Part shown: positions 1 to 64,000 of the stretch, one piece after another
How positions within the stretch are numbered: position 1 is the first letter of the stretch
How the letters are laid out: the number at the start of each line of letters is the position of its first letter
From: Rathayibacter agropyri
Lineage (GTDB): Bacteria; Actinomycetota; Actinomycetes; Actinomycetales; Microbacteriaceae
Assembly: GCF_013249015.1 (NCBI RefSeq)
Contig: NZ_JABRPL010000001.1
Span: 1,128,475 to 1,192,474, forward strand
DNA: 64,000 nt
Reading direction: 5' to 3'
Position numbers and translations under genes: made by a program
The notes under the pieces: model-generated
Seen by the model: the letters and a program-made list of their open reading frames with translations, nothing else
Told to the model about the DNA's origin: nothing
The model's database searches: none

Positions 1-176
1 TTTCCGGAGCCGGACGGACCCATCAGCGCGTAGCTTCGAGAGGGCAGGAGTACGCGAGATATCCCTTCAAAGAGCGGCCTTCGACCATCGAAAGAGTGCT
101 GAACATCGAGAAGCTCGACGAACTTGTCTGCGGCAGAGCACTCATCGAGCGGAGCAGCTGATCGGCTGTCTAACAT
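1..176 (-). CDS. ABC transporter ATP-binding protein, N-terminus only
   Basis: The reading frame opens with ATG at 176-174 and stays open to the window edge. It contains the sequence YALMGPSGSG at about residues 49-58, which is the Walker A P-loop of an ABC ATPase preceded by the usual hydrophobic strand. The rest of the domain lies outside the window. The start overlaps the stop of the upstream adaptor gene by 7 bases (ATGTTAG), so the two are translationally coupled. By position it should energise export or self-protection for the bacteriocin encoded upstream; that role is inferred from context. Confidence 0.85.
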   Translation of the reverse strand, partial: MLDSRSAAPLDECSAADKFVELLDVQHSFDGRRPLFEGISRVLLPSRSYALMGPSGSG

Positions 177-1258
177 GCGCCAGAGCCGTCTGGCACAGCG
201 TCGACACTGTCTGGCACTTCCGAGTCAGGGAAGACCACGAAAGACTTTCCAAGCTCAGAGCCAACAACCTCGACAGCAAATTTGGACCCTTCTGAGCTGG
301 TGCAGCCACGATTATCCTTCAGTGCGAATATCGCGCCCGGAGGGACAGCCCATGTCTCGAGTGGCGAAGCGAGTTCAAGGCTGGCATCAAGGGTCACGGA
401 GCCACCCGAGTCGGCGTTGGTCCGCGCCCCACTTCCGGCAGCTCCGGAGGAGTCAGAGGCCTGCAACGCCTGCTTGAAGGCCGTTGTCCGCCTGAGAGCG
501 CTGATGTCCTCGGCAGTCGTGACCGCTCCGGATTCGTCGACGGGTAGACGAAGCTCGCCAACCACCACTACTCGCTGTCCTGGTACGAGATCGTGCGGAA
601 TGTTGCTGACGTCAGCGCCGGTCGCTTGTGGATCAAGGGCTGCGACTGCGGCGCCGGATTCGACCTGCCCTCCGAGAGTGACGGCGCAGGAGGCAGCCGT
701 CCCTTCGGGAACCGGCAGCCAGACGATGGAATCCCTGGCGATGGTGCCAAAGGGAGAAGCAGGTCCGCCCAGCTCACGAAGCCGTGTGTTCACCATCTCG
801 ATGGATGTCAAACCCAGAACCCCGTCGGCGCGGACCGACTTACCGAGGCGTCTGAGTTCTTCCTGCAGAGCACGGACGTCGTCTCCGCTGTCCCCAGCGT
901 GCAGGTCACGGTACAGCGGAGTTGTCGTTGCCACGCTCAGGAGATTCACTCCGTCGACGGCAATGAAGCTCTGCCACGAGGAGAGTGCAGACCCGGGTGC
1001 ACACCCGAGAGCCGTCACCGTCCCGGTCCGGGGTACCTGCACCGGGGACTTTCCGCCCTGCTGAACGGACAGCTTGACTGTGCGAGCATCGACCAGTTTT
1101 TGCGACGTGAGTTCGAATGTCGATGGCGTCGATGTCGTCATCGTCACAGACCCTGGCACCGCAGGCGGTACGGCAAGCGCAAGGCCCACTACGAATGCCG
1201 AGCTAGCGACACCGATGCCCGCAAGCATCATCAGGCCGTAGCCTTTGCCCTTACCCAT
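170..1258 (-). CDS. peptidoglycan-binding-domain exporter adaptor protein
   Basis: This 362-residue protein has one N-terminal membrane anchor (about residues 10-30) and an extracytoplasmic remainder. At about residues 118-140 it has the motif LHAGDSGDDVRALQEEL, typical of a PG_binding_1 repeat. The flanking beta-rich sequence resembles the HlyD/MacA-type adaptors that accompany MacB/FtsX-like ABC exporters in actinobacteria. It lies between a lipoprotein gene and an ABC ATPase gene on the same strand and overlaps the latter by 7 bases. I infer a periplasm-facing adaptor in a bacteriocin export or immunity system. The family assignment rests mainly on the peptidoglycan-binding motif and context. 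Confidence 0.75.
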   Translation of the reverse strand: MGKGKGYGLMMLAGIGVASSAFVVGLALAVPPAVPGSVTMTTSTPSTFELTSQKLVDARTVKLSVQQGGKSPVQVPRTGTVTALGCAPGSALSSWQSFIAVDGVNLLSVATTTPLYRDLHAGDSGDDVRALQEELRRLGKSVRADGVLGLTSIEMVNTRLRELGGPASPFGTIARDSIVWLPVPEGTAASCAVTLGGQVESGAAVAALDPQATGADVSNIPHDLVPGQRVVVVGELRLPVDESGAVTTAEDISALRRTTAFKQALQASDSSGAAGSGARTNADSGGSVTLDASLELASPLETWAVPPGAIFALKDNRGCTSSEGSKFAVEVVGSELGKSFVVFPDSEVPDSVDAVPDGSGAC

Positions 1259-1300
1259 GACGTTTGAGCCACAAATGTTGCGACGTGCGAGACTCGCGTC

Positions 1301-1909
1301 TCACGACTGCTCCCCGAGAGGGTCGATCCGGCAACGCTCGAGGACTTCGCCACCCGACTCCTCGTCTGCAAAGGGAAATTCATTGCGAGACGAGTCGTTA
1401 GCGTAGTCGCTCGTCGAGTAAGTCGATGGTACGACCGCCTTCGCCACCAGACATTCTACGATCAACGAGTCTTCGTTGGACCTGTCAGGGTTACGATGTG
1501 TCCAGCTGTAGAGCGACCCGATCTCGGCTTCGCCGGACTGGCGCGAACACGCGTCAACGTTTTTGTTGGCGACATCAGCAGAGGTCTCTGGCGGAAACGT
1601 GAGGGTGAACGAGCCGTCCAACTTGTATTCACCGATGTCGTACCCGAATCCCGAGACGCAACCTCTGAAGCGATCTATCATCTCCGAGTACTCCTGCTCG
1701 GAGATCGAGCCGTCTCCGATCGCCTTCCGAGAGAAGTCGTCGGAAGCCCGTGCATAGCTGGCGGAAAACTCCGCAGCCCACGGCCCAGTAAATTCGACGC
1801 CGGGAAGACTCGCATCCCCCTCAGCCGCAGGAGGAGTCCGGCCCGTACAGGCGGTTAGACCGACGACCAACAGCGCGCATCCACAGATTGACCACATTCT
1901 CGCCCACAC
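1301..1909 (-). CDS. predicted lipoprotein of the bacteriocin cluster
   Basis: A 202-residue product starting at GTG (or ATG 12 bases further in). The first 21 residues are a lipoprotein signal peptide ending in the lipobox LTAC, so the protein should be tethered to the outer face of the membrane. I do not recognise the mature domain, which is acidic and contains several cysteines. It sits 42 bases upstream of the adaptor gene and about 110 bases downstream of the bacteriocin gene, all on the minus strand. That position suggests an immunity or accessory role, but nothing in the sequence proves it. Confidence 0.7.
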   Translation of the reverse strand: MWARMWSICGCALLVVGLTACTGRTPPAAEGDASLPGVEFTGPWAAEFSASYARASDDFSRKAIGDGSISEQEYSEMIDRFRGCVSGFGYDIGEYKLDGSFTLTFPPETSADVANKNVDACSRQSGEAEIGSLYSWTHRNPDRSNEDSLIVECLVAKAVVPSTYSTSDYANDSSRNEFPFADEESGGEVLERCRIDPLGEQS

Positions 1910-2018
1910 GTTAAACCGCCAATTACTCGAGGGCTACGGCCCGTGACGGGCATTAGCCAAGAAAGTTAGTACACGGTACTGCGTGCCGGCGAACAGACTG
2001 TACGCCGGCACGCAGCAT

Positions 2019-2363
2019 CTAGGACAGGACGTCGTAATACGCCGTATTACCCGACGCCTTCATCGGCGACCAGTGAGCTATAGCGAGCGTCGAGGAAGGC
2101 TTCCAGCCACTGTAGGCACATCCCCGGTACCCGCATGCAGTCGACCTGTGCGTCTTGCCCCCGTGCTGGTATTCGGAATAAACCTGGCCGCCACTTCCGT
2201 ACTGACCACCGGAGCGTACACCGTGATTCCAGACCCCACCGTCGGACGGATACACCGTCGTCGCTGATGCGCCGATCGCTCCCCCCATAACGAGACCACT
2301 GGCAGCCAGCGCACCGGCAACAACCTTCGCAACTCTGCATCGAATCATGTTTCCCCATTTCAC
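2019..2363 (-). CDS. lactococcin 972-family bacteriocin precursor
   Basis: A GTG start at 2363 is chosen because GAAAGG lies 6 bases upstream; an internal ATG at 2348 is the alternative. The 114-residue product has a Sec signal peptide ending near ASA-TTVYP. The mature part of roughly 80 residues shows the lactococcin 972 family pattern: a W-x-HGV element, aromatic/glycine spacing, the pair YQHGGKTHRSTA, two cysteines and a C-terminal WKP-x-x-x-LA block. Lactococcin 972 homodimers bind lipid II and block septum formation in sensitive cells. The downstream lipoprotein, adaptor and ABC ATPase fit an export/immunity operon. Activity is not proven by sequence. Confidence 0.8.
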   Translation of the reverse strand: MKWGNMIRCRVAKVVAGALAASGLVMGGAIGASATTVYPSDGGVWNHGVRSGGQYGSGGQVYSEYQHGGKTHRSTACGYRGCAYSGWKPSSTLAIAHWSPMKASGNTAYYDVLS

Positions 2364-2716
2364 GTAGCACCTTTCGGCGCCCCCATTAGTGCTTTCGCTG
2401 ACGCAGGCTAACACAACGATGAGTATGTGCTCAGGTCAGACGTGTGACCTTTGTATGGATGGGCCGATTAAGACGTCAGCGTCTCGCACCCGCGATACTA
2501 CGAGGTGTACCGATTCAAGCCCTGACCAGGCAGTTCTTGTGCCGCACCCGGTCTCAAGTCATCACCGACCAACGCCCGGCGTCCCCCTGAGAGGGGTATC
2601 GACGAGCGGAAGCAATTCGTCGAAGCGCGATCGGAAAGAATCAGAAGGATCAACGGAATGTGCGGGTATCGGGCGGGTCGTCCTTAGCCGCTCCCGCAAC
2701 CCCGTCGAAAAGCGGG

Positions 2717-2944
2717 TTACCGGTCAGCACCCCGGAACGTGCGAGTTGTGTCATGCGCTCGGGCCGACGCATCGCGATCGTCCTCCTCCTCTGCGGCCTC
2801 CGTCCGCGTCGACATGTCCAGGTCCTCTTCCTCGACGCGGGTGTCAAAGGATGCAGACGGGAACTCTTCTTCGTCAGCCGGAGGGACAGAGAGGTCGACA
2901 CGGGCCTTCTCGCCAAACTCCCACGTTGGTCGGATGCACGACAT
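2717..2944 (-). CDS. possible small acidic protein or gene fragment
   Basis: A 75-codon frame beginning MSCIRPTWEFGEKARVDL and rich in Glu/Asp in its second half. It reads like real protein, with an ordered N-terminus followed by an acidic low-complexity tail. There is no clear ribosome binding site and I recognise no family. Two plus-strand frames overlap it. It could be a remnant of a longer gene, since the surrounding DNA looks degraded. Confidence 0.25.
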   Translation of the reverse strand: MSCIRPTWEFGEKARVDLSVPPADEEEFPSASFDTRVEEEDLDMSTRTEAAEEEDDRDASARAHDTTRTFRGADR

Positions 2945-3078
2945 TCATCAAGACCGTCCCGCGGTCTCGCTCACCGCGTGCTCCGCTACCGTGACCGCTT
3001 GCGACATCACCGTAGATTGTGCCTCCGTCAGCGCGACCGTTCCGCGAGTCGGATTCGCCCTCTTCTCATCTCGCAAGA

Positions 3079-3330
3079 ATGGGCATGGACGTCAACGCAG
3101 TGAACCAGGTGCCCGGCTTTATCGAACACGCACGACACACCTACACGGGAGCGTCCTTCGAGTTGGCGACATTGACGTCCGGCCACAAGTGGCGTACCCC
3201 GATTCTTCCCCAATTTACCCGACATGACAACCTGTGATGGAGGTCTGTAAGGTTTAACCGTACAAGACGGAATGAAAACCGGGCCAAAGCCGTAGCCACG
3301 AATGCCGCCTACTACTTTACGGCGCTGCGC
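3079..3330 (+). pseudogene. possible WXG100-like (type VII secretion) gene remnant
   Basis: From ATG 3079 the frame reads MGMDVNAVNQ, then a helical segment, then KWRTP about 40 residues in. That follows the WXG100-type pattern GMDV-x-x-V ... W-x-G-P-D. A TGA at 3235-3237 interrupts it. Reading in the same frame past the stop gives RAKAVATNAAYYFTAL, which resembles the helical A-x-x-A-x-x-N-A tail of such proteins. The similarity is weak and was judged by eye; the segment may be a chance frame. Confidence 0.25.
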
Positions 3331-3699
3331 TTGCGCTAGGCACACTCGCAGTCGCAGTGGTCCTGTCGCGAGATGTTCTTTAGGCGGACCGGCCGAGAGA
3401 TCGTGCTCGCGGGCTTAGACACGCCCGCGCCGCCCTCCCTCCATTGCATGGTGACAACAAAAAGGCGACGACCATCATCCGTCGACACGCCGCGCCTGAG
3501 GTGAGGGCCAGGGCGCCGAGCACATACCGGGTCAGCGTTCCTCCACAGGGAGCCGTCCGCCACCGCTCCCCCATTCGACCGCGTGGAGGGCAACCCTGGC
3601 ACTGATTTGACCGCGTCTCGTCAGGGGATGAGCGACGAAGAAGCAGCCGAGAGCGACTCCCCCTGCGTCGCCTGCAGCGACGGATCGGCGCCATGATGG

Positions 3700-3960
3700 A
3701 TGTCCACCGTCTCAGGACCACCGAGCAGCTCCCCGCTGGTGGCGCGCGGTGAGCGTTTCGGAGCGCGTTCTGATTACTCTGTTCCGGTGGAAAGGTCTCA
3801 ATACACCGGGCTCGTGTACGCGGGATGCGCGCTCGCGCTGACCGGGTGGACGATCGCTGTCGGCATGTGGTCGTTCTCGAGCTGGTGGGCCACGGCGACG
3901 TCCGTGATCCTAGCGGCCGTGATTTTGGCGCTCGTTGGCGCCGCGATCCGATCCTTCTGA
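3700..3960 (+). CDS. small two-helix membrane protein
   Basis: An 86-residue frame with about 35 soluble residues followed by two hydrophobic segments (about residues 36-56 and 62-83). It ends IRSF just before a stop. The helices are separated by the short polar/aromatic turn SFSSWWAT. I do not recognise a family. No strong ribosome binding site precedes the ATG, so an internal start is possible. The overlapping 4047 gene frame is separate. Confidence 0.5.
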   Translation: MSTVSGPPSSSPLVARGERFGARSDYSVPVERSQYTGLVYAGCALALTGWTIAVGMWSFSSWWATATSVILAAVILALVGAAIRSF

Positions 3961-4046
3961 GGGACCCGTCCACCCACGAGAAGCTGAGGCGCTCTCCGCG
4001 CCCCTCTTCCTGGAAAATATCAACTATTGAGCGAAAGGATCTCTTC

Positions 4047-4403
4047 ATGAAGATATTGGTAGTGCAATTCACGAAAAACAATGATTTGAGCGATCGCTTC
4101 TATCGGGCCATGGGACTCATTCCCGGGTATTCGACCGAGTCGCGGGAGTGGATTGAGCTGGAGGCCGAAGGCGGCAAGGTCGCAATACATTCCGCCAAAA
4201 GCCCCGACCACGACGTTGCCCCCGGTGCAATCGAGTTGTCGTTCGAAAGCGAGGAGGCGCTAGAGATCATCCAGGCGCGGATGCGCAGTGCCGGATTCGA
4301 TCCTGGACACATTGAACCAGAACCTTTCGGTCGCTCCCTTCGTCTTGTCGATCCTAACGGGACGGCCGTACAGATCAATGAGGGCATACCAGCGACCAAG
4401 TAA
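4047..4403 (+). CDS. VOC-family (glyoxalase/bleomycin-resistance-like) protein
   Basis: ATG 4047 is preceded by GAAAGGAT at a suitable distance, which decides against the much longer upstream frame. The 118-residue product matches one vicinal-oxygen-chelate module: an N-terminal strand with LSDRFYRAMGL, a central WIELEAEGGKVAIH strand, and the C-terminal RSLRLVDPNGTAVQI motif that normally supplies a metal-binding or structural residue. Such proteins bind or modify small molecules (glyoxalase, antibiotic sequestration, dioxygenase). The substrate cannot be read from sequence. Confidence 0.8.
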   Translation: MKILVVQFTKNNDLSDRFYRAMGLIPGYSTESREWIELEAEGGKVAIHSAKSPDHDVAPGAIELSFESEEALEIIQARMRSAGFDPGHIEPEPFGRSLRLVDPNGTAVQINEGIPATK

Positions 4404-4485
4404 TCCTCGGTTTTGAGGCTAAGACAAGTTGGTCATCGTCTCCGCGCTGCGCTCGTCCCGACCACGCCGGTTGATCGACACGTTC

Positions 4486-5091
4486 CTAGGCGCGTCCCGC
4501 GGAATTCACGGTCTGAGCCGCGACTCTGGCGGCATATTCATCGAAAAGCAGTCCGAGCTGCACTTGACTGTGGAACCTGCTCTGATGGAATGCTGCTGCG
4601 CGTCGGCGTCCCTCCTCAACAAATCCGAGCGACTTGTAAAGGCGCACTGCGCGGTCGTTATAATCCCATGCCTGCACCTCGACTTTGTGCGCTCCCATCT
4701 CCTGGAACGCAAAGCGCAACGCGACGCCCATAGCGTCGCGCCCATAGCCTCGATTTTGGAAATCCGGACCAATTATGATTGCGAGTGTCGCAATCCTGGT
4801 CGGAACAGTGATGCCCCAGATTGTGACATGCCCAATCAGGTGTTCGTCGCCATCAACGACCGCAAAGCCGGCACCCGCCGGCGAGTCGTTGGAACTCCAA
4901 GCATCGAACGTTGCACCGATGCGCTCGGCGGGCAAGAGCGCAATCCGTTCCTGCTGAAGGATCGCCTCGCCGGCATCGCTCCACCACAGGGCCAGGATTG
5001 GCCGGTCCTCCGGGTTGATCGCACGAAACCTGACTTTATCGCCGCTCATGATTGCGCGCCCCCACGCGCGCATCTCTTCGAACCCGCTCAT
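4486..5091 (-). CDS. GNAT-family N-acetyltransferase, RimJ/RimL type
   Basis: The ATG at 5091 has GAGGAAG 6 bases upstream. A start at 5049 (MSGDKVRFR) is also possible. The 201-residue product has the acetyl-CoA binding signature IIGPDFQNRGYGRDA followed by the RimJ/RimL-like C-terminal motif KVEVQAWDYNDRAVRLYKSL. Members acetylate ribosomal protein N-termini, small amines or antibiotics. The start lies within the 3' end of the upstream methyltransferase gene (56-base overlap), so the two are probably coupled. Substrate unknown. Confidence 0.8.
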   Translation of the reverse strand: MSGFEEMRAWGRAIMSGDKVRFRAINPEDRPILALWWSDAGEAILQQERIALLPAERIGATFDAWSSNDSPAGAGFAVVDGDEHLIGHVTIWGITVPTRIATLAIIIGPDFQNRGYGRDAMGVALRFAFQEMGAHKVEVQAWDYNDRAVRLYKSLGFVEEGRRRAAAFHQSRFHSQVQLGLLFDEYAARVAAQTVNSAGRA

Positions 5092-5998
5092 CACTCTTCC
5101 TCAGTCTTTTCTGAACTCGTCCAACAACGATCATGTGGGGGCTTGCCGCGATTGCGGCCGGATCACGGCTCGTACTAGTCGCGACGTCAAAGATCGTGCG
5201 CGCCCGTGCAGGATCCGTTCTGTGCGTCTCGGGTTCAGTGGAGAGCCATGACGGACCTTCAAGCGCAAATTGGTCAATAACCGACAGACCCACATGCTCG
5301 AACTCACCTGCAAGCTCGCCCGGCCCGTGGTAGTACGAAGCCGTGAGCCACTCCGATACGTCCACTGGCCCCCGCGAAGCACCGTTCGCGTAGAGGCTCT
5401 TCCGACATTCGAGCTCGGCACCGTCAGTTTGTTTCTGCGTCAGTGCGCCGAGCATGACAGAGAGCCGGCTCAACCCCTCCGCCCAAATAGATCCACCCGG
5501 TCTGCAGATTCTTCTCGCCTCTACTAGAACCTGGCGCCGCTCCTCGGCGACAAAAAGATGGTACATCGGCCCTAGGAGCAGTACCACGTCGAATGAGCCA
5601 TCGGGCCATGGGAGATTTCGTCCATCAGCGATCACGTAGTCATCGAGAGGCCGAGGGCGGGTTCGTTCGCGGGCCGAGCGCACTTGCTCGGCCGACAAGT
5701 CGGAAAGGCTGACTCGGTATCCCCGTTCGGCTAGCCACCCGGCATGGACGCCGGAGCCACCTCCAACGTCTGCGATGCGGCCAGGCGATGCCGGAAGGCC
5801 CGAGACCAGCTCCGCCCGAAGCCTCGCCAACCCAAGCCATCCCCGCACGCCGCTCATCGAATCCACGGATTGCGGCTGGTCGTAGTAGCGGGCTATGGCT
5901 TCGACGTCTGTTGCCCCCTGCAAGAAGCGACTGCTCAACCTGTTCGTCTCCTCCCCCTCGACGCTGTCGAGTCCTGCCTCGGACATTATCTCCACCAA
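5036..5998 (-). CDS. class I SAM-dependent methyltransferase
   Basis: A 320-residue protein with the glycine-rich SAM-binding motif GRIADVGGGSGVHAGWL (about residues 76-92). The acidic strand-2 motif YRVSLSDLS follows, then SFDVVLLLGPMYHL, the usual motif-IV region of small-molecule methyltransferases. About 40 basic C-terminal residues are extra. The gene is followed by, and overlaps, the acetyltransferase gene, suggesting a two-gene modification operon. The substrate is unknown. Confidence 0.8.
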   Translation of the reverse strand: MVEIMSEAGLDSVEGEETNRLSSRFLQGATDVEAIARYYDQPQSVDSMSGVRGWLGLARLRAELVSGLPASPGRIADVGGGSGVHAGWLAERGYRVSLSDLSAEQVRSARERTRPRPLDDYVIADGRNLPWPDGSFDVVLLLGPMYHLFVAEERRQVLVEARRICRPGGSIWAEGLSRLSVMLGALTQKQTDGAELECRKSLYANGASRGPVDVSEWLTASYYHGPGELAGEFEHVGLSVIDQFALEGPSWLSTEPETHRTDPARARTIFDVATSTSRDPAAIAASPHMIVVGRVQKRLRKSDERVRRDARVGARNHERR

Positions 5999-6090
5999 TC
6001 GTCCTAGATCTCGCGCGCCAAGTTCTCATTTTGCGCCAAGTCGGTGTTGACAGTGACGTCGTCATGTGTGCAGGATAGCCGCGCCTGAGC

Positions 6091-6408
6091 GTGCCTCAGG
6101 TAGCCACCGGTGGAGGATTGTTCAAGAAGGAGCAGGATCGCATCCGCTCCGAGCGCACGACCGCCGAACGCGACGAAGCACGTCTTACCCAGGACGTCGC
6201 CGACGTCGAGCACGCCGTCCGGGTCGCCCTCGACGTGAACATGGAGAGTGCGCCCGCCTGTACGAAAGTGCGCCCGATCACGTCAAGCGGCTCTTCAACC
6301 AGGTTTTCTTCGAGCGCGCCCTCGTCCACACTGACGAGACCATCACCGCCGAACTGAACGAGCCGTTCGCGACGATCAGGTCGCGGGCGGTCCAGGCGAG
6401 CGCGCATG
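6091..6408 (+). pseudogene. C-terminal remnant of a large serine recombinase, frameshifted
   Basis: Frame 1 reads GGLFKKEQDRIRSERTTAER and onward through a coiled-coil-like stretch. Near 6240 the homology continues in another frame as CARLYESAPDHVKRLFNQ, then FFERALVHTDET and LNEPFATI. Together these match the C-terminal part of large serine integrases/recombinases. The catalytic and zinc domains are missing. The remnant ends about 110 bases from tRNA-Arg, so it probably marks an old integration event there. Confidence 0.65.
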
Positions 6409-6437
6409 AAAAAAGCACCACTCGTGGAAGTGGTGCT
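6409..6437 (-). terminator. Rho-independent terminator downstream of tRNA-Arg
   Basis: On the minus strand a perfect 9-bp stem (AGCACCACT/AGTGGTGCT, 6-base loop) is followed directly by six T residues. It lies about 80 bases downstream of the tRNA-Arg gene. Confidence 0.85.
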
Positions 6438-6519
6438 CGGACCCTCACCAGCCTCTCGGAGGCCAGCGACGGCGCGAACGTGCCGATTTTCTGTGGCAAC
6501 GGTTTTAGCAACAACCCTG

Positions 6520-6594
6520 TGGTGCCCCTGGAGGGACTCGAACCCCCAACCTGCTCCTTAGGACGGAGTCGCTCTTCCATTGAGCTACAGAGGC
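6520..6594 (-). tRNA. tRNA-Arg (anticodon CCT)
   Basis: The minus-strand sequence folds into a cloverleaf. The acceptor stem is GCCTCTG/CAGGGGC with one G-T pair. The D-arm is GCTC/GAGC, the anticodon loop is GTCCTAA (anticodon CCT, reading AGG), the T-loop is TTCGAGT, and CCA is encoded at the 3' end (6520-6522). Confidence 0.95.
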
Positions 6595-6739
6595 TGGCTG
6601 AGCCAGTGTACCTGCCGCCCGGAGCGCCCCGCGAAGCCACGCGTCCTTGACAACAGTGACCCACCCTGGTTGGTTAGTTGCCATACCAACGAACCGTCCG
6701 ACCAGGACACCCGACGACCCCAAGAGGAGGCACCCGCCC

Positions 6740-7096
6740 GTGGACGACTCCCGCCCGCTTTTTCTCCAGATCGCCGAGCAGATTGAAAACGACATCATCG
6801 CCGGCGCGCTCGCGGAGGAGACCCAGGTCCCCTCGACCAACGAGTTCGCGGCGTTCCATCGGATCAACCCGGCCACCGCGGGCAAGGGCGTCAACCTCCT
6901 CGTTGACGACGGCGTGCTCTACAAGAAGAGGGGAATTGGCATGTTCGTTGCCGAGGGGGCACCAGCCCGGCTCATCGAGAAGCGCCGTACGCAGTTTCGC
7001 GACCAGTACGTCGCACCACTGCTCGCCGAGGCAGCCAAGCTCGGCCTCAGCACCGAGCAGCTCGCAGACATGATCAGAGAAGGGGGATCGCCGTGA
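6740..7096 (+). CDS. GntR-family transcriptional regulator, YtrA-like
   Basis: GTG 6740 is preceded by AGGAGG at 6725-6730. The 118-residue product begins VDDSRPLFLQIAEQIENDI, the classic GntR winged-helix start, followed by the recognition-helix region and the wing KKRGIGMFV. The short C-terminal helical part without an effector domain is typical of the YtrA subfamily, which represses adjacent ABC transporter genes. The stop overlaps the GTG of the following ABC gene (GTGA). Its normal partner is now broken. Confidence 0.9.
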   Translation: MDDSRPLFLQIAEQIENDIIAGALAEETQVPSTNEFAAFHRINPATAGKGVNLLVDDGVLYKKRGIGMFVAEGAPARLIEKRRTQFRDQYVAPLLAEAAKLGLSTEQLADMIREGGSP

Positions 7097-7758
7097 GCGC
7101 GGTCATCGAGGTCCACGACCTCAGCAAGAACTACGGCCGGATGCAGGCCATCGACAGCATCAGCTTCACGCTAGAGGAGGACCGCATTCACGGCCTCCTC
7201 GGCCGCAACCGCGCGGGTTAAGACCGCGCTGATGTCGCTGCTCACCGGCCAGGAGTTCGCCAGCGCAGGTGAGATCCGCATCTTCAGCCAGAATCCCGTC
7301 GAGAACGCCGCCGTTCTCTCCCAGACCTGCTTCATCAAGGAGAGCCAGAAGTACCCCGACGACTTTGAGGTGAAGCACGTCCTGCGCAGCGCCCCCTGGT
7401 TCTTCGACGGCTGGGGCATCGGCGGCAACTTCTTCCGCGCGATCTACTTCGGCGACGGACCCCTACTCGAGCGCGTCTTCGCCGCGCTCGGGATCCTCGT
7501 GCTGGGCGCGATCGCGCTCCTCACCCTCACCCAGGGCTGGGAGGCATTCGGCGAGTTCTTCGCCAACATCCGCTTCATCAGCGGCTACGCACTCTCGCTA
7601 ATCCCGACCGCTCTCGCCGCCGCCGCAGGCTGGGCGATCCTCCACCGCGCCACCCCGCGCAGCAGCTCAACCGCCAACCGGGACCAAGCACCCCGGCTCG
7701 CCCGCGGACCAAGCGCCGCAAGGCCCTTCCACCCCGGGCACACAGGTGCCAGCGTGAG
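7093..7758 (+). pseudogene. ABC ATPase and permease genes fused by deletion, frameshifted
   Basis: The gene opens as an ABC ATPase (IEVHDLSKNYGRMQAIDSI). It runs into a TAA at 7218-7220, inside the Walker A motif, where GGT AAG has become GGTTAAG. One frame over, KTALMSLLTGQEF continues the ATPase up to about [17 protein letters not shown], and then ABC-permease-like transmembrane sequence follows. Signature, Walker B and switch regions are absent, so an internal deletion joined the ATPase N-terminus to the permease C-terminus. The product cannot be a working transporter. Confidence 0.8.
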
Positions 7759-7761
7759 CGC

Positions 7762-10236
7762 ATGGCCGACTCCCCTGCCCCCTCCCTCCTGCCCGTCCCC
7801 GAGCGCAGCTGGATGTTCCGGCCCGCCGACGTTGAGCTGACCCAGGACACCCTCGACACCATCGACGCCTGGTGGCGCGCCGCCAACTACCTCGCCGTCG
7901 GGCAGATCTACCTTCTCGCGAACCCGCTTCTGAAGACCCCGCTCCGCCGCGAGGACATCAAGCCGCGCCTGCTCGGCCACTGGGGCACGACGCCCGGGCT
8001 GAACCTGATCTACGCACACCTCAATCGCGCGATCCAGGAGCGGCGCCAACCGACGCTGTACATCACCGGCCCTGGCCACGGCGGGCCCGGCATGGTCGCC
8101 AACGCCTATCTCGACGGCACCTACAGCGAGATCTACTCCCACATCGACGAGTCGGAGGAGGGAGTGCGCAGGCTCTTCCGCCAGTTCAGCTTCCCGGGCG
8201 GGATCCCCAGCCACGCCGCCCCCGAGACGCCAGGCAGCATCCACGAGGGCGGCGAACTCGGCTACGCGCTGAGCCACGCTTACGGAGCGGCCTTCGACAA
8301 CCCGGATCTGCTCGTCGCCGCGGTCGTCGGCGATGGCGAGGCCGAGACCGGACCGCTGGCGACCAGCTGGCACTCGAATAAGTTCGTCAATCCACTCACC
8401 GACGGTGTGGTCCTGCCGATCCTGCATCTCAACGGCTGGAAGATCGCCAACCCGACGATTCTCGCCCGCATCCCGCAGGAGGAGCTCGAAAGCCTCCTCC
8501 GGGGCTACGGCCACGAGCCGTTCCTCGTCGAGGGCGGCTTCGACGGCGAGGACCCGATGCGCGTACACGAACGCTTCGCTGACGTCCTCGACACGGTGCT
8601 CGACCGCATCGCCGCGATCAAGCAGCGTGCGGCCGAGGGCGACCTCAGCCGCCCCGCCTGGCCGATGATCGTCCTCAAGACTCCGAAGGGCTGGACGTGC
8701 CCGACCGAGATCGATGGCGTTCAGGTCGAGGGCACCTACCGCGCCCACCAGGTACCGCTGCCCAATGCGCGCGACACCGAGGCGCACACCCGCCTCCTCG
8801 AGGATTGGCTGCGCTCCTATCGTCCCGACGAGCTGTTCACCGAGAACGGCGGCATCACCGAGCGTGTCCGCTCACTTGCTCCCGACGGGGACCTTCGGAT
8901 GAGCGCCACCCCCCACGCGAACGGCGGGCTGCTGCGGCAGACCCTCGACCTGCCCGACTTCCGGCATTACGAGGTGGTCGTCGAGCAGCCCGGCGGCACG
9001 GTCGCCGAGGCGACGAAGGTGTTGGGCGAGTGGCTGGCTGACGTCATTCGTGCCAACCCGACCAACTTCCGCCTCTTCGGACCGGACGAGGTCGCCAGCA
9101 ATCGACTGCAATCCGTCTACGCCGCCACAGACAAGCAGTGGGGTGCTGAACTCAGCCCGCTCGATGACCACCTCGCCCGCGCCGGCCGGGTGATGGAGGT
9201 GCTCTCGGAGCACCAGTGCCAGGGCTGGCTGGAGGGGTACCTCCTCACCGGTCGGCACGGGCTCTTCACCTGCTACGAGGCGTTTATCCACATCATCGAC
9301 TCGATGTTCAACCAGCACGCGAAGTGGCTCGACGGCACTCGCCACATCGAGTGGCGTCGCCCGATCGCGAGCCTGAACTACCTGCTGTCCAGTCACGTGT
9401 GGCGCCAGGATCACAACGGCTTCAGCCACCAGGACCCCGGCTTCATCGACCACGTCGTCAACAAGAAGCCCGAGGTCGTCCGCGTCTACCTGCCCTTCGA
9501 CGCGAACACGTTGCTCTCGACCTACGACCACTGCTTGCGCAGCGTCGACTACGTCAACGTCGTGGTCGCTGGCAAGCAGCCCTCACCCCAGTGGCTCACC
9601 ATGGCGGAGGCGATCACGCACTGCGCACGCGGCCTCGGCATCCTGGAGTGGGCGAGCAGCGAGCGGCAGGGAGAGTCGCCGGACGTCGTGCTCGCCTGCG
9701 CGGGCGACGTGCCGACCCTCGAAACCCTCGCAGCCGTGAGCATCCTGCGCGAGAAGCTGCCCGACCTCGCCGTCCGCACCGTGAACGTCGTCGATCTGAT
9801 GCGTCTGATGTCGGAGTCGGAGCACCCACACGGTCTCTCCGACCGGGAGTTCGACGCGATCTTTACCCCCGATTGCCCCGTCGTCTTCGCTTACCACGGG
9901 TACCCGTGGCTCATCCACCGCCTGACCTATAAGCGCACCGGCCACAACAACCTGCACGTCCACGGCTACAGGGAGAACGGGACGACAACCACTCCGTTCG
10001 ACATGGTGATGCTGAACAACCTCGATCGCTATTCGCTGGTGATCGATGTGATCGACCGCACTCCCGGCCTCGGCGCCCGAGCGGCGAGCCTGCGCCAGGA
10101 CATGCAGGATGCCCGTATCCGCGCCCGCGCCTACACCCGCGAACACGGCGAGGACCTCCCCGAGGTCGCGAACTGGACGTGGGCCGCCGACCGCCCCGGA
10201 AACGCCAGCACAAACCCGGGCACTGACAACGAATAA
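7762..10236 (+). CDS. xfp: xylulose-5-phosphate/fructose-6-phosphate phosphoketolase
   Basis: This 824-residue protein cleaves xylulose-5-P (and usually fructose-6-P) with phosphate to acetyl-phosphate plus glyceraldehyde-3-P (or erythrose-4-P) and needs thiamine diphosphate. Family motifs are present throughout: [20 protein letters not shown] near residue 95, [22 protein letters not shown], the ThDP motif [13 protein letters not shown], and C-terminal [12 protein letters not shown]-type sequence read here as [13 protein letters not shown]. Length matches the family. The start lies just past the broken ABC genes, with only a weak ribosome binding site. Transcription ends at the long hairpin just downstream. 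Confidence 0.97.
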
Positions 10237-10252
10237 CCCCCTACCCCGACGA

Positions 10253-10344
10253 CCTGACGGGCCGCGGTCGCGCCGCTGGTAAGGCGGAGGAGGAAGCGAT
10301 ACCAGCGGACAACGCCGCCAGCGGTGCGACCGCGGCCCGTCAGG
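10253..10344. repeat. long hairpin with shared core, copy A (probable bidirectional terminator)
   Basis: Arms 10253-10279 and 10318-10344 are 27 bases each and complementary with a single G-T mismatch. The loop (10280-10317) contains AAGGCGGAGGAGG, GCGATACC and ACAACGCCG. The same core elements occur in the loop of a second hairpin at 32089-32190 whose arms are unrelated. The element lies between the convergent xfp and HNH genes; the right arm contains the HNH stop codon. Confidence 0.85.
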
Positions 10345-10837
10345 CGGCGGGAGCCAAGTAGTCGTCCCAGTCGGGCTGTGTGCGTTCCGCGCCGCGGACC
10401 AGCCAGGAGCCCGCGCGCGGCATCCGAGGGGCGGTGCGCAGGCGCCAGCCCATCTCGTGCGGCGTGCGGTCGCTCTTGAGGTTGTTGCAGCGCTGGCAGC
10501 ACGCGACAAGGTTTTCCCAGGTGTCCCGCCCGCCGCGCGACTTTGGCTGGATGTGGTCGATCGTTGCCGCGTGCTGTCCGCAGTAACCGCAGCGGTGGTT
10601 ATCTCGGCGCAGCACACCGCGGCGCGAGACCGGCACCTTGCGGCCGTTCGGGATGCGCACGTAGCGCGTCAGCACGATCACCGAGGGCCGGACGTAGTCG
10701 CCGGTCGCACCGTGCACGGGATTGTCCTCATCGGCGGCGATGACGGTCGCCTTCTCGGTCATCAACAGGACCAAAGCCCGTTTGAACGACACGACCGCGA
10801 GCGGTTCATAGCCGGCGTTGAGAACCAGAGTGCGCAT
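10340..10837 (-). CDS. HNH endonuclease
   Basis: A 165-residue protein with an N-terminal region conserved in actinobacterial HNH proteins (MRTLVLNAGYEPL). The C-terminal zinc-HNH module is C-G-Y-C ... ATIDHIQPKSRGG ... WENLVACCQRCNNLKSDR, where the CxxC pairs bind zinc and the DH/N/N residues form the catalytic site. These stand-alone proteins are common core genes in Micrococcales; their cellular target is unknown. The stop codon falls inside the 3' arm of the neighbouring hairpin. The ATG overlaps the stop of a possible upstream small frame (ATGA). Confidence 0.9.
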   Translation of the reverse strand: MRTLVLNAGYEPLAVVSFKRALVLLMTEKATVIAADEDNPVHGATGDYVRPSVIVLTRYVRIPNGRKVPVSRRGVLRRDNHRCGYCGQHAATIDHIQPKSRGGRDTWENLVACCQRCNNLKSDRTPHEMGWRLRTAPRMPRAGSWLVRGAERTQPDWDDYLAPAA

Positions 10838-11073
10838 CAGTGACCTCCGTGCTGTCGCACGCCGAGCCGCGGGGACGTCGCGACCACGAGCAAGGGCACC
10901 GTCGCGATGACGGCGCCCTTCGAGGCCACGGCGCAGTGCCGCGTGATGGCGTGGAGTCGTATCCGCGTGTCAGAGGAGTGCACCGCCGCGGCGAGGACCC
11001 CGGCGCGTATCGAATCGGTCCGCCGCACGCCACAGCGCAGCCCCACACTGCGGCGCTCGCTCCGTTCGGCCAT
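10837..11073 (-). CDS. possible small protein coupled to the HNH gene
   Basis: A 78-codon frame whose TGA overlaps the HNH ATG (ATGA), with strong GC preference at third positions (about 86 percent by hand count). It has a hydrophobic stretch (GAVIATVPLLVVAT, about residues 53-66). I do not recognise a family and the ribosome binding site is weak. Two other frames overlap on either strand, so it may be a shadow. Confidence 0.35.
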   Translation of the reverse strand: MAERSERRSVGLRCGVRRTDSIRAGVLAAAVHSSDTRIRLHAITRHCAVASKGAVIATVPLLVVATSPRLGVRQHGGH

Positions 11074-11220
11074 CCCGGCACTCCGTCCCTCGACGAATCG
11101 ATCCGCTCGCCACGCGAGCAGACTGGGAATCAGATTAACCCTTTGGGGGCGGAATCGTGATGGATCCCGGTGGATTCGTCACGCGCAGAGCGGGAGCGGG
11201 CTCTCAAGCTCGACGCAACA

Positions 11221-12162
11221 TCAGCCGGTGATGCGCACAATCCGGTAGTCGGATGTCCAGAGCGGCTGAACGCGGACGCTCGCACCCTCATACGGCGCGT
11301 GCAAGATGTTGCCGTTACCCGCGTAGAAGCCGTCGTGGCCGTCCATGATCACGAGGTCGCCGGGCTGAGCGTCGGCAAGCGACACCGGAGTGCCCATCGC
11401 ACCCTGGCCCGCGGCCGAGTGCGGCATCGAAATGCCGTACTGCGCGAAGACGTACATCAGGTAGCCGGAGCAGTCGAAGCCACTCGGGTCGGCGCCGCCG
11501 AACACGTAGGGGACCCCCTGGTACTGCAGGGCCGTGGCGAACACGGACGACAGGCTGTACCCGGTGGTCGGCGCTGCTGCGGCGATCTCCGGAGCGGAGG
11601 CGCCGGAGTAGGAGTTGAACGCCTCGGCGGTCTCGGCGCGCGCCTCGGCGACGGTGTTCGTCTCGACGACCGGCTCAGCGACCGCGACGGGCTCGGGCGG
11701 CGGCGGCGCGGCGTCGGCCGAGAATCCGTCGCGGGCGATCGCGGCCTGCACCACTCCTCCCGGGACATCGACCGTTTGCGCATCGCCCTGGCGGAGCAGA
11801 TCGGCGCGCGACGCGGCAAAGAGGCCGTCGTCCTGCGTTCCCGGAGTGAAGGCGTACGCGGGAAGGGCCATCGTGGCGACCAGCGCGCCGGCAAAGCCAA
11901 CCATTGCAACCTTGCCGACGACCCGGCCGCGGCGCTTGCGCGGGGTCCCTGCGGGCGAGGGCACGAAGTCGGTGATGTCGACGCGGCGCTCAGGCCCGGT
12001 AGGCACGGCGCGGCGAGCGACGGGTGCCTCCGCGTGGAGACGGGCCCGGATCACCGGGGGCTGGTTCTCGAAGGAGGCGTTACTGGAGTGGTTCGGGTGA
12101 GTGGAGCGATACCGGTCGGGGGAACCGGCGGCGTCCTGTGAGGAAGTGGGGTTCTGAGGCAA
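11221..12162 (-). CDS. NlpC/P60 cell-wall hydrolase
   Basis: I choose TTG 12162 because GGAGG lies 9 bases upstream; an upstream GTG at 12216 lacks such a site. The product (313 residues) has a cytoplasmic basic N-terminus, one membrane segment (VAMVGFAGALVATMALPAYA), a Pro/Ala-rich linker and a C-terminal NlpC/P60 domain. Catalytic Cys is in GFDCSGYLMYVF and the His lies in GHDGFYAGNG. Such enzymes cleave peptidoglycan stem peptides during growth and division. An MtrA-like box lies upstream at 12320-12335. Confidence 0.9.
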   Translation of the reverse strand: MPQNPTSSQDAAGSPDRYRSTHPNHSSNASFENQPPVIRARLHAEAPVARRAVPTGPERRVDITDFVPSPAGTPRKRRGRVVGKVAMVGFAGALVATMALPAYAFTPGTQDDGLFAASRADLLRQGDAQTVDVPGGVVQAAIARDGFSADAAPPPPEPVAVAEPVVETNTVAEARAETAEAFNSYSGASAPEIAAAAPTTGYSLSSVFATALQYQGVPYVFGGADPSGFDCSGYLMYVFAQYGISMPHSAAGQGAMGTPVSLADAQPGDLVIMDGHDGFYAGNGNILHAPYEGASVRVQPLWTSDYRIVRITG

Positions 12163-12319
12163 AGCGGAGATCCTCCGACGTCCCGTCAGCCCAGGCAGCT
12201 GTCCCGTCTCATGCACGAAGCATCGAGGTGAACGGCATCCGAGACGGGCGAGGGGGCGTCGGATCCCGCAACTCTGCGACCGGGGGTCGGCGGCAGGGCT
12301 TCACAGAGCGTAAGCGACC

Positions 12320-12335
12320 GTTACCGATTTGTCAC
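12320..12335 (-). promoter_or_regulatory. candidate MtrA box upstream of the NlpC/P60 gene
   Basis: On the minus strand the site reads GTGACAAATCGGTAAC, a direct repeat of GT(A/G)AC spaced 11 bases start to start. The actinobacterial response regulator MtrA binds GTNAC direct repeats with similar spacing in front of cell-wall hydrolase genes. The assignment is by motif and context only. Confidence 0.45.
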
Positions 12336-12424
12336 CTCCACCACACGAACAGGCCACCCTCCCGTTCCACAGAGGTCACGCGCTGCGCTCGGGCTCCGGG
12401 AGTCGGCCCAGGACGCAAGCCTGC

Positions 12425-13117
12425 TCAGCCGACGAGGAAGATGTGCGCTGCCACCTCGTTGGGAAGCTCGATGCCGGCCGACACGCCGTCCATCCTCGCA
12501 AGCACATAGCCGTTGAGCGCCGAGAACTCGCCCTCCGCACCGGGAACGACCCCCGCCTGCTTGAGCTGGAGGAGGAGCTCTGGATCGACCTGTGCGGGCT
12601 CGCCGAGCCGGCGCACGACTCCGCGCAGCGGCTCCGCTGAGCCGGCGACGAAGCGAGGCAAGCTGATGACGCCGTCGGCAAAGCGCGAGGCCGGGATGTC
12701 GCCGAGTTCGTCAAGGCCAGGAATCGGGTTTCCATAGGGCGATTCCGTCGGGTGATCGAGCATCTCGAGGAGTCGGCGCTCGACCTGCTCGCTCATGACG
12801 TGTTCCCAGCGGCACGCTTCCTCGTGCACGAACTCCCAGTCGAGCTTGATCACGTCGTGCAGGAGACGCTCGGCAAGGCGGTGCTTGCGCATGACATGGA
12901 TCGCCTTGCGGCGGCCGTCCGAGGTGAGCTCCAGGTGGCGGTCGCCCGAGACGACGACAAGGCCGTCGCGCTCCATGCGGCCCACTGTCTGCGACACGGT
13001 CGGGCCGGAGTGGCTGAGGCGCTCCGAGATGCGCGCGCGCAAAGGGATGATGTTCTCCTCCTCGAGTTCGAGGATGGTGCGCAGGTACATCTCGGTCGTG
13101 TCGATCAGATCCGTCAT
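12425..13117 (-). CDS. DtxR/IdeR-type metal-dependent transcriptional repressor
   Basis: The 230-residue product has the full DtxR layout. The winged helix (residues 1-70) includes SGPTVSQTVGRMERDGL as recognition helix. The dimer/metal domain includes the ligands in HRLAERLLHDVI, then EACRWEHVMSEQVERRLLEMLDHP with paired Glu/Cys/His. A C-terminal SH3-like domain follows. It should bind DNA when loaded with Fe(II) or Mn(II) and control iron uptake or storage. Whether it senses iron or manganese cannot be decided here. Confidence 0.92.
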   Translation of the reverse strand: MTDLIDTTEMYLRTILELEEENIIPLRARISERLSHSGPTVSQTVGRMERDGLVVVSGDRHLELTSDGRRKAIHVMRKHRLAERLLHDVIKLDWEFVHEEACRWEHVMSEQVERRLLEMLDHPTESPYGNPIPGLDELGDIPASRFADGVISLPRFVAGSAEPLRGVVRRLGEPAQVDPELLLQLKQAGVVPGAEGEFSALNGYVLARMDGVSAGIELPNEVAAHIFLVG

Positions 13118-13240
13118 CTCAGCCTTCCCGTCTCGGCGCGCTCAACCCTACTGGTCGGCGCACCGCAGCATCCGCGCTGCGGCACGACACAGGCTTCCGT
13201 CGCTCGGAGGAAGGGGTCTGGCCGGGAACCCTAGTATTAA

Positions 13241-14362
<1,122 letters not shown>

Positions 14363-14370
14363 GGCCCGCG

Positions 14371-14598
14371 ATGCGGTTCTGGCTGCGGGAGGACGAGCGG
14401 CGGCCGAGCCCGCCGGCGTTCGCGAGCAACGACGCCGCGGCTCTCTTGGTCGGCTGCGTCGCCTGGGCACTCGCCCTCGTCGCCGTGCTGATCGCGACAA
14501 TGAGTGGAGTGGTCGTCGAGCCGGTACTCGTCTCGACCGTCGTGATCGGACTCGTACTCGGCACGATCGGCCTCTTCTACAGCCGAAACCGCCCCTAG
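14371..14598 (+). CDS. DUF2530 two-helix membrane protein
   Basis: ATG 14371 lies 8 bases after the serC stop. The 75-residue product has two predicted transmembrane helices (about residues 23-43 and 49-68). The N-terminal RFWLREDERRPSPP segment and the small size match DUF2530 proteins found next to serC in actinobacteria. Function unknown; probably co-transcribed with serC. Confidence 0.8.
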   Translation: MRFWLREDERRPSPPAFASNDAAALLVGCVAWALALVAVLIATMSGVVVEPVLVSTVVIGLVLGTIGLFYSRNRP

Positions 14599-14698
14599 GC
14601 GGCGCCGGTCTCCTTTCGGAGAGTCGCTCCCGAGCCCACAATCGGATTGGCAGTTCCGCTCACGCTGATGTGCGAAGGCTGCCGCCCCAGTCGTGTGC

Positions 14699-15373
14699 TC
14701 AGCGGCGGCGCCGACGACGGCGCACTGCCTGGGCAGGAGTGGGATCCTCGCCGAAGTCGTTCGAGCCGGATTCCTCGGCGTCGAGCGGATCATCGTCCTC
14801 GGAGTCGACGTCGTCATCCAAGTCGTCATCGTCATCGTCATCCGAGTCGACGTCCAGCTCCTCACTGTCGGAGTCGTCGTCGAGATCCACGTCCACATCG
14901 TCAAGGTCATCCGACTCATCGTCGGCCTCGAGGTCGTCACCCGCGGCGTCCTGCGCGGACTGGTAGTCCGCCATGCGCACAGTCCAGGGAACCCAGTCCG
15001 GCGCCAGCACAGCGCCCTCACCCGGCAGCAGCTCGACCTCTAACACGGAGACAGCCTCGGTCTCATCGATCCGAGAGAGCGTCGCCGTCCACAACCACCC
15101 GGGATATCCGCTCATGAGGTTCGCGAACTGCAGCGACACCACATGCTCGCCCTGGGCAACTGTGGCGACGAGTTCGCCAATTGTCTCGTCGGGAGTGATC
15201 TCGGCGAGAGCAGCGCGTGCCGTGTCTATCGAGGCGGCGAGGACCGGATCGAGTGCGAATACCACCTCAGGAGCGTCGAGCTCACCGACGTCGAGGGCAT
15301 CCATCTCGGGAGCCTCCTGGACGAAGGCGACCTCGAGGGATTCGTCGCGCGTCGTCTCGTCGGCGTCAGGCAT
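14699..15373 (-). CDS. DUF3027 protein with long acidic tail
   Basis: ATG 15373 overlaps the stop of the upstream cold-shock gene (ATGCCTGA), so translation is coupled; the longer upstream frame is rejected. The 224-residue product carries the DUF3027 features GYPGWLWTATLSRIDETE and LLPGEGAVLAPDWVPW. About 75 residues dominated by Asp/Glu/Ser follow, and the protein ends in a run of seven arginines. Function unknown. DUF3027 genes commonly accompany a cold-shock-domain gene in actinobacteria, which suggests a link to RNA or stress biology. Confidence 0.8.
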   Translation of the reverse strand: MPDADETTRDESLEVAFVQEAPEMDALDVGELDAPEVVFALDPVLAASIDTARAALAEITPDETIGELVATVAQGEHVVSLQFANLMSGYPGWLWTATLSRIDETEAVSVLEVELLPGEGAVLAPDWVPWTVRMADYQSAQDAAGDDLEADDESDDLDDVDVDLDDDSDSEELDVDSDDDDDDDLDDDVDSEDDDPLDAEESGSNDFGEDPTPAQAVRRRRRRR

Positions 15374-15746
15374 CCAACTCGTCCGCAACTCGGCGCAGGA
15401 GCGCCGCGATCGTCGCGCCGTGTGCCTTGTCCGGGTAGCGACCGCGCTTGAGTCCGGCGCCAATCCCGTCGAGGAGCTTGACCGTGTCCTCGACGATCAC
15501 GGACATATCGTCCGCGGACTTGCGGTTGAGCTTCGCCATGCTCGGCGGGGCGTCGAGGACTCGCGCAGACAGCGCCTGGGCCCCGCGCTTGCCGTCGGCG
15601 ATGCCGAACTCGAGGCGGGTACCGGCTTTGACCGCGGTCCCGGAGGGCAGCGCGGAGGCGTGCAGGAAGACTTCCTGGCCGTCATCAGTGCTGATGAAGC
15701 CGAAGCCTTTGTCCTCGTCGTAAAACTTGACCTTGCCGGTAGGCAT
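15366..15746 (-). CDS. cold-shock-domain protein with C-terminal extension (CspB-like)
   Basis: Start at MPTGKVKFYDEDKGFGFI, 30 bases inside the longest frame. Residues 1-65 form a cold-shock domain with RNP1 (GFGFI) and RNP2 (VFLHAS) motifs that bind single-stranded nucleic acid. The last 60 residues are a helical extension seen in the larger actinobacterial CspB-type proteins. The total length is 126 residues against about 67 for a simple Csp. It leads an operon with the DUF3027 gene. Confidence 0.9.
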   Translation of the reverse strand: MPTGKVKFYDEDKGFGFISTDDGQEVFLHASALPSGTAVKAGTRLEFGIADGKRGAQALSARVLDAPPSMAKLNRKSADDMSVIVEDTVKLLDGIGAGLKRGRYPDKAHGATIAALLRRVADELDA

Positions 15747-15812
15747 GCAGACCCCTCCTGGAAATGAAGCAGCCATCAGTTTAGACGACCAGGCCCGCCC
15801 TATCCTTGACGC

Positions 15813-16061
15813 GTGAAGCCACAGGAGCCGGCGGGCATCGGACGCGCGGAACGCGCCCTCGCCTACATGTTCATCGCGATCATCGTCGTGACGGTCCTCG
15901 CGTTCCTCGCGATCCTGATCGCCCCGGCCCTCGGCGTCCGCGAGTACACGGGGACACTGTGGCAGTTCGTGTTCGCGCTCCCCCTCGTAGGCCTGCCGAT
16001 CGCTTTCCTCATCATGATCGGGATGCTGATCGTAGGAGTCCGCCGCCGCGCAAAGTCCTGA
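15813..16061 (+). CDS. small two-helix membrane protein
   Basis: An 82-residue product from GTG 15813. Two long hydrophobic helices (about residues 18-40 and 50-75) are separated by a short loop VREYTGTLWQF, with a basic C-terminus RRRAKS. It is divergent from the cold-shock gene and lies upstream of the response regulator. I do not recognise a functional family. Confidence 0.7.
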   Translation: MKPQEPAGIGRAERALAYMFIAIIVVTVLAFLAILIAPALGVREYTGTLWQFVFALPLVGLPIAFLIMIGMLIVGVRRRAKS

Positions 16062-16150
16062 CGCGCCGTTCCGCGACGGCGGGCGTGCATCGAGCGACTC
16101 ATCACTGGGCTCCCAGTGTTCGCGCAGCCGACGGCCAGATACTGGCGTGC

Positions 16151-16840
16151 ATGGACGGACCGCGCATTCTCATCGTCGATGACGAACCCAACATCAGGGA
16201 CCTACTCACCACGAGTCTCCGCTTTGCCGGCTTCGCCGTGCGCGCGGTCGGCAACGGTGCCCAGGCGATCTCGGCGGTTCTCGAGGAGGAGCCGGACCTC
16301 ATCATTCTCGACGTCATGCTTCCCGACATGAATGGCTTCGGCGTGACCAAGCGACTCCGCTCAGCGGGGTACACCTCGCCGATCCTCTTCCTCACGGCAA
16401 AGGACGACACCGAGGACAAGATCACGGGGCTCACTGTGGGCGGCGACGACTACGTCACGAAGCCGTTCAGCCTCGACGAGATCGTCGCCCGCATCAAGGC
16501 GATCCTCCGCCGCACCATGCATGCCGAAGAGGACGCGGTCATTCGGGCCGGCGAGTTGACGATGGACCAGGACACACACGAGGTCCTCGTGGGCGACGAG
16601 CCGGTCGAACTCAGTCCGACCGAGTTCAAGCTGCTCCGTTACCTGATGCTCAATCCGAACCGGGTGCTGAGTAAGGCACAGATCCTCGACCACGTCTGGG
16701 AGTACGACTTCAACGGCGATGCGGGAATCGTGGAGTCTTATATCTCGTACCTGCGCCGTAAGCTCGACACACACTCGGAGGAATCGCTCATTCAAACCAA
16801 GCGAGGATTCGGGTACATGCTGAAGGTGGCGAAGGCATGA
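16151..16840 (+). CDS. OmpR-family response regulator (TrcR/TcrX-like)
   Basis: A 229-residue protein. The receiver domain (1-115) has the acidic pair DDE, the phospho-acceptor Asp in LIILDVMLPDM, the conserved T of FLTAKD and the KPFS lysine. The winged-helix DNA-binding domain (130-225) contains LSPTEFKLLRYL and ESYISYLRRKL. The histidine kinase gene follows 72 bases downstream, so they form a two-component pair. The pairing resembles mycobacterial TrcRS/TcrXY; the signal and targets are unknown. Confidence 0.92.
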   Translation: MDGPRILIVDDEPNIRDLLTTSLRFAGFAVRAVGNGAQAISAVLEEEPDLIILDVMLPDMNGFGVTKRLRSAGYTSPILFLTAKDDTEDKITGLTVGGDDYVTKPFSLDEIVARIKAILRRTMHAEEDAVIRAGELTMDQDTHEVLVGDEPVELSPTEFKLLRYLMLNPNRVLSKAQILDHVWEYDFNGDAGIVESYISYLRRKLDTHSEESLIQTKRGFGYMLKVAKA

Positions 16841-16912
16841 GCCTTCGCCGTTTCGACGTCCGTCTCTGACTCACTGGCGTCGACGCCGCCGACACAAGGG
16901 AGTTCCACCGCC

Positions 16913-18568
16913 ATGCACCAGGGTCTGGCCGAGCGGTGGAACTCCATCTCGTTGCGTACGAAGATCACGGCTGTCACGGTGCTGCTGCTGACACTCGGCC
17001 TCCTCGTCTCGGGCATCGGCACCATGACGATGCTCAAACCGCAACTCGTCGCCCAGCTCGATCGGCAACTGGCCGACCAGGTGCAGAAGACGGCGAGCGA
17101 ACTTTCCGTCCGCGATTTGGCCGCCATCGACGACTCCAAGGCCGACTTCGGCGCGGTCTACGACCAGTACGGCGGATTGGACAACACGAATGCCTCGGGC
17201 GCCGCCGATCCGGCGTTTCCAAAGACCTTTACGCTCGAGCAGGCCCTCCAGGGCGGCGACAAGCCGATGGAGATTTGGAGTTCGAACGGCAAGGTCGAGT
17301 ACCACGTCATGTCGACGGTGTTCACGAGAGGAGCGGAGTACCAGACTCTCCTGCTCGCCGTGTCGACCCGCGATGTCGACAACATCATGACGATCTACCT
17401 CACGATCTTCCTCGGCTTCGGGGTGGCGATCGTCGTCATCGGCGCCCTTCTGACACGCCTGCTCGTCACGACCACGTTCGCGCCGCTGCGCGAGGTCGAG
17501 CAGACAGCAGCCGCCATCGCGGACGGGGACTTTAGCCAGCGCCTCGACGGGACGACCCCCAATACCGAGGTCGGCCGACTCAACCGCTCGCTCAACGCGA
17601 TGCTGGGACGCATTGACTCCGCCTTCCGAGACCGCGCGCGCACGATCGATCAGATGCGCCGCTTCGTCGGGGATGCGAGCCATGAACTGCGCACTCCCCT
17701 CGTCTCCGTTCGCGGCTACGCCGAGCTGTACCGAATGGGCGCTCTCCAGACGCCCGAGGCCGTCGCCCAGGCAATGGAGCGGATCGAGAAGGAAGCGATC
17801 CGGATGGGCGGCCTCGTCGAGGACCTCCTTGAGCTCGCCCGCCTCGACGAGACCAAACCGCTCGCCCTCGCCCCCGTCGACCTCATCCCGCTCGCCCGCG
17901 ACGCCGCGATGGACGCGATGGCCTCCTGGCCCGATCGCGACTTCGGAGTCGAGACTCGCGATGACACGCCGGTCGAAACTCCTGCGCTCGAGCACGAGGA
18001 GGACGTTCCCGGCACGCAGCAGACGATGGAGTTCGCCAACGCAGGACTCACCGGTCCGATCGCTGCCGCCGGAGCGCGCCTCGCACGCTTCCGTCGCCGT
18101 CCCCGCAGAGTCAAAGCCGAGGAGATCGCGGCCGGTGCGAGCGTTGCCGTTCTCGAAGAGGCGGGCGCACCCGCGATGGTGATGGCGGAGGAGAACAAAA
18201 TCCGCCAGGTCCTCACCAATTTGATCGGCAACGCCGTTCGCTATACCCCCGAGAACACTCCGATCGAGGTCGGCGTCGCCGTCGACCGCTCACGGCGACT
18301 GGCGCTGCTGGAGGTCATCGACCACGGTGAAGGGATTCCTCCCCAGATCCGCGAGAAGATCTTCCAGCGCTTCTGGAGGGCCGACACGTCACGCACGCGC
18401 GAAACGGGCGGCAGCGGCCTTGGCCTAGCGATCGTGTCCTCGATCGTCGCCGCGCACAAAGGCCGCGTTGATGTCGTGGAGACGCCGGGAGGCGGCGCTA
18501 CCTTCCGCGTCGCCCTGCCGTTGCTCGCTGTCGAGCAGAACGGCGAGACGTCCCCAGCCTCCGTCTGA
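16913..18568 (+). CDS. sensor histidine kinase, partner of the upstream regulator
   Basis: The 551-residue protein has two transmembrane helices (about 18-40 and 163-187) around an extracytoplasmic sensor region. A HAMP domain follows, then HisKA with the phospho-histidine in GDASHELRTPLVSVRG (about 255), and an HATPase domain with N-box NLIGNAVRYTP, G1 VIDHGEGIPP and G2 GGSGLGLAIV. A stretch of about 65 residues rich in Arg/Ala/Glu lies between HisKA and the N-box region, longer than usual in this family. The ligand is unknown. Confidence 0.93.
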   Translation: MHQGLAERWNSISLRTKITAVTVLLLTLGLLVSGIGTMTMLKPQLVAQLDRQLADQVQKTASELSVRDLAAIDDSKADFGAVYDQYGGLDNTNASGAADPAFPKTFTLEQALQGGDKPMEIWSSNGKVEYHVMSTVFTRGAEYQTLLLAVSTRDVDNIMTIYLTIFLGFGVAIVVIGALLTRLLVTTTFAPLREVEQTAAAIADGDFSQRLDGTTPNTEVGRLNRSLNAMLGRIDSAFRDRARTIDQMRRFVGDASHELRTPLVSVRGYAELYRMGALQTPEAVAQAMERIEKEAIRMGGLVEDLLELARLDETKPLALAPVDLIPLARDAAMDAMASWPDRDFGVETRDDTPVETPALEHEEDVPGTQQTMEFANAGLTGPIAAAGARLARFRRRPRRVKAEEIAAGASVAVLEEAGAPAMVMAEENKIRQVLTNLIGNAVRYTPENTPIEVGVAVDRSRRLALLEVIDHGEGIPPQIREKIFQRFWRADTSRTRETGGSGLGLAIVSSIVAAHKGRVDVVETPGGGATFRVALPLLAVEQNGETSPASV

Positions 18569-18801
18569 TCCACCTCGGACCTGCCGTTGAGCGCTGCGCG
18601 CGCGGACACTGTCTGATCCTCCGCGCTGCGCGCTCCCGCGGTAAGGAGCACGGGTCGCCGGTGCAACGTCGGGTTACCCGACTCGCAGCGAGGTCGCCGG
18701 AGTCCCGTGATCCTGCGAGCCGTACCGGACTCCGCCAGCTGGACCTACCTCGGGGAGGCGCCGAGCACCCTGCGAGGGAGTCACTGCTGCACCTTCAGAA
18801 A

Positions 18802-18841
18802 CGCAGAAGGCGGCTCCCCCGGAGGGGAACCGCCTTCTGCG
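18802..18841. terminator. terminator downstream of groEL
   Basis: A perfect 12-bp stem (CGCAGAAGGCGG at 18802-18813 with its complement at 18830-18841) lies just past the groEL stop on the minus strand. No strong T-run follows; such GC-rich stems serve as terminators in actinobacteria. Confidence 0.7.
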
Positions 18842-18855
18842 TGATGAGGCCCGAC

Positions 18856-20861
<2,006 letters not shown>

Positions 20862-21031
20862 CTCTGTACTCCCCAGTGCTGTGCTGCCCGCGGCGCGAGC
20901 CATGCGCTCGTGCCTGGTTGGGAATACTAATCGGAGGATCTGTCCTCGCACGGGCCAGGAACGGCCCCGCGACGAAGAGTTGCCCGGGATTCAACACGGA
21001 GGAAATGTACCCGTAACAGAAGGGGCCGGGA

Positions 21032-21568
21032 TCAACCCTGCTTGGCGGCGAAGTCGGTACCGAGCACCACCACGACAGTGCCCGTCTCAACGAAGTCCTG
21101 CGAAAGCTTCGGCGTCCCCACACCGAGCGAGTCGGCGAGGCCGAGCGCAGCACCCTCGAGCGCCGGGTCGGTGTAGTAGATGGTCGTGACCGCCACGTCC
21201 TCGGTGTTGGCATTGGCCACGGTCGGGACGCTCCAGCCTGCGGCGGTAAGGGCGCTGCTCGCTCTGGCAGCGAGCCCGGCGGTGGCTGTACCGTTCAGCG
21301 CCGAGACTCCCAGGTTCGGATCGACGGTGGCGACGGCGGTCGGCGTCGCTCCGGCGCTCGGCGGCGTGAACACATCCGTAAACTCCACGCGGTCGTCGAT
21401 CACCAGCAGCCCGATGAAGCCCAAAAGGACGATCACTCCGGTGGCCAGCGCCGCCCAGGCGAACGCGATCGCCCGTGCGTGCGGGGCGGGCGGCCTGCGA
21501 TGGGCGCCGACGCGACCCTCCGTCGCCGGAACCTCGTCGAAGCGGTCTGTCGGATGCATGTTCGACAT
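21032..21568 (-). CDS. LytR_C-domain membrane protein
   Basis: Start MSNMHPTDRFDEVP at 21568; the 178-residue product has one transmembrane helix (about 34-58). The extracytoplasmic LytR C-terminal domain has GVSALNGTATAGLAARASSAL followed by AAGW and the late motif TIYYTDPALEGAALGLA. This domain occurs at the end of LytR-CpsA-Psr proteins and also stands alone in actinobacteria. It probably acts in the cell envelope; the exact role is unknown. It is downstream of a DUF3263 gene on the same strand. Confidence 0.85.
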   Translation of the reverse strand: MSNMHPTDRFDEVPATEGRVGAHRRPPAPHARAIAFAWAALATGVIVLLGFIGLLVIDDRVEFTDVFTPPSAGATPTAVATVDPNLGVSALNGTATAGLAARASSALTAAGWSVPTVANANTEDVAVTTIYYTDPALEGAALGLADSLGVGTPKLSQDFVETGTVVVVLGTDFAAKQG

Positions 21569-21612
21569 CGGGGGTGCGGCCGGCCTTCCGTTGGTGGACT
21601 CGAATAGCTCGT

Positions 21613-21885
21613 CTACTCGAGGCGCCCGAGGCGACGCGCGGCGCGGGCGCGGGCGCGCTGGTCGCGGATGCGCTGCAGCCGCTTCACGAGCATCGGATCG
21701 TGCGCAAGGGCAGCCGGTGAGGCGAGCACTGCGCTCAGCACCTGATAGTAGCGGGCAGCCGAAAGTCCGAACTGGGAACGGATTGCGTCGTCCTTGTCGC
21801 CCGACCGTGCAGTCCACTCGCGCTCGAAGGCGAGCACCCGCAGGTCGCGCTCGGACAGGCCGGTGTCCCAGCTCGGGTCCGTCAT
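21613..21885 (-). CDS. DUF3263 protein
   Basis: The start at MTDPSWDTGLSERDL is chosen because GGGGGA lies 9 bases upstream; MSRM 9 bases earlier is the alternative. The 90-residue helical product has FEREWTARSGDKDDAIRSQF, then ARYYQVLSAVL, the hallmark of actinobacterial DUF3263 proteins, which have a helix-turn-helix-like look. Its basic C-terminus ends RRLGRLE. It is probably co-transcribed with the LytR_C gene 44 bases downstream. Confidence 0.82.
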   Translation of the reverse strand: MTDPSWDTGLSERDLRVLAFEREWTARSGDKDDAIRSQFGLSAARYYQVLSAVLASPAALAHDPMLVKRLQRIRDQRARARAARRLGRLE

Positions 21886-22181
21886 CCTGCTCATTCCCCC
21901 AGGGTAGGGAAGAAGGTCGGGACGGGTGCGGAGGCTCACCGAAGCATGCTGATGTGCAGGATTCCCGCGTCGTCGCCTCCCGTTCGCGCCCGTCGAGCTC
22001 CTCATCGTCGGCTCCCTGCTCGCGGAGGAAGACGTCGGCGCGCGAGGTGATAGACGTCATCGGTCGAGAGTTCGCTCGACGCCTTGACGATCACGGAATG
22101 CGCCTCCGTGGGGCACAGTTGAGGAGAGAGGGAGGGGAGCGATCTCTCCCCGTACACTGGCGAAAATTCCGAGGGAGACCC

Positions 22182-22589
22182 ATGTCGTCGTATTCCGTGA
22201 ACAAGACCGACGCCGAGTGGCGGGAGGAGCTTGACCGCGACCAGTACTCGGTCCTGCGAGAGGCCGCCACCGAACGCCCGTGGACCGGTGAGCTGCTCGA
22301 CGAGCATCGCTCCGGTCTGTACACCTGCGCTGCCTGCAACGCCGAGCTCTTCACGAGCGGCACCAAGTTCGACTCTGGCTGCGGCTGGCCCAGCTTCTAC
22401 GAGTCGGTGAACCCCGACGCGGTCCAGCTGATCGAGGACAGCACACTCGGCATGGTCCGGACCGAGGTTCGGTGCGCGAACTGCGGCTCGCACCTGGGTC
22501 ATGTGTTCCCCGACGGTTTCGGCACACCCACCGGCGACCGCTACTGCATGAACTCCATCGCGATGACTTTCCAGGCCGAGGGCGAGTAA
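22182..22589 (+). CDS. msrB: peptide-methionine (R)-S-oxide reductase
   Basis: MsrB reduces methionine-R-sulfoxide in proteins. The 135-residue sequence has the two zinc CxxC pairs (CAAC, CANC), GCGWPSFYE and the catalytic cysteine in DRYCMNSIAM near the C-terminus. ATG 22182 follows GAGGGAG. The nitroreductase-like gene starts two bases after the stop, suggesting an oxidative-stress pair. Confidence 0.96.
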   Translation: MSSYSVNKTDAEWREELDRDQYSVLREAATERPWTGELLDEHRSGLYTCAACNAELFTSGTKFDSGCGWPSFYESVNPDAVQLIEDSTLGMVRTEVRCANCGSHLGHVFPDGFGTPTGDRYCMNSIAMTFQAEGE

Positions 22590-22591
22590 TC

Positions 22592-23143
22592 GTGCTCCCC
22601 TCCCCCGTGCTCGAAGCCGTGCTCGCGCGCCGGTCGCGCTCGAAGGTCACGGCTGAGGCCCCGGGGCACGACGAGATCGCGGCGTTCGTTTCGGCGGCGT
22701 CGCGACTCGCCGACCACAGTTCGCTGAGACCGTGGCGGGTCATCGAGATCCGTGGCGCCGCGCGCGACCGGATCGGCCGCAGCTTCGCCGCAGCCTCGGG
22801 TGAGAAGAAGGATCCGCGGAAGTACATCGAGAAGACGCACCGCGCCTCCCTCCTGCTCGCCGTCGTGGTGAGCGTGAAGAAGTCGAAGGTGCCGGCCTGG
22901 GAGCAAGAGGCCGTCGCCTCGGGCGTTGCTCACCTCCTGAGCCTGCTGCTCGACGAGGCCGGGTGGGGCGTCTTCTGGCGCACCGGCTCGTACACGCGCG
23001 CCAAAGCGGTTCGGAAGGCGCACCGCCTCGAGAAAGGCGAGGAGTTGCTCGGCTGGCTCTACGTGGGCCGGCCGGACGGCAAGATCGGCGGGCCGAAGCG
23101 GCCCTCGCCAGCCGAACGGCACCTCAGCGTTCTCGAGCCTTGA
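22592..23143 (+). CDS. nitroreductase-family protein
   Basis: GTG 22592 sits immediately after the msrB stop. The 183-residue product has VLEAVLARRSRSKV and HSSLRPWRVIEI at the N-terminus, then GWGVFWRTGSY and LGWLYVGRP near the C-terminus. These match the FMN-binding layout of short nitroreductases (R-R-S near the start, LRPWR, L-G-x-x-x-x-GxP at the end). Likely an NAD(P)H-dependent flavoprotein; the substrate is unknown. Confidence 0.8.
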   Translation: MLPSPVLEAVLARRSRSKVTAEAPGHDEIAAFVSAASRLADHSSLRPWRVIEIRGAARDRIGRSFAAASGEKKDPRKYIEKTHRASLLLAVVVSVKKSKVPAWEQEAVASGVAHLLSLLLDEAGWGVFWRTGSYTRAKAVRKAHRLEKGEELLGWLYVGRPDGKIGGPKRPSPAERHLSVLEP

Positions 23144-23215
23144 GCGCCGGCCGCGCGCCCCGGACGAAACCGCGCCGAGGCCCGCGATAAGCTGGCGGGG
23201 CGCGTGAGCGCACCT

Positions 23216-23288
23216 GCCGACGTGGCGCAATTGGTAGCGCACCCGACTTGTAATCGGGCGGTTACGAGTTCAAGTCTCGTCGTCGGCT
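23216..23288 (+). tRNA. tRNA-Thr (anticodon TGT)
   Basis: Cloverleaf with acceptor GCCGACG/CGTCGGC, D-arm GCGC/GCGC, anticodon stem CCCGA/TCGGG around loop CTTGTAA (anticodon TGT, reading ACA), and T-loop TTCAAGT. CCA is not encoded. Confidence 0.95.
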
Positions 23289-23297
23289 CCCCATCAC

Positions 23298-23332
23298 GAA
23301 GGCCCCGCCCGCACTGCGCGGACGGGGCCTTC
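23298..23332 (+). terminator. terminator between tRNA-Thr and the thioredoxin-fold gene
   Basis: Perfect 10-bp stem GAAGGCCCCG/CGGGGCCTTC with an inner CGC/GCG pairing. It lies 10 bases after the tRNA and can serve both converging transcripts. Confidence 0.8.
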
Positions 23333-23342
23333 GTTCATCCGT

Positions 23343-24314
23343 CTATCCGGCGGCCGGCGCAGGCTCGGTCGAGGCGGGGGCCTCGGACGCGGGAGCGTCG
23401 GTCGAGGCCGGAGCCTGCGAGGACGTCGGCGTGGGCGTACCCGATGAATAGGAGTCGGCGGCAGCCGAGAGGACGAACGAGCTGAACGCGTCGCGATCCG
23501 TCAACGAGCCGGAGTACGACGCGCCGTTGACGAGCACAATCGGGGTTCCCGTTGCGGCCGGGACATCCGTTCCGGGCAGGGGACCTGAGGTGGCGCGCTC
23601 CGTCGCGGCACGTACCCAGCTGACGAACCGGGAGTCATCGATGCAGCTGTTCACCGCGGCGGTGTTCTCGACTCCCGCCTGCGCGGCATACTTCTTGAGC
23701 TGATCGTCGGAGAGGCCGTCCGTCCCCTCCGCGGGCTGGTTCAGGAAGAGCAGTGAGTTGTAGTCGAAGAACGCGTTCGGCTGAGCGTCGGCGACACAGG
23801 CGGCGGCGTTAGCCGCACGCTCCGAGTACTTTGTCCCGTTCGAACGAGTGGTCAGGATGGCGATGGGGTGGATCTCGACGGTCGCAGCTCCGCTCGTCAC
23901 CCACTCCTTGATCTGGTCACCGTTGGTCTTCTCGAAGTCACCGCAGTAGGGGCAGAGGTAGTCGAGATAGACCCTGATGTCGACTTTCCCCGACGAGGTA
24001 TCGCGGACGCTCGGCGTCGGCGTCCCCTCAACGGGGAGGGAGGGACTGGTCTGAGCGACCATGTTCTCGCCGATGACCACGCCATCGCTGGCCATGTTGG
24101 CAGGGCCAGGCCCAGCCGGGCGGATGCTCGAACTGACGGCGAAGACCACGATCGCGACGATCGCGATCACGACCACCGCGAGACCACCCTGCAGGGCGAT
24201 CCGGCTTGCGCGGTCTCGGCGCTTCTGCTGCTCGCGGAGTCGGCGCGCCTTCTCTCGGGCAGCCTCTCGTCGCTGGTTCTTCGAGAGACGGTCGTGGGCT
24301 CCGCCGTTGGTCAT
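23343..24314 (-). CDS. membrane-anchored DsbA-like thioredoxin-fold protein
   Basis: The 323-residue product has a basic cytoplasmic N-terminus (about 35 residues), one transmembrane helix (about 44-66) and an extracytoplasmic thioredoxin domain. The redox motif CPYC is in YLDYLCPYCGDFEK, with the cis-Pro region GTPIVLVNG later. The last 45 residues are a Ser/Thr/Pro/Ala-rich tail. DsbA-like proteins of this type oxidise or isomerise disulfides in exported proteins. Two further cysteines (AACVADAQ, NSCIDD) may form a structural disulfide. Confidence 0.9.
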   Translation of the reverse strand: MTNGGAHDRLSKNQRREAAREKARRLREQQKRRDRASRIALQGGLAVVVIAIVAIVVFAVSSSIRPAGPGPANMASDGVVIGENMVAQTSPSLPVEGTPTPSVRDTSSGKVDIRVYLDYLCPYCGDFEKTNGDQIKEWVTSGAATVEIHPIAILTTRSNGTKYSERAANAAACVADAQPNAFFDYNSLLFLNQPAEGTDGLSDDQLKKYAAQAGVENTAAVNSCIDDSRFVSWVRAATERATSGPLPGTDVPAATGTPIVLVNGASYSGSLTDRDAFSSFVLSAAADSYSSGTPTPTSSQAPASTDAPASEAPASTEPAPAAG

Positions 24315-24558
24315 GACAAGGACGCTCCGAATGAGAGTGGGGAAAAAGGGGAAGGGGCTGCCGCCGGGGCGCGACTCGCCGGAATCTTACGCGCGAGCCC
24401 TGGGAAACCTCCAAACGGTGCTGACCCTGCGATCGCCGGTCCCTCCGAGACCCGTGGCATACTGAGAGAACTGGCCGCTGTCGCCCAGGCGATGATGACC
24501 ATCACTTCCATTCACTCGGATCGTCCGGCACGTACCTGCCGGTGAAGGAGCAAGAACA

Positions 24559-25635
24559 ATGGCGTCCGTAACTTTCGACCACGCGTCCCGCGTCTACCCC
24601 GGGGCCACGCGTGCCTCCGTCGACAAGCTCAACCTCGAAGTCGGCGACGGGGAATTCCTCGTGCTCGTCGGCCCTTCCGGCTGCGGCAAGTCAACCTCCC
24701 TCCGCATGCTCGCCGGCCTCGAAGAGGTCAACGAGGGCCGCATCCTGATCGGCGACCGTAACGTCACGGACGTACCGCCGAAGGATCGCGATATTGCGAT
24801 GGTGTTCCAGAACTACGCCCTGTACCCGCACATGTCGGTCGCCGAGAACATGGGCTTCGCGCTCAAGATCGCCGGTGTCAATAAGGATGAGCGCGCGGCG
24901 CGTGTCCTTGAGGCGGCGAAGATGCTCGACCTTGAGCCCTACCTCAACCGCAAACCCAAGGCCCTCTCGGGGGGTCAGCGCCAGCGCGTCGCGATGGGCC
25001 GGGCGATCGTCCGCAAGCCGCAGGTGTTCCTCATGGATGAGCCGCTGTCGAACCTCGACGCCAAGCTCCGCGTCTCGACGCGCACCCAGATCGGCACCCT
25101 CCAGCGCCGCCTAGGCATTACCACGGTCTACGTCACCCACGATCAGACCGAGGCACTGACGATGGGCGACCGCATCGCGGTACTGAAGGACGGCCTCCTC
25201 CAGCAGGTGGGGACGCCCCGTGACCTTTACGAAAACCCGAACAACGTTTTCGTCGCCGGATTCATCGGGTCGCCGGCGATGAACCTGTTCCACGCGGACG
25301 TCACAGACGGCGGCGTCCACTTCGGCGATACCGTCCTCCCGATCGCCCGCGAGGCACTCGCGAAGACGAGCCAAAAGGTCGTCACGCTCGGCGTGCGTCC
25401 CGAGGATGTCACCGTCTCGACCCAGCCCGGCGGCCTGCCGATCGAGGTCGACCTCATCGAGGAGCTCGGCTCGGACGGCTACCTCTACGGCCACACAGAG
25501 GTCGAAGGTCGCCGGACCGACATCGTCGCGCGCGTCGATGGTCGCGTCCACCCCACGGCGGGCGATCGCGTCTACGTGACTGCGAACCACCGCGTGCACA
25601 TCTTCGATGCGGAGTCGGGCGAGCGCCTCTCCTGA
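24559..25635 (+). CDS. ugpC: sugar ABC transporter ATP-binding protein (UgpC/MsmK type)
   Basis: A 358-residue ATPase of the carbohydrate-uptake CUT1 class. It has Walker [10 protein letters not shown] (about 39-47), Q-loop MVFQNYALYPH, signature LSGGQRQRVAMGRA, Walker B VFLMDEPLSNLDAKLR, switch His in YVTHDQTEA, then a C-terminal TOBE/OB regulatory domain with GVRPEDV. No permease or binding-protein genes are adjacent. In actinobacteria one such ATPase often serves several sugar importers, so a shared (multitask) role is likely. ATG follows AAGGAG. Confidence 0.95.
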   Translation: MASVTFDHASRVYPGATRASVDKLNLEVGDGEFLVLVGPSGCGKSTSLRMLAGLEEVNEGRILIGDRNVTDVPPKDRDIAMVFQNYALYPHMSVAENMGFALKIAGVNKDERAARVLEAAKMLDLEPYLNRKPKALSGGQRQRVAMGRAIVRKPQVFLMDEPLSNLDAKLRVSTRTQIGTLQRRLGITTVYVTHDQTEALTMGDRIAVLKDGLLQQVGTPRDLYENPNNVFVAGFIGSPAMNLFHADVTDGGVHFGDTVLPIAREALAKTSQKVVTLGVRPEDVTVSTQPGGLPIEVDLIEELGSDGYLYGHTEVEGRRTDIVARVDGRVHPTAGDRVYVTANHRVHIFDAESGERLS

Positions 25636-25656
25636 GCTTCCGTTCCTCCCACACAC

Positions 25657-25691
25657 ACGCTGCCGCCGTCCTCTCAGGGCGGCGGCAGCGT
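25657..25691 (+). terminator. terminator after the sugar ABC ATPase gene
   Basis: Perfect 11-bp stem ACGCTGCCGCC/GGCGGCAGCGT about 20 bases after the stop codon. Confidence 0.8.
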
Positions 25692-25747
25692 CCGTTCGGC
25701 CTTCTCCTTCGTCCGCCTTCCCTTTCTTCCGACACGAACGGCGCACC

Positions 25748-27064
25748 ATGTCCGGCTCCCTGAACATCACCTCGGCCACCGTCGACCCGGCCCTGCTCGA
25801 CCTGCCCTGGAACCTCCGTCTCGACGACTGGCCAGACGAGTACATTGCCGCGCTGCCCAAGGGCATCTCTCGGCACACCGTCCGATTCGCGCACCTCTCG
25901 GGACACGTGGTCGCCGTTAAGGAGACCACCGCTGAAATGTCGCGACGGGAGTACGAGATGCTCAAGACCCTGCAGCGCCTCGATGTGCCCTGTGTCGAGC
26001 CCGGCGCGGTGATTACCAACCGGACGGACGACGAGGGAGATGCGCTCCCGGCGGTGTTGGTCACTCGCCACCTCAAGTTCTCGCTGCCCTATCGCGCGCT
26101 CTTCTCGCAGACTCTCCGCCCTGACACCGCAACCCGTCTGGTCGATGCGCTGGCGCTCCTCCTGGTGCGCCTGCACGTGATCGGCTTTTTCTGGGGCGAC
26201 GTCTCGCTCTCGAACACGCTCTTTCGCCGCGATGCGGGCGCCTTCGCGGCGTACCTCGTCGATGCCGAGACCGGGCAGCTCTATTCGGGCGGCCTGTCGA
26301 ACGGGCAGCGCGAGAACGACCTTGAGATCGCGCGCGTGAACATTGCCGGCGAATTGCTCGATCTGGAGGCCGGCGGCCGCATCGACGACGACCTCGACCC
26401 GATCACGGTCTCGGACGGGATCGTCGCCGCCTACCGGAGCCTGTGGAAGGAGCTGACCGGCGCCGAATCGTTCTCGACGTCAGAGCGCTGGCGCATCAAT
26501 GATCGAGTGAATCGCCTGAACGACCTCGGGTTCGACATCGAGGAGTTGGCAATCAAGACGGATGAGGCCGGGTCGACCGTGCGAATCCAGCCGAAGGTTG
26601 TCGACGCGGGCCACCACCAGCGCCGCCTTCTCCGCCTGACGGGGCTCGACGCACAAGAGAACCAGGCGCGACGTCTCCTGAACGACCTCGACTCGTACAC
26701 GGCCACCTACGACAAGCAGGACCTGGACGAGGAAATGGTGGCTCACGAGTGGCTGGCGCAGGTGTTCGAGCCGGTCATCCGCTCAATCCCGCGCGAACTC
26801 AAGGGGCGGCTGGAACCCGCGGAGATGTTCCACCAGCTACTCGAGCACCGCTGGTTCATGTCGCAGCAGCAGGCGCGCGATGTCCCTTTGGCGGAGGCTG
26901 TCACCGCTTACGTCAATGACATCCTGCGTCATCGCCGCGACGAGGCGACGGTCATCGCTCCTTCGACGGAGGCTCTGACGCTGCCGAATCTTGTCATTGA
27001 CGAGTCCGGCGACGCCGAGCTAACAGACGAGGACGCCGATGTCGACTGGACAAAGAACATCTGA
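25748..27064 (+). CDS. DUF4032 kinase-like protein
   Basis: A 438-residue actinobacterial protein. The N-terminal half (about 45-190) resembles a lipopolysaccharide-kinase/protein-kinase fold: VVAVKETTAEMSRREYEML supplies a Lys/Glu pair, FFWGDVSLSNTLFRR resembles the catalytic loop, and YLVDAETGQ resembles the metal-binding D-x-E motif. The C-terminal half is the DUF4032 region. Function unknown; ATP-dependent phosphorylation is inferred from motifs only. It lies downstream of the sugar ABC ATPase but is separated by a strong terminator. Confidence 0.82.
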   Translation: MSGSLNITSATVDPALLDLPWNLRLDDWPDEYIAALPKGISRHTVRFAHLSGHVVAVKETTAEMSRREYEMLKTLQRLDVPCVEPGAVITNRTDDEGDALPAVLVTRHLKFSLPYRALFSQTLRPDTATRLVDALALLLVRLHVIGFFWGDVSLSNTLFRRDAGAFAAYLVDAETGQLYSGGLSNGQRENDLEIARVNIAGELLDLEAGGRIDDDLDPITVSDGIVAAYRSLWKELTGAESFSTSERWRINDRVNRLNDLGFDIEELAIKTDEAGSTVRIQPKVVDAGHHQRRLLRLTGLDAQENQARRLLNDLDSYTATYDKQDLDEEMVAHEWLAQVFEPVIRSIPRELKGRLEPAEMFHQLLEHRWFMSQQQARDVPLAEAVTAYVNDILRHRRDEATVIAPSTEALTLPNLVIDESGDAELTDEDADVDWTKNI

Positions 27065-27077
27065 CCCACACGATCGA

Positions 27078-27104
27078 GGGCCCGTGCAGCGACGACACGG
27101 GCCC
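27078..27104. terminator. bidirectional terminator between DUF4032 and rlmB genes
   Basis: Perfect 9-bp stem GGGCCCGTG/CACGGGCCC in the 57-base gap between convergent genes. Confidence 0.75.
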
Positions 27105-27121
27105 CCTTCGCGTCAGGGTGA

Positions 27122-28141
27122 CTACTCCGTCGCAGCCCGGAGCTTCGAGATCTCGTAGAGCGCGACCGAAGCCGCGATACCGGCGTTGAGCGACTCCGTC
27201 GCAGAGCCGATGGGGATCGAGACGACCGCGTCGCACTGCTCGGTGACGAGGCGCGAGAGACCCTTGCCCTCGCTCCCGACGACCACGAGGAGCGGACGGT
27301 CGGCGAGCTCGAGCCCCGGCAGCGCAACGTCACCGTCGCCGTCGAGCCCGATCACGAAGACACCCTCGCGCTTGAAGTCTTTGATCATTGCGGTGAGGTT
27401 CGATGCCATCGCGACGGGGATCCGCGCAGCCGCGCCGGCCGAGGTCTTCCAGGCCGCTGAATTGAGACCCACCGAGCGGCGCTGCGGAACGATGACGCCC
27501 TGCCCGCCGAACGCGGCGACGGAGCGGATAATCGCTCCGAGGTTGCGTGGGTCGGTGATGCCGTCGAGCGCGACGAGGAGGGGGACGGCACCGCGCGAGA
27601 CGCTGCGCTCGAGCAGGTCGCTCGGGTGGGCGTACTCGTAGGGCGGCACCTTGAGCACGAGGCCCTGGTGCACGGAGTCGGGACCGGCGAGACGGTCGAG
27701 TTCGGGGCGCATGACCTCAAGCACGGGAAGGCCGCGCGCGGTGGCGATCTTGAGCGCCTCCTTGACCCGGTCGTCCATCTCGATACGGGTCGCCAGATAG
27801 AGGGTGGTCGCTGGGATGCTGGCGCGCAGCGCCTCGAGGACGGAGTTGCGGCCCGTCACCATCTCGAACTCGTCGCCACTCTTGGGCTTGCGCGAGGAGG
27901 CCGGGCGCCCTTGTCCACGGGCCGCCGCCGAGAGGGCTCCTCCGGGACGGCCCTTTCCTCCCGCAGCGACGAAGCGCTCGCGCGCCAGCTTCGCTTTGCC
28001 TGCGGGGTGGTAGGGCCGGTCCTCGGCTTTTGGGGTGGGCTTTTTGCCCTCGAGGGCCTGACGACCCTGACCGCCGGAACCGACGGCCTTGCCCTTGCTC
28101 TTCTTTCGGACCGCTCCTGGGCGGCCGGGCTTATTCGCCAT
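27122..28141 (-). CDS. rlmB: 23S rRNA (guanosine-2251-2'-O)-methyltransferase, SpoU family
   Basis: Start at [14 protein letters not shown]; 339 residues. The first about 90 residues are a basic, disordered extension. Then come the SpoU substrate-binding domain ([11 protein letters not shown]) and the knotted SAM domain with [35 protein letters not shown] and [19 protein letters not shown]. These are the three SpoU motifs. It probably methylates G2251 of 23S rRNA. The ATG lies 11 bases inside the end of cysS, as in many actinobacteria. Confidence 0.93.
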
Positions 28142-29579
28142 CGAGACTCCAATGCGCACCCGTCTGGGTGTCTTCGATCGTGATTCCCGCCGCGGCGAGA
28201 TCGGTTCGGATGCGGTCGGCGCTCGCCCAGTCGCGCTGCTCCCGCGCGGTCTGACGCTCGGCTACCAGGCGATCGACCAGCACGCTGAGCGCGCGGTACG
28301 AGGGCTCGTCGCCGGAGCGCGCCCACTCGGGCGCCTCCGGATCGATGCCGAGCACGCCCGCCATCGCGAGCACCTGGGTGCGCAGGGCCGAAACGGTGCT
28401 GAGATCCTCGGCGTCGAGGGCGGCGTTGCCGGCCCGCACGGTCTCGTGGAGGACCCCGATGGCCTGTGGGACAGAGAGGTCGTCATCCATCGCATCGGCG
28501 AACTCCTGGGGCACGACCGGCTCGCCGAGAGCGGCGAAGCGCGTGCCCTCGAGGCGGCGGCGGGAGCGGTCGAGAAAGCCCTCGATCCGCTCAAGCGCTG
28601 CGTCGGCCTCCTCGAGGGCACCGTCGTGGAATTCGAGGGTAGAACGGTAGTGAGCCGAGCCGAGGTAGTAGCGAACGACGAATGGCCGCGCTGAGCCGAG
28701 CAGTTCCGAGGCGAAGACGGAGTTGCCGAGGGACTTGCTCATCTTCTGGCCGGTCACCGAGACGAGTCCGTTGTGCAGCCAGTAGCTCGCAAAGGCGTGG
28801 CCGGCCGCACTCGACTGCGCAAGTTCGTTCTCGTGGTGCGGGAAGCGCAGATCGAGTCCGCCGCCGTGGATGTCGAATTGCGTGCCGAGGTACTTCGTCG
28901 ACATCGCGGAGCACTCGATGTGCCAGCCAGGGCGACCGGGACCCCAGGGCGACGGCCACGAGGCGGACTCCGGCTCATCGGGCTTGGCGCCCTTCCAGAG
29001 CGCGAAGTCGTGCGGGTCGCGCTTGCCGCGCGGGTCGGCGTCGGTCGCCGCCTCCATGCTTTCAAGCCGCTGGTGTGTGAGGGCGCCGTAGTCGGGCCAG
29101 GATCGCGTGTCGAAGTACACGTCTCCGGACTCGTCGGGCGCGGGGTAGGCGTGGCCACGCTCGATCAGTGTCTGGACGAGCGCGATCATCTCGGCGATGC
29201 TCGCGGTGGCGCGTGGCTCGTAGGTCGGCGGGAGGATCCCCAGTGCTGTGTAGGCAGCGGTGAACTCGAGTTCGACCCGGTAAGCCAGCGCCCACCACTG
29301 CTCCGACGGGGCGCCCTCGGGAGCACGACGCCGCGACTCCTCGGCGAGCGCCAAGATCTTGTCGTCGATGTCGGTGACATTGCGCACCAGAGTGACCTGA
29401 TAGCCGCGGTAGTGCAGCCAGCGGCGCAGCTGGTCGTAGACGAGCGCCGAGCGGAGGTGGCCGATGTGCGGCGAGGACTGCACGGTGGGTCCACAGACGT
29501 ACATCCCGACCTCGTTCTCGCGGAGGGGGACGAAATCGACGAGGGCCTGGGCCTTCGAGTCATGCAGTCGCAGAGTCAC
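28131..29579 (-). CDS. cysS: cysteinyl-tRNA synthetase
   Basis: A class I synthetase of 482 residues charging tRNA-Cys. Motifs: [18 protein letters not shown] with the zinc Cys and HIGH box, [10 protein letters not shown] and HHENE for zinc and substrate binding, and KMSKSLGNS. The C-terminal helical anticodon-binding region is complete. It lies in the conserved order carD-ispDF-cysS-rlmB. Confidence 0.98.
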
Positions 29580-29636
29580 GCGGGCGAGTTTACCGGGCGC
29601 ACCGCTCCGGCCCTGGCCTGGGCCACGGGCTGTGGA

Positions 29637-30803
29637 CTACCTGGCGCTCGCGGGGCGGGGGAGGACGAGAGCAGTCGCGGTCGCGACCACTCCTTCTCCG
29701 CGACCGGTGAAGCCCAGCGCATCGGAGGTCGTGGCGGCGAGGCTGACCGGTGCGCCGAGCAGCCTCGACAGCAGGCGCTGCGCCTCCTCCCGCCGCGGCG
29801 AAAACTTTGGGCGATTACCGATGAGCTGCACCGCCACGTTGCCGATCGTGAAGCCGACGGCCTCCACCAGCTCTCGTGTGGCGCGGAGGAAGACCTCGCC
29901 ATGGGCGTTCTCGAAGCGCGGGTCGGCGGTGCCGAAACGCGACCCGATATCGCCCAGCCCGGCGGCGGCCAGCAGTGCGTCGCAGATTGCATGGGCGACC
30001 GGATCGCCGTCGCTGTGCCCCGAGAGCCCACGCTCCCCCGGCCAGTGCAGGCCGGCGAGCCAGAGCGGCGAGTGGTCGTCGAAGGCATGCACGTCGGTAC
30101 CGATACCCACCCGTGGGACGATGACCACAGGCGCGGAATCAAGGATCTGCTCCGCTCGCGCGAGATCCCAGGGCGTCGTGATCTTGAAGGCGAGCGGATC
30201 CCCGTCGACGACGACGCAGGCGCCGCCCCGCGAGGCGAGCAGGGCAGCGTCGTCGGTGAACTCCTGCTCGGTGTCGGCGTAGGCCTGATCGAGCAGGTCC
30301 CGCGGGAAGCCCTGCGGCGTCTGCACCGCCGCCAGCTGCGAGCGGTCGACCGTCTCAAGGATTGTGCTGTCGGCGTCGATCCGCTTGATGGTGTCTGTGA
30401 CGGGAAGGCCGGGGATCACTCCGCCTCCGCTCGCGCGCACCGCCGCGATGACGCGCTCGAACTGGCCGGGCGGAGTGAGAGCGCGCGCAGCATCGTGGAC
30501 CAGGACCACCTCGATGCCCGGAGCGAGCGTCGCGAGACCGCGGGCGACCGACTCCTGCCGCGTGGCGCCTCCGGCCACGACGCTCACCGTGCCGTCAGCC
30601 GCACCGGCGACCCGGGCCAGCGCGATCGTCTCGTCGACGAGAGCGGTCGGCGCCACGACGACGATCTGCACGGGCTCGGGAAGCACGAGCACCGTGCGGA
30701 GGCTGCGCTCGAGAATCGTCATCCCCGCGCACTCGACGTAGGCCTTGGGACGCTCGCGCCCGAGCCGGGTGCCGCTGCCCGCTGCAACCACGACGACTGC
30801 CAC
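29637..30803 (-). CDS. ispDF: bifunctional IspD/IspF enzyme of the MEP isoprenoid pathway
   Basis: The 388-residue fusion has an N-terminal IspD cytidylyltransferase ([38 protein letters not shown]). A C-terminal IspF 2-C-methyl-D-erythritol 2,4-cyclodiphosphate synthase follows from about residue 230 ([41 protein letters not shown]). The two activities are the third and fifth MEP steps. The stop lies about 57 bases upstream of cysS and the start is 15 bases after carD, so the genes are co-transcribed. Fused ispDF is known in several bacteria. Confidence 0.97.
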
Positions 30804-30817
30804 GGTGGGCGGTGTGC

Positions 30818-31300
30818 TTAGGATGCGAGGACCTCGTCGAGGAGCACCGACGCGGCGTCCTCGTCTGTCTTTTCGGCGAGAGCGAGTTCGGAGACCAGGA
30901 TCTGCCGCGCCTTCGCGAGCATGCTCTTCTCACCCGCCGAAAGCCCGCGATCGCGGTCGCGGCGGGTGAGGTCGCGAACGACCTCGGAGACCTTCACGAC
31001 GTCGCCGGAGCCGAGCTTCTCGAGGTTGGCCTTGTACCGGCGGGACCAGTTTGTGGGCTCCTCGACGACCTCGGAGCGCAGGACCTCGAACACGCGATTC
31101 ACGCCCTCACGCCCGATGACGTCGCGAACGCCCACCAGGTCGACGTTGTCGGCGGGCACCTCGATGACGAGGTCGCCCTGGGCGACGCGGAGTTTGAGGT
31201 AGGTCTTCTCCTGGCCCTTGATCGTGCGGGTCTTCACCTCGGCGATCGTGGCGGCTCCGTGATGGGGATAGACAACCGTCTCTCCGACCTCGAACTGCAT
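30818..31300 (-). CDS. carD: CarD-family RNA polymerase-binding transcription factor
   Basis: A 160-residue protein starting [17 protein letters not shown]. The N-terminal Tudor-like domain binds the RNA polymerase beta subunit. The C-terminal helical domain ([18 protein letters not shown]-like [16 protein letters not shown]) contacts the promoter DNA at the upstream edge of the bubble and includes the conserved Trp. It stabilises open complexes at rRNA and other promoters. First gene of the carD-ispDF-cysS-rlmB operon; the longer upstream frame is rejected by alignment. Confidence 0.97.
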
Positions 31301-31460
31301 GCGACGTCCTTTCAGCGGCGGATAGATTACCATGCGCGCCGAGCAGGAGGAGAGGCGGGCGGGCGGGGCCGCAACTCTCACTACGCTAGCCTGGTGTCGG
31401 CTCGTGCACAGTGAATCCGCCCTGGCCGGGGCGAGCAGGGCCGACGATCTGGAGGATCCT

Positions 31461-32027
31461 GTGAAGGCGCGTATCGCTGCATCCGTCGTTCTCGCGGTCG
31501 GCGTCGCCCTCGCTACCGCCGGCTGCAACCTGGTCGCTCCGCAGGCGACCCGCAAGATCTATGACGCCAGCGACGGTGTCGGCGCGACCATCGGCGATCT
31601 CGCCATCCGTAATGCGATGATCATCTCGGACGACGGTGAGCAGGGCACCCTCGTCGTCACGCTCGTGAACTCCACCGACGAGTCGCTGAGCGTCGAGGTT
31701 CAGTATGAGGGCAGCGCGGGCCGCACCAGCGATATCGTCGACGCCGTTCCCGGCCGCACAGAGGTCCGCCCCGACAGCACCGAGGCTGTCGAGATGGAGG
31801 GCATCGACTCGATCCCGGGCAGCCTCCTCCCCGTCTATTTCCAGTACGGCTCCGAGGAGGGCAAGGAACTCCTGGTCCCCGTCCTGACGAACGCCCTCGA
31901 GGCCTACTCGACGCTGACCCCCGCACCCTCCGCGACTCCCACCCTCACCCCCAAGACCAACCCCGCACAGACCGCGCTCCCCTCCCCCACAACCGACCCC
32001 GGCGTCGACGCCCCCACCGCGCAGTAG
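31461..32027 (+). CDS. predicted lipoprotein of unknown function
   Basis: GTG 31461 follows GGAGG at 31451-31455. The first 22 residues are a signal peptide ending ATAGC (lipobox). The extracytoplasmic part, about 120 residues, looks like an immunoglobulin/copper-chaperone-type beta sandwich ([26 protein letters not shown]). A Pro/Thr-rich tail of about 40 residues follows. It is divergent from carD. I do not recognise a characterised family; this type is common in Microbacteriaceae. Confidence 0.78.
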
Positions 32028-32088
32028 CCCCCTTCGAGCCCCCCCCGGCTCGTCGCACAGCGACGGCCACCCCCTCAACCAGAGGAAC

Positions 32089-32190
32089 TCGCGGGCCCTG
32101 GTGGGGTGAGCTGCAAGGCGGAGGAGGGCGCGATACCGGAGGTATCGCAACCGACGACAACGCCGCAGATCACCCCACCAGGGCCCGCGA
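32089..32190. repeat. long hairpin with shared core, copy B (probable bidirectional terminator)
   Basis: Arms 32089-32113 and 32166-32190 are 25 bases each, complementary with one mismatch, and unrelated to the arms of copy A. The 52-base loop has AAGGCGGAGGAGG, an internal hairpin GCGATACC-GGA-GGTATCGC and ACAACGCCG. Copy A shares these elements except the 3' half of the internal hairpin. The hairpin sits between the convergent lipoprotein and regX3 genes. Confidence 0.85.
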
Positions 32191-32868
32191 TCAGGCGTCG
32201 AAGCGGTAGCCGAGGCCGCGGACAGTAACCAAGAGCACCGGTTCCTTCGGCGTCTTTTCGATCTTGGAGCGGATCCGCTTCACGTGGACGTCGAGGGTCT
32301 TGGTGTCGCCGAAGTAGTCGCTGCCCCAGACGCGGTCGATGAGCTGGCCGCGGGTGAGGACGCGGCCGGCGTTGCGCAGCAGCATCTCGAGGAGTTCGAA
32401 TTCCTTGAGGGGCATGGCAGTCTCAACGCCGTCGACTTCGACGGTGTGGCGTTCGATGTCCATGCGGACGGGTCCGGCGACGACGATGCGCTCCTCCCCC
32501 GGGTCCTCGGTGCGGCGGCGCAGGACGGCGCGGATGCGGGCGAGCAGCTCGCGGGTCGAGTAGGGCTTGGTGACGTAGTCGTCGGCGCCGAGTTCGAGGC
32601 CGACGACGATGTCGACCTCGGAGTCCTTCGCGGTGACCATGATGATCGGCACGGAGGAGCGGGTGCGGATCTCGCGGCAGACCTCGGTGCCGGGCATGCC
32701 CGGCAGCATGAGGTCGAGCAGGATCAGGTCGTACTCGCCGTCGTCGAACGCGGTGACGGCGCGGTTGCCGTCCTCGGCGACGGTGACGTCGTAGCCCTCG
32801 CGTTCAAGTAGGTAGCTGAGGGGCTCGCTGAGGGCGCTCTCGTCCTCAACGAGCAGGATGCTGGTCAC
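32191..32868 (-). CDS. regX3: phosphate-responsive response regulator RegX3 (PhoP/PhoB type)
   Basis: A 225-residue OmpR-type regulator. The receiver has VEDE, phospho-acceptor Asp in LILLDLMLPGM, MVTAKDS and the TKPYS lysine. The winged-helix domain has PLKEFELLEMLLRNAG and TLDVHVKRIRSKIE. It overlaps the senX3 stop by 4 bases (ATGA). Phosphorylated RegX3 activates pst, phoU-region and alkaline phosphatase genes under phosphate limitation. Candidate binding sites occur upstream of phoU, ppk and pstS in this window. Confidence 0.95.
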   Translation of the reverse strand: MTSILLVEDESALSEPLSYLLEREGYDVTVAEDGNRAVTAFDDGEYDLILLDLMLPGMPGTEVCREIRTRSSVPIIMVTAKDSEVDIVVGLELGADDYVTKPYSTRELLARIRAVLRRRTEDPGEERIVVAGPVRMDIERHTVEVDGVETAMPLKEFELLEMLLRNAGRVLTRGQLIDRVWGSDYFGDTKTLDVHVKRIRSKIEKTPKEPVLLVTVRGLGYRFDA

Positions 32869-34034
32869 GCGTGTTCTCCTATCGGGGCCGTCGCCGCGAA
32901 GGGCGTCCTGACCGGGTCTGCTTCGGGGAGCCGAATGGTGAAGGTGGAGCCGCGGCCGGGCTTGGACCAGACGCGGACGTCGCCGCCGTGGTTCTGCACG
33001 GCGTGCTTGACAATGCTCAGGCCGAGGCCGGTGCCGCCGGTATGACGGGAGCGTGCCTGGTCGACGCGGTAAAAACGCTCGAACACCCGATCGAGGTCCT
33101 CCTCCGGGATCCCAATGCCCTGGTCGGTGACCGCGATCTCGACGATGCCGCCGGTGGATCGGACGCCGATCCCGACCCGGGAGCCGGCTGGCGAGTACTG
33201 GATCGCGTTCGCGAGGAGGTTGTGCAACGCAGAGACGAGCATCTTCTCTTGACCGACGACGTACGCCTTCTTCATCCCGCCTTTGACCAGGCTCACGTCG
33301 TGTGACTCCGCCATCACATGCGTGGTCTCGAGGGCGGAGGTGACGATGTCATCGACACGGACGATGTCCGAGGACCGGGCGACATCCGTCGCCTGAAGGC
33401 GGGAGAGCTCGATGATCTCGCGGGTGATCTTGGCGAGGCGGTGCGACTCCTGAGTCAGGCGGTGAGCGAACCGGCGCACCTGCTGCGGGTCGTCGGCGGC
33501 GGAGTCGAGCGCCTCGGCGAGCAGGCCGACCGCTCCGATCGGCGTCTTCAGCTCGTGCGAAATGTTCGCGACGAAATCCCGGCGCACTGCTTCCAGCCGG
33601 CGGCCCTCGGTGTGGTCCTCAGCGATGACCAGGACGAAGCGCGAGCCGAGGCGGGTGGCGTGCACGACGAGGGTGACTGCAGCGTCCGAGAGAGGGCTCG
33701 TGGCGAGTTCGAGGTCCTGCTCGATGTCGTCGCCGAAGCGCCGCACCCGGTCGACGATGGCAACGAGATCCGGGTGCAGGATCGTGTCGTGCGTGACCAG
33801 GCCGAGCGCGACGGCACGGGTCGACGCCTTGAGCACATTGTGCGACGGATCCGTCACGAACGCCGGTGCGCCGACCGCGTCGATGATCGCGTCGATCCCC
33901 TCGGGGAGGCTCACCGACACGACCTCTGCGGCGATGCGGCCCTGACGCGCCGCGAGAGTCACGACGGTGGTCAGGAGGATCCCGATCGCCACACCAAGCA
34001 CGAGCGACAGCACCACGATCAAGCCCGAATCCAC
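32865..34034 (-). CDS. senX3: phosphate-sensing histidine kinase SenX3
   Basis: A 389-residue kinase with one N-terminal membrane helix (about 4-28), a PAS-like region, HisKA with VANISHELKTPIGAVG (His about 165), and HATPase motifs NLLANAIQYSPAG, VTDQGIGIPEEDL and GGTGLGLSIVKH. It lacks a large outside domain, as in mycobacterial SenX3, which reads Pst activity through PhoU. It forms an operon with regX3 and is divergent from phoU. Confidence 0.95.
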   Translation of the reverse strand: MDSGLIVVLSLVLGVAIGILLTTVVTLAARQGRIAAEVVSVSLPEGIDAIIDAVGAPAFVTDPSHNVLKASTRAVALGLVTHDTILHPDLVAIVDRVRRFGDDIEQDLELATSPLSDAAVTLVVHATRLGSRFVLVIAEDHTEGRRLEAVRRDFVANISHELKTPIGAVGLLAEALDSAADDPQQVRRFAHRLTQESHRLAKITREIIELSRLQATDVARSSDIVRVDDIVTSALETTHVMAESHDVSLVKGGMKKAYVVGQEKMLVSALHNLLANAIQYSPAGSRVGIGVRSTGGIVEIAVTDQGIGIPEEDLDRVFERFYRVDQARSRHTGGTGLGLSIVKHAVQNHGGDVRVWSKPGRGSTFTIRLPEADPVRTPFAATAPIGEHA

Positions 34035-34104
34035 GGACCAAGGCTAACCACCTGCCGAGCGTCCCCCTACCGGACGCCTGCCGAGCCACCGCGGGCCGAG
34101 TACT

Positions 34105-34137
34105 GTTCACACCTCCGGCACCGTGCGTTAACCTGCC
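34105..34137 (+). promoter_or_regulatory. candidate PHO box in the senX3-phoU intergenic region
   Basis: Two 11-base units, GTTCACACCTC and GTTAACCTGCC, start exactly 22 bases apart with one degenerate unit between them. This is the helical-phase layout of PhoP/RegX3 binding sites. The site lies in the divergent senX3/phoU promoter region and could regulate both directions. Confidence 0.5.
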
Positions 34138-34253
34138 GTGGTCATCATGACTGCGCCTGCGTACATGGAGTGCAGTCGAAGCGGGCGTGCGATGTGCGCG
34201 CCGCACATCCGGCGCCGTGGTCCGCGAGCACCGTAGAGAGGGTCAATCACAAG

Positions 34254-34895
34254 ATGCGTGAAGTTTTCCAGCAGGAGCTAGCCGAGGTCCAGGAACGACT
34301 CGTCGAGATCTCCGGACTCGTCGAGATCGCCATCGAGAAGGCGACTCAGGCGTTCAACCACTCTGACGTGACCCTCGCTGAAGAGGTCATCGCGAGCGAC
34401 GCCCACATCGACGAGTTGGCTATCAGCCTCGATGAGCTCGCCATCGACATCCTCGCCCGCCAGAATCCGGTCGCCCGCGACCTGCGCATCGTGGTCTCCG
34501 CCCTGCGCATCAGCGCTTCCCTCGAGCGGATGGGCGACATCGCCGAGCACATTGCGCAGCTCTCGCGCTACCGCTTCCCCGACAAGGTCGTCCCCAAGAG
34601 CCTCCGTCCGACCTTCGTTGAAATGGGCCGCCTCGACGTGGTCGTCGCGCACAAGCTGACCGAGCTGCTCCGCTCGCAGGACTCCCGCATCGCCGAGGAG
34701 ATCCGCGACGAGGACGACAAGATCGACGAGCTGCACGTCAGCGTCTTCGACAAGGTCCTCAGCGAGGCGTGGAAAGGGCAGGCCGCCGACACCGTCGACG
34801 CGACTCTCGCGAGCCGCTACCACGAGCGCTTCGCTGACCACGCGGTGTCCATTGCAAAGAAGGTCCAGTACCTGATCTCGGGCGACTGGGGGTGA
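34254..34895 (+). CDS. phoU: phosphate transport regulator PhoU
   Basis: A 213-residue all-helical protein of two PhoU repeats. Each carries the metal-binding E/D-x-x-x-D pattern (DAHIDELAISLDEL; DEDDKIDELHVSVFD) and RHxE-like turn sequences (RISASLERMGDIAEHIA; RYHERFADHAVSIAKK). PhoU links the Pst transporter to the SenX3 kinase and keeps the Pho response off when phosphate is plentiful. Divergent from senX3-regX3. Confidence 0.97.
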   Translation: MREVFQQELAEVQERLVEISGLVEIAIEKATQAFNHSDVTLAEEVIASDAHIDELAISLDELAIDILARQNPVARDLRIVVSALRISASLERMGDIAEHIAQLSRYRFPDKVVPKSLRPTFVEMGRLDVVVAHKLTELLRSQDSRIAEEIRDEDDKIDELHVSVFDKVLSEAWKGQAADTVDATLASRYHERFADHAVSIAKKVQYLISGDWG

Positions 34896-34904
34896 GTTTT
34901 CTTG

Positions 34905-34930
34905 TTGGAGTCGCGCTCGCGCGACTCCAA
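34905..34930. terminator. hairpin downstream of phoU
   Basis: Perfect 10-bp stem TTGGAGTCGC/GCGACTCCAA with a 6-base loop, 9 bases after the phoU stop. There is no T-run on the plus strand. Confidence 0.65.
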
Positions 34931-35098
34931 CCGCGGTCGGCTTTCGGACGTGGTGCGTCCCTTAGAGCGGAGAACGATCGGCCAGCGTGAATCGCAGACA
35001 CGCGATTCCCGCAATCGCCTTCGGGACGGCCGGCTGGTTCGTGCGCGAGGTGATCGGTGATGTCGGGAGTGCAGGCATGCTGCGGCTCCCGGGAACGC

Positions 35099-35137
35099 GT
35101 TCGGCTCGCGGGAATCGTGGATTCCGGCGAGCCGAAC
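35099..35137. terminator. long hairpin downstream of gpmA
   Basis: Two 18-base arms (35099-35116 and 35120-35137) pair with a single mismatch around a 3-base loop. The hairpin is 31 bases past the gpmA stop on the minus strand, in a 270-base gap between convergent phoU and gpmA. The rest of that gap shows nothing recognisable. Confidence 0.65.
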
Positions 35138-35168
35138 GGGGTTCTACGAGCCCACAGTGGGCGGCCTG

Positions 35169-35921
35169 TTACTTCTTGGCGCCCTGGGCGGCGACGGCCG
35201 CGGCGCCGGCGGCAGCGGCCTCCGGGTCGAGGTAGCGCGCCTCGCCGATCGGCTCGAAGTTCTCGTCGAGGGTATAGACGAGAGGGATGCCGGTCGGGAT
35301 GTTCAACTCGGCGATGTCAGAGTCCGAGATGCTGTCAAGGGTCTTCACCAGGGCGCGCAGCGAATTGCCGTGCGCGGTGACCATCACGGTCTTGCCCGAA
35401 GCGAGGTCCGGCTTGATATCAGACTCCCAGTACGGCAGCATCCGCTCGATGACGAGCTTCAGCGACTCGGTGCGAGGCAGCGCGTCGCCGAGGTCGGCAT
35501 AGCGCTCGTCATGGGCCTGCGAGTACTGGTCGTCATCTGCCAGTGGGGGCGGCGGGACGTCGAACGAGCGGCGCCAGGTCTGGAACTGCTCCGGACCGTA
35601 CTCGGCGAGGGTCTGCGCCTTGTCCTTGCCCTGCAGCGCCCCATAGTGGCGCTCGTTCAGGCGCCACGAGCGCTTCACGTCGATCCACAGCCGATCGGCG
35701 ACCTCAAGCGCAATGTTCGCGGTCTGAATCGCGCGTGTCTGCCGCGAGGTGTACACGATGTCTGGGTGCAGCCCCGCCTCGGTCAGTAGCTCGCCGGCGC
35801 GGGTCGCCTCGGCAACGCCCTGCTCGGTGAGCCGCACATCGACCCATCCGGTGAAGAGGTTCTTCTGGTTCCACTCGCTGTTGCCGTGGCGCACGAGGAT
35901 GAGGGTGTAGGTCTCGGACAT
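35169..35921 (-). CDS. gpmA: 2,3-bisphosphoglycerate-dependent phosphoglycerate mutase
   Basis: Interconverts 3- and 2-phosphoglycerate in glycolysis. The 250-residue sequence has the phospho-histidine motif [18 protein letters not shown] at the N-terminus, [15 protein letters not shown] and [13 protein letters not shown] with the second catalytic His. The last 15 residues are Ala-rich. The linkage to senX3-regX3 is the standard actinobacterial arrangement. Confidence 0.97.
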
Positions 35922-35969
35922 GCGTCCAGCTTAGAGGCGGCCATCGCGCTCGCGGATACGCTGGAGAGT

Positions 35970-36779
35970 ATGCCCATCGGTGCCGTCACCCGCGGAACGA
36001 CGGGCACGAACCGCCTCCGCCGAGTGGACCGCCGACTCGCTGAGTTGCCCGTGCTTCGCAGCACGCCCTCCCCCCTCGTCGTCGATCTCGGCTTTGGAGC
36101 GAGCGCGGTCACCACGCTCGAGCTGCACCGGCGCCTCCTCCGGTCCACCCCGGATATCGAGGTTCTCGGCCTCGAGATCGAGCCTGCTCGCGTCGCCACC
36201 GCGCGGCGCCAGCTGGAGCGGGTCCGGGAGGGAGGCACTCCTTTTCCCGTGGATGCGCGCGTGCGCTTCGAGCGGGGCGGCTTCGAGATCCCCTTGCCCG
36301 CGCAACGACGCGCGGAGGTCATCCGGGCCTTCAACGTCCTCCGCCAGTACGACGAAGGCGCCGTTGCCAGCGCCTGGAATACGATGACCGACCGTCTCCA
36401 GCCCGACGGAGTGCTTGTCGAGGGCACCTGCGATGAGATCGGCCGCATCTGCACGTGGATCGAGGTTGGCCGGGAGGGACCGCGCTCGCTCACCCTGTCG
36501 CTGCGTCTCGCGAGTATCCCTTCGCCGATGACCGCGGCCGAGCGCCTCCCGAAGGCGCTGATCCACCGCAATGTCCCCGGAGAACGGGTGCACGCCTTTC
36601 TGGCCGCACTCGAGCGGGCCTGGACGCTGAACGCTCCGCTCGCCGTCTATGGGCCGGGTCAGCGTTGGCTCGCGACCGTGGGAGATCTCCGCGTGGAGTG
36701 GCCAATCCTCGGCGGTCCGCGGCGCTGGCGTCTGGGCGAGATCACTGTGGCCTGGGACGCTGTAGCGCCAGCCGTCTGA
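35970..36779 (+). CDS. SAM-methyltransferase-like protein
   Basis: The start is placed at MPIGAVTRG, downstream of the divergent gpmA start; longer frames would run into gpmA. The 269-residue product has a Rossmann-type motif PLVVDLGFGASAVTTLELH (about 35-54), an acidic strand end VLGLEIEPARVATA, and a later region IRAFNVLRQYDEGAV. The pattern fits class I methyltransferases, though the usual GxGxG is reduced to GFGAS. Substrate unknown. Confidence 0.75.
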   Translation: MPIGAVTRGTTGTNRLRRVDRRLAELPVLRSTPSPLVVDLGFGASAVTTLELHRRLLRSTPDIEVLGLEIEPARVATARRQLERVREGGTPFPVDARVRFERGGFEIPLPAQRRAEVIRAFNVLRQYDEGAVASAWNTMTDRLQPDGVLVEGTCDEIGRICTWIEVGREGPRSLTLSLRLASIPSPMTAAERLPKALIHRNVPGERVHAFLAALERAWTLNAPLAVYGPGQRWLATVGDLRVEWPILGGPRRWRLGEITVAWDAVAPAV

Positions 36780-36782
36780 CGG

Positions 36783-37913
36783 TTACGACAGCGGAGGCAG
36801 GGCCGCCCGGGCTTGCGCCGGGCCGGCGCCCGTCGCTGTCAGCAGGTCGACAACCAGGGGGCGAAGCAGCACGAGGAGCGTCTTCTCGGCCAGTCGCGCC
36901 TCGGGTATCAGCCGCTGCGGGTCGAGGGCCGTTGCGAGCAGGACAAGATCCTGCCGCGCGAGCGCGAGCACCGACGGGTCGGTGACGGCCCGTCCCAGCA
37001 GCGCTATTCCCGGACCGAAAGCCGCAACCACTCCCGCGAGCTCGGGGCGCGCAGCAGCGTCACCGACGAGGAAGTCGGTGCGCCGGGCGATGATGCGGAG
37101 GTTTCGGGTCGCGAGGTCCAGAGCGGCAAGCATTGCGCTCTGCCGGATCAGCTCGACGCGGTGTCGGCGGACAAAAGGCGAAATGCGGGCGACGCCCGTC
37201 GCCGAGTCGAGGGCTGCCGTCCAGCCGTCGATTATCGGCTGCGTGGCCCGGATTCGCTCGAGAGCCGACGACGAGGCGGAGGAGTCGCCGCGCTGCAACG
37301 CCTCGGCCAGCTCCTCGACGGTGCGGCCGAGCGCCGAGACGAGCCGGTGCGCCTCCGCCCGGGCCGTGCGGAGTGGAGGACGCGGCACCACCGCCGTGCA
37401 GAGCAGAGCCGCGAGACCGCCGATCACGCCGTCGAGGCTCCTCGTCAAGACGCCACCGTCGGGCGTCGGCAGGATCATCACCAGCATCGCCTGAGTGCCG
37501 GCGGCGACCGCGAAGCCGGGCGACGGCGAGAGCGCCCGGCCGAGCGTGAAGACGATCGCCAGCACGACGGCCAGCTGCCAGACTCCGCTCCCCCACAGCA
37601 GGAGCAGAATCTCGCTCGCCGTGATGCCGATCAGCATCCCCATCGCCGTCTCGGCGACCTGCTTCGGACGGGTGTCGCGAGCGATCCCCAGACTTGTGAT
37701 GGTCACGGTGAGCGCGAGGACGGGCGCGGGATGCCCGACCACGAAGCGCGCCACGGAGTAGGCGAGCACGGCGGCGAGCACGATCTGCAGTACGGCCGGC
37801 AGCGATGCCGTCGCGCGGCCGATCGCCTTCCGGGGATGCAGCTCCGAAGCCTGGACGAGACCGAGGAAGCGCTCGGCGGCCCGGCCCCGCGCGGCGGGCA
37901 CTGCGGCCACCAC
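36783..37913 (-). CDS. FUSC-family integral membrane protein
   Basis: The 376-residue protein has about six hydrophobic helices in residues 38-180. Between them lies the FUSC-type sequence PAPVLALTVTITSLG, then RDTRPKQVAETAMGMLIGI. A cytoplasmic helical C-terminal half follows. FUSC/aromatic-acid-exporter proteins are thought to export organic acids or other small molecules. The gene is convergent with the methyltransferase-like gene (3-base gap) and downstream of ygfZ. Confidence 0.8.
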   Translation of the reverse strand: MVAAVPAARGRAAERFLGLVQASELHPRKAIGRATASLPAVLQIVLAAVLAYSVARFVVGHPAPVLALTVTITSLGIARDTRPKQVAETAMGMLIGITASEILLLLWGSGVWQLAVVLAIVFTLGRALSPSPGFAVAAGTQAMLVMILPTPDGGVLTRSLDGVIGGLAALLCTAVVPRPPLRTARAEAHRLVSALGRTVEELAEALQRGDSSASSSALERIRATQPIIDGWTAALDSATGVARISPFVRRHRVELIRQSAMLAALDLATRNLRIIARRTDFLVGDAAARPELAGVVAAFGPGIALLGRAVTDPSVLALARQDLVLLATALDPQRLIPEARLAEKTLLVLLRPLVVDLLTATGAGPAQARAALPPLS

Positions 37914-37921
37914 GGCGTGGC

Positions 37922-39061
37922 CTACCTGGTCGTCGACCCGAGCCTGGGCAGGCGAGGCACGCCCGCCTCCGCTCCGGCTCCGGGCGGGACGACGACCTCC
38001 TGTGCCGCCGCGACGCGAGCGTCCCCGACGAGCACGGTGAGCTCGAGCTCGACGGGGACGGTGCGCTTGACGACGGCGAGAGCGATGGGGCCGTCCTCGT
38101 AGTGCCAGGCGCTAGAGGTGACGGTGCCGACCTCAACCGGTTCGCCGCCCTTGTGTGCAATGACGCTATCCCCGTGTCGGGGCAGCACCGAGTCAGAGCC
38201 GTCGAGCTGCAACAGCACGAGACGGCGGGGAGGATGGCCGAGGTTGTGCACCTTCGCCACCGTCTCCTGCCCGCGGTAGCAACCCTTGGCCAGGTGCACG
38301 CTCGAGCGGAGGAGGTCGAGTTCGTGCGGAAGGGAGCGCTCGTCAACCTCGGTGGCATGCCGTGGCCGCCACGCGGCGATCCGGAGCGCTTCGAGCGCGT
38401 CGGCACCGGCGAGGGTGACTCCGGCGGCAGCGGCACGGCCGTCGAGGCCATCGAGCGCGGCGCGCGGGACGAGGATCTCGCGGAGGTCCCAACCCGCTGC
38501 CGGATGCTCCGCGATGAGCGCGTATTGCCACCCGCCGGGCTGCACCTGGACCCACGGGTCGCGCCAGGCGATGGGGGCATCGCCGAGCTCGAGCACGAAG
38601 GCCAGAGCTGTCCCCTCTCCGAGGACCGCGAGGGTCGCGAACTCGTCGGTGCGCTCCGCCACCTCGACGCGGAGCAGGAACCGCATCCGGTCGAGCCAGG
38701 CCGCGAGGCCCGCGGTTTCGTCGCGGTCGAGCAGGAGCCACGCCGTGTTGCCATCGTCGACCAAGCGGATGACGTGCTCGATCCGACCGGACGGGTCGAG
38801 CAGGAGCGTCTCTGCACAGGCTCCGGGCTCGAGCCGGGAGACGGCCTGGCTGGTGAGCGAATCGAGCCAGGTGAGGCGGTCAGGTCCGGTGACGGTCACG
38901 ACTCCGCGGCCGGAGAGGTCGACGAGGGCGGTGCCAGCGGCGAGCGCCCGCTGCTCGCGGAACGGCTCGCCGTAGTGCGCGGCGACCCCGGGCTCGGCAG
39001 TACTCGTCGTTGCGACTGCGCCCGCGGCCGACAGCAACGGAGAGAGGACGTCAGTCGACAC
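37922..39061 (-). CDS. ygfZ: folate-binding YgfZ/GcvT-like protein
   Basis: GTG 39061 is chosen because it follows an AGGA element and begins VSTDVLSPLL. The 379-residue product shows the GcvT fold with FREQRALAAGTALVDLS and the YgfZ signature KGCYRGQETVAKVHN, whose cysteine is required in the family. YgfZ helps assemble or repair iron-sulfur clusters in a folate-dependent way. Its 5' end overlaps the 3' end of the upstream beta-barrel gene by 11 bases. Confidence 0.92.
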   Translation of the reverse strand: MSTDVLSPLLSAAGAVATTSTAEPGVAAHYGEPFREQRALAAGTALVDLSGRGVVTVTGPDRLTWLDSLTSQAVSRLEPGACAETLLLDPSGRIEHVIRLVDDGNTAWLLLDRDETAGLAAWLDRMRFLLRVEVAERTDEFATLAVLGEGTALAFVLELGDAPIAWRDPWVQVQPGGWQYALIAEHPAAGWDLREILVPRAALDGLDGRAAAAGVTLAGADALEALRIAAWRPRHATEVDERSLPHELDLLRSSVHLAKGCYRGQETVAKVHNLGHPPRRLVLLQLDGSDSVLPRHGDSVIAHKGGEPVEVGTVTSSAWHYEDGPIALAVVKRTVPVELELTVLVGDARVAAAQEVVVPPGAGAEAGVPRLPRLGSTTR

Positions 39062-39656
39062 GGGCGAGCCGTCCTGACGAGTGGGTGCGGAGCCCCTGAC
39101 CGAGCGCGGCGATATCCCACGCCCAGAGCAGATGGTCATCCACCAGGCCATACAGGCGCGTGGCGGCTGCATAGTCCTTCGCGGCGGCGGTGCGCATCAC
39201 GGCATCGGTGGCGAGGTCGATCCGCGGGCCCTTGACCTGCCCGAGGTAGAGCTCGCTGACGCCGTCGGGATGCACGAGGGAGACCTCGATGTCAAAGCCG
39301 CCGGCGGCGTTGCGCAGCGTCTCGACAGACTCCGCATCCGGGAACGCCGGAGCACCGCGCCCGGGGAGCATTGCCGGGCCGGCATCGGCGTCGGTCAGTG
39401 CACGGCTGAGTCGCCAGTAACCCATCTCGCTCACCAGCGGCCGATGATCACGTTCACCGTCATCGAGCAGCCAGGTGTAGGAGCTGTAGTTGAGGTAGGG
39501 AAGGCCGTCGTAGCTGAAGCTGATGCGGTGGCCGAACTCGGCCTGCACCGGCTCGTCGCCGACGGCGTAGTCGATGACTCCTGAGCCCTCCCAGACGCCG
39601 AGCAACCAGGAGAGGGGAACGAGCTCGGGCGGCAGGCCCGATGGAAGCGAGATCAC
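39051..39656 (-). CDS. FABP-like heme-binding beta-barrel protein (nitrobindin type)
   Basis: GTG 39656 (VISLPSGLPPELVPLSWLLG) starts a 201-residue product. WLLGVWEGSGVIDY is the actinobacterial FABP/nitrobindin motif G-x-W-x-G, followed by HRISFSYDG and YSSYTWLLDD. Near the C-terminus is the stretch TRLYGLVDDHLLWAWDIA. Nitrobindins bind heme in a ten-strand barrel and isomerise peroxynitrite; whether the heme His is present needs an alignment. Co-transcribed with ygfZ, as in mycobacteria. Confidence 0.85.
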   Translation of the reverse strand: MISLPSGLPPELVPLSWLLGVWEGSGVIDYAVGDEPVQAEFGHRISFSYDGLPYLNYSSYTWLLDDGERDHRPLVSEMGYWRLSRALTDADAGPAMLPGRGAPAFPDAESVETLRNAAGGFDIEVSLVHPDGVSELYLGQVKGPRIDLATDAVMRTAAAKDYAAATRLYGLVDDHLLWAWDIAALGQGLRTHSSGRLARVD

Positions 39657-39675
39657 ACCTGCTCCGGCGGCGCGG

Positions 39676-39786
39676 CTAGCTCTGGCCGCGGTAGAGCTTG
39701 TAGACGACCACGCCCGAAACCCATGCGATGGAGAGGGAGGCGAGCCCGAGCAGTCCGAGGTAAAAGAGTTCCAGGGCGAGAAGCAT
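39676..39786 (-). CDS. 36-residue single-helix membrane protein
   Basis: ATG at 39786-39784 is preceded by TAGGA at a good distance. The frame reads MLLALELFYLGLLGLASL, then a second half ending VVYKLYRGQS before TAG at 39678-39676. It is one membrane-spanning helix with a basic C-terminus. The frame lies 19 bases upstream of the FABP-like gene on the same strand. I recognise no characterised family; similar tiny proteins are easily missed by gene callers. Confidence 0.6.
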   Translation of the reverse strand: MLLALELFYLGLLGLASLSIAWVSGVVVYKLYRGQS

Positions 39787-39837
39787 GCCGCCATCCTACC
39801 CGCGAGCACTGTCACGGATGTGGGTCAGGAGGGACGC

Positions 39838-40098
39838 TCAGGCGGGCAGCAGCAGCGCGATTCCGCTGGCAATCGCGACGAGCACCATCGCGCCGACGAT
39901 GCTGGTCATCGCGCGCACGAGGTAGCCGTCCGCGCGAGCGACGGCAAGCTGCACAGCGAACGTCGCGAGCACGCAGCCGCCGAAGGTCAACGCGAGCCAG
40001 AGCAACCGAGACGCCGGAGCGGCGACGGCCAGTGTCACGACGGAACCCACGATCGCGAGCGCCCAGACGACGCCGATTCCCACCCGATCCCTGCTCAT
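39838..40098 (-). CDS. small three-helix membrane protein
   Basis: An 86-residue hydrophobic product with predicted helices at about 8-28, 33-53 and 60-84, and loop ARADGYLVRAMTS. Function unknown. It is divergent from the GlnR-like regulator and upstream of the 36-residue gene; all minus-strand genes here may form one transcript. Confidence 0.75.
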   Translation of the reverse strand: MSRDRVGIGVVWALAIVGSVVTLAVAAPASRLLWLALTFGGCVLATFAVQLAVARADGYLVRAMTSIVGAMVLVAIASGIALLLPA

Positions 40099-40173
40099 CC
40101 GTCAATTGTGCCCTAGGCGATCCGTCCTCCCAGCCCGCCGCTAGTATGGCGGGCAGACCATTCTGGAGGATCC

Positions 40174-40863
40174 GTGGCGCAGTTGTTGATACTGACCTCG
40201 GCGGGAGGCGCAGACGTGCTCCCCGCACTGGGACTGCTCAGCCACAAGACGAAGCAGATCCCCGCCGAACCGGCGCAGCTCGTGAACGCCCCGAGTTGCG
40301 ACCTCATTTTCGTAGACGCCCGCCGGAACCTCGCGAGCGCTAAATCGCTCTGCAAGATCCTCACGACGACCGGAATCACCGTCCCGCTCATCCTGATCCT
40401 CACCGAGGGCGGGCTCACGGCTGTCTCCGCCGACTGGGGCGTCAACGACGTTATCCTCGACTCCGCGGGCCCCGCGGAGGTCGACGCCCGCATTCGCCTC
40501 GTCATCGGTCGTCTCGCGCAGGAGCAGTCGACCTCGCGCATCCAGGCGTCGGGAGTCGTCATCGACGAGGCGAGCTACTCGGCGAAGGTGCACGGGCGCC
40601 CGCTCGATCTGACCTTCAAGGAGTTCGAGCTCCTCCGCTTCTTCGCCTCGCACCCCTCCCGGGTCTTTACGCGGGAGCAGCTGCTCAGCGAGGTCTGGGG
40701 CTATGACTACTTCGGGGGAACGCGCACGGTCGACGTGCACGTGCGAAGGCTGCGGGCAAAGCTCGGCGATCTGGAGTCGCTGATCGGCACGGTCCGCAAC
40801 GTCGGATACCGGTTCAACGTGTACGAAGAGGACAATGAGCGAGTCGCTCAACCTGTCCGTTGA
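40174..40863 (+). CDS. glnR: GlnR-like winged-helix response regulator
   Basis: GTG 40174 is preceded by GGAGGAT. The 229-residue product matches actinobacterial GlnR. The atypical receiver has an Asp in [20 protein letters not shown] but lacks the usual acidic pocket. The OmpR-type DNA-binding domain has [22 protein letters not shown] and [16 protein letters not shown]. GlnR is an orphan regulator of nitrogen metabolism. The 3' end overlaps mshD by 29 bases, the same gene order as in mycobacteria (Rv0818-Rv0819). Confidence 0.85.
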
Positions 40864-41716
40864 GGATCTGGCCGATCCCGCCATCGCAGCCGCCCTCGAG
40901 CACCTCATCGGGCGCGCCGCCTGGTTCGATCGGCAGCCCCCTTTTAGCGACCAGACCCTCGTCGATGCGCGCACCGGCTCCCGCACCCTGCTCGTGGGCC
41001 TGCGCGCCGACGTGGTGGTTGCCGCGGCGATCCTCGGGCAGGGCGAGCTCGAATTCGTGGTCGATCCGGAGTGGCGCGGAGTCGGCTTCGGCACCGCCGC
41101 GCTCGAGCAGGTGCTCGCGAGCGGCCGCACAGGGCTCCTCGCCTGGGCGCACGGCGATCATCCCGCGGCCCGCGCGCTTGCCGAGTCGCACGGCTTCGCG
41201 CCCGTGCGAACCCTCCTTCATCTGGTGCTGGACCCCCTCGCCGCGCCTGAGGTGCGCGTGCCGGAGGGATTCGTCCTGTCCGACGCGCGTGATCTCGACG
41301 CGGCCGAATGGGTCGCCGTGAACGCCCGGGTGTTCGCCGCGCACCCCGAGCAAGGCCGGCTCACGGAGGGCGACCTCGCCGCCCGGCGTGCAGAGCCGTG
41401 GTTTGACGAGGGCGACTTCCTCCTCCTCCGTGATGCAGCCGGCACTCTGGTCGGCTACGACTGGCTCAAGATCGAGCCTGGCTCAACGACCGGCGAAATC
41501 TATGTGCTCGGCGTCGCTCCGGAGGTGGCGGGCCGTGGGCTCGGACGCTCACTTCTCGGGGCCGGTCTCGCCCGGATGCTGGAGCGCGGCTGCACGACGG
41601 CGGATCTGTACGTCGAGGCCGAGAACCGCTCGGCGGTGGCGCTGTACCGCTCACTGGGCTTCGCCGATGCCTCCACCGATGTGCAGTACGTGCAGCGCGC
41701 AGCGCCGGTGCGCTGA
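40835..41716 (+). CDS. mshD: mycothiol synthase (acetyl-CoA:Cys-GlcN-Ins acetyltransferase)
   Basis: MshD performs the last step of mycothiol synthesis, acetylating the cysteine amine. The 293-residue protein has two tandem GNAT domains. The N-terminal one has [20 protein letters not shown]. The active C-terminal one has [25 protein letters not shown] and [19 protein letters not shown]. It overlaps the upstream regulator gene. Its presence identifies a mycothiol-making actinobacterium. Confidence 0.95.
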
Positions 41717-41750
41717 GCCACCGCTCCTCCACAGGCTCTTCCTCGCCGCC

Positions 41751-41772
41751 GTTCATCCGGCATTCACGGTGC
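41751..41772 (+). promoter_or_regulatory. candidate PHO box upstream of ppk
   Basis: Adjacent 11-base direct repeats GTTCATCCGGC and ATTCACGGTGC lie 40 bases before the ppk ATG. They match the actinobacterial PHO-box unit GTTCACCCGGC (PhoP/RegX3) with few differences. Confidence 0.6.
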
Positions 41773-41811
41773 ACGGCACGGACCGACCGGGCGCGGTGCC
41801 AGGATGGTCGC

Positions 41812-44016
41812 ATGGACGGCGACAACCTACTTCTCGAAGACGGACTGAGCGATGAACTCGACGACGACTTCGACGATGAGGAGGAACACTCGGACCCCCT
41901 GCTCCCCGACGACCGCTACCTCGACCGCGAGCTGAGCTGGCTCGCCTTCAACCAGCGGGTGCTCGAGCTGGCCGAGGATCCGCTGGTACCGGCCCTCGAG
42001 CGGGCGAATTTCCTGGCGATCTTCTCGTCCAACCTCGACGAGTTCTTCATGGTCCGGGTCGCGGGTCTCAAGCGCCGCATCCTCACCGGCCTCGCTCTGC
42101 CGACGAACATCGGGCGTGTCCCCGTCGATGTGCTCACCGACATCTCCGAGAAGGCACATCTCCTGCAGCAGCGCCACTCCCGCGCGTTCAAGGAGCTGGT
42201 CGAGCCGGCCCTGCGCGACGGCGGTATCGACCTCGTGCGCTGGGACGAACTCAGCGATGCGGAGCGGACGGTGCTCGACGACTACTTCTCGGCGCAGGTG
42301 TTTCCCGTGCTCATGCCGCTCGCGGTCGATCCGGCGCATCCGTTCCCCTACATCTCTGGCCTCTCGCTCAACCTCTCGGTGCGAGTGCGCAACCCGAAGA
42401 CGCAGAAGGTCGAGTTCGCCCGCCTCAAGGTGCCGCAGATGTTGCCCCGCTTCGTGCGGATCGCAGGCGTGGCCGGACCGGGCACGCCCATGCGCTTCAT
42501 CTCGCTCGAAGATTTGATTGCTAATCAGCTCGACGACCTGTTCCCCGGGATGGAGATCCTCGATCACCACGTGTTCCGCGTGACCCGCAATGAGGATGTC
42601 GAGGTCGACGAGGACGAGACCGAGAACCTGATCAAGGCGCTCGAGAAGGAGTTGCTGCGCCGCCGGTTCGGCCCGCCCATCCGCCTCGAGGTCACCGACG
42701 ATATGGACGACGAGACTCTCGGCCTGCTGGTGCGCGAACTCGACATCACGACCCAGGAGGTCTACAAGCTCCCGGCTCCGCTCGATCTCAGCGGGTTGTT
42801 CAGCCTGCAGAAGATCGACCGCCCCGACCTCAAGTACCCCAACCACGTCCCTACCACTGCGGTGCAGCTCTCGCCGAGCGAGCCCAACCAGCGGCAGGAC
42901 ATCTTCAAGGCGGTCTCACGGGGGGACGTGCTGCTGCACCACCCCTACGAGTCGTTCGCGACCAGCGTGCAGTCGTTCCTTGAGCAGGCGGCAGCCGATC
43001 CGGACGTGCTCGCGATCAAGCAGACGCTGTACCGCACCTCTGGCGACTCCCCCATCGTGGAGGCTCTGATTGACGCGGCCGAGTCGGGCAAGCAGGTACT
43101 CGCACTGGTCGAGATCAAGGCCCGCTTCGATGAGCAGGCGAACATCTCGTGGGCGCGCAAGCTCGAGAAGGCGGGCGTGCACGTGGTCTATGGGCTCGTC
43201 GGGCTCAAGACGCACTGCAAACTCGCGCTCGTCATCCGCCAGGAGAAGGGCGGGGTGCTCCGCCATTACTCCCACATCGGCACAGGCAACTACAACCCGA
43301 AGACGTCCCGAATCTATGAGGATCTCGGCCTTCTCACCGCTGATCCCGAGGTCGGCAAAGACCTCACGCGCCTGTTCAACGAGCTTTCGGGCTACGCGAT
43401 TGAAAAGAAGTTCAAGCGCCTGCTCGTCGCGCCGCGCCACCTCCGCAAAGGCCTGCTCAAGCGGATCGCCGTCGAGACCGAGAACGCGCGGGCGGGCCGT
43501 CCCTCCGGCATCCGGATCAAGGTCAACTCGATTGTCGACGAAGCCGTGATCGACGCCCTCTACCGGGCAAGCCAGGCCGGCGTGCCGGTCGACGTCTGGG
43601 TGCGCGGAATCTGCGGGCTGAAGCCCGGGCAGGAAGGTCTCTCCGAGAGCATCCGGGTGCGCTCGATCCTCGGACGCTACCTCGAGCACTCGCGCATCTT
43701 CAGCTTCGTCAATGGCGGCGAGCCCGACGTTTTCATCGGCAGCGCCGACATGATGCACCGCAATCTCGATCGCCGCGTCGAGGCGCTGGTGCGGATCGTC
43801 GAGCCCGCGCACCTCAGCGAGATCGACGACATGTTCGAGCGCGCGATGGACGAGCGCACCGCATCCTGGTGGCTCGGGCCCGACGGAGTGTGGTCGCGAC
43901 ACCACCTCGACGGGGACGGCGCCCCGCTGGCCGACTTGCAGAACCAGCTGATGCAGCACATCACCCACCGCAAGCGCACAGCAACGCGCTCCGCCAACCG
44001 GGCTTCCGGCCGCTGA
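41812..44016 (+). CDS. ppk: polyphosphate kinase 1
   Basis: A 734-residue enzyme that reversibly polymerises the gamma phosphate of ATP into polyphosphate. Motifs: [66 protein letters not shown]. The autophosphorylated His region is [11 protein letters not shown], with [12 protein letters not shown] and a second HKD-like motif [14 protein letters not shown]. The acidic N-terminus (about 25 residues, Asp/Glu-rich) is an extension. A PHO box precedes it and a NUDIX/phosphatase gene follows after 4 bases. Confidence 0.98.
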
Positions 44017-44020
44017 CGCC

Positions 44021-44956
44021 GTGACAGGCACCGTGTATGCAGCAGGGGCCGTGTGCTGGCGGATCATCGAGGGGAGGCCGCACGTCCTCGTGATCCATCG
44101 CCCGCACCGGAGGGACGTCAGCCTGCCCAAGGGCAAGGTGGATGCCGGAGAGTCCCTCCCCGAGACCGCAGTGCGCGAGATTCGAGAAGAGACGGGGCTC
44201 GCCGTCGCCCTCGGCGTGCCCCTCGGCTGCACCGAGTACTCGCTCCCGAACGGGCGTCCGAAGGCCGTGTACTACTGGGCTGCGCAGGTGACCGAGAAGG
44301 CGGTGCTCGCCTCCGACTTCCTCCCCAACGACGAGGTCGAGGCTCTTGAGTGGGTCACCGTAAAGCGGGCCCGGAGCTACCTGACGTACCCGCACGACGT
44401 CACGATTGTCGACGAGTTCGCCCGCATTGCCGCGCGCGGGGTGCTCGACACCTTCGCGATCGTGGTGCTTCGGCACGCAAAAGCCGTTCCTGCCAGCTCC
44501 TGGGAAGGCCGCGACTCCACCCGCCGACTCACGCAACGCGGGCGCGCGGAAGCGGACGCCGCGGCCCGAGCGGTGGCTGCCTGGGGGCCACGTCGGCTGA
44601 TCTCGAGCACCGCTAAGCGCTGCCGGTCAACGGTCGCGCCGCTCGCGACACTGCTCAAGAAGGACGTCCGCCTCCACGACGAGATCAGTCAGGAGGCGCA
44701 GGGGAACGCTCCCGCCGACCTCCGTGCCCTGATCGGCAAGCGCGTGCGCGCCCGCAAAACCACGGTGCTCTGCAGCCACCGCCCGGTGATTCCCGAGATC
44801 CTGCGCGAAATCGCCCTCGCCACCGCGACTCCGCTTGGCCCTTATCTTGACGAGGCGTCGGCGCTGCCCACTGGCGGCTTCGCCGTGGTGCATCTCTCGA
44901 CCGAGCACCCGGGCTCCGGCATCGTCGCAGTGGAGACACACTCGCCGCTGGCCTGA
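44021..44956 (+). CDS. MutT1-like NUDIX hydrolase fused to a histidine phosphatase domain
   Basis: The 311-residue fusion has an N-terminal NUDIX domain with the box GKVDAGESLPETAVREIREE-type sequence (about 37-58). A C-terminal SixA-like histidine phosphatase domain follows from about 145 (VVLRHAKAVP, STAKRCRSTVAPL, VLCSHRPVI). Mycobacterial MutT1 has the same layout and degrades 8-oxo-GTP/dGTP. It starts 4 bases after ppk, the order seen in mycobacteria, so sanitation of oxidised nucleotides or diadenosine polyphosphates is likely. Confidence 0.92.
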   Translation: MTGTVYAAGAVCWRIIEGRPHVLVIHRPHRRDVSLPKGKVDAGESLPETAVREIREETGLAVALGVPLGCTEYSLPNGRPKAVYYWAAQVTEKAVLASDFLPNDEVEALEWVTVKRARSYLTYPHDVTIVDEFARIAARGVLDTFAIVVLRHAKAVPASSWEGRDSTRRLTQRGRAEADAAARAVAAWGPRRLISSTAKRCRSTVAPLATLLKKDVRLHDEISQEAQGNAPADLRALIGKRVRARKTTVLCSHRPVIPEILREIALATATPLGPYLDEASALPTGGFAVVHLSTEHPGSGIVAVETHSPLA

Positions 44957-44985
44957 AGCCCGTCTCAGCGCTTCGGAGGACCCGC

Positions 44986-45007
44986 GTTTACCGCGCGTTC
45001 ACCGAGC
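44986..45007 (+). promoter_or_regulatory. PHO box upstream of pstS
   Basis: Adjacent 11-base direct repeats GTTTACCGCGC and GTTCACCGAGC lie about 98 bases before the pstS start. They fit the PhoP/RegX3 site consensus of GTTCACC repeats in helical phase. Confidence 0.7.
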
Positions 45008-45104
45008 GGACGGTGCGAGGACACGACGTCTCACTACTCTCGCTCCCGGGCTGCACCAGGCCCTGTTCTGTTTTCCCCGCTTTTCCTACCCGAAAGGGAT
45101 ACTT

Positions 45105-46205
45105 GTGAGATTCTCGCGTCTCGGCCAGGCGGCCGTCGTCGCCGCCGTCGCAGCGATCACGCTGACGTCCTGCGCTGCCAACGAGGCACCGGCCGCAGGC
45201 GGCAGCTCCGGCTCCGCCACCACCTCCACGCTTTCGGGCACCATCACCGGCATCGGCTCCTCCGCTCAGGGCACCGCGCAGACCACCTGGGCCGCCGCGT
45301 TCCAGACCGCGAACCCGGGCGTCACCGTCAACTACGACCCTCAGGGCTCGGGCGCCGGCCGCACCAGCTTCATCAACGGCGCCGCGGACTACGCCGGTTC
45401 CGACTCCGCTCTCAAGAACGACGAGCTCGCCGGCACCTTCGCCGCCTGCGCGCCCAACAGCAAGCCGATCGACCTGCCGGTCTACATCTCGCCGATCGCG
45501 GTCATCTTCAACGTGGAGGGTGTCAAGGAGCTCAAGCTCGACGCGGCCACCATCGCCGGCATCTTCAAGGGCACCATCACCACGTGGGACGCTCCGGAGA
45601 TCAAGGCTTTGAACCCCGACGCCACCCTCCCCAGCGCGAACATCACCTCGGTGCACCGCTCGGACGACTCGGGCACCACGCAGAACTTCACCGACTACCT
45701 CGCGGCCACCGCGAGCGACGTCTGGGACGCTCCTGCGGCGCAGACCTTCCCCTACCAGAGCGGTGACGGCGCCAAGGGCACCTCCGGTGTTGTGGACGCC
45801 GTCAAGAACGGCACCAACACGATTGGCTATGCCGACGAGTCCGGCGCCAAGGGCATGGCCATGGCCCAGCTGAAGGTCGGCGACGCGTTCTCGACCATTT
45901 CGGCCGATGGAGCGGCGGCTGTCGTCGCCGCCTCGCCGATCGCCGAGGGCCGCGAGGCGAACGACCTCGCGATCAAGATCAACCGCACCGGCACGGAGGC
46001 GAATGCCTGGCCGATGGTCCTGGTCAGCTACCTGATCGTCTGCCAGGAGTACTCGGACGCCGAGAAGGGCGAGGTCATCAAGCAGTTTGCCTCGTATATC
46101 GCGAGCGAGGAGGGCCAGGAGGCCGCCGCCGCTCAGGCCGGTTCCGCGCCGCTGAGTTCGGACCTCTCGGCCACAGTCGCTACCGCGATCACATCGATCA
46201 AGTAG
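45105..46205 (+). CDS. pstS: phosphate ABC transporter substrate-binding lipoprotein
   Basis: GTG 45105 follows GAAAGGGA; the longer frame upstream runs through the PHO box and is rejected. The 366-residue product has a lipoprotein signal peptide with lipobox LTSC. The mature protein has the phosphate-site motifs GIGSSAQGTAQTTW, the PstS sequence DPQGSGAGRTSFINGAADYAG-type (about 83-103), HRSDDSGTTQNFTDYL and SVVDAV-like GTSGVVDAV. It captures inorganic phosphate for PstCAB. A hairpin follows before pstC. Confidence 0.97.
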   Translation: MRFSRLGQAAVVAAVAAITLTSCAANEAPAAGGSSGSATTSTLSGTITGIGSSAQGTAQTTWAAAFQTANPGVTVNYDPQGSGAGRTSFINGAADYAGSDSALKNDELAGTFAACAPNSKPIDLPVYISPIAVIFNVEGVKELKLDAATIAGIFKGTITTWDAPEIKALNPDATLPSANITSVHRSDDSGTTQNFTDYLAATASDVWDAPAAQTFPYQSGDGAKGTSGVVDAVKNGTNTIGYADESGAKGMAMAQLKVGDAFSTISADGAAAVVAASPIAEGREANDLAIKINRTGTEANAWPMVLVSYLIVCQEYSDAEKGEVIKQFASYIASEEGQEAAAAQAGSAPLSSDLSATVATAITSIK

Positions 46206-46213
46206 TCCCACTG

Positions 46214-46255
46214 GCAGGGCCCGTCTCGCAGCACCGTCTGCGGGACGGGCCCTGC
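46214..46255 (+). terminator. pstS-pstC intercistronic hairpin
   Basis: Two 18-base arms (46214-46231 and 46238-46255) pair with one mismatch around a 6-base loop, 8 bases after the pstS stop. It probably acts as a partial terminator or RNA stabiliser, giving more PstS than PstCAB. Confidence 0.75.
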
Positions 46256-46370
46256 ATGTGCCGGGGTTCGACTCCCCCGAATCGCCTTCCGAGCCCTAGC
46301 ATCTCCCCTGTGCACACCGCCTTATTCGGGCGCACCGCCGAACCACCTCGTCTGAAGAGAGTCCCCTGGA

Positions 46371-47312
46371 ATGGCAACTGAGACCGTCGTCCGCCCGAAG
46401 GCGAAGGTGCGCGTCGGAGATCGGGTCTTCTCGATCTCGACCGTCGCCGCCGGCTCCCTCATCCTCCTCGTCCTCGCTGCCGTCGCGATCTTTCTCATCG
46501 CGCAGTCGATCCCCGCGTTCACCGCGCCGGCCGCCAGCCTCCCGGGCGACGCGACGAGCTTCTGGGCCTACGTCGGTCCCCTAGTGTTCGGCACGATCTG
46601 GTCGGCGGTCATCGCCCTGGTGATCGCTCTGCCGCTGTCGATCGCGATCGCACTCTTCATCTCGCACTACGCGCCGCGCCGCATCGCCATTGCGCTGGGC
46701 TACGTCGTCGACCTGCTGGCCGCTGTGCCCTCGGTTGTCTTCGGCCTCTGGGGCGCGACCGTGCTCGCACCGATGGTGCAGCCGTTTTACCTCTTCCTCA
46801 ACGTGAACATCGGCTGGTTCCCGCTCTTCGGCGGCCAAGCCTCGGGCACGGGCAAGACGATCCTCACCGCCTCCGTCGTGCTGGCCGTGATGGTCATCCC
46901 GATCATTACGGCGGTCTGCCGCGAGATCTTCCTCCAGGCTCCGCGCCTGCACGAGGAGGCGGCTCTGGCGCTCGGCGCCACCCGCTGGGAGATGATCCGC
47001 ATGGCCGTCCTCCCCTTCGGCGCCCCCGGAATCGTCTCGGCCGCGATGCTCGGCCTTGGCCGTGCTCTCGGTGAGACGCTCGCCGTCGCGATGGTGCTCT
47101 CGCCTGCAACGGTCGTCTCGTTCCTCCTGCTCACCTCGCAGAACTCGAACACCATCGCCGCGAACATCGCGCTGCAGTTCCCGGAGGCCAGCGGGGTCGG
47201 CGTGAACGTGCTCGTCGCTTCGGGCCTGATCCTCTTCGTCATCACCCTCGTCGTGAACTCGTTCGCACGGTTCATCGTCAATCGCCGCAAGGCCTTCTCG
47301 GGAGCCAACTGA
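46371..47312 (+). CDS. pstC: phosphate ABC transporter permease PstC
   Basis: A 313-residue permease with six predicted helices. The cytoplasmic EAA loop (HEEAALALGATRWEMIRMAVLPFGAPGI) touches the ATPase. PstC features SVVFGLWG and GRALGETLAVAMVL are present. The stop overlaps the pstA start (TGATG), so the two permeases are coupled. Confidence 0.96.
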   Translation: MATETVVRPKAKVRVGDRVFSISTVAAGSLILLVLAAVAIFLIAQSIPAFTAPAASLPGDATSFWAYVGPLVFGTIWSAVIALVIALPLSIAIALFISHYAPRRIAIALGYVVDLLAAVPSVVFGLWGATVLAPMVQPFYLFLNVNIGWFPLFGGQASGTGKTILTASVVLAVMVIPIITAVCREIFLQAPRLHEEAALALGATRWEMIRMAVLPFGAPGIVSAAMLGLGRALGETLAVAMVLSPATVVSFLLLTSQNSNTIAANIALQFPEASGVGVNVLVASGLILFVITLVVNSFARFIVNRRKAFSGAN

Positions 47313-48388
47313 TGTCCGCCGCCACGTCGACCATGCCCCTCTCGCTCGAGACCGGCAAACTGCCCAAGGGCACCCCCTGGATGCTGCTTGTCGGCAGCTG
47401 GGTCGTCTTCGCCGCTGTCTTCCTGGTTCTTCAGGCCGCCGGCATGATGAACGACTTCAGCCTCGTTGGCGCAATCTTCTGGGGCACCATCCTGTTCGAT
47501 ATCGCGATCTATGTCGTCTCGCGCCTGGTGGAGGGGGGCCGCAAGGCGGTCGATCGCCTGGTGACATCGCTGGTCGCCACGGCGTTCATCATCGCGCTAC
47601 TGCCGCTGATCTCGCTGCTCTACACGGTCGTCTCCAACGGCTTCGCCCGCTTCGATCCGCTGTTCTTCTCTTCCTCAATGCGCAATGTCATCGACGCCGG
47701 TGGAGGCGCCCTACACGCGATCATCGGCACGGTCGAGATCACGGCGATGGCCGCGCTGATCTCGGTGCCGATCGGCCTGCTCACGTCGATCTACCTGGTC
47801 GAGTACGGCCGCGGCCACCTTGCCCGCGCGATCACGTTCTTCGTCGACGTGATGACGGGCATCCCCTCGATTGTCGCCGGCCTTTTTGCCTACGCACTCT
47901 TCTCCCTGATCCTTGGACCGGGCGTGCGGATGGGCTTCGCCGGTTCGATCGCTCTGGCCGTGCTCATGATCCCCGTGGTTGTCCGCTCGTCGGAGGAAAT
48001 GCTCAAGCTGGTGCCGAACGAGCTGCGCGAAGCGTCCTATGCACTGGGCGTGCCGAAGCGGCTGACGATCGTCAAGATCGTGCTGCCGACCTCCGTCGCC
48101 GGCATTACCACGGGCATCACCCTGGCGATCGCCCGCGTCATCGGCGAGACCGCTCCGCTGCTGATCGTCGCGGGCTTCACCGCCTCGATGAACTACGACC
48201 TGTTCAGCGAGCGAATGATGACGCTGCCGGTGTTCGTCTACACGCAGTACGCGAACCAGGGCCCCGACGCGGAGGCGTTCCTCAACCGAGCGTGGACCGG
48301 CGCTCTGGTGCTCATCCTTATCGTCATGGCGCTGAACCTCGCCGCCCGATTGATCGCGAAGATCTTCGCCCCCAAGCTCGGCCGCTGA
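47312..48388 (+). CDS. pstA: phosphate ABC transporter permease PstA
   Basis: A 358-residue permease. The N-terminal about 90 residues carry two extra helices, and the PstA core has [38 protein letters not shown], the EAA loop [23 protein letters not shown] and [14 protein letters not shown]. It pairs with PstC to form the channel. Confidence 0.96.
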
Positions 48389-48431
48389 CACCCCCACCCC
48401 TCGGCTCTGGCCGAAATCCCCGAAGGAAGCA

Positions 48432-49211
48432 ATGTCTAAGCGCATCGAGGTCAACGACCTCAACGTCTACTACAGCCAATTTCTCGCCGTGGAGGGCGTC
48501 TCGCTCGCCATCGAGCCCCGCACCGTCACGGCATTTATCGGCCCCTCCGGCTGCGGCAAGTCGACCTTCCTCCGCACTCTCAACCGCATGCACGAGGTCA
48601 TTCCGGGGGCGCACGTCGAGGGCGAGGTGTTGATCGACGGCAACAACCTCTACGCACCGGGCGTCGACCCGGTCCAGGTTCGCCGTCAGGTGGGCATGGT
48701 GTTCCAGCGCCCCAATCCGTTCCCGACGATGTCCATCCGAGACAACGTGCTCGCCGGGGTCAAGCTCAACAACCGCCGCATCTCGAAGTCGGACGCCGAC
48801 GCGCTCGTCGAGCGCTCCCTCCAGGGCGCGAACCTCTGGAACGAGGTAAAGGACCGCCTCGATAAGCCCGGCTCGGGCCTCTCGGGCGGCCAGCAGCAGC
48901 GCCTGTGCATCGCCCGAGCGATCGCGGTCTCGCCGGACGTCCTCTTGATGGACGAGCCCTGCTCGGCCCTCGACCCGATCTCGACGCTCGCGATCGAGGA
49001 CCTCATTGAGGAGCTGAAGAACGACTACACGATCGTCATCGTGACCCACAACATGCAGCAGGCCTCGCGCGTCTCGGACCGCACCGCGTTCTTCAACATC
49101 GCGGGCACCGGCAAGCCGGGCAAGCTCATCGAGTACGACGACACCGCGACAATGTTCTCGCGCCCATCCGTTCAGGCGACCGAGGACTACGTGTCGGGCC
49201 GCTTCGGCTGA
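48432..49211 (+). CDS. pstB: phosphate ABC transporter ATP-binding protein PstB
   Basis: A 259-residue ATPase of the PstB family. It has Walker [36 protein letters not shown], signature [14 protein letters not shown], Walker [16 protein letters not shown] and switch His [13 protein letters not shown]. Last gene of the pstSCAB operon; ATG follows GAAGGAAG. Confidence 0.98.
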
Positions 49212-49228
49212 TCCTGTCCCGACGATGG

Positions 49229-49262
49229 CGAGAGCCGCACCCCCTCGGGAGTGCGGCTCTCG
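49229..49262. terminator. bidirectional terminator between pstB and rskA
   Basis: Perfect 12-bp stem CGAGAGCCGCAC/GTGCGGCTCTCG with a 10-base loop and further flanking GACGA/TCGTC pairing, in the gap between convergent genes. Confidence 0.8.
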
Positions 49263-49277
49263 TCGTCGTGCGCCGGA

Positions 49278-50117
49278 TCAGGCCGTGTCGATGGCCAGGA
49301 TCGGGTCGGTCGTCGGAGTCACGGAGCCGCCCGCAGCCTCGACCGTCACGGCCACGACCGAGCCCTCGGCCATCGTGCCCTCGAGCGGAGCGACGATGCT
49401 GCCCTCTCCGCCGTCGAACGTGCCTGCCGCGACCGGCCCCGAGGTGCCGATGTACCAGAGCTCGTAGGTCTTGCCCTCCGGCAGCGGCGTCAGGTCGTTC
49501 ACAACGAGAGCCGAGCGGCCGAGCGAACTCGACCAGACCAGCGTGGCCGTTTCACCGGTGGCAACAGTGCCCGTCGTCTCCTGCGCGTCGGGCGCGCTGC
49601 GGATCTGATCGAGTGCCGTCTGCTGCTGCGTCTGACCAGCGACCGGCGAGAGCAGCGGCGGAAGGGTCACTCCGCCGACCACGATCACCGCAGCGGCGGC
49701 CGCCGCAGACAGGTAGGCAGCGGGACGGCTGAACCAACGGCTCTGAGCCCGGTTGGAGGCACTGCCGCTGCCGCTGGAGCGCGTCGCCTGGTCCGGGGTG
49801 GGCGCGACAGGGCGAGGACGGGGCGCGGTGGGCTCTCCCTCCTTGTCGTCGTGCTTGTCACGAGGCAGCTGCGGCGTGGTCGCGATGATCGCCATCAGGT
49901 CGGCCTTGAGCCGGGGGGAAGGCTCGACAGCGGGTGCGTCGGCGACGAGCGCCTCCGCCACCTCGGCGAACGCATTGGCCTCGCCGCGCGCCTCCGGGTG
50001 CTCGGCCAGGAAGCGCCCGTAGCGCTCCTGCTCCTCGGGCGTCAGGATGCCCAGTGCGTGACCCGCCGCAAGATCACGCGGATCGTCCATCCCGTTCGGG
50101 AGTCGCACATCATTCAC
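49278..50117 (-). CDS. rskA: anti-sigma-K factor RskA
   Basis: A 279-residue protein. The N-terminal zinc-less anti-sigma domain has LAAGHALGILTPEEQERYGRF (about 15-80). A Pro-rich linker, one membrane helix (about 137-158) and an extracytoplasmic RskA domain with ALVVNDLTPLPEGKTYELWYIG follow. It sequesters SigK at the membrane until regulated proteolysis releases it. It overlaps the sigK stop by 4 bases (ATGA). Confidence 0.93.
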   Translation of the reverse strand: MNDVRLPNGMDDPRDLAAGHALGILTPEEQERYGRFLAEHPEARGEANAFAEVAEALVADAPAVEPSPRLKADLMAIIATTPQLPRDKHDDKEGEPTAPRPRPVAPTPDQATRSSGSGSASNRAQSRWFSRPAAYLSAAAAAAVIVVGGVTLPPLLSPVAGQTQQQTALDQIRSAPDAQETTGTVATGETATLVWSSSLGRSALVVNDLTPLPEGKTYELWYIGTSGPVAAGTFDGGEGSIVAPLEGTMAEGSVVAVTVEAAGGSVTPTTDPILAIDTA

Positions 50118-50674
50118 AGGGCCACCCCCATTTCTTCTCGAAGTCTGATCATTCCGTCACGCAAGCGTGTCTTGACGGTACCCACGGGGCACTGCAGGAT
50201 CCCCGCGATCTCGCTGTGCGAGTAACCGCCGTAGTACGCCAATTGCAGAGCCTGCCGCTGCAACTGGGTCAGGCGGCCCATGGCGACCGCCACCTTTTCA
50301 TGCTCGAGGGACACCTCCGCCTGCTCGGAGACCTGGTCGTAGTCACGACCGAGATCTCGTATACCGATGCGCATGTCCCTGTCACGGCCTGCCTGGGCCG
50401 CGCGAACCCTGTCGATAGCCCTGCGGTGTGCCATCGTGAGGATCCAGGTCGTCGCGCTTCCTTTATTCGGAGCGAATCGTCCTGCGGTTTGCCAGATCTC
50501 GAGGAAGACCTCCTGGGCCACCTCCTCGGACTGCGAGCGGTCGACGAGTACGCGGGCGATCAGGCCCAAAATTCGCGCTGCCATCTGGTCGTACAACTCG
50601 GAGAAGGCGGCCTGTTCGCCCGTGGCAATGCGCTCGAGCAGCGCCGCGGCATCCGCTGTGGTGTCGTCCGTCAT
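50114..50674 (-). CDS. sigK: ECF RNA polymerase sigma factor SigK
   Basis: ATG 50674 overlaps the stop of the upstream membrane gene. The 186-residue product has sigma region 2 (FSELYDQMAARILGLIARV, DRSQSEEVAQEVFLEIWQ, WILTMAHRRAIDRVR) and region 4 (LTQLQRQALQLAYYGGYSHSEIA, PVGTVKTRLRDGMIRL). It directs transcription of its own operon and a small envelope/redox regulon in mycobacteria; targets here are unknown. Confidence 0.95.
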   Translation of the reverse strand: MTDDTTADAAALLERIATGEQAAFSELYDQMAARILGLIARVLVDRSQSEEVAQEVFLEIWQTAGRFAPNKGSATTWILTMAHRRAIDRVRAAQAGRDRDMRIGIRDLGRDYDQVSEQAEVSLEHEKVAVAMGRLTQLQRQALQLAYYGGYSHSEIAGILQCPVGTVKTRLRDGMIRLREEMGVAL

Positions 50675-51108
50675 GAACCCTGCCTCGCCCGCGCCCGGGC
50701 AGAACGATTTCGCGTCATCCAGAAGGCTGTCACGGCGAGGCCCGCGACGACGACCGACACCTCGAGAGGGTGCGTGACGAATCGGATGTCGAGATCGACC
50801 GGGCCGATGTCGACGAGCGCCGACGAGCGGAGTCTGGGGGCCAGCCAGAGCGAGATGACGGCGACGCCAGCCGCTGTCAGCCCTGCGTAGCTGCGCGGGC
50901 GCACAAGCACCCAGACGCCGGCCACGATGTCGAGTGCGGCCAGCGTCCGCATCACAGCGCCCTGCGACACCGACACTCCGGCTGCAAACTGCGCACCCTC
51001 GGCCGAATCGACACCGCCCGCGGCAAGGAGGTAGAGCGTGGCAACGAGGAGCAAGCCTGCCCCTGCCCAGACGCGCGCTCCGATCCGGAACGCTCTGCTG
51101 TTCTTCAT
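50671..51108 (-). CDS. four-helix membrane protein of the sigK operon
   Basis: A 145-residue hydrophobic protein with helices near 11-31, 52-68, 75-92 and 112-130, and Arg-rich C-terminus RNRSARARARQGS. Its stop overlaps the sigK ATG (ATGA), so translation is coupled. It could sense or transmit the SigK signal; the family is not recognised. Two tandem 15-base-period repeats precede its start. Confidence 0.75.
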   Translation of the reverse strand: MKNSRAFRIGARVWAGAGLLLVATLYLLAAGGVDSAEGAQFAAGVSVSQGAVMRTLAALDIVAGVWVLVRPRSYAGLTAAGVAVISLWLAPRLRSSALVDIGPVDLDIRFVTHPLEVSVVVAGLAVTAFWMTRNRSARARARQGS

Positions 51109-51119
51109 CCCGGTATCGC

Positions 51120-51148
51120 CTGTCTGTAGGGACCCTGTCTGTAGGGAC
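51120..51148. repeat. tandem repeat in the sigK-operon promoter region
   Basis: The 14-base unit CTGTCTGTAGGGAC occurs at 51120-51133 and again at 51135-51148 (period 15). It lies 12-40 bases upstream of the first gene of the sigK operon and could be a duplicated operator or part of the -35/-10 region. Confidence 0.6.
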
Positions 51149-51375
51149 TCTGGTGAGGATCGACTCCTCCTGGGCCCCTCGCCTCACGCACCGCGCGGCG
51201 TGCCGCGGTGCGAGCAGAGAAGGGGCCGGACCGCAGGAACGCCTCTCGGCGCGAGGCCGCTCGAAGCGGCTATAAGTGGAGCCCGGGGTTACTGCGATCC
51301 GGCCTCGCTGAGTCTAACAAACGCCTCCCATCTGCTCGCGAGTGGCGTTCGCCGCGCGTGAACGGGGCCAGGCGC

Positions 51376-52005
51376 TTAGTCGAGGGAGCCGCTGCGCCAG
51401 AGCCGCGCGCAGCCCGCCAGTTCCGCCGCCGTGGTCGAGAGCCGCAGGGCTCGTGTGGTCAGCTCGCTCGCGCGCCCAGCGTCTACCAACTCGACATCGT
51501 CTGCCACGGAGGCGGCTCCGGAGGCGCTCACTCGGCAGAACGCTGCCGCGCGATCCAGCGCCACCGCAAAGTCGCCGTCGAAGACACCGCGGAGGATCCG
51601 GTCGGCCAGCTCAGTGATTTCGGCTGGGCCCGTCGGGGTGCTCGCGCCGGCGACGACCGGGTCGATCGTCACCGAGAGGTCGACTCCGCGCTGGTAGAGG
51701 AAGCTCGTGCTGTCCGGATCCTGGCGGATGACGAGACGCAGCAGGTACAGGCGCCACAGCGCGCCCGGGAGGCTCGCGGCGTTCGAGCGTGCCCAGAGTT
51801 CAGCAAGCGCATCGATGCCGTTGTGATCGGTGTACTCAACCAACCGGTCGATGATGACGGGGTCGGGGTCGCTGCGGACGCGGCTCAGTAGTGCGATCGC
51901 CGTCTCGTGAGCGACGCGGCTGATCTGGGCGGGGTCCTCTCCTCCCTGGAACGCCTCGAAGACGTGGGAGGGGAACTTGGTCGGCTTGTGGAAGCCGTCT
52001 GTCAT
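51376..52005 (-). CDS. conserved actinobacterial protein of unknown function
   Basis: The start at MTDGFHKPTKFPSHVFEAFQG gives 209 residues, mostly helical. Conserved-looking parts are VAHETAIALLSRVRSDPDP and WARSNAASLPGALWRLYLLR. Relatives are often mislabelled as an RNA polymerase subunit, but no polymerase motif is present. I cannot assign a function. It is divergent from tRNA-Lys. Confidence 0.75.
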   Translation of the reverse strand: MTDGFHKPTKFPSHVFEAFQGGEDPAQISRVAHETAIALLSRVRSDPDPVIIDRLVEYTDHNGIDALAELWARSNAASLPGALWRLYLLRLVIRQDPDSTSFLYQRGVDLSVTIDPVVAGASTPTGPAEITELADRILRGVFDGDFAVALDRAAAFCRVSASGAASVADDVELVDAGRASELTTRALRLSTTAAELAGCARLWRSGSLD

Positions 52006-52136
52006 GGGGCCGCCTTCCGCGGTCATGCACACGGTCGCTCTCGCGCCCGCATATCGGTGGGTTCGAGGAGGGTAACGCGTGCTCCTGCGCCACTATGCCC
52101 TGCAGCCCTTCGCCGGGGCGCTACCCTGGACCCCGC

Positions 52137-52212
52137 GGGCCTCTAGCTCAGTTGGCAGAGCAGCGGACTTTTAATCCGCGGGTCGTCGGTTCGAGCCCGA
52201 CGGGGCCCACCA
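52137..52212 (+). tRNA. tRNA-Lys (anticodon TTT)
   Basis: Cloverleaf with acceptor GGGCCTC/GGGGCCC (one G-T), D-arm GCTC/GAGC, anticodon loop CTTTTAA (anticodon TTT), T-loop TTCGAGC, and encoded CCA at 52210-52212. The first gene of the inserted element starts 84 bases downstream on the same strand with no terminator between. Confidence 0.96.
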
Positions 52213-52260
52213 GTAACGGCGCGGAAGTAGGCCTCTAGCGGGGGCTCCGATGGGTAACAA

Positions 52261-52277
52261 CCCCTCCAAAACCCCTC
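52261..52277. repeat. left bracket repeat of the tRNA-Lys element
   Basis: CCCCTCCAAAACCCCTC, matching 63671-63688 except for one inserted T. It lies 48 bases past the tRNA-Lys gene and 19 bases before the first element gene. It may be an attachment-related direct repeat, although it is not the tRNA 3' end itself. Confidence 0.4.
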
Positions 52278-52295
52278 GCTCTGCCACACTGAGGC

Positions 52296-53354
52296 GTGCA
52301 TAGCCGCAAAGACCTATCTGAAGCCATCCGCGTTCGTGAGGCGGTCCGAGACAGGCGGCCCTCCCTCTACGAGCCAGCCGCCCTCGCTGAAGATCCGACG
52401 TACTTCAGTCCGGAGCAGCTAGAGGCGATACTCAGCTCCGCTCTCGTCGACTCAGAAGATCTGGCTGATTTGCCAGTACGCACTCGCTCGAAGGTAGCGA
52501 AGACTGTGGTCGCCGAGACTCTCGGGTACCTAGCGCCCCTCAGTTTCCAGAAGACACAACCTCGCCTTCCGCATCCCAACCTGGATGTCTACGTGCAGCA
52601 GGCGAACAATCTTCAAGTTTGGAACGCTGAGCTGGACGCGGCTCGCCGATATGTGGTCATCGGGCTAGACAGTGCGGGGATCGTGCACGCAGTACGCGTT
52701 ATTGCTGGGGCGGACCTCACCGCATACGACACCACTGGAACCCTCACCAGTAAGTTCCAAGCCGCCCGGCTTGGAGATGGCGCATCAAAGTTGGTTTCAC
52801 GCCAGGACACCTTCCACTTCAACTCAACACTTCAACCCAGTGCGTCTCTGACCACTACCGAGGGGGTATCACCAGTAGCTCGTCCCCTGCCGGGTAAGGT
52901 GCTGTCGATCGCGGCAGTCTATGACGCCCTACTGACCCTAATCGGGGCGACCTTTGCTGATCCTGGGCTCACCCAGGAACGCTTGCGCGGAGAGGTGGTC
53001 CATCGGGCGGCATGTCAAGCACTTGGACTAGCAAACTTCGCCGACAATGGACAATTCCCAGACATCCTTTCCCAAGTCGTCGAGGTTAAATTGCAACTGG
53101 CTCGAACGGTCGACTTGGGCCTTGAGCTCCCAAGCTCCAATACCCCAATCGCCTCCCTAGACGGACGGCTGGCAGCAAGAGATGTGCGTTATGCCATCTT
53201 CTACGGAGAACGCGATAGCCCAGTCAGCTTCACCGTTACATCCTTAGTGCTGACGACGGGTGCCGAGTTTTTCACCGAGTATCAACAATTCGGAGGTCGC
53301 GTGTCAAACTCAAAACTCCAGCTACGACTGCCATCGAACTTCTATAGAAGCTAG
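52296..53354 (+). CDS. putative type II restriction endonuclease, PD-(D/E)XK type
   Basis: The 352-residue product (GTG start) has a likely nuclease core near residues 253-268: GQFPDI, ten residues, then EVKLQ, the PD...ExK pattern. No other domain is recognised. It is convergent with a DNA adenine methyltransferase gene and shares the four bases CTAG (53351-53354) as overlapping stop codons, so the two form a restriction-modification pair. Codon usage is less GC-biased than neighbouring core genes. There is no clear ribosome binding site; transcription could read through from tRNA-Lys. Recognition sequence unknown. Confidence 0.75.
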   Translation: MHSRKDLSEAIRVREAVRDRRPSLYEPAALAEDPTYFSPEQLEAILSSALVDSEDLADLPVRTRSKVAKTVVAETLGYLAPLSFQKTQPRLPHPNLDVYVQQANNLQVWNAELDAARRYVVIGLDSAGIVHAVRVIAGADLTAYDTTGTLTSKFQAARLGDGASKLVSRQDTFHFNSTLQPSASLTTTEGVSPVARPLPGKVLSIAAVYDALLTLIGATFADPGLTQERLRGEVVHRAACQALGLANFADNGQFPDILSQVVEVKLQLARTVDLGLELPSSNTPIASLDGRLAARDVRYAIFYGERDSPVSFTVTSLVLTTGAEFFTEYQQFGGRVSNSKLQLRLPSNFYRS

Positions 53355-55027
53355 AAGAGCGAATCGCTTGCCACGAGCTGGGTGTCGAACGCAGCCTCTA
53401 CTAGTCGATCAAGCTCATCGAGCACCTCTTGCGTGACGGAACCGCCGGAATCAACTAGAGACTTGACCAAACGGATTATGTCGACCGACTCAGGGGTAGT
53501 CGGATTCGGTACAGGAAAGCGACTGACGTATTGGGAAATCCAACGCCGTCGATTCGAGTACAATTTATTACCACAAACGTGGTCGTAGAACCTTATCGCC
53601 GTAGTGGAGTTGGCAACACCAAGCATCAACATAGCGAGATCCTCGCTACCGATGTCATCCACGGAGATCCAGTAGCAGTCTCCGTTCACAACTGCACCAG
53701 AGCGGTCGAACGCGAACTTTGGAAGTTCACTAATGTCGGGGAATACAAGTTTTGGCCGAGCCCACTGGGCAGGTTTCTGAGGTACCCAAATCTCGTACCA
53801 CTGCCGCCCGCCGTCAAGCACGTACTTGCGTCCTTCCAGGCGCTCTCTATGAGCTTCCAAGTAGGACATCGCCCTCGGATAGTGCGCCATGTCAACAACA
53901 GTGCGGCGCTCCTGGTCGAGGTGGTATGGATAAAGTACGGACAGCCTCCCCGGCTTGAATTGCCACATCGTGATGTTGTGGTGGGTTGTCAGCGGCAGCA
54001 ACAGGTCTTCTTCCGGCATTTCCGCCTCTGGCATTTCCCTCCAACGGTCGCTGATGAACACGGAGTCGGCCGTCGTCTTAATCCCCACGCGGATTTTGGC
54101 AATTTCACCGAACGTCTTCCAGGTGCCTACTGACAGCGCGTCAAACCAGACCTTTTCCTCGGTGCCACCCATTCTCCAGGGAACGGAACCCTGAGCGCCT
54201 TGCTGGAGCGTGCCCGCGCGTACCTCAAAGGTCCGACCATCCCAAGTTGCCATGCCGCGCCCCCGAGCATTGAGCACGTCGAATAAATCCGGGCCGTCGG
54301 AGGAAGCGGATGACTCGTACGCCGTCATGTAGAGGCCCACAGGAGTGGACTCTTTCAAGTCTTTCTGCACGGCGATGACTACCGCGGGCAGAACTGCTGC
54401 GCCGAACATTTTGGTGTCCCCGAGGTCGTACAGTTCCAGTGGTGTGAGATGTGTCTCAAAAACGGCACGGACGTTCGCACCTGCCTTCGTCGACAAGAAG
54501 CGATTGGAACAAAGCAATGCGAGCGCGCCGTTGTCATTCAGTAGTCGCGGAGCGATCGAGACGAAGGGATGAGTAAGATCAATTCGTCCGGTAAGTCCAT
54601 ACTTTTCAGCGAGCACCTGCGTCGTTGCGGCCCCAAGTTGCTGTGTTCGCACATAAGGGGGATTTGTAATGATCGCATCGAAGCTTGCAGAAGGCAGCTC
54701 ATCGGAGGCAAGCAGGAAGTCTCGGCATTCAAAGGTCGCATCAACTCCAAGAGCCGCTGCGCGCTCCCTCGCGACTGCAATTGCAACTTCGTCGATGTCG
54801 TAACCGACCAGTTGAAGGCTTACCTCGTGCCCCCTCTGCTCGAAAGAGCGCGCCATCGCAAGCAGTAGCTCACCGTCACCGCATGCAGGATCGAGCACGC
54901 GAAGTACTGGCCCTTCTAGGCTCAGGGTCGCCAGAAGCCGCCGTGCCAAGAAGTTTGCGAGGAGTGCGGGTGTGTAGTGCTGGCCGTGCCGCTTCCGAGT
55001 TGCAGCCTGGGTTTGTTCGAGAGTCAT
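53351..55027 (-). CDS. N6-adenine DNA methyltransferase of the restriction-modification system
   Basis: The 558-residue enzyme has HGQHYTPALLANFLARRLL at the N-terminus and SAM motif I LDPACGDGELLLAMA (about 45-59). The catalytic N6-adenine motif IV is in DAIITNPPYVRTQQLG (about 119-134). A large C-terminal target-recognition region follows. This order (motif I before IV, TRD last) is the gamma class. It protects host DNA from the convergent nuclease. It is the last gene of a run that starts with the recombinases and overlaps the integrase stop by 4 bases (ATGA). Confidence 0.9.
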   Translation of the reverse strand: MTLEQTQAATRKRHGQHYTPALLANFLARRLLATLSLEGPVLRVLDPACGDGELLLAMARSFEQRGHEVSLQLVGYDIDEVAIAVARERAAALGVDATFECRDFLLASDELPSASFDAIITNPPYVRTQQLGAATTQVLAEKYGLTGRIDLTHPFVSIAPRLLNDNGALALLCSNRFLSTKAGANVRAVFETHLTPLELYDLGDTKMFGAAVLPAVVIAVQKDLKESTPVGLYMTAYESSASSDGPDLFDVLNARGRGMATWDGRTFEVRAGTLQQGAQGSVPWRMGGTEEKVWFDALSVGTWKTFGEIAKIRVGIKTTADSVFISDRWREMPEAEMPEEDLLLPLTTHHNITMWQFKPGRLSVLYPYHLDQERRTVVDMAHYPRAMSYLEAHRERLEGRKYVLDGGRQWYEIWVPQKPAQWARPKLVFPDISELPKFAFDRSGAVVNGDCYWISVDDIGSEDLAMLMLGVANSTTAIRFYDHVCGNKLYSNRRRWISQYVSRFPVPNPTTPESVDIIRLVKSLVDSGGSVTQEVLDELDRLVEAAFDTQLVASDSLF

Positions 55028-56232
55028 GCGAGGCCTTCCGAGGTCAAGACGTCAAGGTTACGCGCGTCCGGCGACAGCTCCCGTCGGAGGTCGCGATCGA
55101 GCGCAACGAAGGCGTCAAAACGGGCAACGTGGGAGGTGTAGTCGGTGGCGTAGAGGTGGGCGTAGATCGTGTCCGTTGTGGTCACGTTCGAGTGGCCAAG
55201 CCACCGGCTCACCTCGTACGGCTGGAACCCCGCGGCCAGCCAGAGGGATGCGGCCGTGTGGCGGAGGTCGTGCACGCGCATGTCGGGCAGCTTCGCGGCG
55301 GCGAGCGCGGGACGGAAGTAGTTCCGGCGGAAGCTCGCGTTGTCCATGACCCGCGAGTAGTCCGGGCGGCGCCGCCCGCCGACCGCCCGCCCCGGCCAGA
55401 ACAGCGCTGAGGGGTCGCCGGAGTGCGGGTGCTGGAGGAGGTACCGGCACAGGTCCGCGATCAGGCCGCTGTGCATCAGCGGGACGTCGCGGGTCGAGCG
55501 CTTCGACTTGGGCGTGCCGGCTACCCACTCCCCCGCGACGTGCTGCATCGTCTGGCGAACCTGCACGTGGCCGCGGGCGAGGTTGACGTCTTGGACGCGG
55601 AGCCCAGCCAGCTCGCCCGCCCGAAGGCCGGTATAGGCGGCGAAGCGGACCAGCATGTCGTACGGCGCCGAGTCGGCCAGCTTCCCGGCGAGCGCTTCGA
55701 CCTGAGCCGTCGCGAGGAAGGTTGGAGCGAACTGTCCGGCGTCGTGGTTCTTCGGCAGCTTCACCCCGTCGCAGGGGTTGTAGGAGATGAGCCGGTCGTG
55801 GAGGGCGTGCTTACAGACCTTCCGGAGCGCCACGTAGCAGTGGTGCACCGTCATCGGCGCCAGCCCCTCGGCATGCAGGTCCCCAACCCAGGCCTGCACG
55901 TCGGCGCGGGTGAGCGTGGCAATGCGCCGCTTCCCGAACCGGGGCAGCACCCGACCTGAATAGAGCAGCTCGGCTGACCGGTACGTGCGCGGTTTCAGCT
56001 CCGGCTTGCTTGCAGCCAACGACGCGGCGACCACCTCGGCGACGGTTTTCGAGTTCTTCACCAGCGGCTCGGTGCTCGCACCACGTTCTAGCTCGGACTC
56101 CACCTTGAGAGCGAAGCGCTCGGCCTCGCGCTTCACGGTGAATGTCCGCTGCTTGAACCCGCCGTTGCCGTCCCGCCATCGGACTTCGTAGGCAGTCCCA
56201 ACCTTGCGGTTGACCTGTCGAACGTTCGCCAT
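55024..56232 (-). CDS. int: tyrosine site-specific integrase
   Basis: A 402-residue integrase. The N-terminal arm-binding region has GTAYEVRWRDGNGGFKQRTF, then the SAM-like core-binding domain. The catalytic domain has the first Arg in AAYTGLRAGELAGLRV, the HxLRHT box in VHDLRHTAASLWLA, and LGHSNVTTTDTIYAHL with His and the nucleophilic Tyr. It should insert the element, most likely at tRNA-Lys about 2.8 kb away. The start shares one base with the resolvase stop (TGATG). Confidence 0.95.
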   Translation of the reverse strand: MANVRQVNRKVGTAYEVRWRDGNGGFKQRTFTVKREAERFALKVESELERGASTEPLVKNSKTVAEVVAASLAASKPELKPRTYRSAELLYSGRVLPRFGKRRIATLTRADVQAWVGDLHAEGLAPMTVHHCYVALRKVCKHALHDRLISYNPCDGVKLPKNHDAGQFAPTFLATAQVEALAGKLADSAPYDMLVRFAAYTGLRAGELAGLRVQDVNLARGHVQVRQTMQHVAGEWVAGTPKSKRSTRDVPLMHSGLIADLCRYLLQHPHSGDPSALFWPGRAVGGRRRPDYSRVMDNASFRRNYFRPALAAAKLPDMRVHDLRHTAASLWLAAGFQPYEVSRWLGHSNVTTTDTIYAHLYATDYTSHVARFDAFVALDRDLRRELSPDARNLDVLTSEGLA

Positions 56233-56891
56233 CAGGCAGCCTCCTCAGCGAGGGCAGCGCGCTGTACGACGCGGCCGACGGCGACGTGCGACCAGCGGGC
56301 CGAGCCGCCAGGGGTGGGCACGCCTTCCGCGTTGAGCAGGCGGGCGATGCCGGACAGGGGCACGCCCTGCGCCTTGCGGGAGAGGATGAGCGCGGCCACG
56401 TCGGCGGGCACGGTGGAAGGCTTCCCGAGCTGGACGCCGTCGGCGCGCTTCACGGCCAGCGCGGCCTTCGTCCGCTCGCCGATCATCTCCCGCTCCCACT
56501 GGGCGATGTTCGCGACGATCCGCGCGAGCATCCGACCCGTGGCGGTGCTGGTGTCGAGGTCCAGGTCGAGGACGGCGATGGACCACCGCTGCCGTCGCGA
56601 CAGGTCGAGCAGCTCGCCGAAGTCCATGACCGAACGGGACAGCCGGTCGAGCTTGGCGGCGACGAGGCCGTCCGCCACTCGACCCTTCCGCGACCGGAGG
56701 GTAGTGAGGGCGGACTGCAGGCCGGGGCGGTCGGTGCTCTTGCCCGACACCCCGTCGTCCTCGTACCACCCCACGATCTCCCACCCGTTGCGCTCGGCGG
56801 CGGAAAGGATCGCGGCGCGCTGTGCCTCCAGGCCGAGGCGCTCGCCACGCTTGGACACCTTGCTCACGCGGAGGTAGGCCAGGAGCCGCAT
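56232..56891 (-). CDS. serine recombinase (resolvase/invertase type)
   Basis: A 219-residue protein with the N-terminal catalytic domain. The nucleophile is the Ser in LAYLRVSKVSKRGE, with GVSGKSTDRPGL and LVAAKLDRLSRS. A C-terminal Hin-like helix-turn-helix has VPLSGIARLLNAEGVPTP. Small size and the HTH at the end fit resolvases/invertases, not large integrases. It is coupled to the integrase gene by a one-base overlap. It may resolve dimers or invert DNA; no invertible segment was recognised. Confidence 0.92.
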   Translation of the reverse strand: MRLLAYLRVSKVSKRGERLGLEAQRAAILSAAERNGWEIVGWYEDDGVSGKSTDRPGLQSALTTLRSRKGRVADGLVAAKLDRLSRSVMDFGELLDLSRRQRWSIAVLDLDLDTSTATGRMLARIVANIAQWEREMIGERTKAALAVKRADGVQLGKPSTVPADVAALILSRKAQGVPLSGIARLLNAEGVPTPGGSARWSHVAVGRVVQRAALAEEAA

Positions 56892-57127
56892 CAGAGCACC
56901 GCAGACGCGAAGGCGTAGGCCAAGACCTCGCGGACGAGCGGGCGGGTAGCGGGTTCCACGGCCACAGCCGCGTCGGCCGGGTCGAGGAACCAGCCCGCGG
57001 CGACAGCCCCGGAGATGAGCGCGTCCGTAGCCGCGTCGACGTTGTAGTCGTGGGCGCCGACGAACGCCTCGTAGGAATCGGGGCAGTAGGCGAGAACGTC
57101 GAGGGCGACTTCGTAGTTCGTAGACAC
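56891..57127 (-). CDS. small protein at the head of the recombinase operon
   Basis: GTG 57127 follows AAGGAG at a suitable distance. The 78-residue product reads VSTNYEVALDVLAYCPDSYE and continues acidic and helical. Its stop shares a base with the resolvase ATG (TGATG). Family not recognised. Position suggests a role in regulating recombination. The 233 bases upstream show no gene. Confidence 0.65.
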   Translation of the reverse strand: MSTNYEVALDVLAYCPDSYEAFVGAHDYNVDAATDALISGAVAAGWFLDPADAAVAVEPATRPLVREVLAYAFASAVL

Positions 57128-57360
57128 GGGTTTCTCCTTGGTTTCGGAACGGTGACGTCCGTCAGCGTTCGGGTTACTCTCGCCTGCCGCCCATGGCTTC
57201 AAAACTCCCGGTCAGACATCCGATTCTCTGGCCAGAGAATCTCTCAGCTCACCCCGGAGGGCGCCCCTGGGGTTCGCGTGGGCGTATGGGTGGGTTCTGG
57301 GCCAGCGGCGCACCTGCCCGCGTCGCGGTCGACGGGTAGGTCCCGCCGCTGGCCCTCGCG

Positions 57361-58152
57361 TCACCGCTTCTGGCGACGGGCGGCGACCCTCGGACGCTTC
57401 CGCGGGCTGTCCGCCTCCCGGGCTCTCGGGTCCTGGTCGACGGGCGGGTGCTCCGGCGGCGCGACCGTGCCCGGCTTCGACTGCACCGGCCCCGGTTGCC
57501 GCGGCGCGTCGCCGCTCGCCTGCATCTTCGGTGGGACGTTGCCCGACCGGCGCCGCGGCACCTTCCGCCGAGGCGGAGCCGGGTCGGACGCGTCGGTCCG
57601 AGCCGGGGTGTGGTTGCGGCGGTGGTAGGCCTGCTCCTCCGTCCACTCGTCGTCCACCTCGTCGGCGTCCACGATGTCCTCGTAGGCGAACGTCGGGGCT
57701 GGGCCGAGATTCTCGACGTCGATCACGATGTCGGCGGACACCTCGTCCCACTTGCTGATCTTGACCTCCAGCTCACGCTTGCCGTTGAGCCCCGCTCGGT
57801 TGAGGAAGTCTTGTGCAATCTGCGCGCGCTCCTTCGTCTGGACCTCCGGGTCCGCCATGAGCTCCGCGAGCAGGTCGGCTGCGTAGCCTGCCGCCTGGGC
57901 GATGCGCTTGGCGGCAGCTGTCTTCGACCGGCGCGTGGCCGAGCCATGCATTCGGCACGTGCGAAGGCCAACGCCCACGTAGTTCTTGCACTGCTCCCCG
58001 CTCCGCTTGCTCATCGCGGTGCACTGGCGCATGGGTGCAAGGTCAGCGCTGTTCAGTTCCTCGTTGCCTTCCGAGTCGTGTAAGGGCTTCTGCCGTGTAA
58101 GGGGGCGGGTGCGCTTGGCAGAGCTTCTGGTCTTGTCTGTGGTCATCGTCAT
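57361..58152 (-). CDS. phage-like protein with an N-terminal zinc motif and disordered tail
   Basis: The 263-residue product has a basic start, then CTAMSKRSGEQCKNYVGVGL followed by TCRMHGSA (about 43-73). This C-x8-C ... C-x2-H arrangement is a small zinc-binding motif common in phage and mobile-element proteins of actinobacteria. A helical middle region and about 90 residues rich in Pro/Arg/Asp follow. Such proteins often sit near terminase or replication genes. Specific function unknown. Confidence 0.7.
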   Translation of the reverse strand: MTMTTDKTRSSAKRTRPLTRQKPLHDSEGNEELNSADLAPMRQCTAMSKRSGEQCKNYVGVGLRTCRMHGSATRRSKTAAAKRIAQAAGYAADLLAELMADPEVQTKERAQIAQDFLNRAGLNGKRELEVKISKWDEVSADIVIDVENLGPAPTFAYEDIVDADEVDDEWTEEQAYHRRNHTPARTDASDPAPPRRKVPRRRSGNVPPKMQASGDAPRQPGPVQSKPGTVAPPEHPPVDQDPRAREADSPRKRPRVAARRQKR

Positions 58153-58199
58153 AACTCCTTCTTTGGACTTCTTCGATAAGTGCTTGATTCGGCCGAGAC

Positions 58200-58247
58200 G
58201 AGTACCGAACCCCCGGCTACTACTACGTAGGCCGGGGTTCGGTACTC
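58200..58247. repeat. inverted repeat of the candidate replication origin
   Basis: Perfect 14-bp arms GAGTACCGAACCCC (58200-58213) and GGGGTTCGGTACTC (58234-58247) with a 20-base spacer that itself contains CTACGTAG. The arm repeats the GGTTCGG motif of the neighbouring 10-base repeats, so it may bind the same protein. Confidence 0.7.
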
Positions 58248-58260
58248 TCGTCGTCCGAAC

Positions 58261-58290
58261 CGGGTTCGATGGGGTTCGGTGCGGTTCGGT
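58261..58290. repeat. three phased 10-bp iteron-like repeats (candidate origin)
   Basis: Three exact decamer steps: CGGGTTCGAT, GGGGTTCGGT, GCGGTTCGGT. They share GGTTCG and end four bases before the stop of the primase-helicase gene. Repeats at one-helical-turn spacing just past a Rep-type gene are typical of satellite and plasmid origins. Confidence 0.55.
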
Positions 58291-58293
58291 CGT

Positions 58294-60396
58294 TTATCCG
58301 CTCATATCTGGTGGCGGAGCGGCGTCCGGGAGGTAGTGCAGCTGCGCCGATTTCGGTCCGATGCGGATGATCAGCTGCCCCTGGGCGATGAGGTTCTCGC
58401 GAGTGGCGTTGAGATTCGCGCTACCTATGCCGTTGCCGCGGAGCGCTTCCAAAACCTTGTTCATGGTGAGTCCGGGCTGCTCACGGACGAGGTCGAGGAT
58501 CATCTCGCTCGCCTTGTCGGTCTTGACGGCGTTGTGGCTGCGGCTCTCGCTGAGCTTGGCCTTGGCGCGCTCGGTGGATTGCGCGGCGAACTTGCGCGCG
58601 TTGTACTGCGCCGCGGTCAGGCACTCCTCCGCCTTCAGCACCACCGAACCCGCGGCGGGCTCCGGGTAGAACACCAGCGCGCGGGGCTCGGCGTTCTTGA
58701 CCTTCTCCTGCACCATCCCGACCTGGCCGCCCTCCAGCTTCTCGACGCGGATGTACGAGCCGGACAGCATGCGGAAGTGGTCCGTACCGCGGGCGCGCTC
58801 GCCGGAAGCGTTCGTGTGCACAATCAGCAGGACGCCGATGTCGAGGTACTTTGCGACGGCGTTGAGCCCCACCGCGAGGCCGAAGTTGCCGTCCTCGTTC
58901 TCGGAGCCGGCCATGTACAGCGCGGCGGGGTCGACGGCCACCAACTCGACTTTCTCGCCGGTCGCCTCCTCCATGAGCAGGAGTGTCCGTACGAGGTTGG
59001 CGGCACCTTCCGGCGACGACAGGTCGAGCGGCTCGTCCAGGAAGCGGATCGCGGCCATGTCCTCGGGCTCGTAGTACTGCCGCCATGCGAGGGTGCGCGC
59101 CTGAAACTGCTGGAGCCCCTCCGCTTCCAGCAGGAGGACGGCGCCGCGCACTGTGGGGTGCTGGGCGTCGTGGAAGGGCATGCCCGTGCGGACACGGCTG
59201 GCGAGGTCCTGCATGGCGAAGGTCTTGAACGAGCCCGGCGCCCCGAACATGACCGTGTGCATGCCCCGCGGCACGAACGGCTCCACGATGTACTCCAGCG
59301 GAGGGCGCGTCAGCATCTCCTCCTCCGACACCAAGCTCGCGAAGGAGTCGTTGCGCACCTCACCGACGCTGAGGAACGCCGCCTCCATCGCCGCCAGCAC
59401 CGGGTCGGTTATGTCGTCCTCTTCGTCGTCCTCGTCATTCGCCTTACGCAGACGCTCGATTTCGGCCACGAGAGTCCCGACGGTCCCGCCGTGATTCATC
59501 CAGTAGTTGGTCAGGTCCTCGCCGTGGTTCTCGCTGTAGGTCAGGCCGAGTCGGGTCAAGTCGAGGATGTGTGCGGTGGCGCCCGCCTTGACCAGGCGCT
59601 CCCGGACCTTCTGGGCGCCCTTGCGGCCCGCGTCGTCGGCGTCGTACGCGACGAACACCTCCCGGCCAGCCAGCGGCGACAGGTCGCGCGGAGGGTTGTG
59701 TGCGCCGCCAGTACCGGTGAGCGCGAGGAACTGACCACCGCTTTCCTGCAACGTCTTCAGCGCGTCCATCTCGCCCTCGCAAAGGATCACGGGAGCGGTG
59801 GAGGTGGCGAGGACTTCGAGCGGGTACAGGACCGCGGGCGAACCGTGGCCCTCGATCTGCAGCATCTTGTTCTTGCCCTGCCCGCCGATCTTGTAGAGCT
59901 TCGCGTTGACGTACTGGCCCTCGATGCCGATGGGGATGGTGATGCGTTCGCCGTTGAAGCCGAGCTTGAAGCGCTCGATGGTGTCTTCGGACAACCCGCG
60001 CTCGTTCTGGAGGAAGGCGAGCGGCTTCGTGTGGCGACTCATCAGGAGTCGGTGCCAGTCGTGCGGCTTCTCCTGGTCGTCCAGGGGCGGCGGCGGGGCG
60101 ACAACGGGAGTGGGCTGAATCTTGCGAGCCGACGCCTTCCCGACCGTCCCTCGTCCGAGCACTCCGCAAGTCGTGAGTCCGAGCACGACAAGACCCGCCC
60201 GGACCGCTGGCCAGTCGTCGCAACCGAGGCAGTTCGCGACAACTGCAAACTTGTTGCCCTTCTTGAATCCGAAGGACGCATTGACGTCGTCGTGGTCCCG
60301 GTTCGGGCAACGCGCCTGCCACTGGTTCTCGCCCGTCTGCTCCGCTCCGAGGGCGATGACGTATTTCTGCAGCTCGGGCGATGCCGGCGCGCTCAC
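58294..60396 (-). CDS. primase-helicase replication protein (CHC2 zinc finger, Toprim, RecA-like ATPase)
   Basis: A 700-residue multidomain protein. The N-terminal CHC2-type zinc finger is C30, H35, C56, C59 (RCPNRDH ... NCLGC). A Toprim domain has ILCEGEMDALKTL and VFVAYDADDAGRKGAQ. A RecA/RepA-like ATPase follows with Walker A MFGAPGSFKTFAM and Walker B VELVAVDPA, and HTNASGERARGTDHFR as a later motif. A winged-helix-like C-terminus follows. It should prime and unwind element DNA. It overlaps the upstream HTH gene by 4 bases and ends beside iteron-like repeats. Confidence 0.9.
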   Translation of the reverse strand: MSAPASPELQKYVIALGAEQTGENQWQARCPNRDHDDVNASFGFKKGNKFAVVANCLGCDDWPAVRAGLVVLGLTTCGVLGRGTVGKASARKIQPTPVVAPPPPLDDQEKPHDWHRLLMSRHTKPLAFLQNERGLSEDTIERFKLGFNGERITIPIGIEGQYVNAKLYKIGGQGKNKMLQIEGHGSPAVLYPLEVLATSTAPVILCEGEMDALKTLQESGGQFLALTGTGGAHNPPRDLSPLAGREVFVAYDADDAGRKGAQKVRERLVKAGATAHILDLTRLGLTYSENHGEDLTNYWMNHGGTVGTLVAEIERLRKANDEDDEEDDITDPVLAAMEAAFLSVGEVRNDSFASLVSEEEMLTRPPLEYIVEPFVPRGMHTVMFGAPGSFKTFAMQDLASRVRTGMPFHDAQHPTVRGAVLLLEAEGLQQFQARTLAWRQYYEPEDMAAIRFLDEPLDLSSPEGAANLVRTLLLMEEATGEKVELVAVDPAALYMAGSENEDGNFGLAVGLNAVAKYLDIGVLLIVHTNASGERARGTDHFRMLSGSYIRVEKLEGGQVGMVQEKVKNAEPRALVFYPEPAAGSVVLKAEECLTAAQYNARKFAAQSTERAKAKLSESRSHNAVKTDKASEMILDLVREQPGLTMNKVLEALRGNGIGSANLNATRENLIAQGQLIIRIGPKSAQLHYLPDAAPPPDMSG

Positions 60397-60608
60397 GGCT
60401 TCACAACGTGGGTGCGCGAGCCCAAGATGAACTCGGTGATGTCCTCGTCGGTGAAGAGGATGTAGAGCCCACCGGGCCGGGCGTAGCTAATCCGCCCTGC
60501 CTGGACTGCTCGCTCGAACTGCCGCTTGCTGATCCGGTACTGGGCTGCGAGCGGGTGGGTTGGTGCTTCCGAGAGGCGGTAGACCTCTTGCGGCTTGGTG
60601 GTGCTCAT
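60393..60608 (-). CDS. excisionase-like helix-turn-helix protein
   Basis: A 71-residue protein with a MerR/Xis-like HTH: YRISKRQFERAVQAGRISYARPGGLYIL, then acidic DEDITEFI. The order helix-turn-helix followed by a basic beta hairpin is that of excisionases and small MerR-like binders. It could drive excision or regulate the primase gene, which it overlaps by 4 bases. ATG follows GGAGGAA-type sequence. Confidence 0.75.
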   Translation of the reverse strand: MSTTKPQEVYRLSEAPTHPLAAQYRISKRQFERAVQAGRISYARPGGLYILFTDEDITEFILGSRTHVVKP

Positions 60609-60940
60609 GGCGGGTTCCTCCGAGGCAAGTGGAGGACGTTCCCGTTAAATGCGAAAAGCGCACGGACTGAGGAACGCCCATCCGTGTTGGATAGGTAGTT
60701 CCCACTCGTCTCGTACGCCCTAGGTCACAAGGGACCGGGTGAATGCCGTTCCATCCTCAGCCGCGGCAGCTTGTCGCTCGACCTGTAGTCCGGCTTACTC
60801 GTTGTCCGGAGGTGTGAGCGCCACGCGGAAGCGCTGGCAGATGTAGTGGAGTGTTCAGTTGTTGCCCTGCTGGGCTCTTCTACAGTTTCGAATGTTTGCT
60901 ACTGGTTCCGTGCCGCCCGATCTAGCCGGACGAGTAAACC
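60609..60940. other. intergenic region upstream of the HTH-primase operon
   Basis: No coding frame with family support. It should contain the promoter of the minus-strand HTH-primase operon. I see no clear hairpin terminator for the gene ending at 60941, and no repeats. Confidence 0.4.
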
Positions 60941-61438
60941 TTACCTCGGATGGGCTCGGTGCCGCTCGGTGACCTCCGCCAGGCGCTCTGACAGGCGCAT
61001 CTCGCGGAATCGATTCCAGTCGGGCTCGATGGCTTCCGCGTCCAGCCACAGCTCGACGCCGTGCAGGTCGGCGGTGGCGTCGATGGCCCGGAGCATGTCC
61101 CACCCGCGCCAGGGCTCCAGGGCGACGAGGCCGCGGCTGCTGAAGAAGTGCTGTAGCTCCTGCGCCAGCTTGTAGCCGCTGAAGCGCTTGCCCATTGCCT
61201 CCCACAGTCCGACACGCAACGCGGCATCGGTGACAGGGCCGTGCGAGGTGGGCTGGAGGTCCTGAGCGTCGCACCGGAGCCGGACGCGCAATGAGGCGAA
61301 CTCCACCGGCGACAACAGCCGCATGGGCGTGTTCACGGGGTCCGGCTTCCACTCGGGCTCTGCAGAACCTTCAAGGGCTCTTTCCCAGTGCGCGAACAAT
61401 ACTTGTATGGGAGAAAAGGGTAGACTAAGGGTGTTCAC
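60941..61438 (-). CDS. element protein of unknown function
   Basis: A 165-residue soluble protein with Trp-rich helical stretches (VLFAHWERALEG; LEPWRGWDMLRAIDATADL). It stands alone between a terminator hairpin upstream and the intergenic region downstream. Family not recognised. Confidence 0.6.
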   Translation of the reverse strand: MNTLSLPFSPIQVLFAHWERALEGSAEPEWKPDPVNTPMRLLSPVEFASLRVRLRCDAQDLQPTSHGPVTDAALRVGLWEAMGKRFSGYKLAQELQHFFSSRGLVALEPWRGWDMLRAIDATADLHGVELWLDAEAIEPDWNRFREMRLSERLAEVTERHRAHPR

Positions 61439-61470
61439 GGTGTTCCTTCCTGTCTGTTGATGCGTGTCCT

Positions 61471-61511
61471 AGAACGGCCCCAGAGTCTTCCTTCCGCTCT
61501 GGGGCCGTTCT
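61471..61511 (-). terminator. strong hairpin between two element operons
   Basis: Perfect 15-bp stem AGAACGGCCCCAGAG/CTCTGGGGCCGTTCT with an 11-base loop, 15 bases past the stop of the upstream minus-strand gene. Confidence 0.8.
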
Positions 61512-61525
61512 GCATGTGCGGTGAC

Positions 61526-62092
61526 TTACAGCGTCGGCGACGGTCCGGGCGTCCGAGAGGCGATGGGGGCCACGGCGGTGGTGACGTCGACGGAACCGGC
61601 GCGGTTCAACCCCTGCCCGTCGACCCAGCTCTGCCGGGTCTCGAATCGCTGGTTGCCGGAGAAGAACTTGTTGCGCAGGTTCGCCAGGTCGTTGTACGGG
61701 TCGCGGAGCTTCTCGGCCCTCCAGGACATATCGCTCTCCTTCTTGGCGAGCTGCGCGAGGGCGTCCTGCACCTGCTGGAAGAAGACGTTGTACCGCGCGA
61801 CGGCCCCGCCGATGTCGACGGGCTTCTCGGTCCAGGACGCGTTGACGAACGGTCCGGTGATCTCGTTCTGGAGCTTGTCGGCGAGGTGCTCAGCGGTCTG
61901 GATCGTCGTCGTCAGATCGGTGACAGCCCACTGCCACTCTCGGACCAGCTCGCGTTCGTGGGAGCGGACCTCGTCGAAGACCAGCTGGTCGACGTGCTTG
62001 ATGGCGTCGCGCTCGGCCTTGGCGTTGGCGTACGGCTGGTCGCGGACCGCTGAGCGCACCTCGTCGAAGTTGCCACGCGGGAAGGCGATCAT
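61526..62092 (-). CDS. element protein of unknown function, mostly helical
   Basis: A 188-residue product with long charged helices (AKAERDAIKHVDQLVFDEVRS; YNVFFQQVQDALAQLAKKES), suggesting coiled coils. The ATG overlaps the preceding stop (ATGA). No family recognised. Third gene of a ribbon-helix-helix-led operon. Confidence 0.65.
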   Translation of the reverse strand: MIAFPRGNFDEVRSAVRDQPYANAKAERDAIKHVDQLVFDEVRSHERELVREWQWAVTDLTTTIQTAEHLADKLQNEITGPFVNASWTEKPVDIGGAVARYNVFFQQVQDALAQLAKKESDMSWRAEKLRDPYNDLANLRNKFFSGNQRFETRQSWVDGQGLNRAGSVDVTTAVAPIASRTPGPSPTL

Positions 62093-62463
62093 CGTCCCGC
62101 TCCGCCCGCGAACGAGCCACCGATGGTGCGGTTGCCCTTCTGTTTCGCGTACGCCTGCAAGCGGTCGTGCCGCTCGGTGCGAGCCTCGTGCTGCTCGATG
62201 ACGGCGAGGAGGGCCTCCTCCGCGTGGCTGAGCGCGGCCTTCAGCTCCTGCGCCGCCCGCTGGGCGACGGGGACGTGCTTGCGCTTGAGGTCACGAGCGA
62301 GCGACGACCCTTCGGTCCCGGGGTACGCGGGCAGGTCGGCGTGAACTCGACTCCGCGAGCTGCCGGTGATGTGGTCGGCGAGGTCGTTGGAGATCTCGGT
62401 CGGGAGGTCGTCGGAAGCGGGGCCACCTCGGAACTGTCGTGGGGTCACGTACTGAGTACTCAT
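62089..62463 (-). CDS. element protein of unknown function
   Basis: A 124-residue product with a disordered N-terminal third and a helical basic C-terminal part (AAQELKAALSHAEEALLAVIE, AYAKQKGNRTIGG). It lies 12 bases after the ribbon-helix-helix gene and overlaps the next gene by 4 bases, so the three are one operon. Confidence 0.65.
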   Translation of the reverse strand: MSTQYVTPRQFRGGPASDDLPTEISNDLADHITGSSRSRVHADLPAYPGTEGSSLARDLKRKHVPVAQRAAQELKAALSHAEEALLAVIEQHEARTERHDRLQAYAKQKGNRTIGGSFAGGAGR

Positions 62464-62475
62464 TGTCGAACCTTC

Positions 62476-62691
62476 CTAATCGTTGGTGGAACGGGTGGTG
62501 AGGGCGAGTGGGATGGACGGGTGGGACGGAAGGAGGTTGAGCTCAACCAGCTTCTCGGCCAACGCGCTACGAATCAGCGAGGCCTTCGCCAGGCCGGTAG
62601 CCGCGACGAAAGCATCGAGCGCTTCGTCCATTTCGGGCGGAATGGAAGACCGCAGAGGGACGTAGTTCTTGGGTGGACGACCTGTCGGCAT
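62476..62691 (-). CDS. ribbon-helix-helix (CopG-like) regulator
   Basis: A 71-residue protein: the beta strand YVPLRSSIPPEMDEALDAFV is followed by TGLAKASLIRSALAEKLVEL, the strand-helix-helix pattern of CopG/MetJ-like DNA-binding proteins. AAAGGAGG lies 8 bases upstream of the ATG. As the first gene of its operon it probably represses its own promoter; an 8-bp palindrome lies just upstream. Confidence 0.8.
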   Translation of the reverse strand: MPTGRPPKNYVPLRSSIPPEMDEALDAFVAATGLAKASLIRSALAEKLVELNLLPSHPSIPLALTTRSTND

Positions 62692-62716
62692 TAAGGCGCC
62701 TCCTTTCCTGATCGGA

Positions 62717-62724
62717 TAGCGCTA
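62717..62724 (-). promoter_or_regulatory. candidate operator of the ribbon-helix-helix gene
   Basis: The palindrome TAGCGCTA lies 26 bases upstream of the gene's ATG. Size and position suit a CopG-like dimer site, but a short palindrome may be chance. Confidence 0.3.
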
Positions 62725-62879
62725 CTTTAACCCGCCGCTAACCTCCCCCGCTTGATCGGAGCGCCTTTCCAATGCCAATTGGGATAAGTCAAGAGTGCAA
62801 TACCGCGGCGTTGCAATGGGTAATAACGAAAACTAGGCGGACAGGTAGCCTTCGGGCATACCGAACAGAGGAGAGAACG

Positions 62880-63066
62880 ATGGGGCAGATATTTTGACGG
62901 CCGGGCCGGCAAGGCACCTTTCCAGCGGGTCACTGCTGCCGAGCGCGAGGAGGCGACCGAGTACACCGGGACGGCCGATGGCTCCGACCCGACGTCAACG
63001 GTGCGGCGCCCGCTGAGCGCGGCCGAGCATCGGCGGGCAATGTTCAGGGCGCCCAACGGCTCCTAG
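62880..63066 (+). pseudogene. small gene disrupted by one extra T near its start
   Basis: ATG 62880 has a good ribosome binding site (GAGGAGAG) but hits TGA after five codons (MGQIF). Removing one T from the TTTT run at 62892-62895 opens a frame of about 61 residues reading MGQIFDGRAGKAPFQRV and ending with RRAMFRAPNGS. Either a true frameshift, a sequencing error in the T-run, or chance. Family not recognised. Confidence 0.45.
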
Positions 63067-63223
63067 CCCGCCGCTGGCGCCAGGGAGGAGCAGGCGCGGC
63101 GCAGGCAGGCCGGTGGCTTCGGAACCCGGCGTGCTCGCTCAGCGCCCAACGCTGGGCCGCCCCGGCACGACCGCGGAGCGGCCAACGGACGCCGATGTCG
63201 GAGCCGGGCGATAGATTCGTCGC

Positions 63224-63661
63224 ATGACTGACGCGACGACTGAACCCGATGACCTCGACGACGAGGCCGATGACGCATACCCGACCTCCGACGATGGCTT
63301 CGAGGTGGCCGTCAGCCTAAAGACCGCACTGCAGAAGACCGGCGCGGACCTGACGATAAGCAGTCTCACCGACGGCAGCTGGCAAAACGTGTTGGAGGTA
63401 GAGCTGGACGACTGGGACAAGGAGTCGCTCGCTCGCTGGTACTTGGAGAGGCAGGCCGCTACTCGTTTCCTGACTGACGGCGAGCGAGATGAGCTGGTTC
63501 TCGCAGCCCTGGTCGATGTCGCTGGCGACCCGGATTTCCCGACCGCGGAGGTGATTGCCGCTGCTGACGCTGCGAGGCAGGTAGCGGTCCGCGAGATGAT
63601 TAAGAATGAAACCGCGGGCATGTTCGGCAATCGCGACCCGGAGACGGGCGCGAAGCTCTGA
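63224..63661 (+). CDS. acidic element protein of unknown function
   Basis: A 145-residue product with a very acidic first 30 residues and a helical remainder (SLARWYLERQAATRFLTDGERDELVLAAL). Family not recognised. It is the rightmost gene of the element, reading toward the bracket repeat and away from the ribbon-helix-helix operon. Confidence 0.65.
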   Translation: MTDATTEPDDLDDEADDAYPTSDDGFEVAVSLKTALQKTGADLTISSLTDGSWQNVLEVELDDWDKESLARWYLERQAATRFLTDGERDELVLAALVDVAGDPDFPTAEVIAAADAARQVAVREMIKNETAGMFGNRDPETGAKL

Positions 63662-63670
63662 CGTAGCGAT

Positions 63671-63688
63671 CCCCTCCTAAAACCCCTC
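63671..63688. repeat. right bracket repeat of the tRNA-Lys element
   Basis: CCCCTCCTAAAACCCCTC, equal to 52261-52277 apart from one extra T, and followed like the left copy by GCTC-GCC-CTGA-type sequence with small gaps. Confidence 0.4.
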
Positions 63689-63770
63689 CAACCTCGCTCC
63701 GCCGGGCTGATCCGAACCAGACCGGAGCGCACCGCAAGAAGGTGTCTAAGAGCGTTATTCATAAGGTTGT

Positions 63771-64000
63771 TTACCAGCCGAGTCGATAAAGTTCGAGGCG
63801 GGTGACCGTACGAATGAGGTTGGGAAGTTCTGAAAGGCGTCCGCGATAGCCGGTCTTAAGGATCTTCCAGTTCTTCCAGTGAGCGATGCATCTTTCGACC
63901 GCCGAACGGATAGAGGAGATGTTCCGGTTGGCTGCGCGTGTGTTGTCATCATGTTGTCCATGGAAAGGTCTTTTCCGGGGAGTGACTGCGCTGGTGCCGA
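63771..64000 (-). CDS. IS5-family transposase, C-terminus (runs off the window)
   Basis: The minus-strand frame, uninterrupted from the window edge to TAA at 63773-63771, reads FHGQHDDNTRAANRNI, then AVERCIAHWKNWKIL, KTGYRGRLSELPNLI and TVTRLELYRLGW. This is the C-terminal end of a DDE transposase of the IS5 type, with the E of the DDE triad in AVERCIAHWK. The insertion-sequence end is probably near 63741-63760. The start and other terminal repeat lie outside. Confidence 0.85.
   Translation of the reverse strand, partial: GTSAVTPRKRPFHGQHDDNTRAANRNISSIRSAVERCIAHWKNWKILKTGYRGRLSELPNLIRTVTRLELYRLGW

Follow-up and report, generated by a model that had tools for sequence, protein, structure and literature searches.

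The window, by which the whole 64,000-nucleotide stretch of Rathayibacter agropyri DNA analysed here is meant, carries two long hairpins (copies A and B) that have a core in common and arms of different sequence. They raise the question of what kind of element would keep its core while its stems change. In the sequence-only reading of this DNA, three explanations were offered: the insertion of a small element into terminator loops, a structured RNA whose arms covary, or a DNA cruciform bound by protein.

Two hairpins at convergent gene ends

That reading described two hairpins with a shared core, arms of 25-27 bp and one mismatch each, both lying between convergent genes, and this description was confirmed. 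The arms are 27 nt long in copy A and 26 nt in copy B, and are 96% complementary with a single mismatch in both; the right arm of each copy extends to the stop codon of a minus-strand gene. Copy A consists of a left arm (10253-10279, plus strand) and a right arm (10318-10344, plus strand) that form an inverted repeat with a spacing of 38 nt, and a core, AAGGCGGAGGAGGAAGCGATACC followed by AGCGG and ACAACGCCG (10281-10317, plus strand). The right arm includes the complement of the stop codon (10340-10342) of an HNH endonuclease gene (10340-10837, minus strand; Pfam HNH, 3.3e-14), and the convergent neighbour is a phosphoketolase (XFP) gene (7762-10236, plus strand; Pfam XFP_N, XFP, and XFP_C).

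In copy B, the arms are 50 nt apart. All of its parts were placed on the plus strand. Its left arm (P1, 32089-32114) is followed by the 5′ core strand AAGGCGGAGGAGGGC (32115-32129, assigned from the sequence and the alignment), the inner stem P3, GCGATACC-GGA-GGTATCGC (32130-32148), whose pairs covary in the alignment described below, and the 3′ core strand AACCGACGACAACGCCG (32149-32165), the final base of which also belongs to the right arm (32165-32190). The right arm of the inverted repeat ends immediately before the complement of the stop codon (32191-32193) of a response regulator gene (32191-32868, minus strand; Pfam Response_reg, 1.6e-30, and Trans_reg_C, 2.8e-28). The convergent ORF to the left (31332-32027, plus strand) is lipoprotein-like by eye, with its actual start probably near 31461; no Pfam family matched positions 31464-32024.

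The string AAGGCGGAGGAGGNNGCGATACC, sought with up to three mismatches, occurs twice in the window, both times exactly, and never in 100 shuffles. The notion of a shared loop stood in part: a core is common to both copies, and the “loop” of copy B proved to be itself structured, through the inner stem formed by GCGATACC and GGTATCGC, while the core of copy A is 14 nt short and lacks the 3′ half of the inner stem and the CCGACG motif. In the closest relative, genome G004, the orthologous copy (L339) has the full core with a few changes, so that copy A reads as a damaged copy in decay; its example indicates that copies can lose the core.

No Rfam 15 family was found over either window hairpin at the gathering score. 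The Rfam matches elsewhere in the window were three tRNAs, at 6523-6594 (minus strand), 23216-23288 and 52137-52209 (both plus strand), and the msiK RNA (24499-24556, plus strand, 57.3 bits), a cis-regulatory RNA unrelated to the hairpins. Permissive Rfam scans of two further copies (L183 and L180) returned only implausible matches, up to E=5.

A constant tip on covarying stems

When copies were compared by eye, the 5′ side of the tip was found to have GC-AAG-GCG-GAG as its constant part, and the 3′ side GACAA-CGC-N-GC, with no constraint on the base opposite G29. Judged from these sequences, the conserved tip can be written as GC-AAG-GCG-GA-G-[variable stem]-(bulge)GA-C-AA-CGC-N-GC, and it appears to be the sole strongly conserved part of the element.

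Covariation was measured in an alignment (A2) of 46 of 56 copies, of which 43 were from Rathayibacter, copy B included, and three from Gordonia, trimmed to equal length. Copy A was left out, as were a match within coding sequence (L038:4182) and eight tandem copies whose arms are broken, and a Spirochaete match (L036) had been removed earlier. In this alignment, 94.6% of cells were paired, a percentage inflated by the selection of copies, and two-sided change was seen in 29 of the 40 pairs. The covariation score was 0.485, compared to 0.138 for shuffled alignments and at most 0.107 for slid controls. Two stacked mismatch positions covary as well, G.A with A.C (20 AA/GC, 13 GA/GA, 10 GC/AA, and 3 others; n=46). 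In a wider set, drawn mainly from other actinomycetes, 92 distinct inner segments had a mean identity of 57% among pairs of equal length, and a stem of at least 6 bp was present in 87% of them, compared to 25% of shuffled segments. Even between copies of one genome (G438), the stem sequence varies with compensation. Both the arms and the inner stem are maintained by compensatory change.

The tip loops of Rathayibacter copies contain a C-stem (CC/GG), a 3-nt bulge (GAC), and tandem G.A pairs, followed by a second stem, a sequence pattern that reads like that of the K-turn. Some relatives (L105, L107, L108, and L110) have no such bulge by eye, and the K-turn was therefore rejected as the defining feature.

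Distribution of the element

An exact scan for the core, run on one genome of each species, gave 42 stretches, of which 38 were in eight named Rathayibacter genomes, three in Gordonia asplenii, and one in a Spirochaete metagenome-assembled genome (L036), in which arms were not visible by eye. At E<=0.001, a covariance model (R1) gave 4-28 matches in each of the 15 Rathayibacter genomes, a count that includes reverse-strand self-matches; the element occupies several to about twenty places per Rathayibacter genome. At E<=1e-9 and with strict filters, R1 matched in 24 of 398 Microbacteriaceae genomes (10 Rathayibacter and 14 others). A gapped core pattern, which fixes 20 core bases and is uninformative on the conservation of these bases, matched in 64 of 394 Actinomycetes genomes, with up to 28 copies each, compared to two genomes with one match each for the reversed control. 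In a phylum sample, seven of 296 genomes matched the gapped pattern, all seven already in the class sample, and none of the 270 newly drawn genomes did. In a phenazine cluster, a copy was found about 50 nt away from the stop codon of phzG.

Mobile and viral records were also searched. Copy B has matches in ten Streptomyces plasmid records; in two of these, the match spans 98% of the query, arms included, at 77% identity. The arms do differ between copies A and B, as had been claimed, but an unrelated origin of the arms is not required, since copy B matches these plasmids along its arms as well. Phage records gave no match to copy B. Among viral contigs, three patterns led to 13 different contigs, and three of these (L173, L177, and L180) carry palindromic arms; the other ten have no arms by eye and resemble chance or coding matches. 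The three contigs have the same core in palindromes whose base composition tracks that of the contig: two are AT-rich (GC 0.40 and 0.325), and the third (GC 0.62) carries FtsH-like and phosphoribosyltransferase-like ORFs, named by eye. The three presumably belong to Bacillota, and it is on them that the claim of a spread across phyla rests.

The sequence-only reading held that its shared-core idea would fail if only two copies existed or if other copies carried the core without complementary arms. Many more copies were found, and core matches without complementary arms resemble chance or coding matches by eye, the exception being eight of the 56 copies, which lie in tandem arrays and have incomplete arms. 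Taken together, the sequences indicate that copies A and B belong to one widespread bacterial repeat, which looks partly mobile. Among the matches listed in searches of the open-access literature for Rathayibacter repeats, Streptomyces palindromes, actinobacterial MITEs, and structured RNAs, no description of the element was seen, and the literal core strings AAGGCGGAGGA and GACGACAACGC led only to unrelated papers among the matches listed.

Tandem copies lie about 80-110 nt apart at eleven loci (L009, L010, L011, L016, L020, L021, L023, L037, L042, L326, and L350), and one arm of one copy is often missing, which suggests frequent slippage at the repeat. In the single genome of Gordonia asplenii (L006, L028, and L035), two palindrome sub-families with different ends, CTAGTGTCYCGTGTCGG and CTAGGGTGTGTCTCCCAATTC, were observed; the sub-family with CTAGTGTCYCGTGTCGG ends is 95-98% identical among three loci over 168-169 bp.

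Conservation at orthologous loci

In 14 Rathayibacter ortholog groups, tandem copies included, 28.3% of sites differed in the outer arms and 23.1% in the inner arms, compared to 5.0% in the inner stem and 3.1% in the core loops. The set was started from core-like sequences with up to four changes, which lowers the core divergence, and homogenisation between copies could mimic part of the core conservation. The response-regulator locus was instead found by its protein and is free of this selection bias: a hairpin with the core stands at the stop codon in 13 of the 15 Rathayibacter genomes, and the two most divergent genomes (G011 and G014) have other sequence there, with no core-bearing hairpin.

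At the HNH locus, a core-bearing hairpin was found at the stop codon in three of 14 readable genomes, the 15th (L346) being cut off; in L348 and L353, the core lies further off, in the opposite orientation. A different hairpin, GCGAGATGCCACTT..AAGTGGCATCTCGC, is present at or near the stop codon in L341, L342, L343, L347, L348, L351, and L353, where the core element is absent. Its arms, unlike those of the core element, are conserved, and GCGAGATGCCACTT has 11 occurrences in eight of 354 loci, none of them in the window. The pair L344 and L345 (genomes G001/G009) was also compared at this locus: L344 has a full element with outer arm ends TGACGCG/CGCGTCA, and L345 has in its place a short palindrome, TGACGCG-G-CGCGTCA, which may be a copy that has collapsed or else an old empty site. 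The flanks of the two are too different for a clean empty-site pair, and none was seen.

Placement and orientation at gene ends

Genes around the copies were called with home-made codon-bias scripts. Seven of 107 copies fell inside called genes and were excluded as chance matches; for the remaining 100, the right gene was antisense in 92, and the left gene was on the plus strand in 52 and on the minus strand in 34. The short forms, 70 of 87 of which are from Microbacteriaceae, abut stop codons in 58 of 87 cases: on the right only in 50, on the left only in three, on both sides in five, and on neither in 29. Thus, 50 short forms run only against the abutting gene and three only along it. The corresponding counts for 117 long forms are 20, 15, 11, and 71. 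A bias in orientation that is seen in the short forms only suggests that copies with RNA antisense to the gene are those that hosts retain. In 33 of the 55 right-abutting short forms, the arm end lies within 2 nt of the stop codon. The stop codons abutted by short forms (TGA 40, TAG 20, and TAA 3) resemble in their use the Rathayibacter background (192, 63, and 21, respectively).

In respect of intrinsic terminators, a GC-rich hairpin is present at the gene end, and a U-tract after the hairpin is not: no T-rich tract was found in the 12 nt following the hairpin in the sense of the gene (T 11-19%, 54 copies). Loci without the core were read for 28 other Microbacteriaceae and for the two of 15 Rathayibacter genomes at the response-regulator locus. 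They contain other sequence or unrelated hairpins, never the same arms around a plain loop, and ordinary long terminator-like hairpins stand at the same place in at least eight of the 28 relatives and in L337.

In five complete Rathayibacter genomes, the strand of the element agrees with the replichore at 43 of 46 loci (G009, 14/14; G008, 6/6; G010, 9/9; G003, 8/9; and G005, 6/8), so that the gene it abuts mostly lies on the leading strand. In seven other genomes, the rule held at 17 of 25 loci, with one more at a boundary. These figures are a hand tally from dnaA positions, with tandem copies merged and the terminus assumed to lie opposite dnaA, and the bias may reflect leading-strand genes alone.

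The strand that folds

When the arms are read on the strand that carries AAGGCGG (the plus strand), G.T pairs outnumber A.C by 211 to 36 in 84 short forms (about six to one), and by 671 to 228 in 118 longer forms. Folding predictions favour the RNA of this strand over its complement in all 46 aligned copies (mean difference 11 kcal/mol) and in 89 of 91 copies of a wider set of long forms and some short ones (mean difference 21 kcal/mol); this comparison rests largely on the same G.T pairs and is not independent of their count. Folding is preserved on the AAGGCGG strand. An excess of G.T on one strand points to selection on the RNA, or single-stranded DNA, of that strand rather than on a cruciform or a double-stranded site. 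The protein-bound DNA cruciform is accordingly disfavoured, since it would constrain both strands alike. The explanation by a structured RNA is supported by two-sided change in most pairs, near-invariant loops, and a strong strand preference in folding. We infer that the functional molecule is the RNA of the AAGGCGG strand.

In the 35 usable copies, the bias was alike with a convergent neighbour (50 G.T versus 8 A.C, 20 copies) and without one (43 versus 5, 15 copies). The possibility that the element acts only as part of the transcript of the left gene was therefore rejected. An equal plus-strand bias where no convergent gene is present implies that the RNA would have to arise by antisense transcription rather than from the mRNA of a neighbour, or else that single-stranded DNA is involved.

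Long forms and a possible transposon link

Outside Microbacteriaceae, the tip is often found at the apex of a palindrome some 165 nt long. In 117 long forms, for which palindrome ends were located roughly, the CTAG-like motif YTAR was found near both ends in 28, near one end in 22, and near none in 67; in 87 short forms, it was found at both ends in none and at one end in seven. TAG accounts for 42 of the 57 stop codons that long forms abut, an excess that is expected if CTAG is the target, and that was measured against the Rathayibacter background rather than that of the genomes concerned.

In genome G530, CTAGGGCATGTCTGAT and CTAGGGCGTGTCTGAC flank an element of about 945 bp with DUF4096 and DDE_Tnp_1 ORFs. 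The tip-bearing palindromes of the same genome have ends such as CTAGGCC[GA]TGTCTCC, which resemble the ends of that element at 13 of 16 bases by eye, in this one genome. The end pattern was more frequent than its reversed control in G438 (14 versus 3) and G629 (50 versus 12), but not in G530 (9 versus 23) or G002 (24 versus 34), and no IS5-type motif was found beside any core in 339 loci. These observations suggest that the ~165-nt palindromes, which look like miniature transposons, may have been moved by IS5-type transposases, the resemblance of ends being that of a single genome. An IS5-type element of about 945 bp was observed at L268 (576-1520); it has two ORFs in different frames, the second of which terminates with SDMP and a stop codon within the terminal GACATGCCCTAG.

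Comparison with known systems

Miniature transposons (MITEs) of the IS5 family (IS4/5, DUF4096) are, like the element, short, non-coding, palindromic, and multi-copy, and the G530 palindromes have CTAG-flanked inverted repeats that resemble a DUF4096/DDE_Tnp_1 element. Unlike such MITEs, the stem of the element changes freely with compensation and the tip alone is conserved, and the short gene-end forms, the window copies included, have no transposon ends and a background use of stop codons. Repetitive extragenic palindromes (REP/BIME) also lie between genes near stop codons, with many copies in a genome, either single or in tandem. In REPs it is the palindrome that is conserved, whereas that of the element varies, most of all in the outer arms, and its tip loops are conserved.

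Of the published kinds found, MRSC-65-2 comes nearest; it is a mobile motif with a long stem that has in common with the element a single long covarying stem, multiple copies, and a presence in diverse phyla, and that is thought to be a selfish element (PMC11109978). Its stated conserved repeat is UYCCGG, which is not part of the tip of the element, and the two are probably distinct. The I-shaped, or U-lacking, terminators of high-GC bacteria are likewise stable GC hairpins at transcript ends that have no U-tract; no conserved structured loop, by which the element is defined, is described for them in the part of the report available (PMC8269248).

Possible functions of the element

We read the element as working like a mobile palindrome turned 3′-boundary hairpin. 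More specifically, we give an even chance to the explanation that it is a mobile palindrome which carries a conserved RNA tip and has become fixed at gene ends, where the RNA of the tip stops or marks the plus-strand transcript. RNA polymerase would come from downstream, from a convergent gene or by antisense transcription, and would copy the plus strand; a very stable hairpin with its tip would then form just before the 3′ end of the gene and would stop or mark the transcript, possibly assisted by a factor that recognises the tip. That the tip works as RNA is probable. Several findings fit this mechanism poorly. The missing T-rich tract leaves it without the signature of a classical terminator, and the equal folding of the plus strand where no convergent gene is present means that the mRNA of the neighbour is not a simple answer. 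A hairpin so close to the stop codon of a gene could also act in the mRNA of that gene, the link to transposons is thin (YTAR at both ends in 28 of 117 long forms, and no excess of the end pattern in G530 and G002), and the core is partly lost in copy A and, at the HNH locus, stands in a hairpin at the stop codon in only three of 14 genomes. A bolder proposal, which we hold tentatively and somewhat short of an even chance, is that the tip represents an undescribed class of functional RNA. It might be an aptamer that binds a near-universal factor such as RNA polymerase or the ribosome, or it might be a small catalytic RNA; mobile palindromes would carry it in more than one bacterial phylum, and it would have been fixed again and again, in a single orientation, at host gene ends.

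The strongest of the competing explanations, unlikely but to be taken seriously, holds that ordinary palindromic repeats, namely miniature transposons, became bidirectional terminators, and that the tip has no function and is alike among copies through recent spread and gene conversion. The position at gene ends and the tandem copies would follow, ordinary long hairpins occupy the same place in at least eight of 28 relatives and in L337, and structured transcript ends without U-tracts are reported in the available part of a study of Streptomyces clavuligerus (PMC8269248). However, the loops of the tip are kept across genera and GC contents while the inner stems change and yet pair, gene conversion would tend to homogenise the inner stem along with the loops, and a bidirectional terminator does not account for folding that is preserved on one strand.

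Strand-specific folding, in the wider set as well, would also fit a hairpin of single-stranded DNA that a transposase or recombinase (IS200/REP- or attC-like) recognises, with the tip as the recognition site and the gene-end copies as target sites. The multiple copies, the patchy presence among close relatives at the HNH locus, and the replichore rule that fits 43 of 46 loci in five Rathayibacter genomes agree with such a hairpin. This explanation is nonetheless doubtful: some long forms have inverted-repeat ends with CTAG, as DDE transposons do, and the replichore rule, which weakens to 17 of 25 loci in seven other genomes, may only reflect leading-strand genes.

It is improbable that the hairpin acts in the gene's own mRNA in the manner of REPs, by stalling ribosomes and trimming translation or by stabilising the 3′ end. 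The proximity of the arm to the stop codon in 33 of the 55 short forms that abut on the right, in one orientation, invites this explanation, and REPs located less than 16 nt from a stop codon lower translation and cause ribosomes to stall (cited in PMC12306157). In the sense of the mRNA, however, the G.T pairs become A.C mismatches and the strand folds worse in all 46 aligned copies, by a mean of 11 kcal/mol, and a conserved tip is not required by the model.

Least probable is the insertion of a small core into the loops of pre-existing terminators, one of the original proposals: it would explain a core common to hairpins of very different stem sequence, but the arms elsewhere belong to a ~165-nt palindrome that is continuous as one unit to its ends, loci without the core never show the same arms with a short loop, and the arms of copy B are like those of the Streptomyces plasmid copies.

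Miniature repeats are usually defined by the ends that a transposase recognises. Here, the stems drift freely and it is the tip that seems to be held by selection, apparently through the structure that one strand forms, both in high-GC actinomycetes and in two AT-rich contigs. Should a conserved cellular factor bind the tip, mobile palindromes would spread a ready-made RNA control module that hosts retain at gene ends. The element provides a way to test how high-GC bacteria deal with antisense transcription and how they mark the ends of transcripts that have no U-tract.
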